A stretch of DNA of 64,000 nt from contig NZ_CP010429.1 of assembly GCF_000974425.1 (NCBI RefSeq), positions 310,001 to 374,000 on the forward strand. The letters run 5' to 3'. Origin of the DNA: Spirosoma radiotolerans. GTDB taxonomy: Bacteria; Bacteroidota; Bacteroidia; Cytophagales; Spirosomataceae. Position 1 is the stretch's first letter. Each line of letters starts with the position of its first letter. Positions 1 to 64,000 of this stretch are shown here, in pieces. The notes beneath the pieces were generated by a model. The model saw nothing but the letters and a program-made list of their open reading frames with translations, was not told where the DNA came from and ran no database searches. The position numbers and the translations under genes are program-made.

Positions 1-1
1 G

Positions 2-1279
2 TGCCTGGTCGTGATGGAAGGGTTGTATCTAAAAACAAAAGATAAGGTTTATGAGGAGTTGACCCGGTTTTGGGTCAAAATTTTTGCGTTAATTTTTGGT
101 ATTGGCGTTGCTACGGGCATCGTCATGGAGTTTGAGTTTGGCACCAACTGGGCAACTTACTCACGCTATGTGGGCGATATTTTCGGCTCGGCGCTGGCGG
201 CCGAAGGTATTTTTGCATTTGCGCTGGAGTCGGCTTTCCTGGGTATTCTGCTGTTTGGCTGGAACAAGGTTAGCCCGCGAGTCCATTTTATGGCAACCGT
301 ACTGGTGGCCCTGGGTTCTATCTTTTCGGCGCTCTGGATTGTGGTCGCCAATTCCTGGCAGCAAACGCCGTCCGGTTACCGGATCGAAGGGACAGGTTTG
401 CAGGCACGCGCCATCGTGACCGATTTCTGGGCGATGGTTTTCAATCCCTCGTCGCTGGAGCGCTACTCGCATGTGCTGATCGGCGCGTTACTGGCCGGTT
501 CGTTTCTGGTGCTGAGTGTCAGCGCCTGGTATATTCTGAAAAAACAATACCTGGTTCATGCCAAAGCGGCCTTTCGGATTGCTCTCTGGATAGCGGCTGT
601 ATCGGCGTTGGCGCAGTTGTTTACGGGCCATAAATCGGCTGAAGTGGTCACGAAATACCAACCAGCAAAACTGGCGGCTATGGAGGGCCATTTCGAAAAA
701 ATAGCGCCTGCGGATATGTATCTGATGGGTTGGGTTAATGCGAAGGAACAGAAAACGACGGGACTCAAAATTCCCGGTGGTTTGTCGTTTCTGGTGTATC
801 AGGACTTCAAAGCCCCGATTCCCGGCCTGAACAGCATAAAGCCCGAGAACCGCCCAACGGCGGTTAATTTCGTGTTTCAAACGTACCACCTGATGGTCTC
901 CATCGGCATGTCGCTGATCGCCCTGACGCTTTTCAGCTTATACCTGCTTTATCGAAAAAAGCTATTCGAAACCCGCTGGCTGATGGTCGTTTTCGTGTTC
1001 TCGGTGCTGCTTCCACAAATTGCTAACCAGGTCGGCTGGTACACGGCGGAGGTAGGGCGTCAACCCTGGGTAGTGTATGGACTGCTACGAACTTCCGACG
1101 CTCTGTCGCAGGCTGTTAAGGCCGAACACGTGCTGGCTTCGCTGATTCTGTTCACGTTTATATATGTGATGCTGTTTGCTCTGTTTCTGTACCTGTTGAA
1201 CAAGAAAATTCAGCACGGACCAGACGTGAAAGATGACCGTGCCGAACCGTCATCGCGCATGAATCCAGTACTAAACTAA
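2..1279 (+). CDS. cydA: Cytochrome bd ubiquinol oxidase subunit I (5' end outside window)
   Basis: Subunit I of the bd-type quinol:O2 oxidoreductase, an inner-membrane terminal oxidase that carries the hemes. The reading frame is open to the window edge and the first residues (CLVVMEGLYLKTKD) match the end of the first CydA helix, so roughly 40 N-terminal residues, including the heme b595 His of that helix, lie upstream. The family signature GRQPW is present near residue 350, and the helix with RYSHVLIGALLAG holds the expected heme b558 histidine. The Q-loop is short. cydB follows 77 bp downstream on the same strand, as in a normal cydAB operon. Identification is secure; only the start is missing. 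Confidence 0.95.
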   Translation, partial: CLVVMEGLYLKTKDKVYEELTRFWVKIFALIFGIGVATGIVMEFEFGTNWATYSRYVGDIFGSALAAEGIFAFALESAFLGILLFGWNKVSPRVHFMATVLVALGSIFSALWIVVANSWQQTPSGYRIEGTGLQARAIVTDFWAMVFNPSSLERYSHVLIGALLAGSFLVLSVSAWYILKKQYLVHAKAAFRIALWIAAVSALAQLFTGHKSAEVVTKYQPAKLAAMEGHFEKIAPADMYLMGWVNAKEQKTTGLKIPGGLSFLVYQDFKAPIPGLNSIKPENRPTAVNFVFQTYHLMVSIGMSLIALTLFSLYLLYRKKLFETRWLMVVFVFSVLLPQIANQVGWYTAEVGRQPWVVYGLLRTSDALSQAVKAEHVLASLILFTFIYVMLFALFLYLLNKKIQHGPDVKDDRAEPSSRMNPVLN

Positions 1280-1349
1280 AGAGTGAAAGAGTGAATGAGC
1301 GTAAGGCCGTACACTCATTCACTCTTTCGCTCATTCACCCTTTCACTCT
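1280..1349. repeat. Inverted repeat between cydA and cydB
   Basis: The arms at 1280-1301 and 1328-1349 are 22 bp reverse complements with one mismatch (core AGAGTGAAAGAGTGAATGAG). A second partial copy of the right-arm sequence (CACTCATTCACTCTTT) sits inside at about 1312-1327, so alternative hairpins are possible. The structure starts directly after the cydA stop and ends 6 bp before the cydB ATG. It could stabilise or attenuate the cydAB transcript; that role is inferred. Confidence 0.8.
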
Positions 1350-1355
1350 TTACAC

Positions 1356-2390
1356 ATGGACACCGTTCTTGGTATTGATCTTCCTACCTGGTGGTTTTTG
1401 CTAATTGGCGCGCTGATCACCGGCTACGGCATTCTGGATGGCTTCGACCTGGGGGCCGGGGCTATACACTTGTTTTTTCGCAAAGAAGACAGTCGGCGGA
1501 TTGCGCTCAACGCTATTGGGCCGGTTTGGGATGGCAATGAGGTTTGGCTCGTTATTGGCGCGGGGTCGTTGTTTGCGGCTTTTCCACTCGTTTACGGCAC
1601 CATTCTCTCGGTATTCTACCTGCCATTTATTCTGTTCCTAGCCGCCATTATTTTCCGGGCTATTTCAATTGAGTTTCGAAGCAAAGAAACAATGACCTGG
1701 TGGCGTCAGCTATGGGATGTTTCGTTCTGTATATCCAGCATTGTCATTTCTCTGCTGCTGGGTCTGATATTGGGCAATCTGATTCAGGGCATTCCAATAA
1801 ACGCAAAACATGAGTTCGTGGGTCGACTACGCGATTTTTTCAATCCCTATGCGCTGCTGATTGCCGTTACGGTGCTGTCGCTCTTTATGATGCACGGGGC
1901 CATGTACCTGATCATGAAAACGGAAGACCGGATTTTCGCCCGCCTGACCATCATTGCCAATAACACCAGCAAGTTTTTCATTTTGTGTTTCATCGCCACC
2001 TCGCTGACAACGCTTATTTACGTGCCGCACATGACGGCCATTTTTAAGCAGTATCCAGAACTGTTTATCCTGCCCATTACCGCCGTTTTGATCGTGCTGA
2101 ACATCCGGCGAAGCATTGAGAAGCGGCAGTATGGGCGAGGGTTCATTTCATCGTCCATTACGACCGCACTCTTGCTGATTCTGTTTGCAATGGGGCTGTA
2201 TCCCAACCTTGTTTTGTCCAGCATTGATCCCAAAGGCCACATCAGCATTTACGAAGCTGCCTCATCGGATGGTTCATTGCGAACAATGCTGCTTTTTGCC
2301 GCTGTCGGCATGCCTTTGGTTGCCACATACACTCTGTTTATATTCTGGACCTTTCGGGGGAAGGTGAAGCTGGAAGAACACAGTTACTGA
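1356..2390 (+). CDS. cydB: Cytochrome bd ubiquinol oxidase subunit II
   Basis: CydB-type subunit of 344 residues with about eight to nine hydrophobic helices. The N-terminal region reads TWWFLLIGALITGYGILDGFDLGAGAIH, and the GxxDGFDLGxG pattern together with GPVWDGNEVWLV at about residue 55 is typical of CydB. It pairs with CydA in the inner membrane and carries no heme in most families. The ATG at 1356 immediately follows the intergenic hairpin. No CydX-like small ORF was recognised behind it. The gene ends 32 bp before the convergent endonuclease V gene. Confidence 0.95.
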   Translation: MDTVLGIDLPTWWFLLIGALITGYGILDGFDLGAGAIHLFFRKEDSRRIALNAIGPVWDGNEVWLVIGAGSLFAAFPLVYGTILSVFYLPFILFLAAIIFRAISIEFRSKETMTWWRQLWDVSFCISSIVISLLLGLILGNLIQGIPINAKHEFVGRLRDFFNPYALLIAVTVLSLFMMHGAMYLIMKTEDRIFARLTIIANNTSKFFILCFIATSLTTLIYVPHMTAIFKQYPELFILPITAVLIVLNIRRSIEKRQYGRGFISSSITTALLLILFAMGLYPNLVLSSIDPKGHISIYEAASSDGSLRTMLLFAAVGMPLVATYTLFIFWTFRGKVKLEEHSY

Positions 2391-2421
2391 GTTGTATTTG
2401 CCTACGCCGTTTATCAGCTAC

Positions 2422-3105
2422 CTACGTTCGTTCACCGCGCCTTAATGCGTTCACCAGATTATGCGCCCGACGAGTAGGTTCGGGAATTCGGTAGCCACCG
2501 TTACAGGCCAGCGTGAGCGAAATAGCAGTTTCGAGGTCAATCAGATGACCCGGCGATACGTAGACCGGGTTAACTTTATTCTTTGTTCGCAGAGCTGCCC
2601 CAATCACCTCCCGATAGTGTGTCATGGGCGACCAGTTGCCGCGCTCGGGTGCCGGTTCATCGTATTTGCCGACCAGCACCGATTTGCCGCAACCAAACGT
2701 GGGTCGGTTCAGAAACAGGCCTGCGTGGGAGGCAATGCCAATCCGACGCGGGTGGGCAGTACCATGGCCATCGAACATGACAACATCAGGCTCAATTGTC
2801 AATTTTTGCCAGGCTTGCAGCAACGACGGAATCTCACGGAACGAGAGCAGGCCCGGAATGTACGGAAATGGTGCCGTGCTTACGACCCCGGCTTCTTCAA
2901 TCGTTTCGAGCGTGTCCAGCCGAAGAACAACGATTCCGGCATATACTGTCTCCTCAAACTTGTTGAACGAAATGTCGCAGCCCGCAATGGTTTTGGGTGG
3001 CTCGGCCAGCGGCTGAATACGAATCTGCGAACGTAACTGCTGTTGTAACGCGACGGCTTCGGTAGGGGAGACGTTCCAGTCGTGGAGAGGTTGGTAATTG
3101 GCCAT
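2422..3105 (-). CDS. nfi: Endonuclease V (deoxyinosine 3'-endonuclease)
   Basis: DNA repair nuclease that nicks near deoxyinosine left by adenine deamination. Diagnostic blocks are visible in order: AGCDISF (first metal-binding Asp), PYIPGLLSFRE (the strand-separating wedge and catalytic Glu), DGHGTAHPRRIGIASHAG (second Asp) and YVSPGHLIDLETA near the C terminus. Length is about 227 residues, normal for the family. I chose the ATG at 3105 (MANYQPLHDW). An in-frame GTG at 3126 would add seven residues but would place a perfect palindrome inside the coding region. Convergent with cydB. Confidence 0.93.
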   Translation of the reverse strand: MANYQPLHDWNVSPTEAVALQQQLRSQIRIQPLAEPPKTIAGCDISFNKFEETVYAGIVVLRLDTLETIEEAGVVSTAPFPYIPGLLSFREIPSLLQAWQKLTIEPDVVMFDGHGTAHPRRIGIASHAGLFLNRPTFGCGKSVLVGKYDEPAPERGNWSPMTHYREVIGAALRTKNKVNPVYVSPGHLIDLETAISLTLACNGGYRIPEPTRRAHNLVNALRRGERT

Positions 3106-3109
3106 TGTG

Positions 3110-3125
3110 TGATCAATATTGATCA
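3110..3125. promoter_or_regulatory. 16-bp perfect palindrome upstream of nfi
   Basis: TGATCAATATTGATCA lies 4 bp upstream of the chosen nfi start codon. It is a perfect dyad and could be an operator or a short 5'-UTR hairpin. No cognate regulator is adjacent. Confidence 0.4.
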
Positions 3126-3203
3126 CTACCTAACGAATGAAACCAGTTGAGGGTTTAGCCAAGGTATGTGGACTAAACGATTGCCGCTATAGGCTAACCA
3201 ACT

Positions 3204-3830
3204 TTAATCGACGATTTTTACCCGAATGCGATGCGGAGCCACCTGATTACCACCGAAGTAAAGGCCCGTGTTGTAGGCAAACGACTTGTTGTGGGTGAAG
3301 GGTACGGTTTTTCCGCCCAAAACCTGGTATACTTTCCGTTCGTAGTCGATCTTGATGGTTAATTTGGTGGGTGTGTTCAGCGATGCTTCTGCCACCTTGA
3401 AGTCAGTTCGTACGCCTTCTACATAGATGTAAGCTCCCAGATCGATGCGGCCCCGTTGCGGATTCCAGCGCCAGCCTACCCGTGCGCCATCAACCTGATG
3501 CGGAGGAACGCCGGTTGTAATGTCCTGATCTTTAGAGCCTACAAAGCCCAGGCCTATCACTTTGTTCCAGTCGTCGGCATCGACCGCGCCAACGTCGTAG
3601 ATACAGGAGCTATCGAAGGTAACCGTTGCCGATACTTCTTTGGGGCTAATAACAATCCCTACTTTACGTTTTGGATTGGGCTCATGCTCACCCGCTTCAA
3701 TCACGACCCAGTCGGGGTCGGACAGTAAAAAGTCGGGGACACAAGCGCTCATTGACAGGCCGAGTCCCAGAAACAGAAGTGTCTTTGCCGAAAACAGAAA
3801 AATGCGTACCGATGAGGTTATACGTAGCAT
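3204..3830 (-). CDS. Putative lipoprotein of unknown function
   Basis: About 208 residues from the ATG at 3830 (an in-frame ATG at 3863 would add eleven). The N terminus has a basic start, a hydrophobic core and a lipobox-like LSMSAC, so it should be a signal peptidase II substrate. The mature part is rich in beta-prone segments (KVGIVISPKEVSATVTFDSSCIYDVG; LGAYIYVEGVRTDFKVAEASL) and ends in a basic strand RIRVKIVD. I do not recognise a family. It is transcribed away from the membrane-protein pair that begins at 4102, so the 3831-4101 gap is a divergent promoter region. Confidence 0.75.
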   Translation of the reverse strand: MLRITSSVRIFLFSAKTLLFLGLGLSMSACVPDFLLSDPDWVVIEAGEHEPNPKRKVGIVISPKEVSATVTFDSSCIYDVGAVDADDWNKVIGLGFVGSKDQDITTGVPPHQVDGARVGWRWNPQRGRIDLGAYIYVEGVRTDFKVAEASLNTPTKLTIKIDYERKVYQVLGGKTVPFTHNKSFAYNTGLYFGGNQVAPHRIRVKIVD

Positions 3831-4054
3831 GGTGATAGGGCCGGAACACGAATGGTTGTGCAAATAACGTCATAAACCCCTTGATTGGTGTCCCGTTGGC
3901 TCAAGTTGGCCATTTTGAGCTTACTTAGTCAAGCAGGACATTGACTTTCGGATCCTACACGAGCAAAATCTACGGCGCTGACGGACAGCAGGATGTCCTG
4001 GTAAAAATGGCTGCCGTATATACTTATTTTAAAGTACTATGTGCAACTTTTAAG

Positions 4055-4062
4055 TAAGTTTG
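4055..4062 (+). promoter_or_regulatory. Candidate -7 element TAAGTTTG upstream of the first membrane protein
   Basis: The sequence matches the Bacteroidota -7 consensus TAnnTTTG and lies 40 bp before the ATG at 4102. It overlaps an in-frame TTG at 4060, which argues against that TTG as the start. No good TTG was seen at the -33 position. Confidence 0.45.
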
Positions 4063-4101
4063 GACTTCCTTACCGTATTGCTCTTCATCCCATTTATTTT
4101 T

Positions 4102-5352
4102 ATGGAATCGGCATTTCCTTCCTCATTTCAAACCAGCCGCGAGCGGTCAGGTGCTCGTTCGGGTAGTTGGCGGCTGGGCATACCCACCTACATTTATGCG
4201 GTTGTTTTCTCGTCGTTTTGTGTGGTTATGGGTCTCCTCTGGGATATCATGTGGCACATGAGTATCGGGCGAGATGGCTTACTGGCTCCTCCCCACGTTG
4301 TCATCTACGTTGGCGCTGTCGTATCGGGTCTGTTTTCGGCCTACCAGATTCTCAACCTGACGTTGACCAAAAAGCATCCGGGGCGGGCCAGTGCAGTACC
4401 GTTCTGGGGCGTTTTCTACGGGCCGTTGGGGGCCATGTTCAGCGTCTGGGGGGCATTGGCCATGCTGACATCGGCTCCCTTCGACGACTGGTGGCATAAC
4501 ACCTATGGCCTCGACGTTCAGATTTTGACGCCCCCGCATACGATTCTGGCCATTGGCATCATGACGGTTCAATTCGGGGCTATGGTGGGCGTTCTGGCTC
4601 TCCAAAACCAGTATCGTATGCAAGCGACTATGCCTAATGGCAATAGTGTACAGCAATTGTCTCGCTTAAAATGGCTTTTTGCGCTGGCGGCCGGATTGCT
4701 TCTGATTATGCTCTATACGCTGATGTCGGAATCCTTAGATATGGCCAAGTCGCACCAATCCGGGTATTATGCGACGGCCGCTATCATTTTGCCATTTTAT
4801 TTACTGGCCGTTGGTCGGGCATCCATGCTGCGCTGGCCAATCACCATCATTACCGGCATTTATATACTGGGTATGCTGGTACCAAGCTGGATACTTCAGA
4901 ATTTCCCTGCCACACCCCGGCTTGGCCCTGTTCTGAACCCGATCACGCACTATCAGCCATTTGTGTTTCCGTTGTTGCTCGGTATACCGGGAGTCGTTCT
5001 CGACTGGCTGATGCACCGCTTCGACTCGGCCAGAGAGGGTAAAAAGAAACTGAACGACTGGCTACTGTCCGGTTTATATGGGATTGCCTTTATGGTTGTT
5101 TTGTTCGCTGTTCAATGGCCGTTTGGTGAATTTTTGCTTACCTCGCCCTACGCCCAGAATGGCTTTTTTCTGTCATACTCCTGGACCTACAACAGCCCAC
5201 CTGACTGGCAATACCGGTTTGCCTTCTCACCCTGGAATACGCAGTCGGCTGCTGATTTCTGGATTGGCTTTGGGAAAGCCCTGATTTATGCTACCCTTTC
5301 AGCCCGCATTGGCCTGCTTTGGGGTGGCTGGATGAAACGAATTGCCCGATAA
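4102..5352 (+). CDS. Polytopic membrane protein with duplicated WH..GxD..PPH motif (copy A)
   Basis: 416 residues with about ten hydrophobic helices. I recognise no named family. Two internal motif copies stand out: residues 47-65 (W-D-I-M-W-H...G-R-D...P-P-H) and 127-146 (F-D-D-W-W-H...G-L-D...P-P-H), each followed by a helix. Conserved His, Asp and Trp at membrane edges suggest a metal or heme site; this is inference. The start at 4102 is chosen because the downstream paralogue starts at the equivalent codon (exactly 1420 bp later) and is also 416 residues; an upstream TTG at 4060 overlaps a promoter element. The middle of the gene is nearly identical in DNA to copy B, which points to gene conversion. 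It is followed by copy B and the HLHP protein on the same strand. Confidence 0.85.
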   Translation: MESAFPSSFQTSRERSGARSGSWRLGIPTYIYAVVFSSFCVVMGLLWDIMWHMSIGRDGLLAPPHVVIYVGAVVSGLFSAYQILNLTLTKKHPGRASAVPFWGVFYGPLGAMFSVWGALAMLTSAPFDDWWHNTYGLDVQILTPPHTILAIGIMTVQFGAMVGVLALQNQYRMQATMPNGNSVQQLSRLKWLFALAAGLLLIMLYTLMSESLDMAKSHQSGYYATAAIILPFYLLAVGRASMLRWPITIITGIYILGMLVPSWILQNFPATPRLGPVLNPITHYQPFVFPLLLGIPGVVLDWLMHRFDSAREGKKKLNDWLLSGLYGIAFMVVLFAVQWPFGEFLLTSPYAQNGFFLSYSWTYNSPPDWQYRFAFSPWNTQSAADFWIGFGKALIYATLSARIGLLWGGWMKRIAR

Positions 5353-5521
5353 GGCATCGGCGGATTGATAAATCGACTTCGAGCACATTGGCCGGGAACC
5401 GGTCATCGATGGAACGACCGTTGCAAAGCGCGTCGTCATTGGCTGTGCTTAGTGGTTTTCTAAGTAAATCAAGGCGTAAATTTCGTTATATTTAGAGCTT
5501 AATTTTGTAACTCGTTCCTCT

Positions 5522-6772
5522 ATGCAATCTGCAATTCCTTCGTCAATCCAGGCCGATCGTGAGCAGTCAACCACGCGATCGGTCAGCTGGCGCTTAGGTA
5601 TACCGACCTATATTTATGCGGTCGTCTTTTCGTCACTTTGCGTCGTTTGGGGACTAATCTGGGACATCATGTGGCACATCAGTATCGGGCGAGATGGACT
5701 GTTAGCTCCTCCGCACGCGCTGATCTATATAGGGGCTATACTATCAGGTTTGTTTTCGGCCTACCAGATTCTCAATCTGACGTTGACCAAAAAGCATCCG
5801 GGGCGGGCCAGTGCAGTACCGTTCTGGGGCGTTTTCTACGGTTCGCTGGGGGCCATGTTCAGCGTCTGGGGGGCATTGGCCATGCTGACATCGGCTCCCT
5901 TCGACGACTGGTGGCATAACACCTATGGCCTCGACGTTCAGATTTTGACGCCCCCGCATACGATTCTGGCCATTGGCATCATGACGGTTCAATTCGGGGC
6001 TATGGTGGGCGTTCTGGCTCTCCAGAATCAATACCGTACTCCCGTTGGTACGCAAAGCCTTGACCAGAATCAACGGGCCACCCGCCTGAAATGGTTGTTT
6101 GCCATTTCAGCAGCCCTTGTGTTAACGATGCTGTTTGTAATGGCATCGGCGACAATGAGTTCAGGGCGATCACACCATTCGAGTTATTACATCACAGCCG
6201 CTATTGTTTTTCCGTTCTTTCTGTTGGCCGTGGGGCGGGCCTCGTTGTTACGCTGGCCTATTACCATCATTGCCGGGCTTTATTTCCTGGCGCAGGGATT
6301 GCCAAGTTGGATTATTCAAAATTTCCCCGCCACACCCCGACTAGGTCCCGTATTGAATCCAATTACGCACTATCAGCCGTTTCATTTTCCAATGCTGCTC
6401 ATCGTTCCGGCTGTAGCCTTGGATTGGCTAATGCATCGGTTTGATACGACGACTGCTAAACGTCGGAAAGTATCTGACTGGGTACTCGCCGGGTTATATG
6501 CAACGGCATTTCTGGTTGCTCTGCTAATTATTCAGTGGCCATTTGGTGAGTTTTTACACACATCACCGTACGCCCGCAATGGATTTTTCCTGGGCTACAC
6601 GTCCCCGTATAACAGCGATCCTAACCGGGCGTACCGTTTTATAATGGCCCCCTGGTATCTACAGACGGCCGCTGATTTTGGGATTGGTTTTGCTAAAGCA
6701 TTGCTGTATGCTACCCTTTCGGCCCGTATCGGCCTGCTTTGGGGCAACTGGATGAAACGAATCGTACGATAG
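5522..6772 (+). CDS. Polytopic membrane protein with duplicated WH..GxD..PPH motif (copy B)
   Basis: Tandem paralogue of the gene at 4102, collinear without gaps over 416 residues. The same two motifs are kept (WDIMWH..IGRD..APPH and FDDWWH..GLD..TPPH), as are NPITHYQPF and the C-terminal SARIGLLWGxWMKRI. Divergence is concentrated in the N terminus and in the loop after residue 170, while about 274 bp in the middle is nearly identical between copies. The stop at 6770-6772 is 2 bp before the ATG of the HLHP protein, so the two are probably co-translated. Function unknown; a role in metal handling is a guess from the histidines and from the neighbour. Confidence 0.85.
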   Translation: MQSAIPSSIQADREQSTTRSVSWRLGIPTYIYAVVFSSLCVVWGLIWDIMWHISIGRDGLLAPPHALIYIGAILSGLFSAYQILNLTLTKKHPGRASAVPFWGVFYGSLGAMFSVWGALAMLTSAPFDDWWHNTYGLDVQILTPPHTILAIGIMTVQFGAMVGVLALQNQYRTPVGTQSLDQNQRATRLKWLFAISAALVLTMLFVMASATMSSGRSHHSSYYITAAIVFPFFLLAVGRASLLRWPITIIAGLYFLAQGLPSWIIQNFPATPRLGPVLNPITHYQPFHFPMLLIVPAVALDWLMHRFDTTTAKRRKVSDWVLAGLYATAFLVALLIIQWPFGEFLHTSPYARNGFFLGYTSPYNSDPNRAYRFIMAPWYLQTAADFGIGFAKALLYATLSARIGLLWGNWMKRIVR

Positions 6773-6774
6773 AA

Positions 6775-8520
6775 ATGGAAGATAGTCGATCCAAGCACAT
6801 GATTTATAATAGAAACTATAATTGGCCCAAGGAATTTCTATTCCTCTATGCATTTCTTCTGGCGCTCACATATTCGCCAGTGGTATCTGCCCATGTGGGT
6901 AGTTCAGGCGTAATTGTGCAGAAACAGGCCGGAAAGTATCAACTCCTGATTAGTATAAAACCACCTGACGTGGTCCCCGGAACGGCCAGCGTTACGGTAT
7001 TTGTTGAGAATGGACGTGTGAGCAGTATTGGTGCCCGCCCAATTTATTTCCGTTCTGGCGACAAGGGTGCACCAACGCATGACATCCTGACGCCCACCGG
7101 CCAGAATCGATACGAGGGTGATTTGTGGCTGATGGATTCGGGTTCATCGAGTATTGAGTTAAGCATAGACGGTCCTGATGGGAAACAGCAGGTCGTTGTG
7201 CCCGTTATGGCTGTTGCCACCGCCCTGCGTGAGATGCCTGAAGGAACCGGCTTTGGATTAGCCGCTATGGGGTTATTGCTCGTCGTCATGTTGATTACCA
7301 TTATCGGGGCTAGTAATGCCGACGGTATTGTAGCTCCCGGTCAGGCTCCCCCGGCTAAAATCGGCCGTCGGCGGTTGGCAGGTATGAGTGTAGGGCTGGT
7401 TGTTATCGTGCTGATTCTGGCTGGCTGGCGGTCGTGGTGGAATAGCACCGCCGAAGACTATCGGAATGTTCAGTTATATCGCCCAACGCCTATTCGTTCT
7501 TCAATACAAGTCGCGGATGCCCAACGGCAGCTCACGATTCAATTCGATACAACCGGATTTGGTAAGGATCGGCAAAAACGCCGGCCGCTGAGTTACCTCT
7601 TACCCGATCATGGAAAACTAATGCACGCGTTTCTGGTGCGTATGCCAGGTCCATCCAGCGCCGGACTAGATGCCTTCGCCCATTTGCATCCGAACCGGCG
7701 TGATACCCTGACGTATGAAGCTACGTTGCCTGCATTGCCGGGGGGCAGATACCTGCTTTATGCCGACGTGGTTTATCGAAGTGGTTTTGCCGAAACCCTT
7801 ACAGATACCGTTGACGTACCTGCTCTGAAGACCGCTGGTTCACTTCCCGGTGCGAAAGTGGCTAGTGCGGCCAAACCTTCAGACATCGACGATAGCTGGC
7901 TGGTAGCCGAACCGATGGGTGTAAAAGCGGGTGCCGAGAATGTTCCTCATCTGGATAATGACATGGTGGTTTGTGGCAAGCCCGGAGCCAGTGTCAAGCT
8001 TGCGGATGGTTCTACCATGTTGTGGATGGATAAACAGTCGCAGGTTCTGGAGGTCGGTAAGCTGTACACGCTGAAATTTGCGGTGGCCGATGCCCAGGGA
8101 AAAGCCGCTCCGTTAGAGCCTTACCTGGGGATGGGTGGCCATGCTGTTATTTTACGCTCCGACGGTACGGTTTACATTCACCTTCACCCCGTTGGCACCT
8201 ACTCGATGGCGGCTGAAGGCTCGCTGGTTGGCCGCATTGCTGACACCGCCCGAACATTTCACTATCCGAACGCTGTTCAGTTTCGCGATAGCATCGACAC
8301 CTATATTGCCAAGCTCAAAACAATGCCGGAAGTGGAAAAAAACAAGTTGTTGGCGGCTGCCATACCAGGCATGAGCCATCAGATGAAAACGAACAACATG
8401 GTTGAGTTTCCCTACGCCTTTCCTCGTGCCGGACATTATCGGATTTGGGTGCAGGTTAAACGCAATGGGCAAGTATTAACGGGTGTGTTCGATACGCAAG
8501 TCAATGAACCCTTATTGTAG
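6775..8520 (+). CDS. Exported membrane-anchored protein with two HLHP motifs (copper-type periplasmic protein?)
   Basis: About 581 residues. A signal peptide ends ...SPVVSA, which would leave His40 as the first mature residue, reminiscent of CopC-type histidine-brace N termini. A first beta-rich domain (ISIKPPDVVPGTASVTV) is followed by two membrane segments (about residues 162-184 and 208-226). A larger periplasmic part then carries two related blocks: HAFLVR...FAHLHP near residue 303 and HAVILR...YIHLHP near 469. To my knowledge HLHP blocks occur in copper-associated Bacteroidota proteins; no exact family is assigned. The ATG at 6775 is chosen because it lies 2 bp after the previous stop; ATG 6799 is possible, and the TTG at 6739 would overlap copy B. 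Confidence 0.8.
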   Translation: MEDSRSKHMIYNRNYNWPKEFLFLYAFLLALTYSPVVSAHVGSSGVIVQKQAGKYQLLISIKPPDVVPGTASVTVFVENGRVSSIGARPIYFRSGDKGAPTHDILTPTGQNRYEGDLWLMDSGSSSIELSIDGPDGKQQVVVPVMAVATALREMPEGTGFGLAAMGLLLVVMLITIIGASNADGIVAPGQAPPAKIGRRRLAGMSVGLVVIVLILAGWRSWWNSTAEDYRNVQLYRPTPIRSSIQVADAQRQLTIQFDTTGFGKDRQKRRPLSYLLPDHGKLMHAFLVRMPGPSSAGLDAFAHLHPNRRDTLTYEATLPALPGGRYLLYADVVYRSGFAETLTDTVDVPALKTAGSLPGAKVASAAKPSDIDDSWLVAEPMGVKAGAENVPHLDNDMVVCGKPGASVKLADGSTMLWMDKQSQVLEVGKLYTLKFAVADAQGKAAPLEPYLGMGGHAVILRSDGTVYIHLHPVGTYSMAAEGSLVGRIADTARTFHYPNAVQFRDSIDTYIAKLKTMPEVEKNKLLAAAIPGMSHQMKTNNMVEFPYAFPRAGHYRIWVQVKRNGQVLTGVFDTQVNEPLL

Positions 8521-8598
8521 AATAGGCCTTAACTCGTTCTAAATCAGCTTTTGAGGCAAAATTCTAGATTTTTGTTGAAATTTTTTTGCCGCCAGCTC

Positions 8599-8628
8599 TT
8601 GACAAGCGCTGAAAATAAGCTACCTTTG
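8599..8628 (+). promoter_or_regulatory. Bacteroidota sigma-A promoter for the tRNA pair
   Basis: TTG at 8599-8601 and TACCTTTG at 8621-8628 are separated by exactly 19 bp, the Bacteroidota consensus. The tRNA-Gly gene starts 37 bp downstream of the -7 box. Confidence 0.8.
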
Positions 8629-8665
8629 CATCCACAATTCGCCGATAGGCAGGCGAACTTGAAAC

Positions 8666-8741
8666 GCGAAAGTAGCTCAGCTGGTAGAGCGCGACCTTGC
8701 CAAGGTCGAGGTCGCGGGTTCGAACCCCGTCTTTCGCTCCA
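8666..8741 (+). tRNA. tRNA-Gly (GCC)
   Basis: 76 nt with encoded CCA. The acceptor GCGAAAG pairs with CTTTCGC, the D arm starts GCTC, the anticodon stem CGACC/GGTCG encloses loop TTGCCAA (anticodon GCC), and the T arm contains GGTTCGAACC. It is followed by a strong intrinsic terminator and then by tRNA-Leu. Confidence 0.95.
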
Positions 8742-8748
8742 CAAAAAG

Positions 8749-8771
8749 GCACCGACCCCGGTGCTTTTTTT
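8749..8771 (+). terminator. Rho-independent terminator after tRNA-Gly
   Basis: Stem GCACCG/CGGTGC (8749-8754 with 8759-8764) and loop ACCC, followed by a run of seven T. It lies between tRNA-Gly and tRNA-Leu, so it may partly uncouple them. Confidence 0.85.
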
Positions 8772-8805
8772 GTAAATGCTGCTCCGCTTTTGCAGAGCAT
8801 GGAAT

Positions 8806-9135
8806 GCCGGGATGGTGGAATTGGTAGACACGCCGGACTTAAAGATTTGAGTGCGCGAATGGAAACGTTCGCAGTAGAACCGCTTAAATTCGGGGAAACC
8901 TTATCAAGTGTAACTTGATTGGCAATCCCGAGCCAAGCCCGTTAGAGAAATCTGACGTGGAAGGTGTAGAGACTTAACAGGCGGCACCTACTTCCTTGCC
9001 ATTGGCAGGATATGGTGAAGAGAAAGTCCAGACCACAAATCATTGCAATTGGCAATGAGCAGCGAAAGCTGTAGTTGGTACGAAAATCCTGTGGGCCTCA
9101 AGCCCGTGCGGGTTCGACTCCCGCTCCTGGTACCA
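8806..9135 (+). tRNA. tRNA-Leu (UAA) interrupted by a group I intron
   Basis: Exons 8806-8840 (35 nt) and 9083-9135 (53 nt) join to an 88-nt tRNA-Leu with a long variable arm (GGGC/GCCC), T loop TTCGACT, discriminator A and encoded CCA. The acceptor GCCGGGA pairs with TCCTGGT using two G-U pairs. After splicing the anticodon loop is CTTAAAA, giving anticodon TAA, with the intron inserted between positions 34 and 35. The anticodon stem CCGGA/TCCTG has one C-U mismatch at 28-42, a small oddity. A sense-strand terminator follows at 9140. Confidence 0.93.
8841..9082 (+). ncRNA. Group I self-splicing intron in tRNA-Leu(UAA)
   Basis: The 242-nt intron has every group I hallmark I can test by eye. 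The 5' exon ACTT (8837-8840) pairs with internal guide GAGT (8849-8852), leaving the U-G wobble at the splice site. P10 forms from GATTT (8844-8848) with AAATC of the 3' exon (9084-9088). The core has P (AAATTCGGGGAAACC, 8886-8900), Q (AATCCCGAGCCAAGCCC, 8924-8940), R (around GTAGAGACTTAACAG, 8966-8980) and S (AAGAGAAAGTCC, 9018-9029). P7 is GACTT (8971-8975) with AAGTC (9024-9028). A P9 hairpin has a GAAA loop (about 9058-9071), and the last intron base is G. The core resembles the cyanobacterial tRNA-Leu intron as I remember it. No homing-endonuclease frame is present. Confidence 0.92.
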
Positions 9136-9139
9136 AGAG

Positions 9140-9184
9140 AACCTCTGATTGTCTGAAATGCAGATGATTAGAGGTTTTTCTTTT
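9140..9184 (+). terminator. Terminator after tRNA-Leu
   Basis: A 16-bp hairpin (9140-9155 with 9161-9176, core AACCTCT/AGAGGTT with two G-U pairs), then TTTTTCTTTTT. Confidence 0.85.
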
Positions 9185-9874
9185 TAGGTGCATACCAATT
9201 TGTGTACTGAAATCATTGAAAGGCCGTAAGAATTTGGCTAATACTCTCCTTCGTTTTTGCATACAATCAATGTAAACAGCCAAGTGTGCCTACTCCAGCC
9301 AATACAACATCTACTCGTGATGATACTAGGACGATGGGAAATCCTGATGGAGCCAAAGCATCGGAATCCAGCCTAACGCTTACCTGATTTCCGGCTCGAT
9401 ATACTCGCTTTCCTGCAAGCATTTCACAGATATTGCCAATTTGTATAGCTGACATTTGGGCATTGCCTGGAAAGGATTGGCTGCGCGCTACGTTGGTAAC
9501 TTCATGCCTAATCAGACTTTACCCGCTGCCTGATATCAAGCTCGACATACTGACTACACCAATAAGAGTCAGGGGATCACCTTTCCAATATGCCAGTTTG
9601 ATCGTTATAAAATAAAAATGCCCAGCTCGCTGAACTGGGCAATACCGATGATACAGGTTTAATGTAAGAATGACCACAGGTGACAGAAAAGGGAAGAAAA
9701 GTAAAAAGATTTCTTTTTGCCTATATCTAAAACACCTCCTACGCGCATAAATAAATAATCCTAAGGCTTCAGTTGATATTGTACTTATTCGAATAAAATA
9801 TATTTATAAAGAATGGTATGGCTATGAAAATATACCAGCAAGTAAATATCACTGAGTAAAAGTAACTAGTTGTT
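9185..9874. other. Long gene-poor interval downstream of tRNA-Leu
   Basis: About 690 bp without a convincing gene. The only structure is a hairpin at 9619-9641 (TGCCCAG/CTGGGCA) with A-runs on its left and a T-rich exit on the minus strand. That suggests a leftover minus-strand terminator with no obvious gene in front of it. A minus-strand frame between about 9270 and 9518 stays open but has no credible start or family. The interval is AT-rich and looks like eroded accessory DNA. Confidence 0.6.
9619..9641 (-). terminator. Orphan terminator-like hairpin
   Basis: A 7-bp stem TGCCCAG/CTGGGCA; read on the minus strand it is followed by ATTTTTATTTT. No intact minus-strand gene precedes it. Confidence 0.55.
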
Positions 9875-9882
9875 TACGTTTG
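9875..9882 (+). promoter_or_regulatory. Candidate -7 box TACGTTTG
   Basis: Matches TAnnTTTG and sits 21 bp before the ATG at 9904. The -33 region is only a weak match. Confidence 0.45.
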
Positions 9883-9903
9883 TGCGAATTTTAATCCCAA
9901 ATT

Positions 9904-10425
9904 ATGATGCGCGAATTTCTCCATTCACTACTACTTATTAGCTTGACATCATCAATCAGTATGGCCCAGTGTAACCAAGTGGTTAGAGAAGTTAATAAGC
10001 AAGTAGATAGAATTATTGTTAAAAGCATAAGTGTTGGCAATGGTTGGACCGAACCAGTTCAGTATGAACAGGTGACAGATAACGGAACAACTCAATTTTA
10101 TATACATATATACGCCCTGGAAGGCTCCTTGGTGGATCGAAAAGGAGCATACGTCATCTTCAAAGATGGTACCGTATTGGCGTGGCCTCAAGCTAAGGTC
10201 ATGGCTAGCCCTAAAGGGGTAGTTGATGTGAATCAATGCCTGCTTAGGCTGACCGAAAGTGAGATCGAACAGTTTCAGGAAAAGCAGATTATTAGCATTA
10301 GGTTATCGACTCAGGAGCGGTCGCTTACGTTGGCTCAGTCGCAACGGGCACAGAATATTATCAACTGTGTGCTTTATGCTCAATACAGCGACATTAAGTC
10401 AGATAAGCTGGTAAACCACTTATAG
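9904..10425 (+). CDS. Secreted protein of unknown function
   Basis: 173 residues with a signal peptide (FLHSLLLISLTSSISMAQ) and a mature chain of mixed beta and helical character. It contains WTEPVQYEQVTDNG, a strand-turn stretch around YVIFKDGTVLAWP, and a C-terminal helix QSQRAQNIINCVLYAQ. Three Cys in the mature part could pair. I recognise no family. Base composition is AT-rich compared with the core genes, in keeping with its place in the island after tRNA-Leu. It is probably real because of the signal peptide, the upstream -7 box and normal codon structure. Confidence 0.7.
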   Translation: MMREFLHSLLLISLTSSISMAQCNQVVREVNKQVDRIIVKSISVGNGWTEPVQYEQVTDNGTTQFYIHIYALEGSLVDRKGAYVIFKDGTVLAWPQAKVMASPKGVVDVNQCLLRLTESEIEQFQEKQIISIRLSTQERSLTLAQSQRAQNIINCVLYAQYSDIKSDKLVNHL

Positions 10426-10512
10426 ACATACCTGGGAGTGATTTGCTCTTGATAACGCTTAGCGACCTCAGGCAAATTGCGTTATTGTCTATTTTACACG
10501 CCAAAGGAAGCT

Positions 10513-10917
10513 ATGCGCCGATTCATCAATACTTTTATTATTTATTACTTTGCAGCCGGTTATTGGCTGCTTCAGCTTTTCTGCCCCAGCTTTGATGACA
10601 CGTGAATAAATGGCTACTGGCTGAGAAAGTGTGTGCCACAAAGCCCCTTTCGATCTTTCATTGCATCACTTATGCTGGCCAGTGAAGCTTTCTATGGGCT
10701 TACGTCTACTGATGATGTGGCTACGGCTCTTGAGGATTTTAAAGCCAAAGCCTAGGCATTGATTAATTCGGCTTACGATCCGGCGTCTTATCTTGCCTCC
10801 TGGAATTTAATAAACCTGTATTCTTAGAGCAATTTAACGGAGTTCTTACCGGGTGATGTCTCTTCGTTAGATAACCTGAAAAAGCAACTCAAGCCAAGTA
10901 TCGGATTGATGCTCTAA
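10513..10917 (+). pseudogene. Decayed ORF with three in-frame stops
   Basis: From an ATG at 10513 (MRRFINTFIIYYFAAGYW) one frame of 135 codons can be read to a TAA at 10915-10917. It is broken by a TGA at about 10603 and two TAG codons further on. The conceptual product between the stops stays protein-like (ASEAFYGLTSTDDVATALED; DVSSLDNLKKQLKPSIGLML), with a hydrophobic N terminus and helical C terminus. No family is recognised. A hairpin at 10949-10971 follows, where a terminator would be expected. Confidence 0.55.
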
Positions 10918-10948
10918 CCACTTGCCAGAAAATCCGCAAAAAACAAGA

Positions 10949-10971
10949 GAGGTAGCTTTCATTGCTACCTC
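10949..10971 (+). terminator. Hairpin downstream of the decayed ORF
   Basis: Stem GAGGTAGC/GCTACCTC with a seven-base loop. There is no T-run after it, so termination would be weak. Confidence 0.45.
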
Positions 10972-11127
10972 CCCAATCTGTTACTAAGGCGTTTCAGCCT
11001 TGACTACCCTTGAAAGGTAATCCCGGTATTCATAATGGCTACATAAATATCTATTGAGCCTGCTAGCTGCTATAATCAATAAGTTATGTTAGAAAAGGGA
11101 TGGCTTATCAGCCACCTTCACGGCCAA

Positions 11128-11355
11128 TTATTGATTTTTGACCGTCTTTTTCAGCATCTTGGCCTCATGCTTGCTTTGCTTCGCACTATCCGCCTTCATA
11201 TAATCGCCTTCTGTCTTAGCTTCTTTTTTAGCTACTTTGGCATCGTGTTTGAGTTCTTTGGCTTCCATTTTAGCCACCTTTTTGGGTGCATCCTGTGCGT
11301 GAACAACACCCGATAAAAGACACATTGCCGTTGCTGCAATCATTATATTTTTCAT
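11128..11355 (-). CDS. Small secreted Lys/Ala-rich protein
   Basis: 75 residues: a signal peptide (MIAATAMCLLSGVVHA) followed by a highly charged chain with repeated K-x-A-K/E-A-K steps (KKVAKMEAKELKHDAKVAKKEAK). It should be periplasmic or secreted and largely helical or disordered. Similar short Lys-rich exported proteins are common in Cytophagales; no function is assigned. The region upstream of the gene is AT-rich and no clear TAnnTTTG box was found. Confidence 0.7.
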   Translation of the reverse strand: MKNIMIAATAMCLLSGVVHAQDAPKKVAKMEAKELKHDAKVAKKEAKTEGDYMKADSAKQSKHEAKMLKKTVKNQ

Positions 11356-11486
11356 ATGCTGAATGGGGTTATAATTTTAACTTAGAAGAAGAACCACGTT
11401 TAATCAAAATGGTTTACTTAACCTGCTATAAGCGAAAAGGCCTGGCCGGTTTGGTAAGGGATTTATGAGTTAAGTAAATAGCTGAT

Positions 11487-11978
11487 TTATTTAACTCTAC
11501 TCCAGCGCTTATTCCACTGACGAAACCATGGGCCTTTCTCGTCAAACTTCCAGAACCCCGGCTCTCTTGTTTTGGCCTGTGGCAATATGGCTGTCCAGCA
11601 TTCACCTTTGGGTAGATCAATCAACTCATGGATGCAGTCGGCAGCTACCGTATGAGTTGAACCAGGAGCGCGAAATACGTCATAAGACTCTCCGGTTGGT
11701 GTGTAGATCCGTTCGGTGTAGCCACCATACAGGATAATGCTCTGGAACGCAAAGGGGTGATCATGGGCATTCTCTCCGGCAACTGATTTGAAGTGGTGAA
11801 TCACCAGGTCAAAGGGCAATCCTTTAATGTGGTACTTGGTAAACACACGATTCATTTTTTCCTTCTTGATTTTGATCATAGTCAATTCGTGGGTAGGGTC
11901 GCTTTTATAATATACACCATTTGTTTGAAATAGATTGATTTTCGACTCTTCAGGGATCAACTTACATATGTGTAACAT
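11487..11978 (-). CDS. Cupin-like protein
   Basis: Up to 163 residues. The centre has a cupin-type pattern: HHFKSVAGENAHDHPFAFQSIILYGGYTE provides closely spaced His residues and a Gly-rich turn, and a later strand contains STHTVAADCIHELID. It probably folds as a small metal-binding beta-barrel; the substrate is unknown. The ATG at 11978 is only 12 bp from the start of the divergent gene at 11991, so a shorter start (ATG at 11879 or slightly downstream, MNRVFTKYHI) may be the true one. AT-rich and located in the island. Confidence 0.6.
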   Translation of the reverse strand: MLHICKLIPEESKINLFQTNGVYYKSDPTHELTMIKIKKEKMNRVFTKYHIKGLPFDLVIHHFKSVAGENAHDHPFAFQSIILYGGYTERIYTPTGESYDVFRAPGSTHTVAADCIHELIDLPKGECWTAILPQAKTREPGFWKFDEKGPWFRQWNKRWSRVK

Positions 11979-11990
11979 GAGAAGAAGACA

Positions 11991-13157
11991 ATGGAAAGAG
12001 AGCCAATCAGATCATTCTACGAAAAAGTTAAAGCATTAGATAAGAAAGGCACCAGTGCGAGCGGACCGGGTTATGAGGCTAGATCAACAGGGCAACGCTC
12101 CATAGGCGGAAACCTTACTCCTATGAGTAGAAAAAGCAGCGGGCTTTTTGGCGGCAAACGAAGTAAAATAAAAACGCTAATTGAAAATTATAACAAAACT
12201 AACAATCAGCAAAATAAAAAAGTACTCTTGCTGGAAATCAGGAAATTACAAGTAGAATGGCTCAAAACGGCCCATAAAAAGGTAAATAATGCAAAAGGAG
12301 ATAAGGAAACAAACAAATACAGCAACAAACTAAGTGAAATCATTAGTCTGGAAAATGAAATTTATTCGGAGGCAATATGGCTTGACAATGGTGGACGAAT
12401 AATTATTGATGATGACAAAAAGGAACAGAAAAGATTTTCCGAACCAAAAAGTATATCGATTGATCCTGAAGAATACAAATCAGCTTTAAAACACTTTTTG
12501 TCAGATCGAGAATACAAGGATACAGGTCAGTACTGGGTAAAAAATAATAACTCGTTTGATCCGCATGTGGGTTGGAAGGCCCATATAGGTGCTACACTGG
12601 AGTCAGCATTTACAGTTTTAGAGAAAGTATTGCCTATATTAGACAGACATAAATTCAACCACAAGGTAGATACAGAGCCAGGTGTTTTTGGTGAAACTAA
12701 TAAGTTTATAACGATTTATCCATCCGAAAATGAAGAGGATTGGGGACCTCTAATTGATGACCTTGAGAAGGCAGTTGGCCATGGAATAGTTTCAATACCG
12801 GGTGAATGGGGCGTAGGTTCACTTGGGCACATTGGTATGCGCCATGGACAGTTAACGGCCTTGACCACTAAGATTCTTGAAACCAATGGCATTAAGTTTA
12901 CTAAAGTGAGAGTGAACGAAAAGGGGAATGTCATCTATCAGCTTAGCAATCCTTCTCAATACGACGGCCGAGTTGGAGACGGTATTATGATAACTAAAAA
13001 TGACAAACCTGGCTCCGCTATGTTTGTGACTGACACGAAACATGATAAATTTTGCCCAGCTATGTTACATGAAGGCAAGATTTATCCAGATCCAAGAATG
13101 GAAGCTAATCCTTTCGGGTTTGCTCTACCCAGAGGAGTGAAATCATTTCTTGATTAA
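11991..13157 (+). CDS. OspF/SpvC-like phosphothreonine lyase or lanthionine-lyase fold protein
   Basis: 388 residues. The first 150 are basic, low-complexity and helical (GGNLTPMSRKSSGLFGGKRSK, then a coil). The C-terminal 200 contain an ordered set of motifs that fits the lyase domain shared by type III effectors OspF/SpvC and class III/IV lanthipeptide synthetases. These are WKAHIGA with K196-x-H198 (as K102/H104 of OspF), NHKV with K225 (as the catalytic Lys134, similar spacing), KFITIYP, and GMRHGQL (compare the RYG block). No kinase or cyclase domain follows, so it is a stand-alone lyase-like protein, perhaps an effector or toxin. Assignment rests on motif order seen by eye. AT-rich and in the island. 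Confidence 0.55.
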   Translation: MEREPIRSFYEKVKALDKKGTSASGPGYEARSTGQRSIGGNLTPMSRKSSGLFGGKRSKIKTLIENYNKTNNQQNKKVLLLEIRKLQVEWLKTAHKKVNNAKGDKETNKYSNKLSEIISLENEIYSEAIWLDNGGRIIIDDDKKEQKRFSEPKSISIDPEEYKSALKHFLSDREYKDTGQYWVKNNNSFDPHVGWKAHIGATLESAFTVLEKVLPILDRHKFNHKVDTEPGVFGETNKFITIYPSENEEDWGPLIDDLEKAVGHGIVSIPGEWGVGSLGHIGMRHGQLTALTTKILETNGIKFTKVRVNEKGNVIYQLSNPSQYDGRVGDGIMITKNDKPGSAMFVTDTKHDKFCPAMLHEGKIYPDPRMEANPFGFALPRGVKSFLD

Positions 13158-13272
13158 TATGACAAAAGATACATGGGGGCTATGAATATGAGCTACATTG
13201 GCTGAGGAGTGAAGCACGACCTAATTTCTTCTAGAACAGTTTGTGACGTTGGTAAGCGGCCAACAGTGCTAT

Positions 13273-13542
13273 ATGAAATAGCATGAGTCATCCCGAATTT
13301 TTTAATCGGCTCTAATGATGGGTTGAGCTAACTAAATGGCTGGTGATGCTCGGCATAGTCTTTGACTATGTCGGTGCGTTCTCCGGTCTCTGACCGGCGT
13401 GATGAAAACCGGTCAGAGGCCGGAGAACACCCGGCCCTAGTCAAAGACTATGGCCAACACGTACCCGATGACTACTTTTGCCAGGCACCACCGGCACCAG
13501 ACCACTTAGCTGAAAAATTCGGGATGACTCATGTTATTTCAT
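13273..13542. repeat. 270-bp MITE-like nested palindromic element
   Basis: Terminal inverted repeats of 30 bp (13273-13302 and 13513-13542) match at 29 positions. Inside are two further nested pairs: 13354-13368 with 13438-13452 (TAGTCTTTGACTA core) and 13378-13397 with 13409-13428 (20 bp, one mismatch). The element holds no gene and could form one long cruciform. A target-site duplication was not evident. It lies between the lyase-like gene and the GlxA-type regulator. Confidence 0.8.
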
Positions 13543-13576
13543 AAAGTATATTTGTACTGTTTCAGCATAAACTTCC

Positions 13577-14560
13577 CTAAGAAAAAATAGCTTCTTTGTT
13601 ATACTTATTTCTATAATCGGTGGGCGTCATGCCCGTCGTTTTTTTGAAAATAATCCGGAAGGCTTTTATATCAGAATAGCCAACGTCATCCATGACTTCA
13701 TTTATATTTTTTCGGCTGGTTTCTAAATTCTTTTTGGCGACTTCAACTTTTACCCGTTGAATGTATTCACTAACGGTATTAGAGGTCGCTTTTTTGAACC
13801 GACGTTCTAGGCTACGCCGACCTATGGCAAACCTATCGGCCAGTTGATCAACGGATATTTTATCCTGGAAATTAGTTTCAATAAATTCCTGCGCTTTTTT
13901 TATAGGCTCATCTTCATGATTTTTCTGACCTTGAAAAATAATAAAAGGGGATTGGCTATTTCTGTCGATATCAATCATAAATGCTTTCGCCGTTAAAATA
14001 GCCATAGCCCGCCCCACATATTTTTCGATTAAGTATACCAGTAGGTTTAAATACGAATAAGCGCCCCCACTGGTGTAAATACCGCCATCTTCGGTCATTA
14101 TTTTATCATCGACAAGATGGACATCCGGAAACATGCTTCGAAATTCGTTGGCCAGCTTCCAGTGAGTGGCACATTGTTTGCCTTTCAATAGACCCGTAGA
14201 AGCCAGAAAGAAGGCGCCTATACAAAAGCTGGCAATTTCAGCGCCCTGTTTGTATTGCTGTAAAATCCAGGGAATAAAGGCTTTATTTAGTTCGATTGCT
14301 TTTACGGGATCACCGTGCAATGCCGGAATAATAATTAAATCTGTCTTCTTTATATCGTTTATTAAAAAATCTGGATTCACCGTAAATAAGCCATTTCGTT
14401 GTGAGGTTTCTTTTGAAAGGCCAACGAATTGAATGGTAAATACAGGAGGCTTTCCCATACTGATCAGAAAGCTATTTACTTCAGAAAATATCTGGTGAGA
14501 GCCCTCAATATTTGTTAAACTACTGTGCCCTTTAGGGATGAGGATGGAGATGTGTTTCAT
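13577..14560 (-). CDS. GlxA-family transcriptional regulator (DJ-1/PfpI + AraC)
   Basis: 327 residues. An N-terminal class I glutamine-amidotransferase-like (DJ-1/PfpI) domain spans about 1-195 (ISILIPKGHSS; ADLIIIPALHG-type strand; ASFCIGAFFLASTGLL, where Cys sits in the nucleophile-elbow position). A C-terminal AraC helix-turn-helix domain spans about 225-320 (SVDQLADRFAIGRRSLERRFKKAT; DVGYSDIKAFRIIFKKTTGMTPTDYR). The N-terminal domain usually acts as a ligand sensor. No obvious target operon is adjacent. The gene is AT-rich like the rest of the island and ends next to the palindromic element. Confidence 0.9.
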   Translation of the reverse strand: MKHISILIPKGHSSLTNIEGSHQIFSEVNSFLISMGKPPVFTIQFVGLSKETSQRNGLFTVNPDFLINDIKKTDLIIIPALHGDPVKAIELNKAFIPWILQQYKQGAEIASFCIGAFFLASTGLLKGKQCATHWKLANEFRSMFPDVHLVDDKIMTEDGGIYTSGGAYSYLNLLVYLIEKYVGRAMAILTAKAFMIDIDRNSQSPFIIFQGQKNHEDEPIKKAQEFIETNFQDKISVDQLADRFAIGRRSLERRFKKATSNTVSEYIQRVKVEVAKKNLETSRKNINEVMDDVGYSDIKAFRIIFKKTTGMTPTDYRNKYNKEAIFS

Positions 14561-14901
14561 AGATTAAAAATAACCAAAATCAGGACTATAATCAACTTAT
14601 AATATAGCTATTTTTGACTTAAATTAGCATAGTTCGCCAGCCGATTTATTCGCGTCAAAAAGTTTGAAAAACAGTTTGCTTACGATAAGACTGGTGACTT
14701 ATTTGCTAGTTCATTCAGACTGTTTAGCACTTGTTAAACAAGGCATTTTAAGAATACATAAGCATAAGTCCCTGAATCTGTATGCATACTGACTGCCATA
14801 CCCTTTGCTTAATTGACACGTTAATTTTTGCTCCTATTTTACGCCATTACAACAGGTTTACTTCAGTAATTTCCCGTTTACTGATTTTGTCAAATTCTCA
14901 C

Positions 14902-14982
14902 TTGTACATTTTATTTTGATTCGTATATTTGACACCTTTGATAAATGTAGGCGGAGGTTAATGCGCTCATTATGAGCGCATT
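14902..14982 (+). promoter_or_regulatory. Promoter and leader hairpin for the SNF2 helicase gene
   Basis: TTG at 14902-14904 and TATATTTG at 14924-14931 are separated by 19 bp, a full Bacteroidota promoter. Downstream, a perfect 11-bp stem AATGCGCTCAT/ATGAGCGCATT (14960-14982) followed by TTT lies in the leader, 120 bp before the ATG, and may attenuate transcription. The rest of 14561-15102 shows nothing else. Confidence 0.6.
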
Positions 14983-15102
14983 TTGGTCGTCTTTCTACAC
15001 GTATCAACCATATTATCCACGCAGTTTCTTTTCTGAAATTGTTCACCTATTCCCGGCGTTCTACTCAACCCCCAGCGGGCTGGCCTGAACGATATTGTTA
15101 TC

Positions 15103-18100
15103 ATGAAAGTATCGCCTTTGCAGCCGTTTCAAATCGTGTATTCATTACTGGATCACGAGTTTCTGGGTTATCTGATTGAGGCTTTTGTGGTGCAGCGCAA
15201 CAGTAAGGGCGAACTGACCTTACAAAATCAGACATTATCTACCCAAAACGTCAGCGAGTTTGCCAAAGGACTGGACGATCGGGATTTCGATTTAGTAAAA
15301 CTGATTGATAGTATTCAGCAGGATTTTATCGTTAAAAAGTTCAATACCAAGAAGTTACCGGCCGTTGATTTCTTCCTGAAAATATACGACCCACAAAAGG
15401 GCGATAAACTAATCCAGGAAACCATTGGCGGGCACCTGGAAACAGTTAAGGCTAAAATTATGGCGTTGCTGCCAGGTAAGCCTTTCTATATTATGGGAAA
15501 TGACGGTAATCCTGCCTGGGAGCCAATCGTCTGGATGCCCGAACCGGCACGTGTGCATTTTCACTTTGTCCGTAATGCCGAGTCGACGCACTATTTTCCG
15601 ATTATTCGCTATCCGATTACTCCTCGCGAAGGTGGTGCGAAAGATGGCCAGACCAGCGAAACCGAACGGGTTGAATTCCAGTTTAAGGATGCCCTGATGA
15701 TTTGCGATGAACCCGCCTATCTGATGGTGGGCAACCGGCTTTATCATTTCAGTAAAAACGTGGATGGCAAAAAGCTACGGCCGTTCTTCACGAAAAATCA
15801 TATCGTTATTCCCCGAAACATTGAACAGCAATACTACGAGCGCTTCGTCACGCCCCTGATTGCTTCGTATGACGTATATGCCAAGGGTTTTGAAATTCGT
15901 ACCGAAGCCATCGAACCGGTGCCCGTTCTGACAGTTTCGGAGATGGTGCAGTCGAGCCGCTCCGTAGCCGTTCCTGTATTTCAGGGTGGCCCGGAGGCAG
16001 GCGATAGTGAGGAGAGCACAAACCAGCGTATGGTGTTCGATCTCTCGTTCCAATATGGCGACTTTATGTTTCGGTTCGAGAGTTCCGGCGCGTCGGCCAA
16101 TGTAAGTCTGGAAAAGAAAAACGACGAGTACATTTTTCATAAAATACGTCGGGATCAGCGTCTGGAACGGAACAAGCTTACCTTTCTACAGGACGCTGGA
16201 CTGGATTTACGCCATGGCCGGCTCGCTGTGTCGAAGGCCGAAGCCTTCACATGGCTCTCGAACAACAATAGCCAACTGCAGGAAGCCGGGTTTTTACTTC
16301 GGCAGGATGCGCAGGACACCAAGCGCTACTTTCTCGGTTATTCGAGCATTAAGGTGTCTATTGAAGAAGGGCGCGACTGGTTCGATATTTATGCCAACGT
16401 TCGTTTCGGTGAGTTTGAGATTCCATTTTTGACGTTACGAACGCTTATCCTTAATAAAAAACACGAGTTCACGCTGCCCAACGGTGAGATCGCTGTTATT
16501 CCCGATGCCTGGTTTACCAAGTATTCCGAACTGTTTGGTTTTCTGGAACATGCCGATGGGATTGATGATGATGGCCGACTGGTGTTGCAGAAATACCATT
16601 TGGCGCTGGTGCAGGAACTGGAACGGGATAATCTGGCCACAACCATCATCAGCCGAAAGCTCGAACGCTTACGCAACTTCGAAGAAATCGAGCGGTTTCC
16701 GCTACCCAAAGGCTTCAACGGGAGCCTGCGACCCTATCAACAGGCGGGCTATGACTGGATGAATTTCCTGCGCCAATACCGGTTCGGCGGTTGCCTGGCC
16801 GATGACATGGGTTTGGGTAAAACGGTTATGACCCTGGCCATGCTCCAGGGTCAAAAAGAAGCGGGCGCTACCGAACCGGACGCAGCCCGACCGAGCTTAC
16901 TGGTTATGCCCACGTCGTTGTTATACAACTGGGAACTGGAAGCCAGAAAATTCACGCCCAATCTACGGGTGATGGTTTACACCGGTACATACCGTGAAAA
17001 AAACACCGCTCAATTCGATGAGTATGATTTGATTTTGACCTCGTATGGTATCGTCCGGATCGACATTGATTTGTTGAGTGATTACCGGTTCAACTATGTT
17101 ATACTGGATGAGTCGCAGGCGATCAAAAATCCGTCGTCGCACATTACAAAGGCGGTGATGCAACTCAATACAAGCCATCGGCTGATTCTGACTGGAACAC
17201 CACTCGAAAACAGCACGATGGATCTTTGGTCGCAGATGTCATTCATTAATCCAGGTTTGCTGGGAAGTCAGTCCTTTTTTCGGAATGAGTTTCAGATTCC
17301 GATCGAGAAAAAGCACGATGAAGCAAAAACCGGAAAATTATACGCGCTCATTAAGCCGTTTATGCTCCGACGAAACAAGGCGCAAGTCGCGACGGATCTG
17401 CCAGCTAAAGTAGAGAGTGTCCTATATTGCGATATGACCCCCGACCAGTCGGCTCAGTATGAAGAGGCCAAATCGTATTATCGAAACCTGATTCTGGAGC
17501 GGATCGAAGAAGAAGGCATTGCCAAATCGCAGATGATCGTCCTGCAGGGGTTGACCAAACTGCGGCAAATTGCCAATCACCCGCGCATGGTCGATGCGGA
17601 TTATGAAGGCGATTCGGGTAAACTGGATGATATGCTGATGCGGCTGGAGACGGCCATGACCGAGAATCATAAAGTGCTGATTTTTAGCCAGTTCATTAAG
17701 CACCTGAATGTCGTTCAACAGTATTTGAAAGAGAAAAACATCCGATACGCCTATTTGGATGGATCTACAGTTGACCGCAGGAGCCAGGTGGAGCTATTTC
17801 AGACCGACGATTCGGTAAAGCTGTTTTTGATTTCACTGAAAGCGGGTGGTTTGGGCCACAATCTGACCGCTGCCGATTATGTATTTATTCTGGACCCCTG
17901 GTGGAATCCGGCCATTGAAGCGCAGGCTGTAGACAGGGCGCACCGCATCGGGCAATTGAAAACGGTATTCACGTATAAATTCATTGCTAAAAACACGGTC
18001 GAAGAGAAAATCCTATCGCTACAACGAGCCAAACAGCAGCTGGCCGGGAGCCTGGTCACGACAGAAGAAAACTTCATGAAGTCGTTGACGAAGGAAGATA

Positions 18101-18120
18101 TTATGGTGCTTCTGGAGTAA
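15103..18120 (+). CDS. SNF2/RapA-type DEAD/DEAH-box ATPase
   Basis: 1005 residues. The C-terminal half is a SWI2/SNF2 motor. Motif I (Walker A) is DDMGLGKT near residue 566, motif II (DEAH-type) is DESQAIKN near 668, motif III is LTGTPLEN, and motif VI is QAVDRAHRIGQ near 940, followed by TVEEKIL. The N-terminal 530 residues are beta-rich and carry no recognised catalytic motif; they probably form the nucleic-acid or partner-binding part. Such bacterial SNF2 proteins remodel RNA polymerase or DNA-protein complexes. It stands alone, with its own promoter, and no restriction or defence genes are adjacent. Confidence 0.9.
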   Translation: MKVSPLQPFQIVYSLLDHEFLGYLIEAFVVQRNSKGELTLQNQTLSTQNVSEFAKGLDDRDFDLVKLIDSIQQDFIVKKFNTKKLPAVDFFLKIYDPQKGDKLIQETIGGHLETVKAKIMALLPGKPFYIMGNDGNPAWEPIVWMPEPARVHFHFVRNAESTHYFPIIRYPITPREGGAKDGQTSETERVEFQFKDALMICDEPAYLMVGNRLYHFSKNVDGKKLRPFFTKNHIVIPRNIEQQYYERFVTPLIASYDVYAKGFEIRTEAIEPVPVLTVSEMVQSSRSVAVPVFQGGPEAGDSEESTNQRMVFDLSFQYGDFMFRFESSGASANVSLEKKNDEYIFHKIRRDQRLERNKLTFLQDAGLDLRHGRLAVSKAEAFTWLSNNNSQLQEAGFLLRQDAQDTKRYFLGYSSIKVSIEEGRDWFDIYANVRFGEFEIPFLTLRTLILNKKHEFTLPNGEIAVIPDAWFTKYSELFGFLEHADGIDDDGRLVLQKYHLALVQELERDNLATTIISRKLERLRNFEEIERFPLPKGFNGSLRPYQQAGYDWMNFLRQYRFGGCLADDMGLGKTVMTLAMLQGQKEAGATEPDAARPSLLVMPTSLLYNWELEARKFTPNLRVMVYTGTYREKNTAQFDEYDLILTSYGIVRIDIDLLSDYRFNYVILDESQAIKNPSSHITKAVMQLNTSHRLILTGTPLENSTMDLWSQMSFINPGLLGSQSFFRNEFQIPIEKKHDEAKTGKLYALIKPFMLRRNKAQVATDLPAKVESVLYCDMTPDQSAQYEEAKSYYRNLILERIEEEGIAKSQMIVLQGLTKLRQIANHPRMVDADYEGDSGKLDDMLMRLETAMTENHKVLIFSQFIKHLNVVQQYLKEKNIRYAYLDGSTVDRRSQVELFQTDDSVKLFLISLKAGGLGHNLTAADYVFILDPWWNPAIEAQAVDRAHRIGQLKTVFTYKFIAKNTVEEKILSLQRAKQQLAGSLVTTEENFMKSLTKEDIMVLLE

Positions 18121-18213
18121 AGCATTGACCGGAAAGCATAATTTTTGGGAGGATTTTGGCGGATGATAGTTATTCACCCGGTAACCTGTCATTCTCACTA
18201 AAAAACTCGACGT

Positions 18214-18390
18214 ATGAACGCTAAAAGTGCATTGGGTATTATGCTGACACTTGTCGGTTTAATCGGTCTTATTTACGGTGGTATCGACTTCACCAAGGGG
18301 GGTGTGTCTCAAGCCTCTTTTGTGTATGTCATTTTAGGTGGCATCTTTTTCTTTGCCGGTGTTGGCCTCATTCGCAGCACAAGAGCGTGA
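18214..18390 (+). CDS. Small two-helix membrane protein
   Basis: 58 residues from ATG 18214 (MNAKSALGIMLTLVGLIGLIYGG, then a short polar turn, then SFVYVILGGIFFFAGVGLIRSTRA). Two predicted transmembrane helices with a positive C terminus. Similar tiny proteins are annotated as hypothetical in Spirosoma-type genomes. It ends 6 bp before a 25-bp perfect hairpin that would terminate it. Confidence 0.7.
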   Translation: MNAKSALGIMLTLVGLIGLIYGGIDFTKGGVSQASFVYVILGGIFFFAGVGLIRSTRA

Positions 18391-18396
18391 ACTAGC

Positions 18397-18463
18397 AAAT
18401 CAAACGTGGTAAGAAGCTGACATATAAAGTTTCTATGCGTCAGCTTCTTACCACGTTTGATTT
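18397..18463. terminator. Bidirectional terminator with perfect 25-bp stem
   Basis: 18397-18421 is the exact reverse complement of 18439-18463 (core CGTGGTAAGAAGCTGAC). A-rich on the left and T-rich on the right, it sits between the convergent small membrane protein and the PyrR-like gene. Confidence 0.85.
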
Positions 18464-18472
18464 AATTAGGTG

Positions 18473-18985
18473 CTACGTCAAATAAACGCCCATACGACTT
18501 TCATCGCTGAGCACCACATCGACGTGTTCGGTGAGGGTTGTACTTAGCTCATACCCCTTATAATCGGCAGAAACAGGATAGCGCGGGTGATTACGATCCA
18601 CCAGAACAGCAACCTGCAACTTGCGAACGGGCACAGCCAGGAAAGGCTGTAAGCTGAAAGCCAGCGTACGGCCAGTATATAAAACATCGTCGATTACAAT
18701 AACGACTGTATCGGTATAAGCAGTGGCGGGCTGGTCAGCCTGCACAAGCGGTTGGGCCAACTGTGTCTTATCGAGATTAAGTTTAAGCAGGTTGACTGAA
18801 AAAGGAGCGATGGTCTGCAATTCTTTTGCCAATGCTTGTGCCAGTACATAACCCTCCCCCGAAATACCGGCTAGTAGCAGAGCCGGTTCTTCAAAGTTAT
18901 TTTCATAAATCTGGAAAGCTATCCGCCTGATTTTCTGACGGATCTGCTCGGCATTCAGGATAAGCGTCGGCTGGACGGTATTCAT
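18473..18985 (-). CDS. PyrR-like phosphoribosyltransferase
   Basis: 170 residues, type I phosphoribosyltransferase fold. The PRPP loop is VIVIDDVLYTGRTL, and the following LVDRNHPRYPVSADYKGYELSTTL matches the PyrR-type hood region. PyrR proteins act as uracil phosphoribosyltransferases and, in some bacteria, as RNA-binding regulators of pyr operons. No pyr genes are adjacent, so a purely enzymatic or salvage role is as likely. Convergent with the small membrane protein across a shared terminator. Confidence 0.8.
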   Translation of the reverse strand: MNTVQPTLILNAEQIRQKIRRIAFQIYENNFEEPALLLAGISGEGYVLAQALAKELQTIAPFSVNLLKLNLDKTQLAQPLVQADQPATAYTDTVVIVIDDVLYTGRTLAFSLQPFLAVPVRKLQVAVLVDRNHPRYPVSADYKGYELSTTLTEHVDVVLSDESRMGVYLT

Positions 18986-19117
18986 CGGTAAATCAACAAA
19001 ATTATTGGCGCTGTAAAGATGGAGAAAAAGCCATTAGCCAATGAACGATTGGCAATGTATTTAGTTGGCACAATTTTCGCCTTTAGTGGTGGAAAGCTAG
19101 TGAAGCTTTAGCCATCT

Positions 19118-19522
19118 ATGAACATGCTTGTTAGTTTTGTTTTCAGCCTTTTGGTCTGCCTGCATTCCGGCAAGGCCCCATCAGAAACTGATATTACTCA
19201 AATGGTGGGTACATCGTTACGGAATGGCGATGCCGTTCGGTTATCAGCGCGTTTTGCCAAAACGATCGAGTTGGTTATTGACACCGAAAACGTTGACTTT
19301 CAGGCGTTGCAAGCTACCCACGCTGAATTGATCTTACGCTCTTTTTTTCGCAAGTACCCGCCCCACGGTTTCCAATTCGTTTATCGGGGAGCGTCGGATA
19401 AACTTCGTTACACCACAGGTACCTATGAGACCGGCGGGCAGGTATTCTCGGTCTATGTCCTCATGCGTCAGACGCCCGATCACCAATACGCGATCAATGC
19501 CCTGCACTTCAGGAAAGAGTAG
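19118..19522 (+). CDS. DUF4783 domain protein
   Basis: 134 residues with a signal peptide (MLVSFVFSLLVCLHSG). The mature part follows the DUF4783 pattern: a helix around SLRNGDAVRLSARFAKTIEL, then HAELILRSFFRKYPPHGFQFVYRGASD and strands ending in YAINALHFRKE. The fold resembles the NTF2/SnoaL cone; function unknown, and the family is widespread in Bacteroidota. The stop lies 2 bp before a 31-bp perfect inverted repeat. Confidence 0.85.
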   Translation: MNMLVSFVFSLLVCLHSGKAPSETDITQMVGTSLRNGDAVRLSARFAKTIELVIDTENVDFQALQATHAELILRSFFRKYPPHGFQFVYRGASDKLRYTTGTYETGGQVFSVYVLMRQTPDHQYAINALHFRKE

Positions 19523-19524
19523 AG

Positions 19525-19608
19525 AGAGATGTATGAGGCAGGATATAGGGTGTATCTGACCGCGAAAGCAATACATCATACACCCTATATCCTGCCTCAT
19601 ACATCTCT
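19525..19608. repeat. Perfect 31-bp inverted repeat between genes
   Basis: 19525-19555 is exactly complementary to 19578-19608 (core GAGGCAGGATATAGGG). It should act as the terminator of the DUF4783 gene, but the stem is far longer than termination needs. A -7-like TATCTTTG follows at 19627-19634. Confidence 0.85.
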
Positions 19609-19654
19609 TATCCTATATCTTTCTCTTATCTTTGCACTTTCATGTAGAGGTACT

Positions 19655-20239
19655 ATGATTGTTAAGACTAAAAAATACGCGTTAGACCAAAAAACGTATA
19701 TTAATATCGCCTTACGGCAGTGGGTAAAAGAGAACTGGAAGTGGGCCTTTGTGCCCCTGGCTCTTATTGTGCTGAATGTGGTTCTGAACTTGACAAACGT
19801 GTATCCAAATTATTGGATTTATATTGTCATTGTGTTGCTCACCATTCTATATGTGCTTTTCTGGGCCGTTCAGATTACCGGTATTGCGCAGATGGAACAA
19901 AGCAAAGCCTTGTTTCAGAAATACGTTTATGAAATTGATAGCCGTCAGATTTTAATGCGCATCAATGCCAAAGAAGGCGGCATTTTGAAGTGGAGCCAGA
20001 TTGATAGCGTGATCAAGGACAAAGATGCCTACATCCTGTTTCTGGATAATGCCGAAGCGATGTCGAATGTAAAGGCCAACTGGATTGCCAGAACCGTTAC
20101 AAAAGGCCTCTCGAAAGCGCAGTTTCTGTACCTGCCATTTAACATTTTCACCAGCGATAACGACCTGCGCTTTACCGACGCTTTACTGAAACGCAAAGGC
20201 TTGTTGCCAGGCAGCGTTCCCGCCGAAACAGTGAAATAA
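19655..20239 (+). CDS. YcxB-like membrane protein
   Basis: 194 residues. A polar N terminus (MIVKTKKYALDQKTYINIALRQWV) precedes two adjacent membrane helices (WAFVPLALIVLNVVLNL and YWIYIVIVLLTILYVLFWAV). A cytosolic beta-rich domain follows, with YEIDSRQILMRI, GGILKWSQIDSVIKDKDAYILFL and FLYLPFNIF. That order matches YcxB-like proteins, whose C-terminal domain resembles a PH-like barrel. The ATG at 19655 is chosen because the frame further upstream consists of the inverted repeat. Role unknown. Confidence 0.75.
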   Translation: MIVKTKKYALDQKTYINIALRQWVKENWKWAFVPLALIVLNVVLNLTNVYPNYWIYIVIVLLTILYVLFWAVQITGIAQMEQSKALFQKYVYEIDSRQILMRINAKEGGILKWSQIDSVIKDKDAYILFLDNAEAMSNVKANWIARTVTKGLSKAQFLYLPFNIFTSDNDLRFTDALLKRKGLLPGSVPAETVK

Positions 20240-20246
20240 ACTCAGT

Positions 20247-20308
20247 ACAAACAGAACGGTTCGCCGTTGCGTTGGTCCGCCACTGCAACGGCGAACCGTT
20301 CTGTTTGT
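20247..20308. repeat. Perfect 24-bp inverted repeat between genes
   Basis: 20247-20270 is exactly complementary to 20285-20308 (core CGGTTCGCCGTTGC), with a 14-nt loop. It starts 7 bp after the YcxB-like stop and ends 24 bp before the DPP-IV start. Confidence 0.85.
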
Positions 20309-20332
20309 AGCCATCATTAACAAACTGATACC

Positions 20333-22534
20333 ATGAAAATCCGGCGCTTTCTGACAGGAGTGACCTTGTTGCTGATTACGTTTTCGGCCAGTAGTCAATC
20401 ATTGAAAACGGTTTCGCTCGATGACATCTGGGGACGTAACCAGGGCGTCTTCAACCAACGTACCGTAGAAGCGGTGAACTGGATGAAAACCGGCGGTTTT
20501 TATACTACCCTCGATGGCGGCAAGATTATTAAGTTTACCATCACCACTGGTGCGCCGGTAGAAACGCTTTTCGATGCCCGGCAGGCAACCGTGTCGGGAA
20601 GCGGGAAAAAAGTTACGGTAGACGGCTATCAACTTTCGGCAGACGAGCGGAAAATGCTCATTACAACGCAGGAAGAACCTATTTATCGCCGATCGAGCAA
20701 GGCCGAGTTTTATGTGTATGACCTCCGTACGCGTCAATTAGTGCCCCTGAGTAAGGGCGGAAAACAACAATATGCGACTTTCTCGCCCGATGGCAGGCGC
20801 GTTGCATTCATGCGCGATAACAACCTGTTTGTCGTTGACCTGGGCACCCGGAAGGAAACCAAATTAACGATGGACGGTAAACAGAATGCCATCATCAACG
20901 GCGGAGCGGACTGGGTGTACGAAGAAGAATTTAGCATGGCGCGTGCCTTCGAATGGTCGCCAGACAGCAAGCACCTGGCCTGGATACGGTTCGATGAAAG
21001 CCGTGTGCCCGAATACGACATGCAGATCTGGGGTGGTTTGTATCCGGTAGAATATCGGTTCAAATACCCCAAAGCGGGTGAAGCCAATTCAGTTGTAACG
21101 GTCTGGATAGCGGATGTGCTGACGGGCAAAAAAGTACAGGCGCAAACAGGCACAGAGACGGATACCTACCTGCCCCGGATTCAATGGACAGAAAACGCAA
21201 ACCTGCTCTCCGTTCGGCGGATGAACCGCCTGCAGAATAAGCTCGATTTACTGCATGTCAATGCTACTACCGGGCAGGCCACAACGGTATTAACCGAAAC
21301 CAGCCCTACGTATGTCGACCTGGAATTTACCGATGACCTGACGTATTTGAACGATGGTAAATCGTTTCTCTGGAGTAGTGAACGCAGTGGCTACAAGCAT
21401 CTGTATCGCTACGACATGGGTGGTAAACTGATGCAACCCATCACATCGGGTGATTTTGAGGTGGCTACCGTATCGGGTGTCGATGAGAAGACGGGCACCG
21501 TTTTTTTTACCTCTACGGAAGCTTCACCGCTCGACCGGCATTTGTACCGTATTGGGCTGGATGGCCGGAACAAACAAAAACTGACCAGTGAAGCTGGCAC
21601 CTATACCGCCAACTTTAGCCCTGATCTCGCATTTTATCTGTTGTATCATACGGCTGCCAACGCCCCTGTAAGGGTTACGTTACGGGATACCCAATCACTT
21701 AACGACCAACGCGTACTGGAGTCAAACGAAACCCTAAAAACGCGGTTGACGACCTATGCGTTGTCCCCAAAACAGTTTTTCCAGACCAAAGCCGCCGATG
21801 GTACGCCCATAAATGGCTGGATGATTCGGCCTGTAGAGTTCGATAGCACAGGGACAAAAAAGCACCCTGTTCTGATGTTTGTTTATGGTGGGCCGGGCTC
21901 GCAGACGGTTAAGAATGAGTGGGACAGCCGCGATTTTTTCTGGTATCAGACACTGGCGCAAAAAGGCTATATCATTGTATCGGTCGACGGGCGCGGGACC
22001 GGGGCGCGGGGGGCCGCCTTTCGTACGGCTACCTACGCGCAACTTGGCAAACTCGAAACCGAAGATCAAATAGCCGCAGCGCGCTATCTGAAAACATTAC
22101 CTTTCGTCGATCCGGCTCGCGTTGGTATCTGGGGCTGGAGTTACGGCGGCTATATGAGCGCGCTCTGCATGACGCTGGGCGCGGATGTATTCAAGGCGGG
22201 CATTTCGGTGGCACCCGTTACGAACTGGCGCTTCTATGACACGATTTATACAGAACGATACCTCAAACGTCCACAGGAAAACGCATCGGGTTACGACGAT
22301 AACTCCCCGGTCACGCACGCGGCTAAACTAAGCGGGCCGTACCTGCTCATTCACGGCACCGGCGATGACAATGTCCATTTTCAAAACTCTATTGCCTTCG
22401 AAGATGCGCTCATTGCGGCTGGCAAGCAGTTCCAGTCGTTTTATTACCCGAACCGCAATCACGGTATTTATGGTGGCAACACGCGGCTTCACCTCTACCA
22501 AATGCTGACCAATTTCATCGAGAAGAATCTTTAA
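20333..22534 (+). CDS. Dipeptidyl peptidase IV family serine protease (S9B)
   Basis: 733 residues with an N-terminal signal peptide (FLTGVTLLLITFSASSQ). The first 480 residues form the DPP-IV beta-propeller, with DWVYEEEF at about 199-206 supplying the Glu pair that binds the substrate amino terminus. The C-terminal alpha/beta hydrolase has the nucleophile in GWSYGG (about residue 603), Asp in GTGDDNVHF (about 679) and His in NRNHGIYGG (about 709). It should release X-Pro or X-Ala dipeptides in the periplasm. It stands alone, followed by a paired hairpin repeat. Confidence 0.93.
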   Translation: MKIRRFLTGVTLLLITFSASSQSLKTVSLDDIWGRNQGVFNQRTVEAVNWMKTGGFYTTLDGGKIIKFTITTGAPVETLFDARQATVSGSGKKVTVDGYQLSADERKMLITTQEEPIYRRSSKAEFYVYDLRTRQLVPLSKGGKQQYATFSPDGRRVAFMRDNNLFVVDLGTRKETKLTMDGKQNAIINGGADWVYEEEFSMARAFEWSPDSKHLAWIRFDESRVPEYDMQIWGGLYPVEYRFKYPKAGEANSVVTVWIADVLTGKKVQAQTGTETDTYLPRIQWTENANLLSVRRMNRLQNKLDLLHVNATTGQATTVLTETSPTYVDLEFTDDLTYLNDGKSFLWSSERSGYKHLYRYDMGGKLMQPITSGDFEVATVSGVDEKTGTVFFTSTEASPLDRHLYRIGLDGRNKQKLTSEAGTYTANFSPDLAFYLLYHTAANAPVRVTLRDTQSLNDQRVLESNETLKTRLTTYALSPKQFFQTKAADGTPINGWMIRPVEFDSTGTKKHPVLMFVYGGPGSQTVKNEWDSRDFFWYQTLAQKGYIIVSVDGRGTGARGAAFRTATYAQLGKLETEDQIAAARYLKTLPFVDPARVGIWGWSYGGYMSALCMTLGADVFKAGISVAPVTNWRFYDTIYTERYLKRPQENASGYDDNSPVTHAAKLSGPYLLIHGTGDDNVHFQNSIAFEDALIAAGKQFQSFYYPNRNHGIYGGNTRLHLYQMLTNFIEKNL

Positions 22535-22608
22535 CTGGTATCTGTCCATGCAGTCAGCGGGGCCGCCCGCTCAGTTCGCAAAACCTCGTGTCATGAATCT
22601 ATTTCTAT

Positions 22609-22673
22609 GGTTCGTGTCCTCACGAATCAGCCAGAGTTTCCTGCCGGATAGATGGTTCGTGAGGACACGAACC
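22609..22673. repeat. Paired TCCT/AGGA-loop hairpins (intergenic family)
   Basis: Two hairpins: GGTTCGTG-TCCT-CACGAATC at 22609-22628 and GGTTCGTG-AGGA-CACGAACC at 22654-22673. The two are also complementary to each other, so the unit can fold as a cruciform. Relatives occur at 40512, 43591, 48790 and 54697. Confidence 0.8.
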
Positions 22674-22782
22674 ATGGAGTGATCAATGAAGCAAGAGTTT
22701 GGTCACTGCGTTACGAAAAAGGTTGCAACGCTGGGCGAAGAATCAGATGTAGAAAAGGCATTCATCTGAACGCAGGCGCAGA

Positions 22783-24255
22783 TTAAGGGGAGGGATTCGT
22801 AATCCACTTATTCGGATCGACAACCGGTGACGGGTAATCGATACCCAGTACCACGCCGTACTGTTCCTGCTCCGCGGCCGTTAGGTTCGAAACAAGATGC
22901 ACCAGCTCAGCGGGTACCCGAGCCAATTCCGGAAGCCAGTGTTTCACATAATTGCCTTGCTCGTCGTACCGCATGGCCTGGCTGTAGATGTTGAAATAGC
23001 GTGGTTGCCCGTTGCTGAACTGGCGTGGGTCATTGCCCACACCGGCTACATAGTTCCAGTTACCCCAGTTGCTACATGGGTCGTAGTCGATGAGTTTGCT
23101 TTCAAAATAAGCCGCTCCCCAGGTCCAGTCAAGGCCGAGGTCGCTGACCAGGAAACTGGCAACGTTTTGTCGGCCGCGGTTGCTCATAAATCCGGTGGCG
23201 TTCATCTCGCGCATATTGGCGTCGATAAACGGGATGCCGGTATTACCTTCTGCCCACCGCTGGAATAGCGCTTCATCCTGAATGAATTTTCGATTCAGGT
23301 CATGTTTGATCCCGCTGCTCTTAAAGATTCGGGTACCGAACCGCAGGGCGACGAACCGGAAAAAATCGCGCCACAGTAACTCGAAAATCAGCCAGTACGT
23401 CGACTCATTCTTAACCCGCTCGTTTTCGTAACGCGTTATTTCTTCATAAATGAACCGGGGCGACAGGCATCCGTTGGCCAGCCAGGCCGAAAACTTACTC
23501 GAATAGTCATCGCCGAGAAGCCCGTTGCGGGTTTCTTTGTAGGTAGTAATCCGATCCGTTTGCCACAGGTAGCGGTTAAGCCGGTCAAGCGCTACGTGTT
23601 CGCCCCCTTGAAAGGCTATCGCCCGTCGTGAATCTGGGTGTTCAATCTGTTGCCTGGCTTCGCTATCGAAACCAAGTGTTGTCAACGTAGGCATATCGCT
23701 GGGCCACACATTGGGCACGAGTGATACAGCTTCCGGCGTTTGAAACGTTGGCCGAATCCTGACGCTTTTCTCGATCTGATGCCGATACTGCGTGAACACG
23801 TCGGGTAGCCGCGAGATCGTAAACGGTAAATCCCGGACATGGTAAAGTGTGCTCATCCAGAAGAACTTAATGTCGATATTGAGCGGTTTAAGTTTGTTGC
23901 TCAATTTCGACTCCATGTCAGTTTCTTCCTGTGTAATCTCTTTGCTCGTATAAATGGCTGATGCGCTGATTTCGCTGGCAAGTTCGGCCAGCACCTCGGC
24001 TGGGTTTCCAATTCGTACGATCAGATCGGCTCCTTTGTTTCGAAGCGACTGGCGAAGATCGGCAACGCTTTCAAGCAGAAAATTAGCCCGAAAAACCGCT
24101 GTTTTCGGAAAGCCCAGCCGAGGGTGTGGCGTAAACCAGCGTGGGTCGAACACAAAGACGGGCAGTACCTGATCGGCGTCGTCAAGCGCGCGAGCAAATC
24201 CCTCATTATCGTGCAGACGAAGGTCGTTACGGAACCAGTATAAAATGCGATTCAT
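22783..24255 (-). CDS. DASH-type cryptochrome / photolyase
   Basis: 490 residues. An N-terminal photolyase alpha/beta domain (ILYWFRNDLRLHDNEG) carries FPKTAVFRANFLLESVADL, typical of the DASH clade. The helical FAD domain has FSAWLANGCLSPRFIYEE, LLWRDFFRF, NRGRQNVASFLVSDL and SNWGNWNYVAGVGNDPR. DASH proteins bind FAD and MTHF and repair cyclobutane dimers mainly in single-stranded DNA. It is about 20-30 residues longer than a minimal photolyase, normal for DASH. No light-response genes are adjacent. Confidence 0.93.
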   Translation of the reverse strand: MNRILYWFRNDLRLHDNEGFARALDDADQVLPVFVFDPRWFTPHPRLGFPKTAVFRANFLLESVADLRQSLRNKGADLIVRIGNPAEVLAELASEISASAIYTSKEITQEETDMESKLSNKLKPLNIDIKFFWMSTLYHVRDLPFTISRLPDVFTQYRHQIEKSVRIRPTFQTPEAVSLVPNVWPSDMPTLTTLGFDSEARQQIEHPDSRRAIAFQGGEHVALDRLNRYLWQTDRITTYKETRNGLLGDDYSSKFSAWLANGCLSPRFIYEEITRYENERVKNESTYWLIFELLWRDFFRFVALRFGTRIFKSSGIKHDLNRKFIQDEALFQRWAEGNTGIPFIDANMREMNATGFMSNRGRQNVASFLVSDLGLDWTWGAAYFESKLIDYDPCSNWGNWNYVAGVGNDPRQFSNGQPRYFNIYSQAMRYDEQGNYVKHWLPELARVPAELVHLVSNLTAAEQEQYGVVLGIDYPSPVVDPNKWITNPSP

Positions 24256-24328
24256 TGGTAGCAGAGAACGATTATCTACTACTAAGGAATGAGCGGGCGT
24301 TCTTGGTTCATTAAGTGGATAAAAAGAA

Positions 24329-24364
24329 CGTGCCCTGGTGCTGATTAATCAGCACCAGGGCACG
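24329..24364 (-). terminator. Perfect 36-bp palindrome, terminator of the M56 operon
   Basis: 24329-24346 is followed immediately by its exact reverse complement 24347-24364 (half site CGTGCCCTGGTGCTGATT). On the minus strand it is followed by TTCTTTTT, consistent with termination of the operon that ends at 24396. Confidence 0.8.
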
Positions 24365-24395
24365 AAATGGGTAAAACTGTTTGGATGGATGTAGC

Positions 24396-25790
24396 TTATT
24401 TGGTGGTAATAGAAACCCTCTTGTTGGGCGTATCTACATCCATCCGGGCAATTTTGTCTGGTGAAATAGCCTTGAATTCTTTTTCGGTAACGGGCTTTCC
24501 ATCAACCAAAAATACATCTATACCCTTAAAAGCTGACTCATTTGTAACCGGCGTTGCCTCATCCGCCTGAAAGTTGATCGGCAGATTATACTTCACATTG
24601 ACAAGCTGACCATTTTGCTTGGCGGGTGTCCATTTAGGCATATTTTGTACGACCCGCACCGCTTCATCATCAGCACCGTAGCCAATCCCTTTTAGAAGTT
24701 GTACATCGGTAATTTCACCCATTTTCGTGACAATAAAACTAACAAACACCCGTCCATGAACATTCGCCTTCTGCGCAGCTTCGGGGTATTTCAGATTCTT
24801 CTCCATATAAGTTGTTAATCCCTTCATGCCTCCCGGAAATTCGGGCTGGTTTTCGACAACGGTAAAGATTTCACCTTCTACCTTCACCGTTTTTTGAGCC
24901 GAAGCGTCGGCTGTTGTGAGGGCGGTCTGATCCTGCTCCGATTGGGTACACATGGTCAGTAAAGCGGCCAGTGGGAGTACGAGGGCATAACTGAGTAGAG
25001 CCCGGCGGTTTGTTTGCGGTTTTTGTAGCATAACGATGCGTTGTTTAAGGGTTGATTTAGAGACAAAAGGGGTTGTTAAGGCCGCGGATGGAATATCAAG
25101 AGCGTAGGCTACCAACTGGCGCGGATAGTCGGGTTGGGGTGTTTGCAGAACCGACCGGTCGGCCAGAAATTCGTGAACTTCCTGCAGGGCACCTTTGTAC
25201 AGCCCAAGAAGGGGGTTCAACCAGAACATGGCCCGCACCAGTTCGATAAAGAGAATGTCGGCAGTGTGGCGCTGGCGAATGTGGGCTTTCTCGTGGCGCA
25301 TCAATACCTCCGGTTGGGTGAGGGCATCGGAATGATTCAGCACTAAATACCGTCCGAAGGAAAAAGATGGCGTTTGACTTTTCGAGTCATCAGGCAGTAG
25401 AACGAGCGTATACTCCGACCGTTTCTCTACAGTTCCCCGCTTAATCAGGGCAAACACCGCTCGCAAATGTACACCAAGCCGTACGAGCATCACGATGACG
25501 CCAAAGCCGTAAAGCAGCCAGATCCAGTGCGCTGTGGTGAGGCCATCATTCTGGGATGGATGCGGGTTACCTACCACAAATGTCGGTAGTGTAATGGCGC
25601 CAACAGGCAACGAATTCGCTGTACCACCCGGCAACTCGACTAGTGGAAGCAGAAGCGACAGAACCACTGATACTAGTAAATAGACGCGGTTCAGGCCAAA
25701 AAAGGTATTTCGGCGAAGAAGCAGGCCGTAGCAACCGTAGAAAAGGGCCAAATATAGGCTGGCCGTCAGGAGATAGGGAAGAGCGTTCAT
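24396..25790 (-). CDS. M56 (BlaR1-like) metallopeptidase with TonB C-terminal domain
   Basis: 464 residues. N-terminal helices (YLLTASLYLALFYGCYGLLL; VYLLVSVVLSLLLPLVEL; WIWLLYGFGVIVMLV) surround the M56 zinc site HEKAH (166-170), with the third ligand region EVHEFLAD downstream. A fourth helix follows at about 268-285. The periplasmic tail carries a TonB C-terminal-like domain (YPEAAQKANVHGRVFVSFIV; NMPKWTPAKQNGQLVNVKY) and a short plug-like end (GIDVFLVDGKPVTEKEF). BlaR1 proteins sense envelope signals and cleave BlaI. It is last in the blaI operon, overlapping the previous gene by 4 bp. Confidence 0.88.
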   Translation of the reverse strand: MNALPYLLTASLYLALFYGCYGLLLRRNTFFGLNRVYLLVSVVLSLLLPLVELPGGTANSLPVGAITLPTFVVGNPHPSQNDGLTTAHWIWLLYGFGVIVMLVRLGVHLRAVFALIKRGTVEKRSEYTLVLLPDDSKSQTPSFSFGRYLVLNHSDALTQPEVLMRHEKAHIRQRHTADILFIELVRAMFWLNPLLGLYKGALQEVHEFLADRSVLQTPQPDYPRQLVAYALDIPSAALTTPFVSKSTLKQRIVMLQKPQTNRRALLSYALVLPLAALLTMCTQSEQDQTALTTADASAQKTVKVEGEIFTVVENQPEFPGGMKGLTTYMEKNLKYPEAAQKANVHGRVFVSFIVTKMGEITDVQLLKGIGYGADDEAVRVVQNMPKWTPAKQNGQLVNVKYNLPINFQADEATPVTNESAFKGIDVFLVDGKPVTEKEFKAISPDKIARMDVDTPNKRVSITTK

Positions 25791-26260
25791 AGCGTGTTCG
25801 TTCCTTTAAGATGAATAATGACGATGCCTTTTGCCGCTTTTTCGCCGTAGAGAAGTTTATACTTGGCAATCGATTTGGTGTCTTTGAGCAGTTCAATCGA
25901 CTCAATGGTGTTCGAATCAACATCGCCAATCCGATCAACCTGTTTCGTGCCATTGACCAGAATTAAATCGGCCTTGCCACCGGGCGTATTTTCCCTTGGC
26001 ACCGTAACGGTATAATGGCCCGGTGCCGAATACCGCGTTTCGCTGGCTTGCTTTGCTGGATGAACGGACTTGGTATGAAGCTTTGCTGATTGCTTTTTAA
26101 GGGTGTCTGACTGAATAATTGAGCCTTTTCTAGCCCGGATGAATACGGGCGAGCGGCCAGCGAGGTTCTGTGTATGCTGGCTGAAAAAGTTACCCATCAG
26201 CCCTGCCCACATCAGGGCTGTCGATGTGAGATAAAGTGCGTAGTTCAGGAAGCCGATCAT
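25787..26260 (-). CDS. Small protein with SusC-type plug-like tail
   Basis: 157 residues. An N-terminal membrane or signal segment (FLNYALYLTSTALMWAGLMG) precedes a basic linker. The C-terminal half resembles the plug segment of TonB-dependent receptors (ADLILVNGTKQVDRIGDVDSNTIESIELLKD; YGEKAAKGIVIIHLK). The same ending occurs in the M56 proteins on either side. It looks like an M56 relative that kept only the membrane anchor and tail. Both ends overlap neighbours by 4 bp (ATGA), so it is translationally coupled. Role unknown. Confidence 0.65.
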   Translation of the reverse strand: MIGFLNYALYLTSTALMWAGLMGNFFSQHTQNLAGRSPVFIRARKGSIIQSDTLKKQSAKLHTKSVHPAKQASETRYSAPGHYTVTVPRENTPGGKADLILVNGTKQVDRIGDVDSNTIESIELLKDTKSIAKYKLLYGEKAAKGIVIIHLKGTNTL

Positions 26261-28203
26261 TTCTTTTTTGTGGTTATGAGTACGACTCCATTTTTGCCTT
26301 TCTCGCCGTAGCTAGCGGCTGATTCACCCTTTAAAACAGTGGCATTGTCAATGTCTTTTGGGGTGAGGTAACCAATGCCATTTTTGGCCTCAACACCATC
26401 AACGATATACAGTGGATCACCTATACTGAATCCATTACTCCGAATAGTGACACTCGAACTAGATTTTCTAATGGAATCCGGTAGGTATCTCCAACGAGTT
26501 CTACTGTTGGCTAACATCTCGTTATATAAGGCAATACCGTCATGTTTGTTGTTGTCCAGAATATTGACGGCTGGCTGCTCCGAACTAGTTTTTGAGCCAG
26601 ACATGACCTGCCCAGTTCGTTTATCCTCGGTTTTCTTTTCCAGTGAAAACTGAATAGGTAAAACGTGCTGTGTGGCAACTGCCTGCCCGTTTTGTCTAGC
26701 TGGTAGCCAGTACGGCATGTGTTTCACGATACGGAGGGCCTCGGCGTCACAACCACCACCGATGCCCCTTTTCACGCTGGCTGAGCCGATAGCACCTGTT
26801 GGCAATACAACGAACGATACCAGCACACTGCCCTCAATTCCATTGGTCCGAGCCTTTTCCGGATAGCGCAGTGCGTGAGCTACATATTGCATCAATCCTG
26901 GAATACCCGTTGGAAAAACAGCCCGTTCTTCGACCGCCCTATACACCTCACCATTGATGGTATCAACTGATGGCGGTGTACGTATCGGCATAGCAGGATT
27001 AGGTTTGACGGCTCTATACGCTGCCGTAGCGCCCATAGTGGGTAGTTCGTTTGGGTCGGTCAAGGCTAATGATGCGCTAATCGCTGTTCGCCCATCAACC
27101 GGTATGGTCATCGTTTGAAATCCAACAAAACTGACGCTTAATGTCGCATTCTTGGGAACATTTATAAGAGTGAAGAAGCCTTTTGCATTTGTTTGTGTCC
27201 CTTTTCTTGTGCCGCTAATTAAGACAATAGACCCTGCCAACGGCTTTCCACTTATGGCGCTTTTTATTCGCCCTGTAATGGTTATTGTATCCTCAGTTGC
27301 CTGACGGATGAGAGTTTTAATCTCTTTCCGGGCGGTAGTCATGGCCAGTAAACTCAGCATCAGAGGGAGCACCAGCATATATTTTCCTAGTGCCCAGCGT
27401 GGCGTAGCTGTCTGATAAAGCATCTGAATACGCTGTTTGAGTAAAGGCGGGTTAAAAAAGCCGTTGGTAAGCGCGTCGGGTTGTAGGCCAAACGTGTAGT
27501 CAAGCAGAAAGCGGGCGTATTCGGTTGGCTGACTGGCTTCTTTATCTGCCAGAAATTCGTGTACCTGCCGTAGCATTTTGTCGATGAACCACAAGGCCGG
27601 GCACGCCCAGAACAACGCCCGAAGCAGGGCCAGGCCAAGCACATCGGCACTGTGGTACTGGCGAATATGCACCAGCTCATGCCGGATGATGAGGGTATTG
27701 TGTTTATCGGCTGGGTTAAGAACCAGATACCGGAAAAACGAAAAAGTAGGTGCGTCAGAGGCACTGGCCTGTCCGGATAGGTTTACCACCAGTATGTGAT
27801 TGGCCTGAACCTGCCGCTCGGATCGTTCAATGAGCCAGTATAAACGGCCCACCCGGACAGCCAGGCGCAGCACGAACACCAGGGCAATAAGGCCATACGC
27901 AAGCATGGCTATTAGCTGCCAGTCGAGCGCTGTATTCACCTGACTAATTTGGGTGGGTGCCATAGCCACAGTGGTCACGGGTAAGTTGATGACGCCCACG
28001 GGTACCGGCCAGTCAGCGGGCAAGGTCTCAACCGTTTGCGCAGGTAAACTGGCCAATGGTAAAACCAGCGACAGAACCGCCGACATCAGCAGATACACCC
28101 GGTTCAACGTAAAAAACGTGTGCCGACGCAGGAAGAACCAGTAGCAGCTCGCAAACAGCAGCCCGTACAGGTTCGCTTTAAGTAGATAGTCGAGCGCGTT
28201 CAT
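26257..28203 (-). CDS. M56 (BlaR1-like) metallopeptidase with carboxypeptidase-regulatory, TonB and plug domains
   Basis: 648 residues. Three N-terminal helices and the zinc motif HELVH, with RQVHEFLADKEA downstream, define the M56 domain. After a fourth helix (YMLVLPLMLSLLAMT) comes a carboxypeptidase-regulatory-like beta-sandwich (ITGRIKSAISGKPLAGSIVLISG; GFQTMTIPVDG). A TonB C-terminal domain (YPEKARTNGIEGSVLVSFVV) and a SusC-type plug end (DPLYIVDGVEAKNGIGYL; YGEKGKNGVVLITTKK) follow. It starts inside the blaI stop (ATGA) and is the second gene of the operon. Confidence 0.88.
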   Translation of the reverse strand: MNALDYLLKANLYGLLFASCYWFFLRRHTFFTLNRVYLLMSAVLSLVLPLASLPAQTVETLPADWPVPVGVINLPVTTVAMAPTQISQVNTALDWQLIAMLAYGLIALVFVLRLAVRVGRLYWLIERSERQVQANHILVVNLSGQASASDAPTFSFFRYLVLNPADKHNTLIIRHELVHIRQYHSADVLGLALLRALFWACPALWFIDKMLRQVHEFLADKEASQPTEYARFLLDYTFGLQPDALTNGFFNPPLLKQRIQMLYQTATPRWALGKYMLVLPLMLSLLAMTTARKEIKTLIRQATEDTITITGRIKSAISGKPLAGSIVLISGTRKGTQTNAKGFFTLINVPKNATLSVSFVGFQTMTIPVDGRTAISASLALTDPNELPTMGATAAYRAVKPNPAMPIRTPPSVDTINGEVYRAVEERAVFPTGIPGLMQYVAHALRYPEKARTNGIEGSVLVSFVVLPTGAIGSASVKRGIGGGCDAEALRIVKHMPYWLPARQNGQAVATQHVLPIQFSLEKKTEDKRTGQVMSGSKTSSEQPAVNILDNNKHDGIALYNEMLANSRTRWRYLPDSIRKSSSSVTIRSNGFSIGDPLYIVDGVEAKNGIGYLTPKDIDNATVLKGESAASYGEKGKNGVVLITTKKK

Positions 28204-28571
28204 TGGTCCTTCTGTTTGTTTAAGAGTTTGATAATTTCATCAGCTTCGTTCAGGCTGATCGTCTTGTCCTGCACGAAAAATGACACCAGCTTCTTGAGCG
28301 AATTATCGAAGTAATTGGCCATCAACTGCTCCGTTTGGAAACGCCGGTACTCTTCTTCCGAAATAAGCGGGTAATACTCATGCGTTTTTCCATAAGCTGT
28401 ATAGCCCACTAATTCCTTCTTCTCCAGAATGCGGATAATCGTCGAAACCGTGTTATAGGCGGGTTTGGGCTCAGGCAGTTCAGCTAAAACATCTTTGACA
28501 AAGCCTTTCTTGAGCTGCCAAAGCACGCGCATAATCTCCTCTTCGGCTTTGGTAAGTTCACGTATCGGCAT
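28200..28571 (-). CDS. BlaI/MecI/CopY family repressor
   Basis: 123 residues with a winged-helix N-terminal half (LTKAEEEIMRVLWQLKKGFVKDVLAELPEPKPAYNTVSTIIRILEKKELVGY) and a dimerisation and cleavage region. The family binds short dyads and is inactivated by proteolysis triggered by its BlaR1 partner. It heads a four-gene operon with M56 proteins, overlapping the next gene by 4 bp. The dyads upstream fit autoregulation. Confidence 0.92.
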   Translation of the reverse strand: MPIRELTKAEEEIMRVLWQLKKGFVKDVLAELPEPKPAYNTVSTIIRILEKKELVGYTAYGKTHEYYPLISEEEYRRFQTEQLMANYFDNSLKKLVSFFVQDKTISLNEADEIIKLLNKQKDQ

Positions 28572-28600
28572 GATTTTTATGAATAGTAGTGATTACGATT

Positions 28601-28645
28601 GAAAGATATGACTAATGATTTAGTTTTACAACTAATATATTAGTT
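28601..28645 (-). promoter_or_regulatory. blaI operon promoter with two candidate BlaI operators
   Basis: Read on the minus strand: TTG (28629-28631), a 20-bp spacer and TATCTTTC (28601-28608), close to TTG-N19-TAnnTTTG. A perfect 16-bp dyad AACTAATATATTAGTT covers 28630-28645 at the -33 box. A related imperfect dyad ACTAATGATTTAGT fills the spacer at 28611-28624. Repressor bound at either would block the promoter. Confidence 0.6.
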
Positions 28646-28661
28646 AAAAGTTTGATAAAAT

Positions 28662-28699
28662 TAAAATACCCCTTTCCAGCGCTGGAAAGGGGTATTTTA
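28662..28699 (-). terminator. Perfect 38-bp palindrome terminator
   Basis: 28662-28680 is directly followed by its reverse complement 28681-28699 (core CCCCTTTCCAGC). A/T-runs at both ends make it bidirectional. It lies downstream of the GH2 gene on the minus strand and upstream of the blaI promoter. Confidence 0.85.
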
Positions 28700-28738
28700 A
28701 TTGCTGCCCGGTTCAGGCCTTGGAGGGAAAGCGACTGG

Positions 28739-30679
28739 CTATTTGAACAATGGCGCGTGGATTTTTCGAAGCGTTTCGACCGGAATCTTGATCACTTCCC
28801 GATCATAGGTGAGTAGCCCGTTTACTTCACCTTCTACATCCGTCGTCTGCGTATATACGGCCGCCGAAAGTGCCTGTTTCTGATAATACTCAATGATCTT
28901 GGCGTACTTTTTCTGATAGGCTTTTAATACATCATCGGCCGATTGATAGGTCTGGTAGCCCCAGTTGCGCATCTCAGGATTCCAGAGGTGCCCCTGAACT
29001 GGCCAGCCGATACCACCGAATTCCCCAATAACGACCACGCGGTCGGCTTTGGGCGCTGGTGCGTGTGGTTCTTCCTGATAGGTATGGATGTCATAGAAAT
29101 CGCCGGCACCCAAGTCGTTCCAGCCGCTGCTGGCATTCACCGTCCGACTTGGGTCAAGGGCTTTTACCCAATCAGCCAGTCGTTTGTTGTCGTACTGGCC
29201 CCAGCCTTCGTTATGCACGACCCAGGTCACAATACTGGGGTGGTTGTGTAGCCGGTTCATCATTCGGCGCAATTCAAGTTCAAACTGCTCTTTCCCTTTT
29301 GACCGGCGAATGGGTTCGGACTGATCGCCCGGCGCTTCGTTCTGACCTTCCAGAAAACCCGATGGCATGTCCTGCCAAACCAGAATACCGAGTTTGTCGC
29401 AGAGGTAATAATAGCGGTCGGGTTCAACTTTAATGTGCTTGCGAAGCATGTTGAAACCGGATTTTTTGAGGAAGTCGATTTCGAACGCCATGGCTTCATC
29501 TGATGGTGGTGTCAGCAAGCTACCAGGCCACCAGCCCTGATCGAGAGGGCCGTTTTGAAACACAAATTTGTTGTTCAGCAACAGCACTGGCTGGTTGGCT
29601 ACCGACGTAGCAACACTCGGGCCTTTGCCCATTGCTATTTTACGCATGGCAAAGTAGCTGGTGACAACATCGAGCGGATTGCCCGTCACCGTGGCGCTGG
29701 AAAATGCTTTGTTCAGGGCCGCATCCTGGCGTGGGCGCTGGTTACGGGGCATTTCGCCAAACGGATCGGTAACAGTCACCAGTTCTGCTTTTAAATTGTA
29801 CAGAAACGGGCTGTCGGGCGACCATAATTTGGGATTTTTCAGGGATAGGTAAGCCGTTCTTCCCGCCCGAACCAGCGTGGTGGCCACTGTCTGACTACCA
29901 TCCATAGCCGTCAATCGAATGGCTGTTGTGTAATTATTAGCTGGTTTGTCGAGCAATACATCGACCCGAATACGTCCTGAGTCGACTTCGGGTGTTAGCT
30001 GAATTTCTTCGATGTAGGCTTGCTTTGGCACGGGCTCCATCCAGACCGTTTGCCAGATACCGGATACGGGAGTATACCAGATGCTGTTTGGATTCAGTAA
30101 CTGTTTACCGCGCGGTTGCTCGCCGGTAGACGTAGGGTCTGTTACGCCTAAAACCAATTGGTTCTGCCCATCTTTCAGGTAATCCGTAACATCGAAACTA
30201 AAGGCGTCGGACCCGCCCGTGTGCGACCCCACAAGCCCCCCGTTGACCCATAGCATACATTCGTAGTCTACAGCACCGAAGTGGAGCAAGACGCGTTGCC
30301 CGGCCCAATCGGTAGGGAGGTTAACGGTTCGGCGATACCACAGGCGTTGATCGGCCGTGAGCCCTTTGTTGACTTTTGAGACGGTCGATTCAACCGCGAA
30401 GGGAACCAGAATTTTCCCTGAAAAGTCTGTTGGGACCGGAGCTGTTTTTGCCGTGATCGCATAATCCCACATGCCATTGAGATTTTGCCATTGCTTACGA
30501 ACCAGTTGCGGGCGCGGGTATTCACGCCAGGCATTTTCGGGCGTGAGCTGTTTTTCCCACCGGCTCATGATGGGCGCTGCACGGGGTAAATTCTGAGTGG
30601 GTGTTGGCGTTTGTGAATGGGTGAGGCCTTCTGCCAACAGAAGGAGAAGTAAAGTCAATAAAAGCCGGAGAGTTTTCAT
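28739..30679 (-). CDS. Glycoside hydrolase family 2 protein
   Basis: 646 residues, exported (signal LLLTLLLLLLAEGLTHSQ). The GH2 sugar-binding jelly roll is early (WYRRTVNLPTDWAGQRVLLHFGAVDYECMLWVNG), the immunoglobulin-like domain is in the middle, and the TIM barrel follows. The acid/base Glu is in WVVHNEGWGQ (about residue 490) and the nucleophile Glu in VIGEFGG (about 550). Within GH2 it could be a beta-galactosidase, glucuronidase or related enzyme; the sequence alone does not settle this. It lies in the same block as glucuronoxylan genes, on the minus strand with the DUF4965 gene upstream. Confidence 0.88.
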   Translation of the reverse strand: MKTLRLLLTLLLLLLAEGLTHSQTPTPTQNLPRAAPIMSRWEKQLTPENAWREYPRPQLVRKQWQNLNGMWDYAITAKTAPVPTDFSGKILVPFAVESTVSKVNKGLTADQRLWYRRTVNLPTDWAGQRVLLHFGAVDYECMLWVNGGLVGSHTGGSDAFSFDVTDYLKDGQNQLVLGVTDPTSTGEQPRGKQLLNPNSIWYTPVSGIWQTVWMEPVPKQAYIEEIQLTPEVDSGRIRVDVLLDKPANNYTTAIRLTAMDGSQTVATTLVRAGRTAYLSLKNPKLWSPDSPFLYNLKAELVTVTDPFGEMPRNQRPRQDAALNKAFSSATVTGNPLDVVTSYFAMRKIAMGKGPSVATSVANQPVLLLNNKFVFQNGPLDQGWWPGSLLTPPSDEAMAFEIDFLKKSGFNMLRKHIKVEPDRYYYLCDKLGILVWQDMPSGFLEGQNEAPGDQSEPIRRSKGKEQFELELRRMMNRLHNHPSIVTWVVHNEGWGQYDNKRLADWVKALDPSRTVNASSGWNDLGAGDFYDIHTYQEEPHAPAPKADRVVVIGEFGGIGWPVQGHLWNPEMRNWGYQTYQSADDVLKAYQKKYAKIIEYYQKQALSAAVYTQTTDVEGEVNGLLTYDREVIKIPVETLRKIHAPLFK

Positions 30680-30712
30680 GCTTTAAAAGGAATAGGCTTG
30701 GTTGTTTCGGTT

Positions 30713-30760
30713 TACCACCCCAAGCCCCTCCTTGAAAGAAGGGAGTTGGGGGTGGTTTAA
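30713..30760 (-). terminator. Terminator after the DUF4965 gene
   Basis: Near-perfect hairpin TTACCACCCCAAGCCCCTCC... / ...GGGAGTTGGGGGTGGTTTAA with a GAAAG loop and AT-rich flanks. Confidence 0.7.
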
Positions 30761-30764
30761 TTAA

Positions 30765-33302
30765 TTACTTACTCAGCTTCCCTTCCAGCATTTTGATATA
30801 ATACCCGCCCACAACAGATCTCGCCTGGAAACCCACCTGCTTGGCATTTGTCGTTTCGTGCCAGTCGGAGAGGGGGACTCGCGTTGGCGTTTCATTAACA
30901 TACTTCCAAACCGGTTTTACAAACGCTTCGAAGTCGCGGTCTGATTTGGCTAACGTGGCCGTCCAGATGATCCAGTCCGACTTGGTGTAGGTTTTACGGC
31001 TGTCCAATGGAAGCCCGTACGGTTTCTGTTTTGTCAGGTAATAGTCGACTTCAACCGCTGTCACTTCCTTCGGAAACACGTCGAGTCCTAGCAGTTTATC
31101 CCAGACTAGGTTGTATTTTTGGCTCCAGGTATCGCCCTGATTCTCGAAGGTCAGGTCATAGTGTTCTTTCTGGCCAGGTGTTTTGTCGAGGGCGAGTTGT
31201 TGCCATTTCACGGCCATGTCCCGCGCCGTTTTCAGATAGCTCTGTGCCGTTGTTTTATCCCCTAACTGGGCGGCCATCTGACCATAAGCCGCAATGCCTA
31301 GAATCGCCTTCACCGACAGGTTGGCGTTGCGGGCGATATGACCCGCGAAGTCGTCGGTGCATAATTGATTTGTCGGATCGAAGCCATCTTTTTTAAGATA
31401 TTCGACCCAGGTTGTCAGGGTTTTCCAGTGTTGTTTGGCATAGTCAACATTACCTTCGGCTCCGCTAATGGCACCGGCCAGTAGCAGCATGTTGCCAGAT
31501 TCTTCAACGGGCATGTCTTCGCCGTAGGTTTGCCCATTGGCCTGTGGATACGTCCCTACATCGTGTGCTGGGAAAGGTTTTTTCCACCGACCGCTTTCCG
31601 AATACTGGAAAATCGGCTCCATCATGCCCTTCAACAGGGTTGGGTTATACAGCAGAAACAGCGGAGCCGACGGGTACGTGATATCTACCGTACCGATCGA
31701 GCCATTGGAAAAGTTCTCTTTCGACAGGAAAAGCGTTTCGCCTTTCGGGCCCGCTACAATTTTGTGTGCGGCAATGGCCTGCCGGTACGCCAGCACGCAC
31801 AAATCGGCGTATTCTTTACCGCCTGCTTTTTTGGCATCGGCGCGTAATCTGGTGTCGAATTTGTCGCACTTCTCTTTCAGGCGGCTGTAGTCTTTTTCGG
31901 CTGTTTGCAGTAGGGCGGGCATCGTTGTTTTTTCGTCCCGTCGCCACCAGGGACGAAGATTCTGCTTAAAATACTGAACGGAATACAAGTCGTCGTAGGC
32001 CAGCATTAGGTGCTTTTCGGCCGGTTTCGACACGCTACCGAAGTCAAGTACGGTCGCGAGGGCTACGTCAGCGGCTGCGCGGGGCTTGTTTCCAGGTACC
32101 GACGCCTTATTGTCGGTGGGGAGTTGGCCCGTCATCAGAAAGGCCTGTTTCAGACCCGGTGCCATGCCATTTCCCGTCTGGTTACCGCTTTCCTGCGGAA
32201 CGGCTAAGTAAGCGTAACCCCAGTCGATGCGGACATTATCGCCTTTTTTTGACAGAATGGGCTGAGCCTCGGTGCCCACGGTTTGGTAGATCAGGCCGGG
32301 AGCCTGCCCGGCTTTCAGCACGACTTCCTGTCCGATGGTGTTGGTTGCCATTGTGCCGGATTCGCTCAAAAACACCTGCACCGAATGCGACTTGCGATCC
32401 TGCGACCGAACCTCGAAGGTAACATAGGTAATTGGACGGGCAACCACCTCCAGCTCGTCCAGCAGCAGGGGCGACATGAACGTGACGGCCAGATTCACTG
32501 GTCCGGCCGAAAAGGTGTAATTCGTTTGCGTAGCCGATACCGTTACGCCCGTTTGGGTGGCGGTCGTCACACCCGTTGTCTTGACTGGGTTGAAAATACC
32601 CACATCAATGAACGACCCGCCCCGTGGACTCACACAGTGAACGGCCAGCACGTTTTTGCCTTTGCGGATGGCCTTCTGGCCAGCGGCCGATAGCGGCAGA
32701 TAAATGTATTCGTTGATGTAGTCGGGTTTGTCCAGAATCTTCGTGCCGTTGAGGTAAACGACCACATCATCGTCGTGATTGATGGACATGACCAGCTTGG
32801 CCGGGTCGGCATTGCCGTCGTAATTGAACTCCCGCCGGTAGTAGATATCGGTCGATGCGTTCGATGGCCCACTGTTGGTCCACTTGGTCTTAGCCTCTGG
32901 TGTATCACCAAAAGGCCCCGTTCCTGATGTCCAGCCAGTGGCGGCATAATCCGTTTTCTCCCAGCCCGCAGTAGGTTTCTTGAACGTGTATTTGGCTGGA
33001 TATGCCTGGGTTTCGCCCGTTGGGGCAATCGCTTCATACGTTGTTGGTACAGCGCCCAGAAACTGATACGCCTGGCCATCTACCCGAACAATGCCCTCCA
33101 GCGATTGCGATTTTCCGGTCCAGTGGCGGGTAGGCGAATCGGTTAGTTTATCGGTGGTGCTCCAGACGCTGAAGTAGGGGTCGTGTGTAATGAGTGGATA
33201 GGCGGGTGGGCGGAGATCCTGAGCAGACAGTGGTCCGGAAAAGAGAAAAGTTAATAAGCTGATCGAAACGAAAAGAGCCGTGTTTTTTTGCTTTGAAACC
33301 AT
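30765..33302 (-). CDS. Exported DUF4965/glutaminase-A-like protein with inserted beta-sandwich
   Basis: About 845 residues from the ATG at 33302 (MVSKQKNTALFVSISLLTFLFSGPLSAQ is the signal; an in-frame ATG at 33326 would add eight). Order: DUF4964-like start (RPPAYPLITHDPYFSVWSTTDKLTD), a beta-sandwich insertion at about 90-230 (IYYRREFNYDGNADPAKLVMSINHDDDVVVYLNGTKI) resembling a galactose-binding module, DUF5127-type strands, then the alpha/alpha toroid of DUF4965/DUF1793 (ARNANLSVKAILGIAAYGQMAAQLGD; GDTWSQKYNLVWDKLLGLDVF). Fungal relatives are called glutaminase A; in Bacteroidota the substrate is uncertain and may be glycosidic. Divergent from the RraA-like gene. Confidence 0.85.
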   Translation of the reverse strand: MVSKQKNTALFVSISLLTFLFSGPLSAQDLRPPAYPLITHDPYFSVWSTTDKLTDSPTRHWTGKSQSLEGIVRVDGQAYQFLGAVPTTYEAIAPTGETQAYPAKYTFKKPTAGWEKTDYAATGWTSGTGPFGDTPEAKTKWTNSGPSNASTDIYYRREFNYDGNADPAKLVMSINHDDDVVVYLNGTKILDKPDYINEYIYLPLSAAGQKAIRKGKNVLAVHCVSPRGGSFIDVGIFNPVKTTGVTTATQTGVTVSATQTNYTFSAGPVNLAVTFMSPLLLDELEVVARPITYVTFEVRSQDRKSHSVQVFLSESGTMATNTIGQEVVLKAGQAPGLIYQTVGTEAQPILSKKGDNVRIDWGYAYLAVPQESGNQTGNGMAPGLKQAFLMTGQLPTDNKASVPGNKPRAAADVALATVLDFGSVSKPAEKHLMLAYDDLYSVQYFKQNLRPWWRRDEKTTMPALLQTAEKDYSRLKEKCDKFDTRLRADAKKAGGKEYADLCVLAYRQAIAAHKIVAGPKGETLFLSKENFSNGSIGTVDITYPSAPLFLLYNPTLLKGMMEPIFQYSESGRWKKPFPAHDVGTYPQANGQTYGEDMPVEESGNMLLLAGAISGAEGNVDYAKQHWKTLTTWVEYLKKDGFDPTNQLCTDDFAGHIARNANLSVKAILGIAAYGQMAAQLGDKTTAQSYLKTARDMAVKWQQLALDKTPGQKEHYDLTFENQGDTWSQKYNLVWDKLLGLDVFPKEVTAVEVDYYLTKQKPYGLPLDSRKTYTKSDWIIWTATLAKSDRDFEAFVKPVWKYVNETPTRVPLSDWHETTNAKQVGFQARSVVGGYYIKMLEGKLSK

Positions 33303-33521
33303 TGGTTGGCAGACGTAGTGAAACAATATTCGAAATATAAACCATATCTGGACTAACCTTTACTTATTGGCAACAAGAATTTGACGGCGGTAAATTGGTC
33401 AAGCCATAGGATGACATATTACTTAATTCATCAGATTCCTTAGCCAAGCGAAGGGTAGATGCACCGCTTATATGCCTTATTTCGTCCGAGTCCTAAACAC
33501 TTAATCTAGCGCATTTTTTGA

Positions 33522-34466
33522 ATGAAAAAGGTAATCGTAATGACCGCTGTGTTGTTGCTGACCGGGTTGGCGTCGGTGTCAGTTGCGCAGCAGATTTCTA
33601 AGGAAGAACTCATCTTCCTCACACCCGACTGGAAAGGGGAGCGTTTCCCCGATGGACGCCCGAAAGTGCCTGATGCGATCATCAAACGCATGAAACTCGT
33701 AACACACGAAGAAGCCTGGGCCGTTATGAAAGGCGAAAACTACCGCTATCAGTATGCCGGTGACTGGCAAACGATCAACCCCGATAGTGTACTCGTAGGC
33801 CGCGCCCTCACCGCAACGTTTATGCCTGGCCGGCCGGATGTGCATCGGGTAACCGACGAAAAAGGACATACCAAAGATGGCCGGGTAAAATCGCAGAACG
33901 CCTGGCCAATTGACATGCTCGTAAAAGGCGATGTGTATGTGGTAGATCAGTATGGTATGCACGAAGATGGGCCGACCATTGGCGATAACCTGGGCAACTC
34001 GATTTTTGCCAAAACGGGGAATGGCATTGTCTACGAAGGGGCTCTTCGGGATGTAGCCGGACTAAAAGAGATTGGCGGTTTTACATCGTATTTCAGAAGT
34101 TATCACCCGTCGCACCACAATCCGGAGGGTAACTTGAATACTACGCTGGTGGGCATCAACCGCCCGACGCGTATCGGAAAGGTGATGGTGATGCCCGGAG
34201 ACATCGTACTGGGCCGTGATGGTGGTGTGGCGTTCATTCCGCCCCATCTGGCGGAGAAAGTGGTGAAAACGTCGGAGATTATACGCTTGCGGGATATGTT
34301 CGGGCATTTGCGGTTGCGGGAGCAGAAGTACACACCGGGTCAGATTGATTCACGCTGGTCGGATGCGATCGAGAAGGATTTTTCGCAGTGGCTCAATGCC
34401 CACGTCAGCGAACTGCCCGTACCAAAAGAACAAATTCAGGAATACCTCAAAACCCGTACCTGGTAG
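33522..34466 (+). CDS. Exported RraA-like (aldolase-type) protein
   Basis: 314 residues with a clear signal peptide (VIVMTAVLLLTGLASVSVAQQ). The core has the RraA/HMG-aldolase arrangement: WPIDMLVKGDVYVVDQYG, GDNLGNSIFAKTGNGIVYEGALRDVAGL (the Gly-rich loop and the R-D that binds substrate and metal) and IVLGRDGGVAFIPPHLAEKVV. RraA relatives are normally cytosolic, so export is unusual. The enolase-superfamily gene 77 bp downstream also carries an export signal, so the two may act on sugar acids in the periplasm. Confidence 0.85.
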   Translation: MKKVIVMTAVLLLTGLASVSVAQQISKEELIFLTPDWKGERFPDGRPKVPDAIIKRMKLVTHEEAWAVMKGENYRYQYAGDWQTINPDSVLVGRALTATFMPGRPDVHRVTDEKGHTKDGRVKSQNAWPIDMLVKGDVYVVDQYGMHEDGPTIGDNLGNSIFAKTGNGIVYEGALRDVAGLKEIGGFTSYFRSYHPSHHNPEGNLNTTLVGINRPTRIGKVMVMPGDIVLGRDGGVAFIPPHLAEKVVKTSEIIRLRDMFGHLRLREQKYTPGQIDSRWSDAIEKDFSQWLNAHVSELPVPKEQIQEYLKTRTW

Positions 34467-34543
34467 CTTTATGTACCAATCAGCTTCCAGTTGTTTGGTA
34501 CTAACCTCACATCACAAGCAAACGCCTATTCCTTTCCTAAATC

Positions 34544-35821
34544 ATGAAAACATCCCGTCGTTCTTTCTTAACCAAAGGAGCCATTGCCAGTGCCTTAGCT
34601 GCCAGTACACTAACAACGTTTGGCGAAGGACTGGAAACCGCCGTTCATAACGCGCCCTTATCGTCGGCCCCATCCGACCTGAAAATTACTGATATCAAAT
34701 GCGGATACACACGGGGTGGACATAGCCTGTTCGTTAAAATCCACACCAATCAGGGCATTTGGGGTTGTGGCGAAGCCGTCGATGCCTCCGTGGGAACCTA
34801 CCATCTGGTAAAACTGATGGGCGAGCGTATAAAGGGGAAAAGTCCGCTTAATGTCAATCGCTTGTTTGAAGATGTCCGGAAGTCGGGTTTCTTCGAAGGG
34901 GCACAATCCGGAATATATATTTCTGTATTGTCGGCCATTGAAACCGCGCTCTGGGACTTAACCGGTAAAGCTCTTGGTATGCCCGTGTATCAGCTGCTGG
35001 GTGGTAAATTCCGGGATAAAATTCGTGTTTACTGCGATACCGGCGCTTATCGGGAAACGGATACCAGCGCCGATGCGTTCGGGAAAAGCGCCAAACGAGC
35101 CGTTGATATGGGCTTTACGGCGGTGAAATATGACATCGACGAACGGAACGACCCCAACAAATACGATGCTTACAACTGGACGGCCAGCCCCGGCGAACTC
35201 GAGCGGATGTACAACCAGATTGCGGGTGTCCGCAAAGCCGTTGGTCCAAAAATCGACATCTGCGTTGATATGCACGGGAAGTATGACGTAACAACCGGCC
35301 GCCGGGTTGCCAAGATGATGGAACCCCTGAACCTGCTGTTTTTGGAAGAGCCCATCCCGGCCGAAAATCCCGAAGCGTACAGGCAAATCCGGGAAGCGTC
35401 GAACACGCCGATCTGCGCCGGTGAGAACCATTACCTGGCGCACGGCTTCCGTAAGCTTCTCGAAATAGGTGCCGTCGACATTATTATGCCTGACTTGCAG
35501 AAAGCGGGCGGTCTGGGCGAAGCGCAGCGGATTGCTAACCTGGCCAACCTGTACTACGTGCCGTTTGCTCCGCACATGGTGGCCTCGTATCTGGGCGCGA
35601 TGGCATCGAGCCACGTATGCGCATCCGTGCCGAACTTCCTGATTCTGGAGTGGCAGATTTACTTCCACGAAGAGCCAATGTTCAAGGAGATCGTCACCTT
35701 CGACGGGCCGATGGTAGAGAAAGGATTCATTCCGTTATCCAACAAGCCGGGTATCGGTGTCGAAATCAACGAAGAGGGTATGCGGAAATATGCACCGAAA
35801 GACGTGCCGTTCTTTGTATAG
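34544..35821 (+). CDS. Tat-exported enolase-superfamily dehydratase (mandelate racemase type)
   Basis: 425 residues. A twin-arginine signal (TSRRSFLTKGAIAS) precedes the mandelate-racemase/muconate-lactonizing fold: capping domain (ITDIKCGYTRGGHSLFVKIHTNQGIWGCGEA), then a barrel with metal ligands in ICVDMHGK (Asp), LFLEEPIPAENP (Glu) and ICAGENH (Glu), and FAPHMVAS late in the barrel. The pattern fits acid-sugar dehydratases of the mannonate, gluconate or galactonate type. It follows the RraA-like gene and precedes the hexuronate transporter. Confidence 0.85.
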   Translation: MKTSRRSFLTKGAIASALAASTLTTFGEGLETAVHNAPLSSAPSDLKITDIKCGYTRGGHSLFVKIHTNQGIWGCGEAVDASVGTYHLVKLMGERIKGKSPLNVNRLFEDVRKSGFFEGAQSGIYISVLSAIETALWDLTGKALGMPVYQLLGGKFRDKIRVYCDTGAYRETDTSADAFGKSAKRAVDMGFTAVKYDIDERNDPNKYDAYNWTASPGELERMYNQIAGVRKAVGPKIDICVDMHGKYDVTTGRRVAKMMEPLNLLFLEEPIPAENPEAYRQIREASNTPICAGENHYLAHGFRKLLEIGAVDIIMPDLQKAGGLGEAQRIANLANLYYVPFAPHMVASYLGAMASSHVCASVPNFLILEWQIYFHEEPMFKEIVTFDGPMVEKGFIPLSNKPGIGVEINEEGMRKYAPKDVPFFV

Positions 35822-35825
35822 TAAA

Positions 35826-35935
35826 TTTTTCAGACAGGATTGACCGGTTGATTCTGAATCAGACTGGATTGTTCTAAACAGACGGTTTCTTAGACACGCT
35901 GCTGACACCATATCCTGTTAATTCTGTCTGAAAAA
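35826..35935 (+). terminator. Long-range inverted repeat after the dehydratase gene
   Basis: TTTTCAGACAGGATTGA at 35826-35842 is complementary with few mismatches to TTAATTCTGTCTGAAAA at about 35918-35934, followed by an A-run. The 75-nt loop makes it a weak terminator. Confidence 0.45.
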
Positions 35936-35960
35936 AATGACCTGGTATTTGCCAGGCTAA

Positions 35961-36020
35961 TGTGGACAAGTAAGCCCATTTCTGCCTAAATGTGTGGATA
36001 ACTTTTTTATCTGTGGATAA
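35961..36020 (-). other. Cluster of three DnaA-box-like sites
   Basis: TGTGGATAA occurs twice (35993-36001 and 36012-36020), the exact reverse complement of the consensus TTATCCACA, and a one-base variant TGTGGACAA lies at 35961-35969. All point the same way within 60 bp, with a T-rich stretch between the two perfect boxes. The 355-bp gap between the dehydratase and MFS genes holds no gene. dnaA or other origin genes are not adjacent, so origin function is unproven. Confidence 0.5.
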
Positions 36021-36176
36021 AGCCGGCGGATTACACAACATCCTGGCATGTTAGTAGACAAAACTGACCCCCAAATAGGGCAAATGCATCCCTCCATTTG
36101 TGGCATACAGTATTTAACCGGGCTAATCGTGTTTTAGCGTAGTCTGACAGACACTCATCCTAATCGACCTGTTCAC

Positions 36177-37538
36177 TTGACAACAAAACCCACTCCCGTT
36201 GCTGCCGATATCCTGCGGCCTACCGGTGGTACGTTGCCCACCTCCAGCAATTATCGCTGGATAATTGTTGCGCTTCTCTTTTTTGCAACAACGATCAACT
36301 ACCTCGACCGACAGGTTATGAGTTTGCTGAAGCCCGTTCTGGAAAAAGAATTTAACTGGAGTGAAACGGATTATGGTGACCTTGTCACCGTTTTTACGTT
36401 TTTCTACGGAGCGACAACGTTGCTGGCTGGCTACATCATCGACCGGGTTGGCACCAAACTGGGCTATATCGGGGCTATTCTGGTCTGGAGTTTGGCCGCC
36501 ATGGGCCACGCGCTGGCGGGTGGTACGGCCGGATTCATGGTGGCCCGAGCCATGCTGGGCATTGGCGAGGCCGGTAACTTCCCCGCTTCGATCAAGACTG
36601 TGGCCGAGTGGTTTCCGCAGAAAGAGCGGGCGCTGGCGGTGGGTATTTTCAATTCCGGTGCCAATATCGGCGCTGTGGTTGCCCCGGCTATTGTGCCGCC
36701 CCTGGCCCTGATGCTAGGCTGGCAGATGACATTTATTCTTACAGGTGCGTTGGGTTTCCTCTGGATTGTGGCCTGGTGGTTTTACTATGAAGTACCCGCT
36801 CGGCACAAGCGTGTAAGTGCTGCTGAATTAACCTATATCACATCCGATCCCGTTGACGCAACCATTGCCGGTGATGCTGCCGCCACAGATCTGCTGGCCG
36901 ATAAAACAACCCGTTATCCGATTTTCGCCAACAAGGCCATCTGGGGATTCATGAGTGGCAAGCTCCTGACCGACCCTATTTGGTGGTTTTTCCTATTTTG
37001 GTTGCCTTCGTACCTGGCCAATATCTACCACCTTGATCTCAAAAAGCTGGGTCTTCCATTGATCGTTATTTATCTGGCTGCGACCATTGGCAGCGTTGGG
37101 GGTGGATGGCTGTCGTCGATGCTGATTCGCAAAGGCTGGCATCCAACACGGGCGCGGCAGTGGGCCATGGCCTTGTTTGCCATTTTTGTCATGCCCGTTA
37201 TGTTGATCAGCCAAATGAGCAGTATGTGGCCGGTCATTGCCATTTTATCCCTGGCTGTAGCCGCTCACCAGGCCTGGTCCGCTAATATTTTTACGGTTGC
37301 CGCCGATCAGTTTCCGAAGCAGGTCATCAGCCGGGTCGTTGGTTTAGGCACCATGGCCGGAACACTGGGAGGGGCTGTTTTTCCACTCATTGTAGGGCGC
37401 ATCCTGGATCATTACAAAGCGCTGGGAAGTCTTTCACAAGGGTACTACATTATATTCTACATTGCGGGTCTGGCGTATCTGGCGGCCTGGACGATGTTGT
37501 ATATTTTCGTTTTTAGCCGGGTGAAAGCTCGTGCCTGA
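36177..37538 (+). CDS. MFS transporter, hexuronate (ExuT) type
   Basis: 453 residues with twelve hydrophobic helices. NYLDRQVMSLLKPVLEKEFNWSETDYGDL, GYIIDRVGTKLGY and ARAMLGIGEAGNFPASIKTVAEWFPQKERALAVGIFNSGANIGAVVAPA are hallmarks of the ACS/hexuronate branch. It should import glucuronate or galacturonate by proton symport. The only start that keeps the first helix complete is a TTG at 36177; the first in-frame ATG is at 36318, inside helix 1. It is placed directly before CE15, UxuA, GH67 and SDR genes on the same strand. Confidence 0.88.
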   Translation: MTTKPTPVAADILRPTGGTLPTSSNYRWIIVALLFFATTINYLDRQVMSLLKPVLEKEFNWSETDYGDLVTVFTFFYGATTLLAGYIIDRVGTKLGYIGAILVWSLAAMGHALAGGTAGFMVARAMLGIGEAGNFPASIKTVAEWFPQKERALAVGIFNSGANIGAVVAPAIVPPLALMLGWQMTFILTGALGFLWIVAWWFYYEVPARHKRVSAAELTYITSDPVDATIAGDAAATDLLADKTTRYPIFANKAIWGFMSGKLLTDPIWWFFLFWLPSYLANIYHLDLKKLGLPLIVIYLAATIGSVGGGWLSSMLIRKGWHPTRARQWAMALFAIFVMPVMLISQMSSMWPVIAILSLAVAAHQAWSANIFTVAADQFPKQVISRVVGLGTMAGTLGGAVFPLIVGRILDHYKALGSLSQGYYIIFYIAGLAYLAAWTMLYIFVFSRVKARA

Positions 37539-37668
37539 TGGTCTTGATGGCGCGAACGTCTTCGTTTGTGCCAGTTATGAACCAGCCTCTGGCCGTTAGG
37601 AAATCGTAGCTAGTCGGCCAGAGGCCGATGAATAGTCAGCACGAACGAAAACGTTCGCGCCATCAGAC
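37539..37668. repeat. Large inverted repeat after the MFS gene
   Basis: The outer arms 37539-37570 and 37638-37668 are complementary apart from a one-base indel and a few changes (core GATGGCGCGAACG). An inner pair CAGCCTCTGGCC / GGCCAGAGGCCG lies between. It starts at the MFS stop and ends 39 bp before the esterase. The inner GGCCAGAGGCC word resembles the inner arm of the element at 13273. Confidence 0.75.
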
Positions 37669-37707
37669 CTCCTTTCTGCCAGCACGCTGCCAATCCTCTG
37701 CCTGAAA

Positions 37708-39144
37708 ATGAAAAATCGTCCATCAGTCAATCAACGCTGCCAACGGGTGTTTTGTGTAGGTATAATGGGTTTGCTGTCAATGGCCAATCTAATTGCCCAA
37801 TCCCCCGACTTTCAGAAAATGACGCCGGAGGAACGGACGGCCTATATGAATAAAATGCGGGCGGCCAGCCAGGAAGACTGGCAGAAAATGATGGATAAGC
37901 TCCATCTGACGTTGCCGACCCTGCCATCTCCTGCCGAAGATCCTAAACGGCCACCGCATCTCAACCCAAAAGAGGGCTCTACCAACTGGTTCGATGAAGC
38001 AGGCCAGACACACGTCCGGTCGGGGTGGGGGAATTGGACGAATTACGACGAAGTTATAGCCAGCAACTATAAACTTCCTGACCCGCTGTTATTGAAAAAC
38101 GGCAAGCCCGTCACGAATGCGGCTACCTGGTGGAAACAGCGCCGACCCGAAATTCTGGCTGATTACCAGACGGAGATTTACGGCAAAACGCCTGCCAACA
38201 CGCCCGGCGTAACCTTTGGCCCCACCGGAACCGATAGCACAGTTCTGGCTGGTAAGGCGATCCGAAAAATGCTGCTTGGCCGCATTGACAACGCCCGATA
38301 TCCGGCGGCAACTCCGAGTATTCCCATTACCTACTACCGACCGGTTAATGCCAAAGGGAAAATTCCGATGATGGTCATTGTGTGGGGCTCGTTTCCGCAG
38401 CCGTTGCCTAGTATCGAAAAACTGATTGATGCCGGCTGGGCCGTTGCCCTCGTCAATACGGGTGCCATTCAGATGGATAGTGGCGCCGGTTTACACGAAG
38501 GCATTATCGGGCTAATGAATGGAGGAAAAGACCGGAAGCCTGACGACTGGGGCGTGTTGGCGGCCTGGAGCTGGGGACTTAGCCGGGTGCTCGATCACTT
38601 TGAGAAAGACAGCGGCATCAACGCCAAACAGATTGGTATTCAGGGACATTCGCGTTGGGGTAAAACGGCCCTGCTGGCCGGAGCGCTCGACCCACGCTGG
38701 GCCATCGTTTTCGCCAGTTGCTCGGGGTCGATGGGCGCTTCGTTGGAGAAGCGCAGCTTCGGCGAAACCATTGATAACGTAGCAGGTTCGGGTGAATACC
38801 ATTGGATGGCTGGAAATTTCCTGAAGTATGGCGGCAACTGGGCTGCGATGCCCGTTGATGCCCACGACTTAATGGCGCTCATTGCGCCCCGACCGCTGTT
38901 TATTACCGGTGGCACGAAAGATAGTTGGGCCGACCCCAAAGGGGAGTTTCTGGCCTGCGTTGGGGCAAGCCCGGTTTATACGTTACTTGGTAAAAAGGGC
39001 GTTGGAACAAACGAGATGCCTGCCCCCGATGTGGCCCTCATTGACGGCGACCTGGCTTTCCGCAATCACGAAGGCGGCCATGTCGACATACTCGACTGGC
39101 CTGTTTTTCTGGAATTTGCGAAGCGGGAGTTTAAGTTGAAATAA
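37708..39144 (+). CDS. CE15-type glucuronoyl esterase
   Basis: 478 residues with an N-terminal membrane or signal segment (VFCVGIMGLLSMANLIAQ). A helical, Met-rich stretch is followed by the alpha/beta hydrolase. The nucleophile is in GIQGHSRWGKTALL, matching the GxSRxGK elbow of CE15, with SGSMGASLEKR and the catalytic His in NHEGGHVDILDWP. CE15 enzymes cleave ester links between 4-O-methylglucuronic acid on xylan and lignin alcohols. The neighbouring GH67 and UxuA support this. An acetylxylan esterase role is the main alternative. Confidence 0.85.
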   Translation: MKNRPSVNQRCQRVFCVGIMGLLSMANLIAQSPDFQKMTPEERTAYMNKMRAASQEDWQKMMDKLHLTLPTLPSPAEDPKRPPHLNPKEGSTNWFDEAGQTHVRSGWGNWTNYDEVIASNYKLPDPLLLKNGKPVTNAATWWKQRRPEILADYQTEIYGKTPANTPGVTFGPTGTDSTVLAGKAIRKMLLGRIDNARYPAATPSIPITYYRPVNAKGKIPMMVIVWGSFPQPLPSIEKLIDAGWAVALVNTGAIQMDSGAGLHEGIIGLMNGGKDRKPDDWGVLAAWSWGLSRVLDHFEKDSGINAKQIGIQGHSRWGKTALLAGALDPRWAIVFASCSGSMGASLEKRSFGETIDNVAGSGEYHWMAGNFLKYGGNWAAMPVDAHDLMALIAPRPLFITGGTKDSWADPKGEFLACVGASPVYTLLGKKGVGTNEMPAPDVALIDGDLAFRNHEGGHVDILDWPVFLEFAKREFKLK

Positions 39145-39145
39145 T

Positions 39146-39217
39146 TTCTGTGGTGTCGGGCCGGGTGGCCGGTGCCATCTCAAATCCGACACCACAGAAG
39201 AGAACCCGACACCACAA
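39146..39217. repeat. Inverted and direct repeats of a CCGACACCACA word
   Basis: TTCTGTGGTGTCGG (39146-39159) pairs with CCGACACCACAGAA (39186-39199). A second CCCGACACCACA follows at 39206-39217 as a direct repeat. It lies between the CE15 and uxuA genes. Confidence 0.7.
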
Positions 39218-39244
39218 CTAACCAAAACAAGCAATAGAGTAGGA

Positions 39245-40459
39245 ATGGGAATGTTACAAACCATGCGGTGGTTCGGGCCCAATGACCCGGTTTCATTGAT
39301 GGATATTCGGCAGGCGGGCTGCGCGGGCGTCGTTACGGCCTTGCACCAGATTTCGGTGGGTGAATTATGGACGGTTGAGGCTATAACCGAACGAAAACAA
39401 CTCATCGAAGCGGCTAATCACCAGTATTCGCCCTTGCAGTGGGCAGTGGTCGAGAGTCTGCCAGTTCATGAAGACATCAAGAAGGGGAGGCCAACGCGCA
39501 CAGACTATATCGAGACGTATAAACAGTCGATTCGAAACTTGGCGGCTTGTGGTATCAAAACCGTTTGCTACAACTTCATGCCGGTGCTGGACTGGTCGCG
39601 CACGAACCTTAGTTACGAAATGCCCGACGGCTCGCGGGCACTCCGGTTTGTTTGGGAAGATTTCGCCGTCTTCGATCTGTACATACTCAAACGACCCGGC
39701 GCCATGATCGACTACGAACCCGAAATTGTCGAATCGGCTCGTCAGAAGTTTGATCAAATGACACCCGGACAGATTACTGATTTGTCGAATGTTGTTTTGC
39801 TCGGCTTACCCGGTTCCGAAGAAGCCTTTACCCTCGATACGTTTCAGGGTTTGTTGAACGAGTACGCGTCCATTGGCGATGCCGAACTTCGCCAGAATCT
39901 CTATTACTTTATTCAACAGGTAGCTCCGGTAGCGCAGGAAGTGGGCGTGAATCTGTGCATTCACCCCGACGATCCGCCATATCCGTTGCTGGGGCTGCCC
40001 CGCGTTGTCAGTACCGAAGCCGACCTGGCCCGACTGCTGGACGCCTGCGACGTAATCGCCAACGGCATTACGTTCTGTACAGGCTCTCTGGGCATTCGCT
40101 CCGATAATGATTTGCCGGGTATGATACAGCGATTTGGCGAACGGATTCATTTCATCCATCTGCGTACAACCAAACGAGAGTCAGCTGAAACGGCGACCCG
40201 GCCCGGCAATTTCCATGAAGCGGATCATCTGGCGGGCGATGTCGATATGTATGCCGTCGTGAAAGCCATTGTGCTGGAACAGAAACGGCGGGCGCAACAG
40301 GGTGTTGGCGAAACGGCCATTCCCATGCGCCCCGATCACGGTCACCAGATGCTCGACGATTTGCACAAGAAAACCTATCCCGGCTATTCGGCCATTGGCC
40401 GACTCCGTGGATTGGCCGAGATTCGGGGATTAGAAATAGGCATTGAGCGGAGTTTGTAA
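39245..40459 (+). CDS. uxuA: Mannonate dehydratase
   Basis: 404 residues (E. coli UxuA is about 394). The opening QTMRWFGPNDPVSLMDIRQAGCAGVVTALHQI and PVLDWSRTNLSYEMPDGSRALRF are characteristic. The C-terminal half has NLCIHPDDPP, ITFCTGSLGIRSDNDL, IHFIHLRTT and MRPDHGHQM, which supply Mn/Fe ligands. It dehydrates D-mannonate to 2-keto-3-deoxygluconate in uronate catabolism. The likely partner for the preceding step is the SDR gene at 42791. Confidence 0.95.
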   Translation: MGMLQTMRWFGPNDPVSLMDIRQAGCAGVVTALHQISVGELWTVEAITERKQLIEAANHQYSPLQWAVVESLPVHEDIKKGRPTRTDYIETYKQSIRNLAACGIKTVCYNFMPVLDWSRTNLSYEMPDGSRALRFVWEDFAVFDLYILKRPGAMIDYEPEIVESARQKFDQMTPGQITDLSNVVLLGLPGSEEAFTLDTFQGLLNEYASIGDAELRQNLYYFIQQVAPVAQEVGVNLCIHPDDPPYPLLGLPRVVSTEADLARLLDACDVIANGITFCTGSLGIRSDNDLPGMIQRFGERIHFIHLRTTKRESAETATRPGNFHEADHLAGDVDMYAVVKAIVLEQKRRAQQGVGETAIPMRPDHGHQMLDDLHKKTYPGYSAIGRLRGLAEIRGLEIGIERSL

Positions 40460-40511
40460 AAAGAGCTATTTGGGATTGTATTTGTCTGGCTGGCTTAGCA
40501 TCCGCATCCCC

Positions 40512-40577
40512 GATTTGTGCCTTCACAGAACGTCTGGGGTTAGTCTTCATCAAAGCGTTCTGTGAGGACACAGACCG
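40512..40577. repeat. Paired hairpins of the TCCT/AGGA family
   Basis: Hairpins GATTTGTG-CCTT-CACAGAAC (40512-40531) and CGTTCTGTG-AGGA-CACAGACCG (40556-40577), starts 44 bp apart and mutually complementary over about 29 bp (40504-40532 with 40556-40584). Located between uxuA and GH67. Confidence 0.75.
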
Positions 40578-40647
40578 AGGATGCCAGGGCGACATTCTGG
40601 TCACTTAACGCGACGCAATGTACCTGCGTCTGAAAATCAACCTGAAA

Positions 40648-42777
40648 ATGAAACGGATATTACTTTTTCTTCTATTGATTAGTCAGTTGGCCGTGGCGGA
40701 CGATGGTTACCGGCTGTGGCTGAAATATGATCTGATTAAAGACATGCCCAAACGGGAAGCGTATGCCCGTTCGGCGCAGTTTATTGCGGTGACGGGTACC
40801 AGCCCAATGCTGAAATCAGCGGCCGATGAACTTCAAATGGGCTTGCAGGGCTTGCTCGGCAAATCGGTGCCCATTATTGCCAATGCCACAAGCCGAACGG
40901 GGGGAATTGTTTTATCGGTGGCAAATGGACCTGCTGCCGGATCACAGATACTTATGGCGGACGGCTATCGATTGACCAGCCGGAGAGCGGGTAATCTGAC
41001 GATTTCTGGCAAGACCAACGCGGGTGTGTTATACGGCGTTTTTGCTTTGCTGCGACAGGTGCAAACGGGTCAGTCCATCGATAATCTTGCCGTAACCAGC
41101 AATCCCAAAATACAATACCGGTTGCTTAACCACTGGGACAATACCAACGGCACCATCGAACGTGGGTATGCGGGGGAGTCGCTCTGGAAATGGTACGAAC
41201 TCCCCGAAACGGTTGATCCCCGTTACCGCGATTATGCCCGCGCCAATGCATCGCTGGGCATCAACGGAACGGTGGTCAATAACGTCAATGCCAGCGCCCG
41301 TTTTCTGACCGATGAATACATTCAGAAAGTAGCCGCGCTGGCCAACGTTTTCCGGGCGTACGGAATCCGGATTTACCTGTCGGTTTATTTTCCGGCTCCT
41401 AAAACGCTTGGTAGCCTAACGCCCAACGGACTTAAAACGGCCGATCCGCTCGATCCGGCCGTGAGGAAATGGTGGGCCGAAAAAACCAAAGATATTTACA
41501 AAGCCATCCCCGATTTTGGCGGGTTTCTGGTTAAAGCGAATTCCGAGGGAGAGCCGGGACCGCAGGATTACGGCCGTACCCACGCCGACGGAGCCAACAT
41601 GTTGGCTGAAGCCCTCAAACCGTACGACGGCATTGTACTCTGGCGAGCTTTTGTCTATAAATCTGATCCTAAGTCTGACCGTTTCAAAGCGGCCTACGAA
41701 GAGTTTACGCCCCTGGATGGAACGTTCGACAAGAAGGTGATTATTCAGGTGAAAAATGGACCGATTGATTTTCAGCCCCGTGAGCCTTACTCGCCCCTGT
41801 TTGGCAACATGCCCAAAACGCCCCTGGCCATGGAGTTTCAAATCACGCAGGAGTATCTCGGTTTCGCGACGCATTGGGTATATGAAGCGCCCTTGTTTAA
41901 AGAATGTCTGGACACGGATACCCACGTAAAAGATAAAGGAACGGGCTCGACCGTGGCGAACGTAATTGATGGCAGCTTACACCAGTACGCCATGACGGCC
42001 ATTGCGGGGGTAGCGAACACGGGCTCCGATCGAAACTGGACCGGAAACCCGATGGCGCAGGCCAACTGGTACGCCTACGGCCGGCTGGCGTGGGATCATA
42101 CGTTAACGTCGGAAGGCATCGCTCGTGAGTGGGTCAACATGACGCTTACGTCGGAGCCGAAGGCCGTAAAGACAATTACAGACTTGATGCTCCGGTCGCG
42201 GAATATTTACGTCAGCTACAATACCCCACTTGGACTGTCGCGTCCGTGGGCGGGTGTTCACTTTGCACCCGAACCTTGGCAGGAAAAAAGCCCCCGTCCT
42301 GACTGGACCGCCATTTATTACCATCGCGCCGACTCGATCGGATTGGGCTTTGACCGGACGGCAACGGGGAGTAATGCCCTGGCACAGTATCGGCCGGAAG
42401 TACAAAAAATATGGCAGAACCCGGACACTTGTCCGCTGCCCTACCTGCTCTGGTTTCATCATGTACCCTGGACAAAGAAGCTGGCTACCGGGCGAACGCT
42501 TTGGGATGAACTTTGTACTCACTTTTACACCGGCGCTGATTCAGTTGGCTGGATGCAGCAGCAATGGGCACAGGTTAAACCGGCTATTGACCCGCAAATT
42601 TTTGCAGACGTAACGGGTCGTCTGGCTACCCAGCACAACGAAGCCATCTGGTGGCGGGACTCCTGGGTTTTGTATTTACAGACGTACTCGAAACAACCGA
42701 TTCCCGCGCCGTTTCAGAAACCCGACCGGACGCTGGAGGATGTAAAACGATTATCTGAAATTTATAAACTACGCTAG
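40648..42777 (+). CDS. Alpha-glucuronidase, GH67
   Basis: About 709 residues from the ATG at 40648, which begins a good signal peptide (MKRILLFLLLISQLAVA); an upstream in-frame ATG at 40618 would prepend ten residues. The N-terminal domain includes GYRLTSRRAGNLTISGKTNAGVLYGVFALLR. The barrel contains KANSEGEPGP (acid Glu region), QVKNGPIDFQPREPYSPLFG (Asp) and AMEFQITQEYLGF (Glu), the invariant GH67 catalytic set. It removes (4-O-methyl)glucuronic acid from xylo-oligosaccharide ends, feeding the uronate genes around it. Confidence 0.95.
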   Translation: MKRILLFLLLISQLAVADDGYRLWLKYDLIKDMPKREAYARSAQFIAVTGTSPMLKSAADELQMGLQGLLGKSVPIIANATSRTGGIVLSVANGPAAGSQILMADGYRLTSRRAGNLTISGKTNAGVLYGVFALLRQVQTGQSIDNLAVTSNPKIQYRLLNHWDNTNGTIERGYAGESLWKWYELPETVDPRYRDYARANASLGINGTVVNNVNASARFLTDEYIQKVAALANVFRAYGIRIYLSVYFPAPKTLGSLTPNGLKTADPLDPAVRKWWAEKTKDIYKAIPDFGGFLVKANSEGEPGPQDYGRTHADGANMLAEALKPYDGIVLWRAFVYKSDPKSDRFKAAYEEFTPLDGTFDKKVIIQVKNGPIDFQPREPYSPLFGNMPKTPLAMEFQITQEYLGFATHWVYEAPLFKECLDTDTHVKDKGTGSTVANVIDGSLHQYAMTAIAGVANTGSDRNWTGNPMAQANWYAYGRLAWDHTLTSEGIAREWVNMTLTSEPKAVKTITDLMLRSRNIYVSYNTPLGLSRPWAGVHFAPEPWQEKSPRPDWTAIYYHRADSIGLGFDRTATGSNALAQYRPEVQKIWQNPDTCPLPYLLWFHHVPWTKKLATGRTLWDELCTHFYTGADSVGWMQQQWAQVKPAIDPQIFADVTGRLATQHNEAIWWRDSWVLYLQTYSKQPIPAPFQKPDRTLEDVKRLSEIYKLR

Positions 42778-42790
42778 TAAAAGACAAGAC

Positions 42791-43576
42791 ATGGAGGAAG
42801 AACATCAATCGATACCTGGTCAATCCATTTTTTCGCTCGCCGGTAAACTGGCTCTTATTACGGGTGGAGGCAGCGGTATCGGCTTCGATATTGCCCGCTG
42901 TATGGTGCAGGCTGGGGCCACTGTTGTCATAACGGGCCGGAGAGAACAACCCCTTCAGGAAGCCACTGACACGCTGGGTAATCGGGCGCATTATATGGTC
43001 AATGACGTAACCGAGCGGGCACTACTCGACGGCCTGGTTGAGCAGATTGAGACCACGTATGGACCCATTGATATTTTGGTCAACAATGCCGGGATCAATA
43101 TGAAAAAACCGGCACTGGAGGTTACGGATGAGGATTTTGACCGCATCGTACACACAAATCTAAACTCGGTATTTAGTTTGACACGGGCCTGCGCCCGACG
43201 CATGATGGCTCGTCAGCAGGGATCGATCATCATGATTTCTTCGATGGCCGCTTATTACGGTATCGATCGGGTGGCCGCCTATGCCGCGTCGAAATCAGGC
43301 GTTGAAGGCATGGTCAAGGTGTTGGCATCGGAATTTTCGGGTAATGGCGTTCGGGTTAATGCCATTGCACCGGGCTTCATCGAGACGGCCATGAGTAAAA
43401 CCGCTATGGGGGGCGACCCCGACCGGTTTGCCCGCGCCATGCGCCGGACGCCCATGGGGAAATTTGGTCAACCCGACGACATTGGCTGGGCGGCCGTATT
43501 CATGGCTTCCGATGCAGCCAAATACATTACCGGCGTCTCGTTGCCCGTTGATGGCGGCAATTCAATTGGTTTTTAG
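42791..43576 (+). CDS. SDR oxidoreductase, probable D-mannonate (fructuronate) oxidoreductase
   Basis: 261 residues, classical short-chain dehydrogenase. The nucleotide site is TGGGSGIG, then NNAG; the catalytic Ser lies in [10 protein letters not shown], with Tyr and Lys in YAASK. The C-terminal [10 protein letters not shown] is typical. It starts 14 bp after GH67, so it is co-transcribed with it. In Bacteroidota an SDR often replaces classical UxuB, and here UxuA is two genes upstream; a gluconate 5-dehydrogenase or KduD role is the alternative. Confidence 0.82.
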
Positions 43577-43583
43577 CTGTACA

Positions 43584-43619
43584 TTTCCCGTGGCCCGTGT
43601 CCTCACGGGCCACGGGAAA
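43584..43619. repeat. Perfect 16-bp hairpin with TCCT loop
   Basis: 43584-43599 pairs perfectly with 43604-43619 around loop TCCT. The inner part TGGCCCGTG/CACGGGCCA is the family core found at 22609, 40556, 48790 and 54697. It lies 7 bp after the SDR stop and should also terminate that operon. Confidence 0.85.
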
Positions 43620-43704
43620 ACCGTATTATGAAGTTGTGAAATTTCAGCCCCGCGTTTTATATATAGGCTGGCTTGTCCGTACTTTGAGCGTTTCCACCAG
43701 ATAT

Positions 43705-44946
43705 ATGACCCGCACATCGATACTTCTATGTCTCCTTGGCTGTTGCCTGCTTCTAGCGCCCTATAGCTGGGCGCAGAGTAAACCGAAAAAAGCCTTATTT
43801 GTCATCGTTGATGGTATTCCAGCCGATGTAATTGAAAAGCAGCCAACACCTAATCTGGATGCTATTGCCAGCGTAGGTGGCTACGCACGAGCGTATGTGG
43901 GTGGCAAAAAAAACACCTATTCGCAAACGCCGACCATTTCGGCGGTAGGTTACAACAGCCTGCTCACCGGCACCTGGGTGAACAAACACAACGTATGGGG
44001 CAACAGCATAAAAGCGCCCAATTACCAGTACTGGACGATCTTTCGCTTTTTTGAAAGCCAGTATCCGCAAAAACGAACGGCTGTCTTTTCAACCTGGCTC
44101 GACAACCGAACCAAGCTCGTTGGTGAGGACCTGCCACAAACGGGCCACCTGCGCATTGACTATTCGTTTGATGGGCTGGAACGGGATACCCTGCTTTATC
44201 GCCACGACAGGGAGTCGGAGTACATTCACCGGATTGACGAGAAAGTAGTTGACGAAGCCACTCAATACATTCATGAGGAGAGCCCGGATCTGGCGTGGGT
44301 CTATCTGCAATACACAGATGATATGGGGCATGAATACGGCGATAGCGAACCGTTCTACAAGGCCGTCAAGATTATGGATGATCAGATTGGGCGGCTGTGG
44401 AAAGCTATCCAGTATCGGCAGAAAACAGCTGGCGAAGACTGGCAGTTCTTCATCACCACCGACCACGGCCGAAGTGCCGATACGGGTAAAAACCATGGCG
44501 GGCAGTCGGACCGGGAGCGTGCTACCTGGATAGTAACCAACGCAAAAGACCTGAACAGCCAATTCAAAGAGAACACCCCCGGCATTGTTGATATTATGCC
44601 AACAATGGCCCGCCACCTGCAACTGTCGATCCCAAAAGAGCAATCGTTTGAACTGGACGGCGTTCCGCTAACGGGCAAATTGTCCATTACGGAGCCATCA
44701 GTCAAGAAAGAAGCGCGTAAAATTACCCTGAACTGGAAAGCCGTTGAGCCAGTGGGAACCGTTAAAGTCTGGGTATCCCCAACGAATCACTTCGAAGAAG
44801 GCAAGCGAGATGATTACCTGCTTATGGCCGAGGTGGCCGTCAACGCCCAGACGGCCACTATTGATGTATCGGCGTTGCCAACGGGCTTCTACAAAATTGT
44901 GCTGGAAGGCCGGTATAATACCCTGTCAAGGTGGGTTGTTGAGTGA
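43705..44946 (+). CDS. Type I phosphodiesterase / nucleotide pyrophosphatase-like protein
   Basis: About 413 residues from ATG 43705, which opens a signal peptide ([18 protein letters not shown]). Upstream in-frame starts would run through the preceding hairpin. Alkaline-phosphatase superfamily motifs: [11 protein letters not shown] (metal Asp), [15 protein letters not shown] (nucleophile Thr or Ser), [10 protein letters not shown] (Asp and His) and [18 protein letters not shown] (Asp, His, His). The C terminus is a beta-sandwich. Substrate unknown. It follows the uronate genes but sits beyond the hairpin, so it may be independently transcribed. Confidence 0.82.
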
Positions 44947-44966
44947 GTAAAAGGGTAAGATTACCT

Positions 44967-45009
44967 GCGTTTTTTATCATCCCGATGTAGGAGGGATGAT
45001 GAAAAACGC
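44967..45009. terminator. Terminator between convergent genes
   Basis: GCGTTTTTTATCATCCC (44967-44983) pairs with GGGATGATGAAAAACGC (44993-45009), a 17-bp stem with one mismatch. T- and A-runs within the stem serve both strands. Confidence 0.8.
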
Positions 45010-45031
45010 TTTCACACAACTTTACGGGTTC

Positions 45032-45487
45032 TCACTTCACCCGCGTCCAGGTCTTGGATTTGCCCAGGAAACTAAGCCCCATGATGTAGCCCCGTAAGTC
45101 AATCGAATTCGCGTCTTTGAGGAACACTTCACAGTTGTAGGTTTTGCCATCTTCCGGGTTATAAATCTCGCCATCCCCCCAGGTGTTGTTGCCCTTATAA
45201 ACTAGGTTTGTTACCAATTCCAACTGCATAAGCGGCCGGTTACGCAGCTTTTCGTCCGGGTTTTCTTTGTCCACTTTAGGCTTGTTTGTGCCCGGATAAG
45301 TTGGCTCAAGCATCCAGACCAGCTTACCAAAATATTTGTTCCCCTGTTTATAAATCTGAACCTGGTTTCTCTTTTTTGAACTAAGCCATTTACCGACGAT
45401 CGCATCGGGGTCGTCGGCCCTGGCTGCGAAAGACGATAAGGAAAAGCAGGCGAGTAGGAGTAGTGTAGTTAAGCGAAAAGCGTTCAT
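45032..45487 (-). CDS. DUF2147 domain protein
   Basis: 151 residues with a signal peptide (LTTLLLLACFSLSSFAARA). DUF2147 signature: DAIVGKWLSSKKRNQVQIYKQGNKYFGKLVWM, a variable loop, then WGDGEIYNPEDGKTYNCEVFLKDANSIDLRGYIMGLSFLGKSKTWTRV. It should be a small periplasmic beta-barrel or lipocalin-like protein; function not established. Convergent with the phosphodiesterase. Confidence 0.9.
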   Translation of the reverse strand: MNAFRLTTLLLLACFSLSSFAARADDPDAIVGKWLSSKKRNQVQIYKQGNKYFGKLVWMLEPTYPGTNKPKVDKENPDEKLRNRPLMQLELVTNLVYKGNNTWGDGEIYNPEDGKTYNCEVFLKDANSIDLRGYIMGLSFLGKSKTWTRVK

Positions 45488-45699
45488 ACGTGCGTGTTTT
45501 GGTATATAAACGGAATCGCCGGGGTGTTTGTCTATTAATTGCCCTAAATGCGATTCGTTCTATAATAAACAGGATATATCTAATAACACATTTTTGGAAA
45601 GATGCGTCGATTGCCTGCTTATCCGTTAGAGTTGATTCAGGGAGTTTTGTAAAGTCTCGCTTGAAAAATTATGTGTTAATTGAACACGTAGTTGGTTAT

Positions 45700-46152
45700 C
45701 TAACTCATTTCCTTAAACGAAACCCAGTATAGGCCCGCAAAAATTACACTAAAAAATACACCGAACGAGGTGTTTAACGCCCCAAATCCAGCCAGGATAA
45801 CCGGTAAAATCAGGCCAACGGCTACCCCCGCTACATAAATCCAGAAGCCGATCTTGCGTAACCGAAACATCAGGAAAGCGCCAATGAGTGTGAGCAGTGA
45901 ATAGATGAATTGCGCCACCGCCAGCGATTCGATTTTTTCGGGGTTGCCCGGCAGGGGAACATCGTCGGAGGAGCGATCTTCGAAATACTTCTTCGACTGT
46001 TTTTCCTGCTTCGGGTCCGTGCTTTTCTGTTCGACGTAAACCGTTTCGGAAACGGCGTCTGCTTGTACAAACGAGACGATGGCATCCAGCAGGCCCCAGG
46101 CACAACTAAGAAACGTAAGGATGCAGAGGAGAGTTAAGAATTGAGAACGCAT
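45700..46152 (-). CDS. Four-helix membrane protein of unknown function
   Basis: 150 residues. One N-terminal helix (FLTLLCILTFLSCAWGLLDAIV) and a charged periplasmic or cytosolic loop rich in Lys and Glu (residues 35-65) are followed by three helices (AVAQFIYSLLTLIGAFLMFRL; GFWIYVAGVAVGLILPVILAG; FGVFFSVIFAGLYWVSF). I do not recognise a family. The 45488-45699 gap before it holds nothing clear. Confidence 0.7.
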   Translation of the reverse strand: MRSQFLTLLCILTFLSCAWGLLDAIVSFVQADAVSETVYVEQKSTDPKQEKQSKKYFEDRSSDDVPLPGNPEKIESLAVAQFIYSLLTLIGAFLMFRLRKIGFWIYVAGVAVGLILPVILAGFGALNTSFGVFFSVIFAGLYWVSFKEMS

Positions 46153-46277
46153 AGAAAACGCAGACTGCTGTCTGCCATGAAATTTAAGCGGGTAGGATGT
46201 CCGCGTTACCTGGAAACCTTATTTTCGCTGCTGAGTTTCTTTTACTAAGACTTTTATACCAACGAAATCCAAATCAG

Positions 46278-46574
46278 ATGACTCTGCAAGAACTAACCGA
46301 GCAAATTCGGGCCAAAGTTACGCATGCCGACAGTATTAATGCTACGATCAAGCTGGTGACCGACCAGGGACCTATCTACATCGATGCCTCTCAATCGCCC
46401 GCTGTTGTGTCTAATGAGGATAAACCTGCCGATTGCGATTTGCAGGTAAGCATCGATAACCTCATTAAAATGGGTACCGGCGACCTGAATCCAATGATGG
46501 CCGTTATGACGGGTAAGCTCAAAATCAAAGGTGATATGGGTATTGCCATGAAAATGGGCCAGATAATGGGGTAA
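46278..46574 (+). CDS. SCP2 sterol-binding domain protein
   Basis: 98 residues from ATG 46278 (MTLQELTEQIRAKV); the frame continues upstream but without SCP2 similarity. The chain follows the SCP2 fold: a strand with NATIKLVTDQGPIYIDA, ADCDLQVSIDNLIKMGTGDLNPMMAVMTGKLKIKGDMGIAMKMGQIM. Stand-alone bacterial SCP2 proteins bind lipids; the ligand is unknown. Confidence 0.85.
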   Translation: MTLQELTEQIRAKVTHADSINATIKLVTDQGPIYIDASQSPAVVSNEDKPADCDLQVSIDNLIKMGTGDLNPMMAVMTGKLKIKGDMGIAMKMGQIMG

Positions 46575-46580
46575 CGGTAG

Positions 46581-46638
46581 CCGAGTGAATGGGCTGATCA
46601 GACGATTTCCTGAACCCCTGGTTTGCCCCTTCACTCGG
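46581..46638 (+). terminator. Hairpin after the SCP2 gene
   Basis: CCGAGTGAATGGGC (46581-46594) pairs imperfectly with GCCCCTTCACTCGG (46625-46638), then TTGTTATTG. Confidence 0.5.
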
Positions 46639-46760
46639 TTGTTATTGTGCCTGTGATAGACGGGAAGGAAGAGCCCAGATTTTCGTTCAACAGCGGCCGG
46701 TTCCTAATTACTTGCTTATTAGTTATGCTCGTTATACATTAGTGGTGACCTCTGCTACTG

Positions 46761-48734
46761 ATGATACGTTTGCGCCTACTCGTCCTGTCGTTTTTGCTTT
46801 GTTGCCAGATAGGGCTACGGGTATCAGCACAACCGGTAGGTAGTCAACCCATTGTGGTGCTACCCGCCAATGGAGATCAACCGGCACTTCGGGGAGCGCT
46901 GGCGTACCTACGGGATTCATCCCACACACGAACAATCACCGACGTAATTCAACTGGCGAATACGTCCGATTTTCTGCCCATCACATCGCCCGTACCTAAC
47001 TTTGGTGTCATTACAGGCACCAAAACCGCCACCCCGCTATGGCTCCGGGTTCGGTTGCAGAACCCGGTCAATACGCCACAAAAATGGCTTGTCGAAATTG
47101 ACTTCTGGTGCTTCGACGAGCTTCAGCTTTATCTTGTTGATGCCCAGAATAACGTCTTGTCAACGTCACCAACCATTGGCTGGAAAACGCGGGCTACCCA
47201 GCGAATCCGAAACAATCGTCATTTCTGGTTTCCATTCACGGTTCCGGGCGGGCAGGTCGTAACGGCTTATTTACGAGTCGTCAAACACCGGGGTGCGCAG
47301 GTACTTCCTGTCGAACTGATTCGGGAGGCCGATTATGAAACGGTTGTTCAGGAGAGCTATTTGTTTTGGGGCGGGGTGCTGTTTGCGCTCACCTTTGTGG
47401 CCATAATGAGCCTCATCTTCTTCCTGACCACCTTCGATCAAATCTATTCGAGATACATTTTCTGCCTGCTAGGGCTGGTGGGCTTTTTTGTCATCAATGA
47501 CGGTTTTCTGAATCAATTTGGTTTCGATGCGCAGTTCTGGATGCCGCGCCAGAACGTTTATTTCCTGTTTCCGCTCATTCTGTTCTATTCGCAACTAACG
47601 TTTGTCCGGCGGTTTTTAAATCTGCGGCACACCCCGTCGCACCGCTGGCATACGGTTGGTACGGTTGTGCTCTGGAGCGGTGTTTTGTGTCTGGTTGCCC
47701 TGACGGCCGAATGGTTCACCCCCCTATCACCCACGATGGAGCTGATTCTGGTTCGGCTGTTTACGGCCCTTTACTGGCTCCCTCTGCCGGTTATTGTGGC
47801 TTACATCAGCATCAGCATCATACGCCGGTATCATGTGCAGGAAGCCTGGCTTTATCTGGTGGGCATTGTTCCCTTTTACACCCTTAACCTAGGGTTGGTT
47901 TTTGCTAATTTCGGTTTGTTACCTACCTACCAGCCTGTGTCTTGTTTTGCCTATTATGCACCAGCCGCTTTGTTTGAAGTGCTGGTACTGATGGTCGGTC
48001 TGGCATACCGCTATAAACTCGACCGCGACCAAACCGAACGGCTTATCAAAGAGCGTACTGTGCAGCAGCAGCGCACCTACGAAGCCGAAGTGCAGACGTT
48101 AGGGCTGAAAAATAGCCTCCTGGTCGAGAAGGAACGCATCGCCCGCGATTTGCACGACAATGTAGGCGCGCACCTGGCTTTCGTAGTGACGAACCTGACC
48201 CATATCAGCGACCAGGCCGAAAAGACACCCATTACCGACGGACAGCGATTGTCGGTTCAACTGAGAACCATCGTTACACACACCCGCGAAGCGGTGAAAC
48301 TGCTTCGCGAAACGATCTGGGCCATTCATCAGGAAAGCTTTACGGTCGAAGAGTTTGCCGAGCGGCTCAATCAGTACATCAATCGCTACGTGCACGAAAC
48401 CGACGGCCTTCATGTCGATGTGCAGGTGTCGGGCTCGCAGGCCTACAAGCTGAGCTCATCGCAAGTATTGAACCTGTTCCGAATTGTGCAGGAAGCCCTC
48501 AATAATGTTATTAAGCATGCCAGGGCCACTGAGGCCATCGTGAAATTGTTCGTTGAAGCCGATGGGCATATCAACCTGCGGATACACGACAATGGACAGG
48601 GGTTTAGCTGGACGAATGGTGCCGTAGCCAGCCATCACTACGGTCTGCGCAACATGGAAACCCGCGCGCAGGAGTTAGGCGGCACCTTCCGGGTATTCAT
48701 TGAAGAGGGAACAACCGTCGAAGTGGCCGTGTAA
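46761..48734 (+). CDS. 7TMR-DISM sensor histidine kinase (NarX/LytS-like HisKA_3)
   Basis: 657 residues. A signal peptide is followed by a periplasmic 7TMR-DISMED2-like beta-domain (PLWLRVRLQNPVNTPQKWLVEIDFWCFDELQLYL) and seven membrane helices (about 205-400). A coiled linker then leads to the HisKA_3 dimerisation domain with the phospho-acceptor in IARDLHDNVGAHL, and to HATPase_c with NLFRIVQEALNNVIKHA and HDNGQGF. The extracellular domain suggests carbohydrate or other small-ligand sensing. No NarL-type response regulator is adjacent, so it is an orphan within this window. Confidence 0.9.
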   Translation: MIRLRLLVLSFLLCCQIGLRVSAQPVGSQPIVVLPANGDQPALRGALAYLRDSSHTRTITDVIQLANTSDFLPITSPVPNFGVITGTKTATPLWLRVRLQNPVNTPQKWLVEIDFWCFDELQLYLVDAQNNVLSTSPTIGWKTRATQRIRNNRHFWFPFTVPGGQVVTAYLRVVKHRGAQVLPVELIREADYETVVQESYLFWGGVLFALTFVAIMSLIFFLTTFDQIYSRYIFCLLGLVGFFVINDGFLNQFGFDAQFWMPRQNVYFLFPLILFYSQLTFVRRFLNLRHTPSHRWHTVGTVVLWSGVLCLVALTAEWFTPLSPTMELILVRLFTALYWLPLPVIVAYISISIIRRYHVQEAWLYLVGIVPFYTLNLGLVFANFGLLPTYQPVSCFAYYAPAALFEVLVLMVGLAYRYKLDRDQTERLIKERTVQQQRTYEAEVQTLGLKNSLLVEKERIARDLHDNVGAHLAFVVTNLTHISDQAEKTPITDGQRLSVQLRTIVTHTREAVKLLRETIWAIHQESFTVEEFAERLNQYINRYVHETDGLHVDVQVSGSQAYKLSSSQVLNLFRIVQEALNNVIKHARATEAIVKLFVEADGHINLRIHDNGQGFSWTNGAVASHHYGLRNMETRAQELGGTFRVFIEEGTTVEVAV

Positions 48735-48789
48735 ATATAACTGCTGCAAAGCCCGCTAAACGGAGTTCATGGTTCATATCCTTGATGCT

Positions 48790-48865
48790 GTGGTTCGTGT
48801 CTTCACGGACCACTCATGCGTTAGCCATTCCATCCGGTCAGGTGGTTTGTGAGGACACGGACCAC
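48790..48865. repeat. Paired hairpins of the TCCT/AGGA family
   Basis: GTGGTTCGTG-TCTT-CACGGACCAC (48790-48813) and GTGGTTTGTG-AGGA-CACGGACCAC (48842-48865), 52 bp apart, between the kinase and treZ. Confidence 0.8.
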
Positions 48866-49006
48866 GGATAGATGGAATCAGCCTTTAACAGACAGTTATG
48901 GTATAAGAGAGGCTCTATAAAGCCTGTCAAATCCCATTTCTCCCAACACATAGCGGCTACAGCGAGTTGTTTGAGTAACCACTTACTCAACCATCCAGCA
49001 TACCTT

Positions 49007-50875
49007 ATGAATCAGGCACTATTAAGCCACCGAATGCTTGGCGTTACCTTCACCCAGGATGGCGCAACGGCTCGAGTTTGGGCTCCTTTTGCCAACAGTG
49101 TTGCACTTCGTCTCGGTGATCGTCAATTAACGCTTCCGCTCCTGAAAGAGGGTGCCTACTGGCAGCTCACTACCGCCCAGCTACAGCCCGGTGATACCTA
49201 CACCATTGTGCTGAACAACTCTCTCGAACGGCCCGACCCGGCGTCGATGGCACAGCCTCAGGGCGTACACGGCCCCTCGCAGGCGGTGGATACAGGCGCG
49301 TTCGCCTGGACAGATGCCGGCTGGCACAACCTGCCGCTGGAAGATTATTTGCTCTATGAACTTCATACGGGCACATTTTCACCCGAGGGCACCTTTGCCG
49401 GGATTGAAAACCGGCTGGATTACCTCGTCGAACTGGGCATCAATGCCATTGAGATTATGCCTGTCGCGCAGTTCCCCGGCAACCGAAACTGGGGGTACGA
49501 TGGCGTATTGCCTTTTGCCGTTCAGCATGCCTACGGCGGGGCTATGGGTCTACAGAAACTGGTAGATGCCTGCCACAGCCGGGGGCTTGCCGTCGTGCTC
49601 GATGTCGTTTATAACCACATTGGGCCGGAAGGTAATTATCTGGGTGACTTCGGGCCGTATTTCACGGCCAAACACCAAACACCCTGGGGAAATGGCCTCA
49701 ACTTCGATGACGATTACAGCGATAGCATCCGCCGGTTTTTCATTGAAAACGCGTTGATGTGGTTTCGGGATTTTCACGTTGATGCTTTACGTCTGGATGC
49801 CGTCCATGCGATTTGTGATGAGAGCGAAACGCATATTCTTCGCGAGATCAAACAATATGTCGATGCGCTGATGGCGAAAACCGGGCGGCAACATTACCTG
49901 ATCATCGAGTCGGACCAAAACGAAACCCGGTTCATTGATCCGCTGGCGACCAATGGATACGGCATGGATGCGCAGTGGAACGACGAATTTCATCATGCGC
50001 TGCGTGTCACGGCGGGTGGAGAGCGCAACGGCTATTACGCCGATTATAATGGGCTGCAGGACCTGGCAAAATCGTACCGGGATGCCTATGTATACGACGG
50101 AACCTACATGCCCCGTCGTGCCCGGATCGTGGGAAAATCGACGGCGGGCCATGCTGGTCGGCAGTTTGTGGTTTTCTCGCAGAACCACGACCAGATCGGT
50201 AACCGGATGCTGGGCGAACGACCCAGTCAACTGGTTAGTTTTGAGATGCAGAAACTGATGGCCGGAGCCGTTATGAGCAGCCCTTATCTGCCCATGCTGT
50301 TTATGGGCGAGGAGTGGGGCGAGCTAAATCCGTTTCTCTATTTTGTGAGCCATTCCGAACCAACGCTGGTGGAAGCCGTTCGGCAGGGTCGAAAAAAAGA
50401 ATTCGCTGATTTTCAAACGGATTTCGAGGCTCCCGATCCGCAGGATGAACGGACGTTTGACCGTTCGAAACTACAGTGGCAGCGACTCACACAGGAACCA
50501 CACCGGACGCTTTTTCGGTACTACCAAACGCTGTTACGGTTGCGTAAAACATCGTCCCTTCGCCATCCGGACCGGGAGTCGGTAGCCGTAGTTGTTGACG
50601 ACATTAAACAGACGCTCACCTTGTTCCGGCAACACAAAAAAGAGGTGAAGCCCGGTGCATTCGCTCTGGAGGAGATCGTGGTTTGTTTAATGAATTTCTC
50701 CCGCGAAGCCCAATCGTTTACGCTGCCCGCCAGTGAAAGCCAATGGCATAAGTTACTGGATTCGGCCGAGCCGGCCTGGCGCGGTCCCCTGGCCGCACCC
50801 TTGCTGCTGGACGGTCAGGCGTCGGTTGTTGTTCAGCCCGAAGCTATCCTGATTTACACCAGTGCACGTCAATAA
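49007..50875 (+). CDS. treZ: Malto-oligosyltrehalose trehalohydrolase
   Basis: About 622 residues from ATG 49007 (MNQALLSHRMLGVTFTQDGATARVWAPFANSVAL); upstream in-frame sequence does not resemble the family. The order is CBM48/E-set domain, then a GH13 barrel with AVVLDVVYNHIGPEGNYL, nucleophile Asp in VDALRLDAVHAI, acid/base Glu in YLIIESDQNE and transition-state Asp in FSQNHDQIGNR. The PxGNYLxxFGPYF and YDGTYMPRRAR segments are TreZ-typical. It releases trehalose from maltooligosyl-trehalose. The partner TreY is not in the window. Confidence 0.9.
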   Translation: MNQALLSHRMLGVTFTQDGATARVWAPFANSVALRLGDRQLTLPLLKEGAYWQLTTAQLQPGDTYTIVLNNSLERPDPASMAQPQGVHGPSQAVDTGAFAWTDAGWHNLPLEDYLLYELHTGTFSPEGTFAGIENRLDYLVELGINAIEIMPVAQFPGNRNWGYDGVLPFAVQHAYGGAMGLQKLVDACHSRGLAVVLDVVYNHIGPEGNYLGDFGPYFTAKHQTPWGNGLNFDDDYSDSIRRFFIENALMWFRDFHVDALRLDAVHAICDESETHILREIKQYVDALMAKTGRQHYLIIESDQNETRFIDPLATNGYGMDAQWNDEFHHALRVTAGGERNGYYADYNGLQDLAKSYRDAYVYDGTYMPRRARIVGKSTAGHAGRQFVVFSQNHDQIGNRMLGERPSQLVSFEMQKLMAGAVMSSPYLPMLFMGEEWGELNPFLYFVSHSEPTLVEAVRQGRKKEFADFQTDFEAPDPQDERTFDRSKLQWQRLTQEPHRTLFRYYQTLLRLRKTSSLRHPDRESVAVVVDDIKQTLTLFRQHKKEVKPGAFALEEIVVCLMNFSREAQSFTLPASESQWHKLLDSAEPAWRGPLAAPLLLDGQASVVVQPEAILIYTSARQ

Positions 50876-51063
50876 GCGAAGCAGGAGCCATGCCTATTTG
50901 GAAAACATATTTCCAAAATAAAGTAGTGTAGGCCGGAAAACGCCTTTCAACTCCTGAGATGGAGCGTCAATTTTAGGCCTGTAAAGATGGGTGCTAAAAC
51001 GTCAGGTATACCCTGTTAGACAAATCGACGTTCCTTCAATAGACTTGTTAACAGCTGTTTAGG

Positions 51064-54000
51064 ATGAGAAAAGGCAAGGCATTTTTACGAGTAAACAAAA
51101 AAGCGATCTGGTTGTGCGCCTTAGCTCCCATGCTGGGGTTGCTTGGATACCAGAACGAAAAGGACCCCATTGACCGGCGCATCAAGCGGATGGCTCCTGA
51201 AAAAGCGGCTGCACTAGCGAAGGCTATCGAAGCAACGGTAACCCCCGAATTGGCCGAAGGACTTACTCTCCGTTTGTGGGGTGTGGATTCGCTGGTTGCC
51301 GATCCAATCGCTATCGACACCGACGAAAACGGGCGGATCTATTACACCCGAACAAACCGGCAGAAAAACACCGAGTTCGACATTCGCGGTCACCAGGATT
51401 GGGAAATCGAATCGAACCGACTGCAAAGTATTGAAGACAAACGGGCGTTCCTCCACCGAGTGCTATCCCCGGAAAATAGTAAGAAAAACGAATGGCTGAA
51501 AGACCTCAATGGCGATGGCTCTCACGACTGGCGCGACATGACCGTTGAGAAAGAAAACGTGTACCGGATTGAAGACACCAACGGCGACGGCGTAGCCGAT
51601 CAATCGCAACTGGTCGTGGACGATTTTCACGACGAAGTGACCGACGTAGCCGGGGGCGTGATGATTAATGGCGACGATTTATATGTAGCCGTTGCGCCCG
51701 ATCTGTGGCGCATGAAAGACAAAGACGGCGACGGTATCGCCGAAACAAAAACCTCCATTTCGCACGGATACGGGGTGCATGTTGGTTTCGGTGGGCACGG
51801 CATGTCAGGAATCGAAATGGGGCCGGATGGCAAAATCTACTGGCAGATCGGCGACATTGGCTTCAACGGGAAGGGACCGGATGGCAAGAAGTGGGAACAT
51901 CCGAACAGTGGCGTCGTTGTGCGGTCGAACCCCGACGGCAGTGACTTTGAGGTTTTTGCTCATGGCGTCCGGAATGTCCACGAGTTTGTTTTCGACGAAT
52001 ACGGCAACCTGATCAGCGAGGATAACGACGGCGACCATCCGGGCGAGAAAGAGCGGCTGGTGTACATCGTCAACGGGTCGGATACGGGCTGGCGCAGTAA
52101 CTGGCAGTACGGTAAATACCGCGATCCGAACAACAACACGTATAAAGTCTGGATGGATGAGCAGATGTATAAACCGCGCTTCGAAGGGCAGGCGGCCTAC
52201 ATCACTCCGACCATTACCAACTATGTGAGTGGGCCGGCCGGTATGCGTTACAACCCCGGCACAGCTTTGAGTCCAGCGTACAAAAACATGTTTTTCGTGG
52301 CCGAATTCGTCGGAAATCCGGCCAAATCGGGTATTCACGCATTCAAACTGAAGCCGAAAGGAGCCTCATTCGAGTTGGGTGAGCAGAAAAAGGTGTTAGG
52401 TGGCGTGCTAGCGACGGGTATTGATTTTGGTCCCGACGGTGCCTTGTACGTGGCTGACTGGATCAATGGCTGGGATGCCAAAGATTATGGCCGCATCTGG
52501 AAAATGGACGACAAAGCCGGGGCTGGCTCCGCTGATCGGCAGCGTACCAAAGCGTTACTGGCCGAGAAATTTGGGGCTCGTTCGGAAACGGATCTGGGCG
52601 ACTTGTTGAAGAATCCGGATATGCGGGTTCGGCAGAAAGCCCAGTTCGAACTAGTTAAACGAGGGGCAAAAGGAGCTGATGTATTGACCGCGTCCATCAA
52701 ACAAACCGATAACCAACTGGCCCGTGTACATGGTATCTGGGGGATTAGTCAATTGGCTCGTCAGAACAAGCAGTATGCACAGACCTTAGTACCCTTGTTG
52801 CAGGATAAAGACCCTGAAATTCGCGCACAGGCGGCCAAATGGCTGGGCGATGTCCGCTACAAAGAAGCGGGTGATGCCCTGATTCCGGTCCTGAAAGATG
52901 CCAACAGCCGTGCACGCTTCTTTGCTGCTGAAGCCCTCGGACGGATCGCCTACGAACCCGCCATTCAGCCTATCATTCAACTGCTGGAAGCCAACAATGA
53001 CGAAGATGCCTACATCCGCCATGCAGGTAGTCTGGCACTGGCGCGTATTGGCAAACCGGCTCCGGTCGTGGCGCTGTCGAGCAGCCCGTCAAAAGCCGTT
53101 CGGATTGCCGCTGTCGTTGCCCTGCGTCGGATGAACGACCCTGGTATTGCTACTTTCCTGGCCGATAAAGATGAATTCGTTGTCACTGAAGCTGCTCGGG
53201 GCATCAACGATGATTTGTCCATTCCAGCGGCCCTGCCCGCGCTCGGCAAGGTGATGCAGAGCACGAGTTTCACGAATGAGCCGCTGATCCGTCGCGCCAT
53301 CAACGCCAATCTGCGAGTTGGTACGCCCGAAGCGATGCAAATCCTGATCGACTACGCACAGAAAGAAGGGGCTCCGTTAGCGATGCGCGCCGAAGCCATG
53401 GAAGCGCTTAGTACCTGGGCCAAGCCATCGGTTCTGGACCGTGTAGATGGGCGTTATCGGGCCGTTATCGAACGCGATCCGGCCCTGGTCAAAAGCAAAA
53501 CGGCTGATCTGTACACCAAGCTATTGACGCACCAGGAGTTAGCGCTCCGGTTAAGTGCCATCAAGGCGATCACGAAATTGAACTTAACGGGCGCGTCGGA
53601 GCCATTATTCAACCGGTTAACGGGCGATAAAGAAGCCGTTGTGCGGGTAGCTGCCTTGCGGGCACTGGCTTCGCTGAACGATAAGCAACTGAGCAAAGCC
53701 ATTGAAACGGCGCTGGCCGATAATGAGAAAAGCGTTCGGGTGGCCGGTCTGGATTTAGTGGCCAAATCGAGCATGCCAAAAGACCGCATGGTAACGCTGC
53801 TGTCGGAGGTGATCAATAACCGCACAACCGAAGAAAAACAGGCTGCTCTGTTGACGCTCGGAAAACTGCCGGTTGCCAATTCGCAAAAGGTGTTCGATCC
53901 CTTGCTGGCCAAACTGTCGGCGGGTACGCTTTCGCCCGAGCTTCAACTGGAGTTGGAGGAAGCGATTGAGAGTAGCCATTCGCCCCAGTTAACGGCCCGG

Positions 54001-54492
54001 TACAAAGCCATTACAGCCAAACTGTCGCCCGATGCGCTGGCGGCTTCCTACAAGGGTAGTTTGCTGGGTGGAGAGCCCGATTTAGGCCGCCGAATTTTCT
54101 TCCGTCACCAAACGGCACAGTGTATTCGGTGCCATTCGTATGATGATCTGGGTGGTAATGCCGGTCCCCGTCTGAATGGCGTTGCCAGTCGGCTCACTCG
54201 TGAGCAGTTACTGGAAGCGCTCATCAACCCAAGTGCCCGCCTGGCCCCCGGATTCGGAACGGTCAATTTGACGCTTAAGAATGGCAAGACCGTAAGCGGT
54301 ATCCTGCAGGGCGAAACCAACACCGAGGTGATGGTGAAAGTAGGTGACCAGCCCGATGTTGCCATTCGGAAAGATCAGATTGCCAAACGCGCGAACTCTC
54401 CATCGAGCATGCCCGAAATGAAATACCTGCTCACCAAGCGTGAAATCCGGGATGTGGTTAGCTTTCTATCAACCCTGAAAGAAACGAATTAG
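51064..54492 (+). CDS. PVC-type heme-binding protein with sorbosone-dehydrogenase-like propeller and HEAT repeats
   Basis: 1142 residues, exported. Residues about 50-480 form a glucose/sorbosone-dehydrogenase-like beta-propeller with three Ca-loop motifs (DLNGDGSHDW, DTNGDGVADQ, DKDGDGIAET) and FGPDGALYVADW. Residues about 520-990 are HEAT repeats (RVRQKAQFELVKRG; AQAAKWLGDVRYKEAGDALIPVLKD). The C-terminal Haem_bd/PVC-type cytochrome c domain has CIRCH near residue 1020 and Met ligand candidates in SSMPEM. Such proteins are thought to act as periplasmic dehydrogenases passing electrons to the heme. Substrate unknown. Confidence 0.88.
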   Translation: MRKGKAFLRVNKKAIWLCALAPMLGLLGYQNEKDPIDRRIKRMAPEKAAALAKAIEATVTPELAEGLTLRLWGVDSLVADPIAIDTDENGRIYYTRTNRQKNTEFDIRGHQDWEIESNRLQSIEDKRAFLHRVLSPENSKKNEWLKDLNGDGSHDWRDMTVEKENVYRIEDTNGDGVADQSQLVVDDFHDEVTDVAGGVMINGDDLYVAVAPDLWRMKDKDGDGIAETKTSISHGYGVHVGFGGHGMSGIEMGPDGKIYWQIGDIGFNGKGPDGKKWEHPNSGVVVRSNPDGSDFEVFAHGVRNVHEFVFDEYGNLISEDNDGDHPGEKERLVYIVNGSDTGWRSNWQYGKYRDPNNNTYKVWMDEQMYKPRFEGQAAYITPTITNYVSGPAGMRYNPGTALSPAYKNMFFVAEFVGNPAKSGIHAFKLKPKGASFELGEQKKVLGGVLATGIDFGPDGALYVADWINGWDAKDYGRIWKMDDKAGAGSADRQRTKALLAEKFGARSETDLGDLLKNPDMRVRQKAQFELVKRGAKGADVLTASIKQTDNQLARVHGIWGISQLARQNKQYAQTLVPLLQDKDPEIRAQAAKWLGDVRYKEAGDALIPVLKDANSRARFFAAEALGRIAYEPAIQPIIQLLEANNDEDAYIRHAGSLALARIGKPAPVVALSSSPSKAVRIAAVVALRRMNDPGIATFLADKDEFVVTEAARGINDDLSIPAALPALGKVMQSTSFTNEPLIRRAINANLRVGTPEAMQILIDYAQKEGAPLAMRAEAMEALSTWAKPSVLDRVDGRYRAVIERDPALVKSKTADLYTKLLTHQELALRLSAIKAITKLNLTGASEPLFNRLTGDKEAVVRVAALRALASLNDKQLSKAIETALADNEKSVRVAGLDLVAKSSMPKDRMVTLLSEVINNRTTEEKQAALLTLGKLPVANSQKVFDPLLAKLSAGTLSPELQLELEEAIESSHSPQLTARYKAITAKLSPDALAASYKGSLLGGEPDLGRRIFFRHQTAQCIRCHSYDDLGGNAGPRLNGVASRLTREQLLEALINPSARLAPGFGTVNLTLKNGKTVSGILQGETNTEVMVKVGDQPDVAIRKDQIAKRANSPSSMPEMKYLLTKREIRDVVSFLSTLKETN

Positions 54493-54514
54493 ACGCGGAG
54501 ATTTTCATACAGAG

Positions 54515-54557
54515 GCCCGGCGTCGTGAACGAATGGTTTACGACGCCGGGCTTTTTT
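54515..54557 (+). terminator. Strong intrinsic terminator
   Basis: GCCCGGCGTCGT (54515-54526) pairs perfectly with ACGACGCCGGGC (54540-54551), followed by TTTTTT. Confidence 0.92.
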
Positions 54558-54629
54558 ATAAAGTTTGCGTTGTTGGACTTTGCCCTGCTTGGCTGACCTT
54601 GCTGACGTCTGTGTGGTCTGTGCATGTCC

Positions 54630-54719
54630 GTGGTCCGTGCGGTTGGCGTTCCGATCTCCACGGGCCACTTGACCGGATGGTGTGGCTGACGCCTGAGTGG
54701 TTCGTGTCTCACGGACCAT
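54630..54719. repeat. TCCT-family hairpin and a degenerate partner
   Basis: GTGGTTCGTG-TCT-CACGGACCAT lies at 54697-54719. A diverged partner (GTGGTCCGTG, later CCACGGGCCAC) spans about 54630-54667. Placed between the cytochrome gene terminator and the propeller/phosphoesterase gene. Confidence 0.65.
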
Positions 54720-54834
54720 GGCCATAACCTGCTAAGGTTAAGCAGAAAAGAAATCCTTTTTTTTACGTGGATTTGGCCTTAGCTTGGTCGCCGTTATCAG
54801 TTTCGATACAGTGTCAACCAGTTTGTTTGCTCGC

Positions 54835-57576
54835 ATGAAAATCAACGTTGCGTCAGTGGGTTATGGGTTTTTTACGCTAATCAGCTTGTTTTTGCTGGGT
54901 GGATGCCATCACTTTGGTCCTTCTGGCACTAAACCGAGCCCGCTTTCATCGGTATATAAAACACCCACCGACAATGGTCCCCTGGGCGATACATCGCCGT
55001 TTCTGATGCCCTATAACCGCATCATCGACGGGGCAGGCCAATCCGTTAGTTTTGGTGATGCCAGTGTTGAAAACCATAGCCTGGACGCCGTGCTGTTGCC
55101 CGATCAGAAGACGCTCGTGGTTGAAGATCGGTTTGGAATCGCTTTTTTCGATGTAAACCAGCGGAAACTCATTTCGCGCTGGGACTATAACAAAGGCTCT
55201 GATCTTAAAGGGAGCATGAGTTCTTTTTCGGGCATAAAGGCCATCGTTCATCACGATTCAACCTATATTTTCTGGGGTGCCGGTGGCAGGGGAAAGCCCA
55301 ATTCGCACGTGATGCAAGTTGTTTGGGACGGTTCGCGGGCTCGCCTGGTTCGGGCGATTCCCTTCATGCCCATTGCACCCGCCACCATTGCTCTGCCCAA
55401 CGAAGTCGTATTGAAGGAAGAAGCCGGTGAACTTATGTTATACACCGTGCTGAATGGCAACAACCAACTGGTTAAACTCCGGGTGAAAGACCAGCAGGTA
55501 GTCTGGACGGCACCCACAGGCGTAGCCCCTTTTGGTCTGACCATTCTGGATACGAAAGCCTACGTGACGAACTGGGCCGGACCGGTTCCCGATGTAACCA
55601 ATGGGTTCGAAACGGCCGGTGTTCCCTGGGGAAGCGCCTACGTTGATCCCAAAACGGGGGCTATGGCCCGTGGTACCGTTTCGGTAATTGACATAACACA
55701 GGGTAAAGTGGAGCGAGAACTGTCGGTCGGACTGCACCCGAACGCCATCATTGGCAGCCCTGACCAGAAGTTTCTGTACGTAGCCAATGGCAACAGCGAT
55801 CACGTGTCCATTATCGACGTCGCGAATCAGCAAGTCGTTGATTCTGTTTTTGTCGGCTTGTATAACCGGGGAAATGGCTATATCGGAAGTACGCCTAATG
55901 GTTTGGCAATCAGCCCCGACGGAACTACACTCTATGTGGCGAACGGACTGGATAACGCCCTCTGTGTGGTCGGGCTAGGCAGCAAAGCATCCAGTGCAGG
56001 TAAAGGCAACAATACGATCAGAGGTTACATTCCTACCCAGGCTTATCCGGCGGGAATTGTGCTGCATAATAACGAGTTATACGTAACCAATCTGGAAGCT
56101 ATCGGCGCACGGATTGCCAATCCGGTCGATCAGGGTGGGCAGGGAAAAAATCCCGCAGGAGGAACCCTGAAAGCGTATAATTCGCACAAGCAACTTGCGT
56201 CAATTTCCTTTATTCCGGTTCCTAACCAACAACAACTGGAAGCGTATACCGAGAAGGTCAAAAAGCTCAGCCTTCAATTTCGTCTGGCCTTGACGGAGCA
56301 GGCTCCCCGCCCCAATGTGGCTCCCAAACCAGTACCCGAGCGCATTGGCGAGCCATCGGTATTCAAGCACGTACTATACATCATCAAAGAGAACCGGACA
56401 TACGATCAGGTGCTGGGTGATCTGCCGCAGGGCGATGGTATGCCCGAGCTATGCATATTTGGCGATAGCATTACGCCCAACCAGCACCAGCTTACAAAAG
56501 ACTATCTGCTGATGGACAATTACTATGTTTCTGGGAAGTCATCGGCCGAGGGGCACCACTGGGCAAGTGCGGCCATGGTGACCGATTACACAGAAAAAAG
56601 CGTGCGGGCCTGGTTTCGGAGCTACCCGCACGTGTTGTATGACGCGATGGTGTACGACAAAAAAGGATTGATTTGGAACAACGCCCTCGATCATGGCAAA
56701 ACCGTGCGCATGTACGGCGAAGCCTGTTCCTGTGCTTACGACAAAAAAGAGTACAACTGGAGCAAGCTGTTTCAGATACGCCAGACGAGCAAACCGTTCT
56801 CATTCACCAACACAACAACCATTTCGCGGGTGAGGCCCATACTGGCTATGAATTTTCCGGGTTGCGATGACGAGACGATCAGCGATCAGATGCGCGCCGA
56901 TGCGTTCATAAAAGAGCTCAACGAAACAGCCGCTAACCCCAACGCCGACTTGCCAAATCTGATGGTTATGTCGTTACCCAATGACCATACATCGGGGATG
57001 AGCCCCGGCTTCCCGATTCCAAGGGCCATGGTAGCCGACAACGATCTGGCCGTGGGCCGAATTGTGGACGCCATCACACACAGCCGGTTTGCTGCGTCAA
57101 CCGTTATTTTTATTACGGAAGATGACTCACAGGCGGGTTGGGACCATGTGTCGGCTTATCGCACCACGGGATATATTGTCAGCCCATACTCGCGTTTACA
57201 GAAAACCGTTCATACCAACTACAACCAAACATCGGTCGTCCGAACGATGGAGCAGATTCTGGGCCTGCCACCCATGAACGTTATTGACGCCACGGCCCTG
57301 CCTATGTTCGACTGTTTTAGCGACAAGCCTGATTTGTCATTTGCCTATAAGGCGCTGCCAAACCGGGTTTCCTTAACTGACATGAATCCAGCGCCAACCG
57401 GGCTGAAAGGAGCATCACTTAAGTTCACCAATCAGTCGATCCGGTATGGGTTTCATCAGATTGACCGGGGCCATGACGACCTGCTGAATCGGATTCTGTG
57501 GTTTACGGCCAAAGGTAAAAAACGATACCCCGCCTGGTTGGCTGGCTCTGAGGAAGATGAGGACGACGATGACTAA
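54835..57576 (+). CDS. Lipoprotein with YncE-like beta-propeller and phosphoesterase domain
   Basis: About 913 residues from ATG 54835; a lipobox LLGGC follows a hydrophobic core. The first half is a YncE-type propeller (LSVGLHPNAIIGSPDQKFLYVANGNSDHVSIIDVANQQVVDSVFVG; GLAISPDGTTLYVANG). The second half is a phosphoesterase of the phospholipase C/acid phosphatase type (VLYIIKENRTYDQVLGDL; DNYYVSGKSSAEGHHWASAAMVTDY; FITEDDSQAGWDHVSAYRTTGYIVSPY). The C terminus is acidic (EEDEDDDD). Outer-membrane anchored; substrate unknown. Its stop overlaps the convergent sigma-factor stop by 4 bp. Confidence 0.85.
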   Translation: MKINVASVGYGFFTLISLFLLGGCHHFGPSGTKPSPLSSVYKTPTDNGPLGDTSPFLMPYNRIIDGAGQSVSFGDASVENHSLDAVLLPDQKTLVVEDRFGIAFFDVNQRKLISRWDYNKGSDLKGSMSSFSGIKAIVHHDSTYIFWGAGGRGKPNSHVMQVVWDGSRARLVRAIPFMPIAPATIALPNEVVLKEEAGELMLYTVLNGNNQLVKLRVKDQQVVWTAPTGVAPFGLTILDTKAYVTNWAGPVPDVTNGFETAGVPWGSAYVDPKTGAMARGTVSVIDITQGKVERELSVGLHPNAIIGSPDQKFLYVANGNSDHVSIIDVANQQVVDSVFVGLYNRGNGYIGSTPNGLAISPDGTTLYVANGLDNALCVVGLGSKASSAGKGNNTIRGYIPTQAYPAGIVLHNNELYVTNLEAIGARIANPVDQGGQGKNPAGGTLKAYNSHKQLASISFIPVPNQQQLEAYTEKVKKLSLQFRLALTEQAPRPNVAPKPVPERIGEPSVFKHVLYIIKENRTYDQVLGDLPQGDGMPELCIFGDSITPNQHQLTKDYLLMDNYYVSGKSSAEGHHWASAAMVTDYTEKSVRAWFRSYPHVLYDAMVYDKKGLIWNNALDHGKTVRMYGEACSCAYDKKEYNWSKLFQIRQTSKPFSFTNTTTISRVRPILAMNFPGCDDETISDQMRADAFIKELNETAANPNADLPNLMVMSLPNDHTSGMSPGFPIPRAMVADNDLAVGRIVDAITHSRFAASTVIFITEDDSQAGWDHVSAYRTTGYIVSPYSRLQKTVHTNYNQTSVVRTMEQILGLPPMNVIDATALPMFDCFSDKPDLSFAYKALPNRVSLTDMNPAPTGLKGASLKFTNQSIRYGFHQIDRGHDDLLNRILWFTAKGKKRYPAWLAGSEEDEDDDD

Positions 57577-58121
57577 CCCATCGCCGTCTGGCATAACTGC
57601 TTAACCTTTGTTCGTGACCGTTTAAGCCTCATTTTTACGGCACTTTCCTTTAAATTTAGCTGAAGTCCAATCTGGCTCAGCGGTAGACCATCCTGATATT
57701 TGAGTCTTAATACAGTAGCTTCCTGTGGGGAGATGCGGTTCATGACCTGGGCAAGTTGGTGTAAGGTATAATCAACCTTCTCGGCCTCTTCAGTACTCGT
57801 ACAATAGTACTCTACATCATCGTTTAAATAGGTTGTTGCCAGTCGCTTAGATCGCTTGATTTGATCGATGCAATAATTGTAGGCAAGGCTGTACAACCAG
57901 GTCGAAAAGCTGGATCGTCCCTGAAATTGGTCTAAACGAGCGAAAACGCGGAGAAAAATATCATGTGTAAAATCCTGTGCCTGCACTGCATCTCTTGTTA
58001 TTGAAAAACACTGGTTGTATACTTTAGCTACATACCGGTTATATAGGTTCTCAAGGCAACCGGTGAAATTTGCGTTCAGATGCTGCCGGATCATTTCTTC
58101 ATCACTCAGAGTGAGGTTCAT
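57573..58121 (-). CDS. ECF-type RNA polymerase sigma factor
   Basis: 182 residues. Region 2 is seen in FTHDIFLRVFARLDQFQGRSSFSTWLYSLAYNYCIDQIKR and region 4 in ISPQEATVLRLKYQDGLPLSQIGLQLNLKESAVKMRLKRSRTKV. No anti-sigma (FecR-like) gene or SusCD pair is next to it. It is divergent from the H-NOX operon, with 244 bp between, and convergent with the propeller gene with overlapping stops. Confidence 0.92.
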   Translation of the reverse strand: MNLTLSDEEMIRQHLNANFTGCLENLYNRYVAKVYNQCFSITRDAVQAQDFTHDIFLRVFARLDQFQGRSSFSTWLYSLAYNYCIDQIKRSKRLATTYLNDDVEYYCTSTEEAEKVDYTLHQLAQVMNRISPQEATVLRLKYQDGLPLSQIGLQLNLKESAVKMRLKRSRTKVKQLCQTAMG

Positions 58122-58230
58122 AGACAGGAATAGTTACGGTTTTTGAAGGGTGGATTGCTAACTTCGATTACTGCAAACTTGTCCTTAAAACATAACACAC
58201 CGGACCACTTTTCGATGAACTGCATATTTT

Positions 58231-58264
58231 GCCGGTTTTTTGGTAGGAATGCCCGGTTTTTGGT
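58231..58264 (+). promoter_or_regulatory. Direct repeat upstream of the H-NOX operon (candidate LytTR site)
   Basis: GCCGGTTTTTTGGT (58231-58244) and GCCCGGTTTTTGGT (58251-58264) are near-identical direct repeats about two helical turns apart (20-21 bp). LytTR regulators bind paired direct repeats, and a LytTR gene closes this operon. The rest of 58122-58365 is AT-rich without a clear promoter. Confidence 0.4.
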
Positions 58265-58365
58265 CATTTTTAGTTAAATCTATACATAATAATGTATCAA
58301 ATTGTTACTATATTGCGCTATAAAATCACTTATTGTCAAGTTTCACCGTACGGATTTTTACTTAA

Positions 58366-58905
58366 ATGAAAGGGATTGTCTTTACTGAGTTATTAGAAAT
58401 GATCGAAGAGAAGTTCGGTTATGAATTAGTTGACCATTTACTTCAGGACAGCAGTCTTCAATCGGGGGGTATCTATACCGCCATCGGTACCTATGACCAC
58501 GCTGAAATGGTGACATTGGTTACGAACCTGAGTAAACAAACCAAAGTGCCTGTACCGGAATTGCTCCGCGCTTACGGGCAGTATATGTTTACGGCCTTTA
58601 CCCGAAGTTACCGACCCTTTGTGGACCGGGCCGATTCTGCTTTTAGTCTACTTAGTTCCGTTCAGCAATATATCCATGTAGAAGTTCGAAAGCTGTATCC
58701 TGATGCCGAACTTCCCCATTTTACCATTGACCAACCCGCCGAGAACCACCTTCGTATGCACTACACATCGGAGCGTAAACTGGCCGATTTTGCCCATGGG
58801 CTGATTGAAGGTTGCCTGGCAACCTTTGGTGAGACAGCAACAATCACTAAAACCATTCTTGTAGAAGACGGAAGTCAGGTTCTATTTGACATTGTGAAGG
58901 AGTAA
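58366..58905 (+). CDS. H-NOX heme-based gas sensor
   Basis: 179 residues, a complete H-NOX (HNOB) domain. It starts MKGIVFTELLEMIEEKFG. The proximal heme ligand is His104 in YIHVEVRKLYPDAELPHF, and the heme-propionate motif YxSxR is Y133, S135, R137. No distal Tyr was located, which favours NO over O2 binding, though that is inferred. The kinase gene starts 4 bp after its stop, matching the common H-NOX/histidine-kinase pairing. Soluble. Confidence 0.93.
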   Translation: MKGIVFTELLEMIEEKFGYELVDHLLQDSSLQSGGIYTAIGTYDHAEMVTLVTNLSKQTKVPVPELLRAYGQYMFTAFTRSYRPFVDRADSAFSLLSSVQQYIHVEVRKLYPDAELPHFTIDQPAENHLRMHYTSERKLADFAHGLIEGCLATFGETATITKTILVEDGSQVLFDIVKE

Positions 58906-58909
58906 GGGT

Positions 58910-61762
58910 ATGGAGGACATCGATCTACTTAAACGGCGGCTAGTCCGCGAAAAAACAGCTCGATTACAGGCAGAAGCTATCCTGGAAAAGAAGGCACTGG
59001 CGCTTTACAACGCCAACGAACAGTTGTTGCACTTAAATGAAAATTTGGAGCAGCAGATTCGCAACAAGCTAGCCGAACTTCGGGAGAGCGAACAGCGCTA
59101 TCGCCAGCTCATTGAATCCGTTCAGGATATTATTTATAAAATTTCGCCCGCCGGTTATTTTACCTTTGTGAGTCCTGTAGTTGAAAAACTGCTGGGCTAT
59201 ACCGAAGCGGAGTTTCTGGGAAGTCACTTTACTGACTTCGTGCTGGTTGGCTATCGGATGAAGCTGATCGAGTTTTACCGGACAATGATGCTGGAGCGGC
59301 AGGACAGCACCTACAACGAGTTCCCGGTTGTGGCCAAAGATGGGCGCGTCGTCTGGATCGGGCAAACGGTCAGACTTATTGAGCAGGACGGCCAGACACT
59401 GGAACTAGTGGCCGTGGCACGCGACGTGTCGGATCGTAAGCTGGCCGAAATTGAACTGGAAACTACCCAGACGCGGCTTTCAACCCTCATTACCAACCTA
59501 CAGTCGGGCGTAATGGTTGAAGATGAAAACGGGCGCGTCATTCTGGCCAACCAACTGTTCTGCGACCTGTTCGAGATTCCGCTTACGGCCAATGACTTGA
59601 TTGGCTACAATTGCTCTCTGGCAAGGCAGGAGGTAAAACCGCTGTTTGTGCATCCTGATGCGTTCGTTGACCGAATGAACGAGCTGCTGGAAAACCGGCA
59701 GGCCCGTGTTGGCGAAGAAATCAGCATGGCCAACGGCCGTATTCTGGAACTGGATTACATTCCTATTTTCCTGGATGACAACCAGTACATGGGTCATCTC
59801 TGGAAGTACACCGATGTAACGGAGAAATACCAGGCTCGGGAACTGATCCGCCGGAGCGAAGAGAAGTACCGGGGCATCATGAACAACATGGAGCTGGGGC
59901 TTTTCGAGGTAGATAACAACCAGATCATTGTTCGGTCTTACGAGCGCTGCTGTAAAATGCTGGGCTATACGGAGGAGGAAATGATCGGTAAAAATGCGAC
60001 TGATCTGTTGGTGCCTGCCGAGTTTGTCTCCGTTGTTGACCGGCAACAGGAAGAACGGAAAAAAGGGAATGCGGGCTCTTATGAATTGCAGTTGATTAAA
60101 AAAGACGGAAATCGCATTTGGGTACTGGTGAGTGGCGTTCCGATTCAGGATGAGAACGGGACGATTGTGGGTTCGATGGGCATCCATTATGACATGACGG
60201 AACGCAAACAGCTTGAGCACGAACTGGCTCGGGCTAAACGTTTTGCTGAAGAAGCCCAACAGGCTGAAAAGCAATTTTTTGCGAACATGAGCCATGAAAT
60301 CCGCACGCCACTCAACGCCATTATCGGCATGTCGCACCTGCTCTTCGATACCCAGCCTACCCAGCAGCAGCGCGAATACATCGACATTCTGAAGACATCG
60401 GCCGATTTCCTGCATAGCCTCATTTCAGACTTGCTCGATATGACAAAAATTGAAGCCGGTCGGATTGAGATTCACGCCCGGCCGTTCGATTTGGCCGGGT
60501 TGCTTCGGAGTACGCAAAAAGTGTTTCAGATGAAACTTCAGAATCGACCGATTTCGGTGGATGTGGTGCTGGATGACCGCATTACCGATGAGTTTATTGG
60601 CGATGATGTAATGCTGAACCAGATCCTGATGAATCTGGTCGGAAATGCGGAGAAGTTTACCGAGCAGGGCAAAATTCAGATCATTGCCCGGATCGCTAAA
60701 GAAGAACAGCATAGACAGTGGGTTGAGTTTACGGTAACCGACACGGGCGTTGGCATTCCTGCCGAAAAGCAGGATATGGTCTTTCAGAAATTCAAGCAGG
60801 TAAACCCAAATGGCTTCAAGCACAAAGGCACTGGTCTTGGCCTCGCTATTACGAAAGAACTAGTTGAGATTCAGGGAGGTACTATTTCGGTGACGAGTCA
60901 GGTTGATGTTGGTAGTTCGTTTACATTCACGGTGCCTTATGTTAAGTCACTGGTGCCTGCCGATCAAAAGAACATCGATAAGCAGTTGACGCAGGTTGAA
61001 GAACTACAAACCTGTAACGTGCTGATTGTGGAAGATAACCTGATGAACCAAACGTACATTGGTAGTCTGCTCAACAAGTGGAACATACCGTACACCATGG
61101 CGTCAGACGGAAAGCAGGCTGTCGAGCAAGCCAAAAGTCAACGATTCGACATTATTCTGATGGATATTCAAATGCCCATCATGAATGGATACGAAGCAAC
61201 GGTGGCGATTCGGAGCACCCAGAACCCGAACCAGCACACGGCCATTATTGCGCTCACGGCCTCGGCTATGCTCGATCACAAAAGCGTAGCCATGGAGGCT
61301 GGCATGAACGACTTTCTGACCAAGCCATTCGAGCCGAACCAGCTGTTGTCTGTCCTACAGCGCTTCGCACCCGTCGAACAAATCAGAAGTGAGGGGTGTA
61401 TCTTATTCGATGAGGCCCTCGATCGTCAGCGTTTATCGGAATTGTATGGTGGCGATGCCGCCTATGCATCAGAAATGTTCGCTATGTTCCTGACGGATAT
61501 TGTGCCTGATATACGCAAGTTACCGGGTATTTGTGAGACAAAAGATTGGCCCAATCTGGCCAGTGCTGCTCATAAGTTAAAGCCGACGCTGGCCATGGTT
61601 GGCCTATCGGATCTTGAAGAGAAAATGCGTCGGCTGGAGAACAGCGCTCGGCAGGATAAAGATTTGGACTTGATCGAGGAGTATTGCCACGATTTTATGA
61701 TTGAGATGGATAAGGTGCTGCCCATTTTGCAAACTGAATTACAAAAGCTTTCGCAGGTATGA
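58910..61762 (+). CDS. Soluble hybrid histidine kinase (PAS x3, HisKA, HATPase, REC, Hpt)
   Basis: 950 residues without membrane helices. A coiled coil (about 1-60) precedes three PAS domains (near 65-190, 195-310 and 320-435). HisKA follows with FFANMSHEIRTPLNAIIGMSH (about residue 465), then HATPase_c (NQILMNLVGNAEKFTEQG; DTGVGI; GTGLGLAI). The receiver domain (VLIVEDNLMNQ; Asp in ILMDIQMPIMNG) is followed by a C-terminal Hpt with AAHKLKPTLAMVG. Cytosolic location and position fit control by H-NOX. It overlaps the LytTR regulator by 4 bp. Confidence 0.93.
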   Translation: MEDIDLLKRRLVREKTARLQAEAILEKKALALYNANEQLLHLNENLEQQIRNKLAELRESEQRYRQLIESVQDIIYKISPAGYFTFVSPVVEKLLGYTEAEFLGSHFTDFVLVGYRMKLIEFYRTMMLERQDSTYNEFPVVAKDGRVVWIGQTVRLIEQDGQTLELVAVARDVSDRKLAEIELETTQTRLSTLITNLQSGVMVEDENGRVILANQLFCDLFEIPLTANDLIGYNCSLARQEVKPLFVHPDAFVDRMNELLENRQARVGEEISMANGRILELDYIPIFLDDNQYMGHLWKYTDVTEKYQARELIRRSEEKYRGIMNNMELGLFEVDNNQIIVRSYERCCKMLGYTEEEMIGKNATDLLVPAEFVSVVDRQQEERKKGNAGSYELQLIKKDGNRIWVLVSGVPIQDENGTIVGSMGIHYDMTERKQLEHELARAKRFAEEAQQAEKQFFANMSHEIRTPLNAIIGMSHLLFDTQPTQQQREYIDILKTSADFLHSLISDLLDMTKIEAGRIEIHARPFDLAGLLRSTQKVFQMKLQNRPISVDVVLDDRITDEFIGDDVMLNQILMNLVGNAEKFTEQGKIQIIARIAKEEQHRQWVEFTVTDTGVGIPAEKQDMVFQKFKQVNPNGFKHKGTGLGLAITKELVEIQGGTISVTSQVDVGSSFTFTVPYVKSLVPADQKNIDKQLTQVEELQTCNVLIVEDNLMNQTYIGSLLNKWNIPYTMASDGKQAVEQAKSQRFDIILMDIQMPIMNGYEATVAIRSTQNPNQHTAIIALTASAMLDHKSVAMEAGMNDFLTKPFEPNQLLSVLQRFAPVEQIRSEGCILFDEALDRQRLSELYGGDAAYASEMFAMFLTDIVPDIRKLPGICETKDWPNLASAAHKLKPTLAMVGLSDLEEKMRRLENSARQDKDLDLIEEYCHDFMIEMDKVLPILQTELQKLSQV

Positions 61763-62451
61763 GTCTGAATTGTATAATTGTTGAAGATGAACTCATGTCT
61801 CGCAAATCGTTGCAACGCCTTTGTGAGCAACATAGTGCTTTAGAGGTGCTGGCCGTGTTCGATAATGCGGTGAGTGCGCTCGATTTCCTAGCTGAACAGG
61901 AAGTGGATCTGATTTGGCTGGATGTAGAAATGCCGGGGCTGTCGGGCTTTGAATTGCTGGAACAGCTCCCGTCTATTCCCTACGTGATCTTGACGACCAG
62001 TAAGATCGAGTATGCGTTTGAGGCTTTTCAGTATAACGTGACCGATTACCTGAAAAAGCCGATCACCTTCCCTCGTTTCAACATAGCTGTTGAAAAAGTA
62101 CTGGAGTTGCATGCGCGCGCTAAAACGAACCCATCAGACGAGCGAAAGGAGATCTATATTAAAACCGACGGGCGCTACATCCGCTTGCCTTTCGATAATA
62201 TATCCTACATCGAGAATACGGGTGATTACGTCAAAATCTTCACCAATACGCAAACACACATTGTGTACACTACCATGAAGTATCTGGAAGAAAAACTGGG
62301 TCTTCGGTTCCTGCGCGTCCACCGATCCTACATTGTCCATCTGGACAAGATTGTTGATATTGAAGATAATACGTTGGTAATCAGCAATAAGGTTATCCCC
62401 ATTAGCCGGGCTAATAAACCTGAATTAATGAACCGGCTAAATCTGCTGTGA
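61759..62451 (+). CDS. LytTR-family response regulator
   Basis: 230 residues. The receiver domain is IIVEDELMSRKSL with phospho-acceptor Asp in IWLDVEMPGLSGFELL, then VILTTSK and DYLKKPI. The LytTR DNA-binding domain is IYIKTDGRYIRLPFDNISYIENTGDYVKIFT and LRVHRSYIVHLDKI. The start codon lies inside the kinase stop (ATGA), so it is translationally coupled and is the expected output of the H-NOX/kinase relay. Confidence 0.93.
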   Translation: MSLNCIIVEDELMSRKSLQRLCEQHSALEVLAVFDNAVSALDFLAEQEVDLIWLDVEMPGLSGFELLEQLPSIPYVILTTSKIEYAFEAFQYNVTDYLKKPITFPRFNIAVEKVLELHARAKTNPSDERKEIYIKTDGRYIRLPFDNISYIENTGDYVKIFTNTQTHIVYTTMKYLEEKLGLRFLRVHRSYIVHLDKIVDIEDNTLVISNKVIPISRANKPELMNRLNLL

Positions 62452-62763
62452 TAACGTACATAGCTGCCCGCAGCGGTAGTTATGTACTACCCGCAGACGT
62501 CTGGTTCGGCAAGGATCTTCCCTGATCCGGGAAAACGCTAACATAACGATTATACTTATGCCCGCTGACTGCTCGGTAGGCCTTCTAAGTGTTTATTCCT
62601 CTCCTTAGTTAAAAAAATAATAGCGTCATAAAAATATAATAGTAATATTATAGTTATCGAACGGACTAATTGGTAAAGTAGCTAATATAGAGCTAAATTT
62701 AATCTAGCTAGCCAACCTATTTGCCTTTTATCGCTGCGTTCTACCTTACGAAATAATCATCCT
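62452..62763. other. Intergenic region before the globin-like gene
   Basis: 312 bp. A hairpin at 62456-62487 (GTACATA/TATGTAC, inner GCTG/CAGC) follows the LytTR stop and may be a weak terminator. The remainder is AT-rich; no full TTG-N19-TAnnTTTG promoter was found. Confidence 0.5.
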
Positions 62764-64000
62764 GTGTCTATCTCTACCAATACCCCCGATAAAGAACCGC
62801 AACATGGCGCCTTGAGCGTGGTTCGTATCACAGAAGTCGTGGCCCTGGACTATCCTGAAAACGGGTATGAGTACCGAGGATTAATTCAGGCGCACGATGA
62901 TTCGGGTACAATTTTGCGGGAGCAAATCTTGCAAACAAGACGCAAACCAGAATGGTTAGTCAATGGTCGGCACAAGGGGTCTGGCGAACTTTATATAATT
63001 TTGCAGTTCCGTCAGGAGGGTAGCCAGCGCTGGCATGGAATTGATCAACTTACCTTACCGCTGCACACACAACCCGACGGACAAAGCAGTACTGATGTTT
63101 ATTTACCATTAAGGGGTTGGCAGGAGGCTCCTCACATGCAGGTTCGTATTCGGATGACCCGAGAGCTGGCAGAAGAACCTATAGCACCCCCCTTCATGCA
63201 TTCGGCTACCGATATCGCAAACGCAACCCTAGCAGGCTGTCCCTTTTTCGCCCCCACAACGACTCCCGTTCATGCGGCCAGAAAGGCAGCCGAATTCACC
63301 ATACCAGAAGACGTTACGGATCTGCCGCAACTAACGGCGCCCGAGCAAGTACTGGTCAAAGACATCTGGAACAAGCTTCTGGCTTACCAGGACATGCTCG
63401 TTGAGCTGTTTTTCGAGCGGCTTCTGTACGAAGAACCTGAATTGGCTGACCTCTTCGGCGATGCCGTTGATTTGGTTCCCGCCTATTTTGCTACGCTGTT
63501 CGATGTGAGCGTTCGGCGGCTGATGCCCCATAGCGAACGAATTCTTCGCGAAAGTTACCGCGGTATTTATCCTGAACCGGCCGAAGGGCTCAAATCGGTT
63601 GACGATTATGTGGCGTTGCTGGCCGACCTGGGCATGCGTCCCGAACACTGGCTCACGGCTCGCCGGGTATGGACCTGGATGCTACAGCACGTGCCCCATC
63701 TGGAAGAATACGACCGCGAAAATTTGGCTAAAGGGCCGGGTTCAGCCATGTACCGGTTTTTCACGATCGTTATTTTAACGCCTGCGCTGGCAGCCACCAA
63801 ACACTATGAGGAGGCTCTGACACCCGATATGATTCGGGCGATGCGGCAGGGAGGAGATCGACTGGCGGCCGATGCGCGCGTTATAGGGACTGATTTCTAC
63901 CATATCCTGTTTCAGACGCACCCCGAAATCATCCCGTTTTTTGGCCGTACCGACGTAGACAGCCTGACCGAGCACCTGATGCAGGCGATTGCGTTTCTGG
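62764..64000 (+). CDS. Two-globin-like-domain protein with N-terminal beta domain (3' end outside window)
   Basis: At least 412 residues, open to the window end. The start is taken as GTG 62764; no in-frame ATG occurs before residue 124. Residues about 12-125 are beta-rich and C2-like (ALSVVRITEVVALDYPENGYEYRG). Residues about 190-345 read as a globin (VKDIWNKLLAYQDMLVELFFERLLYEEPELADLFG; then LGMRPEHWLTARRVWTWML). Around 355-412 a second globin begins (GGDRLAADARVIGTDFYHILFQTHPEIIPFFG; LTEHLMQAIAFL). In the first globin the F-helix stretch before RPEHW looks shortened and lacks the usual proximal His. It lies next to the H-NOX operon on the same strand, suggesting a heme/gas link. Confidence 0.7.
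   Translation, partial: MSISTNTPDKEPQHGALSVVRITEVVALDYPENGYEYRGLIQAHDDSGTILREQILQTRRKPEWLVNGRHKGSGELYIILQFRQEGSQRWHGIDQLTLPLHTQPDGQSSTDVYLPLRGWQEAPHMQVRIRMTRELAEEPIAPPFMHSATDIANATLAGCPFFAPTTTPVHAARKAAEFTIPEDVTDLPQLTAPEQVLVKDIWNKLLAYQDMLVELFFERLLYEEPELADLFGDAVDLVPAYFATLFDVSVRRLMPHSERILRESYRGIYPEPAEGLKSVDDYVALLADLGMRPEHWLTARRVWTWMLQHVPHLEEYDRENLAKGPGSAMYRFFTIVILTPALAATKHYEEALTPDMIRAMRQGGDRLAADARVIGTDFYHILFQTHPEIIPFFGRTDVDSLTEHLMQAIAFL

Follow-up and report, generated by a model that had tools for sequence, protein, structure and literature searches.

The tRNA-Leu(UAA) Gene and Its Intron

Positions 8806-9135 of the window (the whole 64,000-nt stretch of DNA that was analyzed) hold a tRNA-Leu(UAA) gene of 88 nt after splicing, interrupted between U34 and A35 by an intron of 242 nt, as determined by ARAGORN with introns allowed. 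In its usual mode without introns the same program did not list the gene, showing that an essential tRNA gene can escape a standard tRNA search. The general Rfam group I model, RF00028, which was the sole model used to class the intron, matched positions 8830-9049 with 53.9 bits (cut-off 50; E 6.6e-11). An earlier note, made from the sequence alone, had placed a group I intron at this site and proposed a search with the Rfam covariance model; ARAGORN and RF00028 bore out the placement, with every coordinate right. IC3 is the subgroup label of the tRNA introns of Anabaena and Azoarcus.

The gene lies 64 bases downstream of tRNA-Gly(GCC), and the positions of the features are collected in Table 1. 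Between the two tRNA genes, a GC-rich hairpin followed by a T run (8749-8771) looks by eye like a + strand terminator; the pattern scan reported it on the - strand only. Upstream of tRNA-Gly, at 8599-8628, is a TTG ... TAnnTTTG motif, with a spacing that we take to be that of Bacteroidota promoters.

Table 1. Features of the tRNA-Leu(UAA) locus, in window positions; percentages of cells paired refer to the alignment of 44 introns.
Feature	Position	Strand	Basis
tRNA-Gly(GCC), syntenic upstream neighbor in the genus	8666..8741	+	ARAGORN; genus locus comparison
5' exon of tRNA-Leu(UAA), 35 nt, last base U34	8806..8840	+	ARAGORN with introns; identity to congeners
P1, in which exon 8837-8840 pairs with the guide 8849-8852 inside the intron; U.G pair at the 5' splice site	8837..8852	+	Read from sequence
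Group I intron, 242 nt, without HNH ORF, terminal G 9082	8841..9082	+	RF00028; ARAGORN boundaries; empty sites at the same locus; reading frames
P10 strand UUU, partner AAA 9083-9085 of the 3' exon	8846..8848	+	Read from sequence
P2 hairpin, 7 pairs, GAAA loop	8855..8872	+	Drawn fold; 7/7 pairs change on both sides
P3 5' strand, partner 8979-8984	8880..8885	+	100% of cells paired; 5/6 pairs change on both sides
P4 (8889-8894/8927-8932), P5 inside	8889..8932	+	Drawn fold; covariation
P6 region hairpin	8938..8960	+	Drawn fold; 70.9% of cells paired
P7 5' strand GACTT, partner 9024-9028 AAGTC	8971..8975	+	100% of cells paired
P3 3' strand	8979..8984	+	Drawn fold; covariation
P8	8985..9017	+	Outer 4 pairs, 100% of cells paired
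P7 3' strand	9024..9028	+	Drawn fold; covariation
P9.0 (9033-9035/9076-9078), P9 and P9b hairpins inside	9033..9078	+	Drawn fold; covariation
3' exon of tRNA-Leu(UAA), 53 nt, CCA encoded	9083..9135	+	ARAGORN with introns
Terminator-like hairpin and T run, 3' of tRNA-Leu	9137..9179	+	Pattern scan only

Ribozyme Fold and Covariation

The helix P1 consists of the pairs A8837-U8852, C8838-G8851, U8839-A8850 and U8840.G8849, and the hand-drawn helices P2, P3, P4, P5, P7, P8, P9, and P9.0 contain zero mismatches in the window copy. The folding z-score of the intron is -5.14, and none of 200 shuffles folded equally low. All of the elements named in the earlier note, namely P1 with its U-G pair, P10, the core helices, P7 as GACTT/AAGTC and the terminal G, are present, and covariation was assessed over 44 Leu(UAA) homologues that span several phyla (an alignment from which L104, identical to L148, was left out). 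Standard pairs occupy 87.6% of the 2599 cells of this alignment, vs. a mean of 67.5% for shuffled controls and at most 46.5% for slid structures; 54 of the 65 pairs change on both sides, and no shuffle in 500 equaled any of the five covariation measures.

Both helices of the P3/P7 pseudoknot are paired in every one of the 44 introns, with P7 nearly constant (one of its five pairs changed on both sides, four invariant). Helices in the variable parts are paired less often, at 76.5% for P5, 70.9% for the P6 region, 72.0 and 61.1% for the inner parts of P8 and 76.2% for P9.0, as is expected from a plain MAFFT alignment. Taken together, these results make it practically certain that the element is a group I intron.

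The Only tRNA-Leu(UAA) Gene Found and Its Presumed Splicing

The host genome (7.03 Mb, one contig, 99.99% complete) contains one RF00028 match and 40 matches to the tRNA model RF00005, 38 of them over the cut-off. No second tRNA-Leu(UAA), the finding by which the earlier note would have had the interrupted copy count as a pseudogene, occurs among these matches: the other tRNA-Leu genes over the cut-off carry the anticodons CAA, UAG, CAG, and GAG, and the two weak RF00005 matches yield no tRNA with ARAGORN. With these anticodons and established decoding rules, UUA is read by the 8806-9135 gene alone, and, as the genome search turned up no further tRNA-Leu(UAA), this gene must splice. UUA is in use, with 158 codons spread over 24 of the 28 mechanically called ORFs of at least 250 codons in the window.

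Over its first 85 nt the spliced tRNA matches exactly the intronless genes of five congeners (G008, G010, G019, G027, and G034). A C-U mismatch in the anticodon stem, which had been singled out as an oddity of this gene, is shared by all 27 intronless genes of the genus that were read and is thus unrelated to the intron.

A dead intron within an interrupted tRNA pseudogene would be a most improbable explanation, given that the gene is the only tRNA-Leu(UAA) found in a nearly complete genome, that its exons and the ribozyme core are intact and that UUA codons are in use. The locus very likely represents an intact, functional group I intron of the anticodon-loop type, housed in the one gene for tRNA-Leu(UAA) that the host was found to have, and splicing of the intron in the cell is itself almost certain on these grounds. 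In the reaction as we envisage it, the precursor would pair exon ACUU in P1, a guanosine bound at P7 would attack after U34, P10 would align the 3' exon, and the exons would join to give the 88-nt tRNA-Leu(UAA). The intron would probably carry this out by itself, without the help of a protein. Another tRNA group I intron, that of tRNA-Arg(CCU) in Bartonella, reportedly splices in vivo as well as in vitro (PMC7717549).

Presence and Absence in the Genus, Family, and Phylum

Comparison of the tRNA-Gly/tRNA-Leu locus over 36 genomes of the genus showed the Leu intron in 7 and an empty site in 27, the remaining 2 (G025 and G028) being incomplete genomes that showed neither state. Group I matches as such occur in 12 of the 36 genomes and number 17 altogether. 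In a tree built on rpoB from 44 genomes, with 32 belonging to the genus, the 7 carriers require at least six changes among those 32; outside the genus this tree holds intron carriers only, so that gain and loss cannot be weighed against each other there. The nearest genome by rpoB (G016, 89%) is without the Leu intron, and three genomes (G000, G022, and G030) are single carriers among relatives with empty sites. A single clade for the introns of the genus was rejected on the intron tree (AU test, p 0.011; L104 was entered by hand in this tree, as in the tree used for HNH changes and in the 76-row tree below), and the kinship of the Leu introns runs across genera. Intermittent presence with empty sites and an intron tree unlike the host tree are thus both observed.

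Beyond the genus, group I matches in any gene were found in at least 43 of the 222 family genomes, representing 17 of 36 genera, in at least 29 of 395 genomes sampled over the phylum, and in 12 of 39 genomes drawn over Cyanobacteria; the family and phylum figures are lower bounds because of stricter search filters. The phylum figure counts matches in any gene since the host site was resolved for only 14 of the 27 loci entered from that draw (L243-L269). One genome of the same family (G194) and a Cytophagales MAG (L148) have identical introns.

Wider Kin and the Relation to Cyanobacterial Introns

tRNA-Leu(UAA) introns are textbook examples of ancient bacterial introns, passed on to plastids, and the earlier note had regarded this insertion site as classically cyanobacterial and plastid. 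This view proved too narrow, as the hosts resolved for Leu(UAA) introns at 34/35 include, besides Cyanobacteria, Alpha- and Gammaproteobacteria, Acidobacteriota, and Bacteroidota. A scan of named genome contigs with a pattern of the ribozyme core returned at least 118 stretches, and the 80 of these that were listed include stretches from Alpha- and Gammaproteobacteria, Acidobacteriota, Patescibacteria, Planctomycetota, the actinobacterium Microbacterium, Cyanobacteria, and Bacteroidota. The host tRNA site was assigned for 154 of 199 loci by means of a looser version of the core pattern (the stricter one failed on 114 loci), the 45 without an assigned host including the loci of Patescibacteria and Microbacterium checked by title. 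Five tRNA sites in several phyla account for the 154: 69 in Leu(UAA) at 34/35, 32 in CAU tRNAs at 36/37, 21 in Arg(CCU) at 36/37, 20 in CAU tRNAs at 33/34 and 12 in Arg(UCU) at 34/35; some of these may be chance exon pairings, chiefly the low-scoring or very long ones (L143, L153, L157, L217, and L250).

In a tree of 133 introns, which excludes 21 non-Leu introns of more than 330 nt and whose cyanobacterial rows had been picked by the core pattern, the window copy belongs to a 21-member clade composed of Leu introns from its own phylum (support 98/87), and the cyanobacterial Leu introns form a separate clade without it (98/98). Alphaproteobacterial and other bacterial introns of tRNA-Leu(UAA) and tRNA-Arg(CCU) have the same core as the window copy, those of Arg(CCU) differing in being inserted at 36/37 instead of 34/35, and in this tree they group with the window's clade apart from Cyanobacteria (98/92), a grouping that is not firm once more cyanobacteria are added. 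The added cyanobacterial sample was less biased (7 of 13 matches tested are Leu introns, and two earlier ones were re-found), and in the resulting tree of 76 Leu introns, which is without L259 because of its long branch, the 17 cyanobacterial introns make up one clade that excludes the window copy (100/99). The deep branch order of this tree is not settled and its bootstrap did not converge. The family of the window's host does not form a single clade in the best 76-row tree, and a single clade is not rejected (AU p 0.44).

In the 133-row tree, several Leu introns of the phylum fall outside the window's clade, both from other families (L252; L202; L256, L260, and L261; L259) and from the window's own family (L100). 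At least three changes are forced by supported branches, which suggests that the Leu intron was acquired more than once in the phylum.

In other respects the Anabaena-type introns of cyanobacterial tRNA-Leu(UAA) resemble the window copy closely, having the same gene, the same site after U34 and the same helices in the rows compared, and they differ in belonging to a well-supported clade of their own and in their compactness. The 17 cyanobacterial introns measure 219-312 nt, which leaves no room for an HNH ORF (for 7 of them the finder looked for short introns only), whereas relatives of the window copy carry such an ORF in P1.

We regard the window intron as a typical and well-built member of a familiar class, found in a host with few reports. 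A 2014 review names Cyanobacteria and alpha- and beta-proteobacteria (PMC4033280), and the tRNAscan-SE 2.0 paper counts 36 genomes whose fMet or Ile2 tRNAs contain such introns (PMC8450103). Within the open-licence literature searched, titles and opening lines of abstracts showed no group I intron in a tRNA of Bacteroidota.

An HNH Endonuclease ORF in the P1 Loop

Of the 22 Leu introns that could be resolved in the family, eight, measuring 728-745 nt, house an HNH-like ORF in the P1 loop, where it lies after the 5' splice site and ahead of the guide. The frame is open over ~170-190 codons in six of them, shifted in L044 and cut short by an early stop in L228. A search of 222 genomes of the family for the HNH protein matched nine, eight of them through these intron ORFs and the ninth (G005) through a weak match located elsewhere than in the intron (E 1e-10); the same search found no homologue anywhere in the host genome of the window, and the reading frames of the window copy's 242 nt hold no HNH ORF. 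The Pfam family HNH_3 matched the ORF of L043 with 23.7 bits, just below the cut-off of 24.8 (E 3.7e-5), and that of L236 gave no Pfam family match. All 21 pairs among seven ORFs showed pN values of 0.13-0.30 vs. pS values of 0.70-0.91, and with pN below pS throughout, selection is maintaining the protein.

The edges of the insert pair into a long extension of P1 in all eight ORF-bearing introns, as judged by pairing the first 30 nt of each intron with the 40 nt before its guide and comparing with the mean of 300 mononucleotide shuffles; the shuffles that paired equally low numbered 0 in five introns, 6 in two and 10 in L043. The HNH ORF extends beyond this helix into the ribozyme core, and the 3' part of an ORF housed in a lengthened P1 would then encode protein, P1 extension helix, and part of the core at once. 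One ORF-less Leu intron (L235) has kept the edges of the P1 extension, as seen by eye, and likely represents a halfway form between the ORF-bearing and the short introns.

Presence of the HNH ORF on the intron tree requires at least eight changes for its eight carriers, a count by which loss of the ORF and gain of the ORF are indistinguishable. An open frame at the position of the ORF tail was seen in 11 of the 14 ORF-less introns of the clade (the three that failed perhaps because the pattern picked the wrong frame) and in 26 of 47 Leu introns outside it. The corresponding frame relic of the window copy, KDLSARMETFAVEPLKFGETLSSVT, was considered as proof of a lost ORF and set aside as weak, being a frame that is common outside the clade too. 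On balance we lean toward the window copy having lost the ORF rather than never having had it.

Phage and Viral Relatives of the HNH Protein

Homologues of the intron HNH protein were found in 201 phage records, 84 of which cover at least 80% of its length. We compared 19 phage loci, chosen for variety from 60 of the 201 matching records, and counted a tRNA as beside the HNH gene when it was one of the two flanking tRNAs, at 0 to 203 bases on the side counted. A tRNA-Leu flanks the HNH gene in 16 of the 19 loci (anticodon UAA in 9 and UAG in 7, one of the latter with UAA opposite); the 3 loci without a Leu neighbor constitute the T5 hegA group. Leu(UAA) and Leu(UAG) together make up 21 of the 121 tRNAs in these loci. 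Many of the 19 are near relatives and fall by eye into ~10 groups, 9 of which have Leu beside the HNH gene. The chance of such adjacency is ~1e-4, a product of local values multiplied by hand with one locus for each of the 9 groups, which excludes the T5 group and is rough owing to the short stretches.

A second viral collection gave 38 HNH loci, of which 25 contain a tRNA and 13 have no tRNA found. A tRNA-Leu of any anticodon flanks the HNH gene in 14 of the 25 and is missing beside it in the other 11; when clustered by hand, 11 of the 16 viral-contig clusters with a tRNA have a Leu neighbor. Phage HNH homing endonucleases such as T5 hegA (TflIV) are 35-46% identical to the intron HNH protein among 10 proteins aligned, and they are free-standing, whereas the HNH of the family is encoded in the intron. 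No group I intron reached the gathering score in the 7 of the 19 phage loci that were scanned. The possibility of a phage copy of the window intron itself was also considered and dropped, a DNA query of the phage collection giving no match at E 1e-5.

The flanking of HNH genes by tRNA-Leu in phages suggests an enzyme family tied to tRNA-Leu genes, one that an intron at tRNA-Leu(UAA) would have captured, and we infer that the transfer ran from phage to intron. One viral-labeled contig (L370 1-1949) ends in an HNH-bearing tRNA-Leu(UAA) intron followed by the tRNA 3' exon (RF00028, 52.8 bits), and 176 bases past the tRNA lies an ORF for an integrase of phage type (Phage_integrase, 2e-20). The tRNA may be the attachment site of an integrated element, one that could bring the intron along.

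Other viral loci showed individual features. On the - strand of one viral contig (L402 1869-2044) there is a group I match of 57.6 bits, adjoined on the other strand by a partial HNH homologue, and one phage HNH homologue (L364) has no long open frame at the match and may be broken. A ROOL RNA (L377 2573-3192) and a skipping-rope RNA (L372 2055-2124) are located near HNH genes in viral contigs.

Origin and Probable Mobility of the Intron Lineage

Cyanobacterial transfer or ancient retention had been put forward as the choice to be made, and neither half of it fits well, as the cyanobacterial introns form a clade of their own and the intron comes and goes within the genus. Recent transfer of the intron, or of the entire tRNA locus, from Cyanobacteria would explain why introns there share the gene, the site and a similar core, and is nonetheless very improbable: the 17 sampled cyanobacterial Leu introns form their strongly supported clade without the window copy, and the exons and neighborhood are native, the spliced tRNA matching intronless congeners over 85 nt. 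A deep cyanobacterial origin may hold, a sister relation to Cyanobacteria not being rejected (AU p 0.19 and 0.39). Vertical descent of an ancient intron within the genus, through repeated loss and without any movement, accords with the occurrence of the Leu intron in many genera of the family, and losses alone could account for the patchiness. We consider it unlikely, since a single clade of the genus introns is rejected (p-AU 0.011), G000, G022, and G030 stand isolated among empty-site relatives, and eight of the nine genomes with an HNH match have conserved HNH ORFs inside the intron.

Spread by homing is the explanation that we favor, and movement of the intron lineage through its HNH endonuclease is quite likely on the sequence evidence. 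The homing enzyme would be the HNH endonuclease of the P1 loop, with tRNA-Leu genes as its target, and the window copy would descend from a mobile intron lineage that this enzyme has spread in the family. Lacking an HNH ORF, the window copy could now be inherited or lost and would not home by itself. We give roughly even chances to the joint reading in which the Leu(UAA) introns are mobile by way of a captured phage endonuclease that homes to tRNA-Leu, with the window copy as a stripped descendant. If it is true, a classic "ancient" tRNA intron is driven by an enzyme from phage tRNA clusters. What would surprise a specialist is the wider pattern of a presumed homing tRNA-Leu intron with an HNH ORF in its P1 loop whose phage kin adjoin tRNA-Leu. 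The occurrence of endonuclease-bearing copies, endonuclease-free copies and empty sites in close relatives, together with free-standing kin of the enzyme next to tRNA-Leu in phages, makes the spread of tRNA introns between bacteria directly testable.

Other tRNA Introns in Related Genomes

Further group I introns occur in the same genus and family, in CAU tRNAs at 33/34 (initiator-like) and at 36/37 and in tRNA-Arg(UCU) at 34/35 (L032-L036, L038, L039, L041, L045, L047, and others). An intron at 33/34 of a CAU tRNA from another family of the phylum (L258) contains a PD-(D/E)XK ORF (PDDEXK_5, 5e-50; PDB 2ost, 7e-59), and we liken it to the I-Ssp6803I type, a mobile intron of tRNA-fMet with an endonuclease of its own. 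The eight Leu ORFs of the family are of the HNH kind instead. A different, cysteine-rich ORF is found in introns at 36/37 of CAU tRNAs (L088, L090, L094, L102, L103, L189, and L214); the one scanned (L102) had no Pfam match, and the ORF looks like another HNH type. In one genome of the genus or family (G031), three tRNA genes each contain a group I intron.
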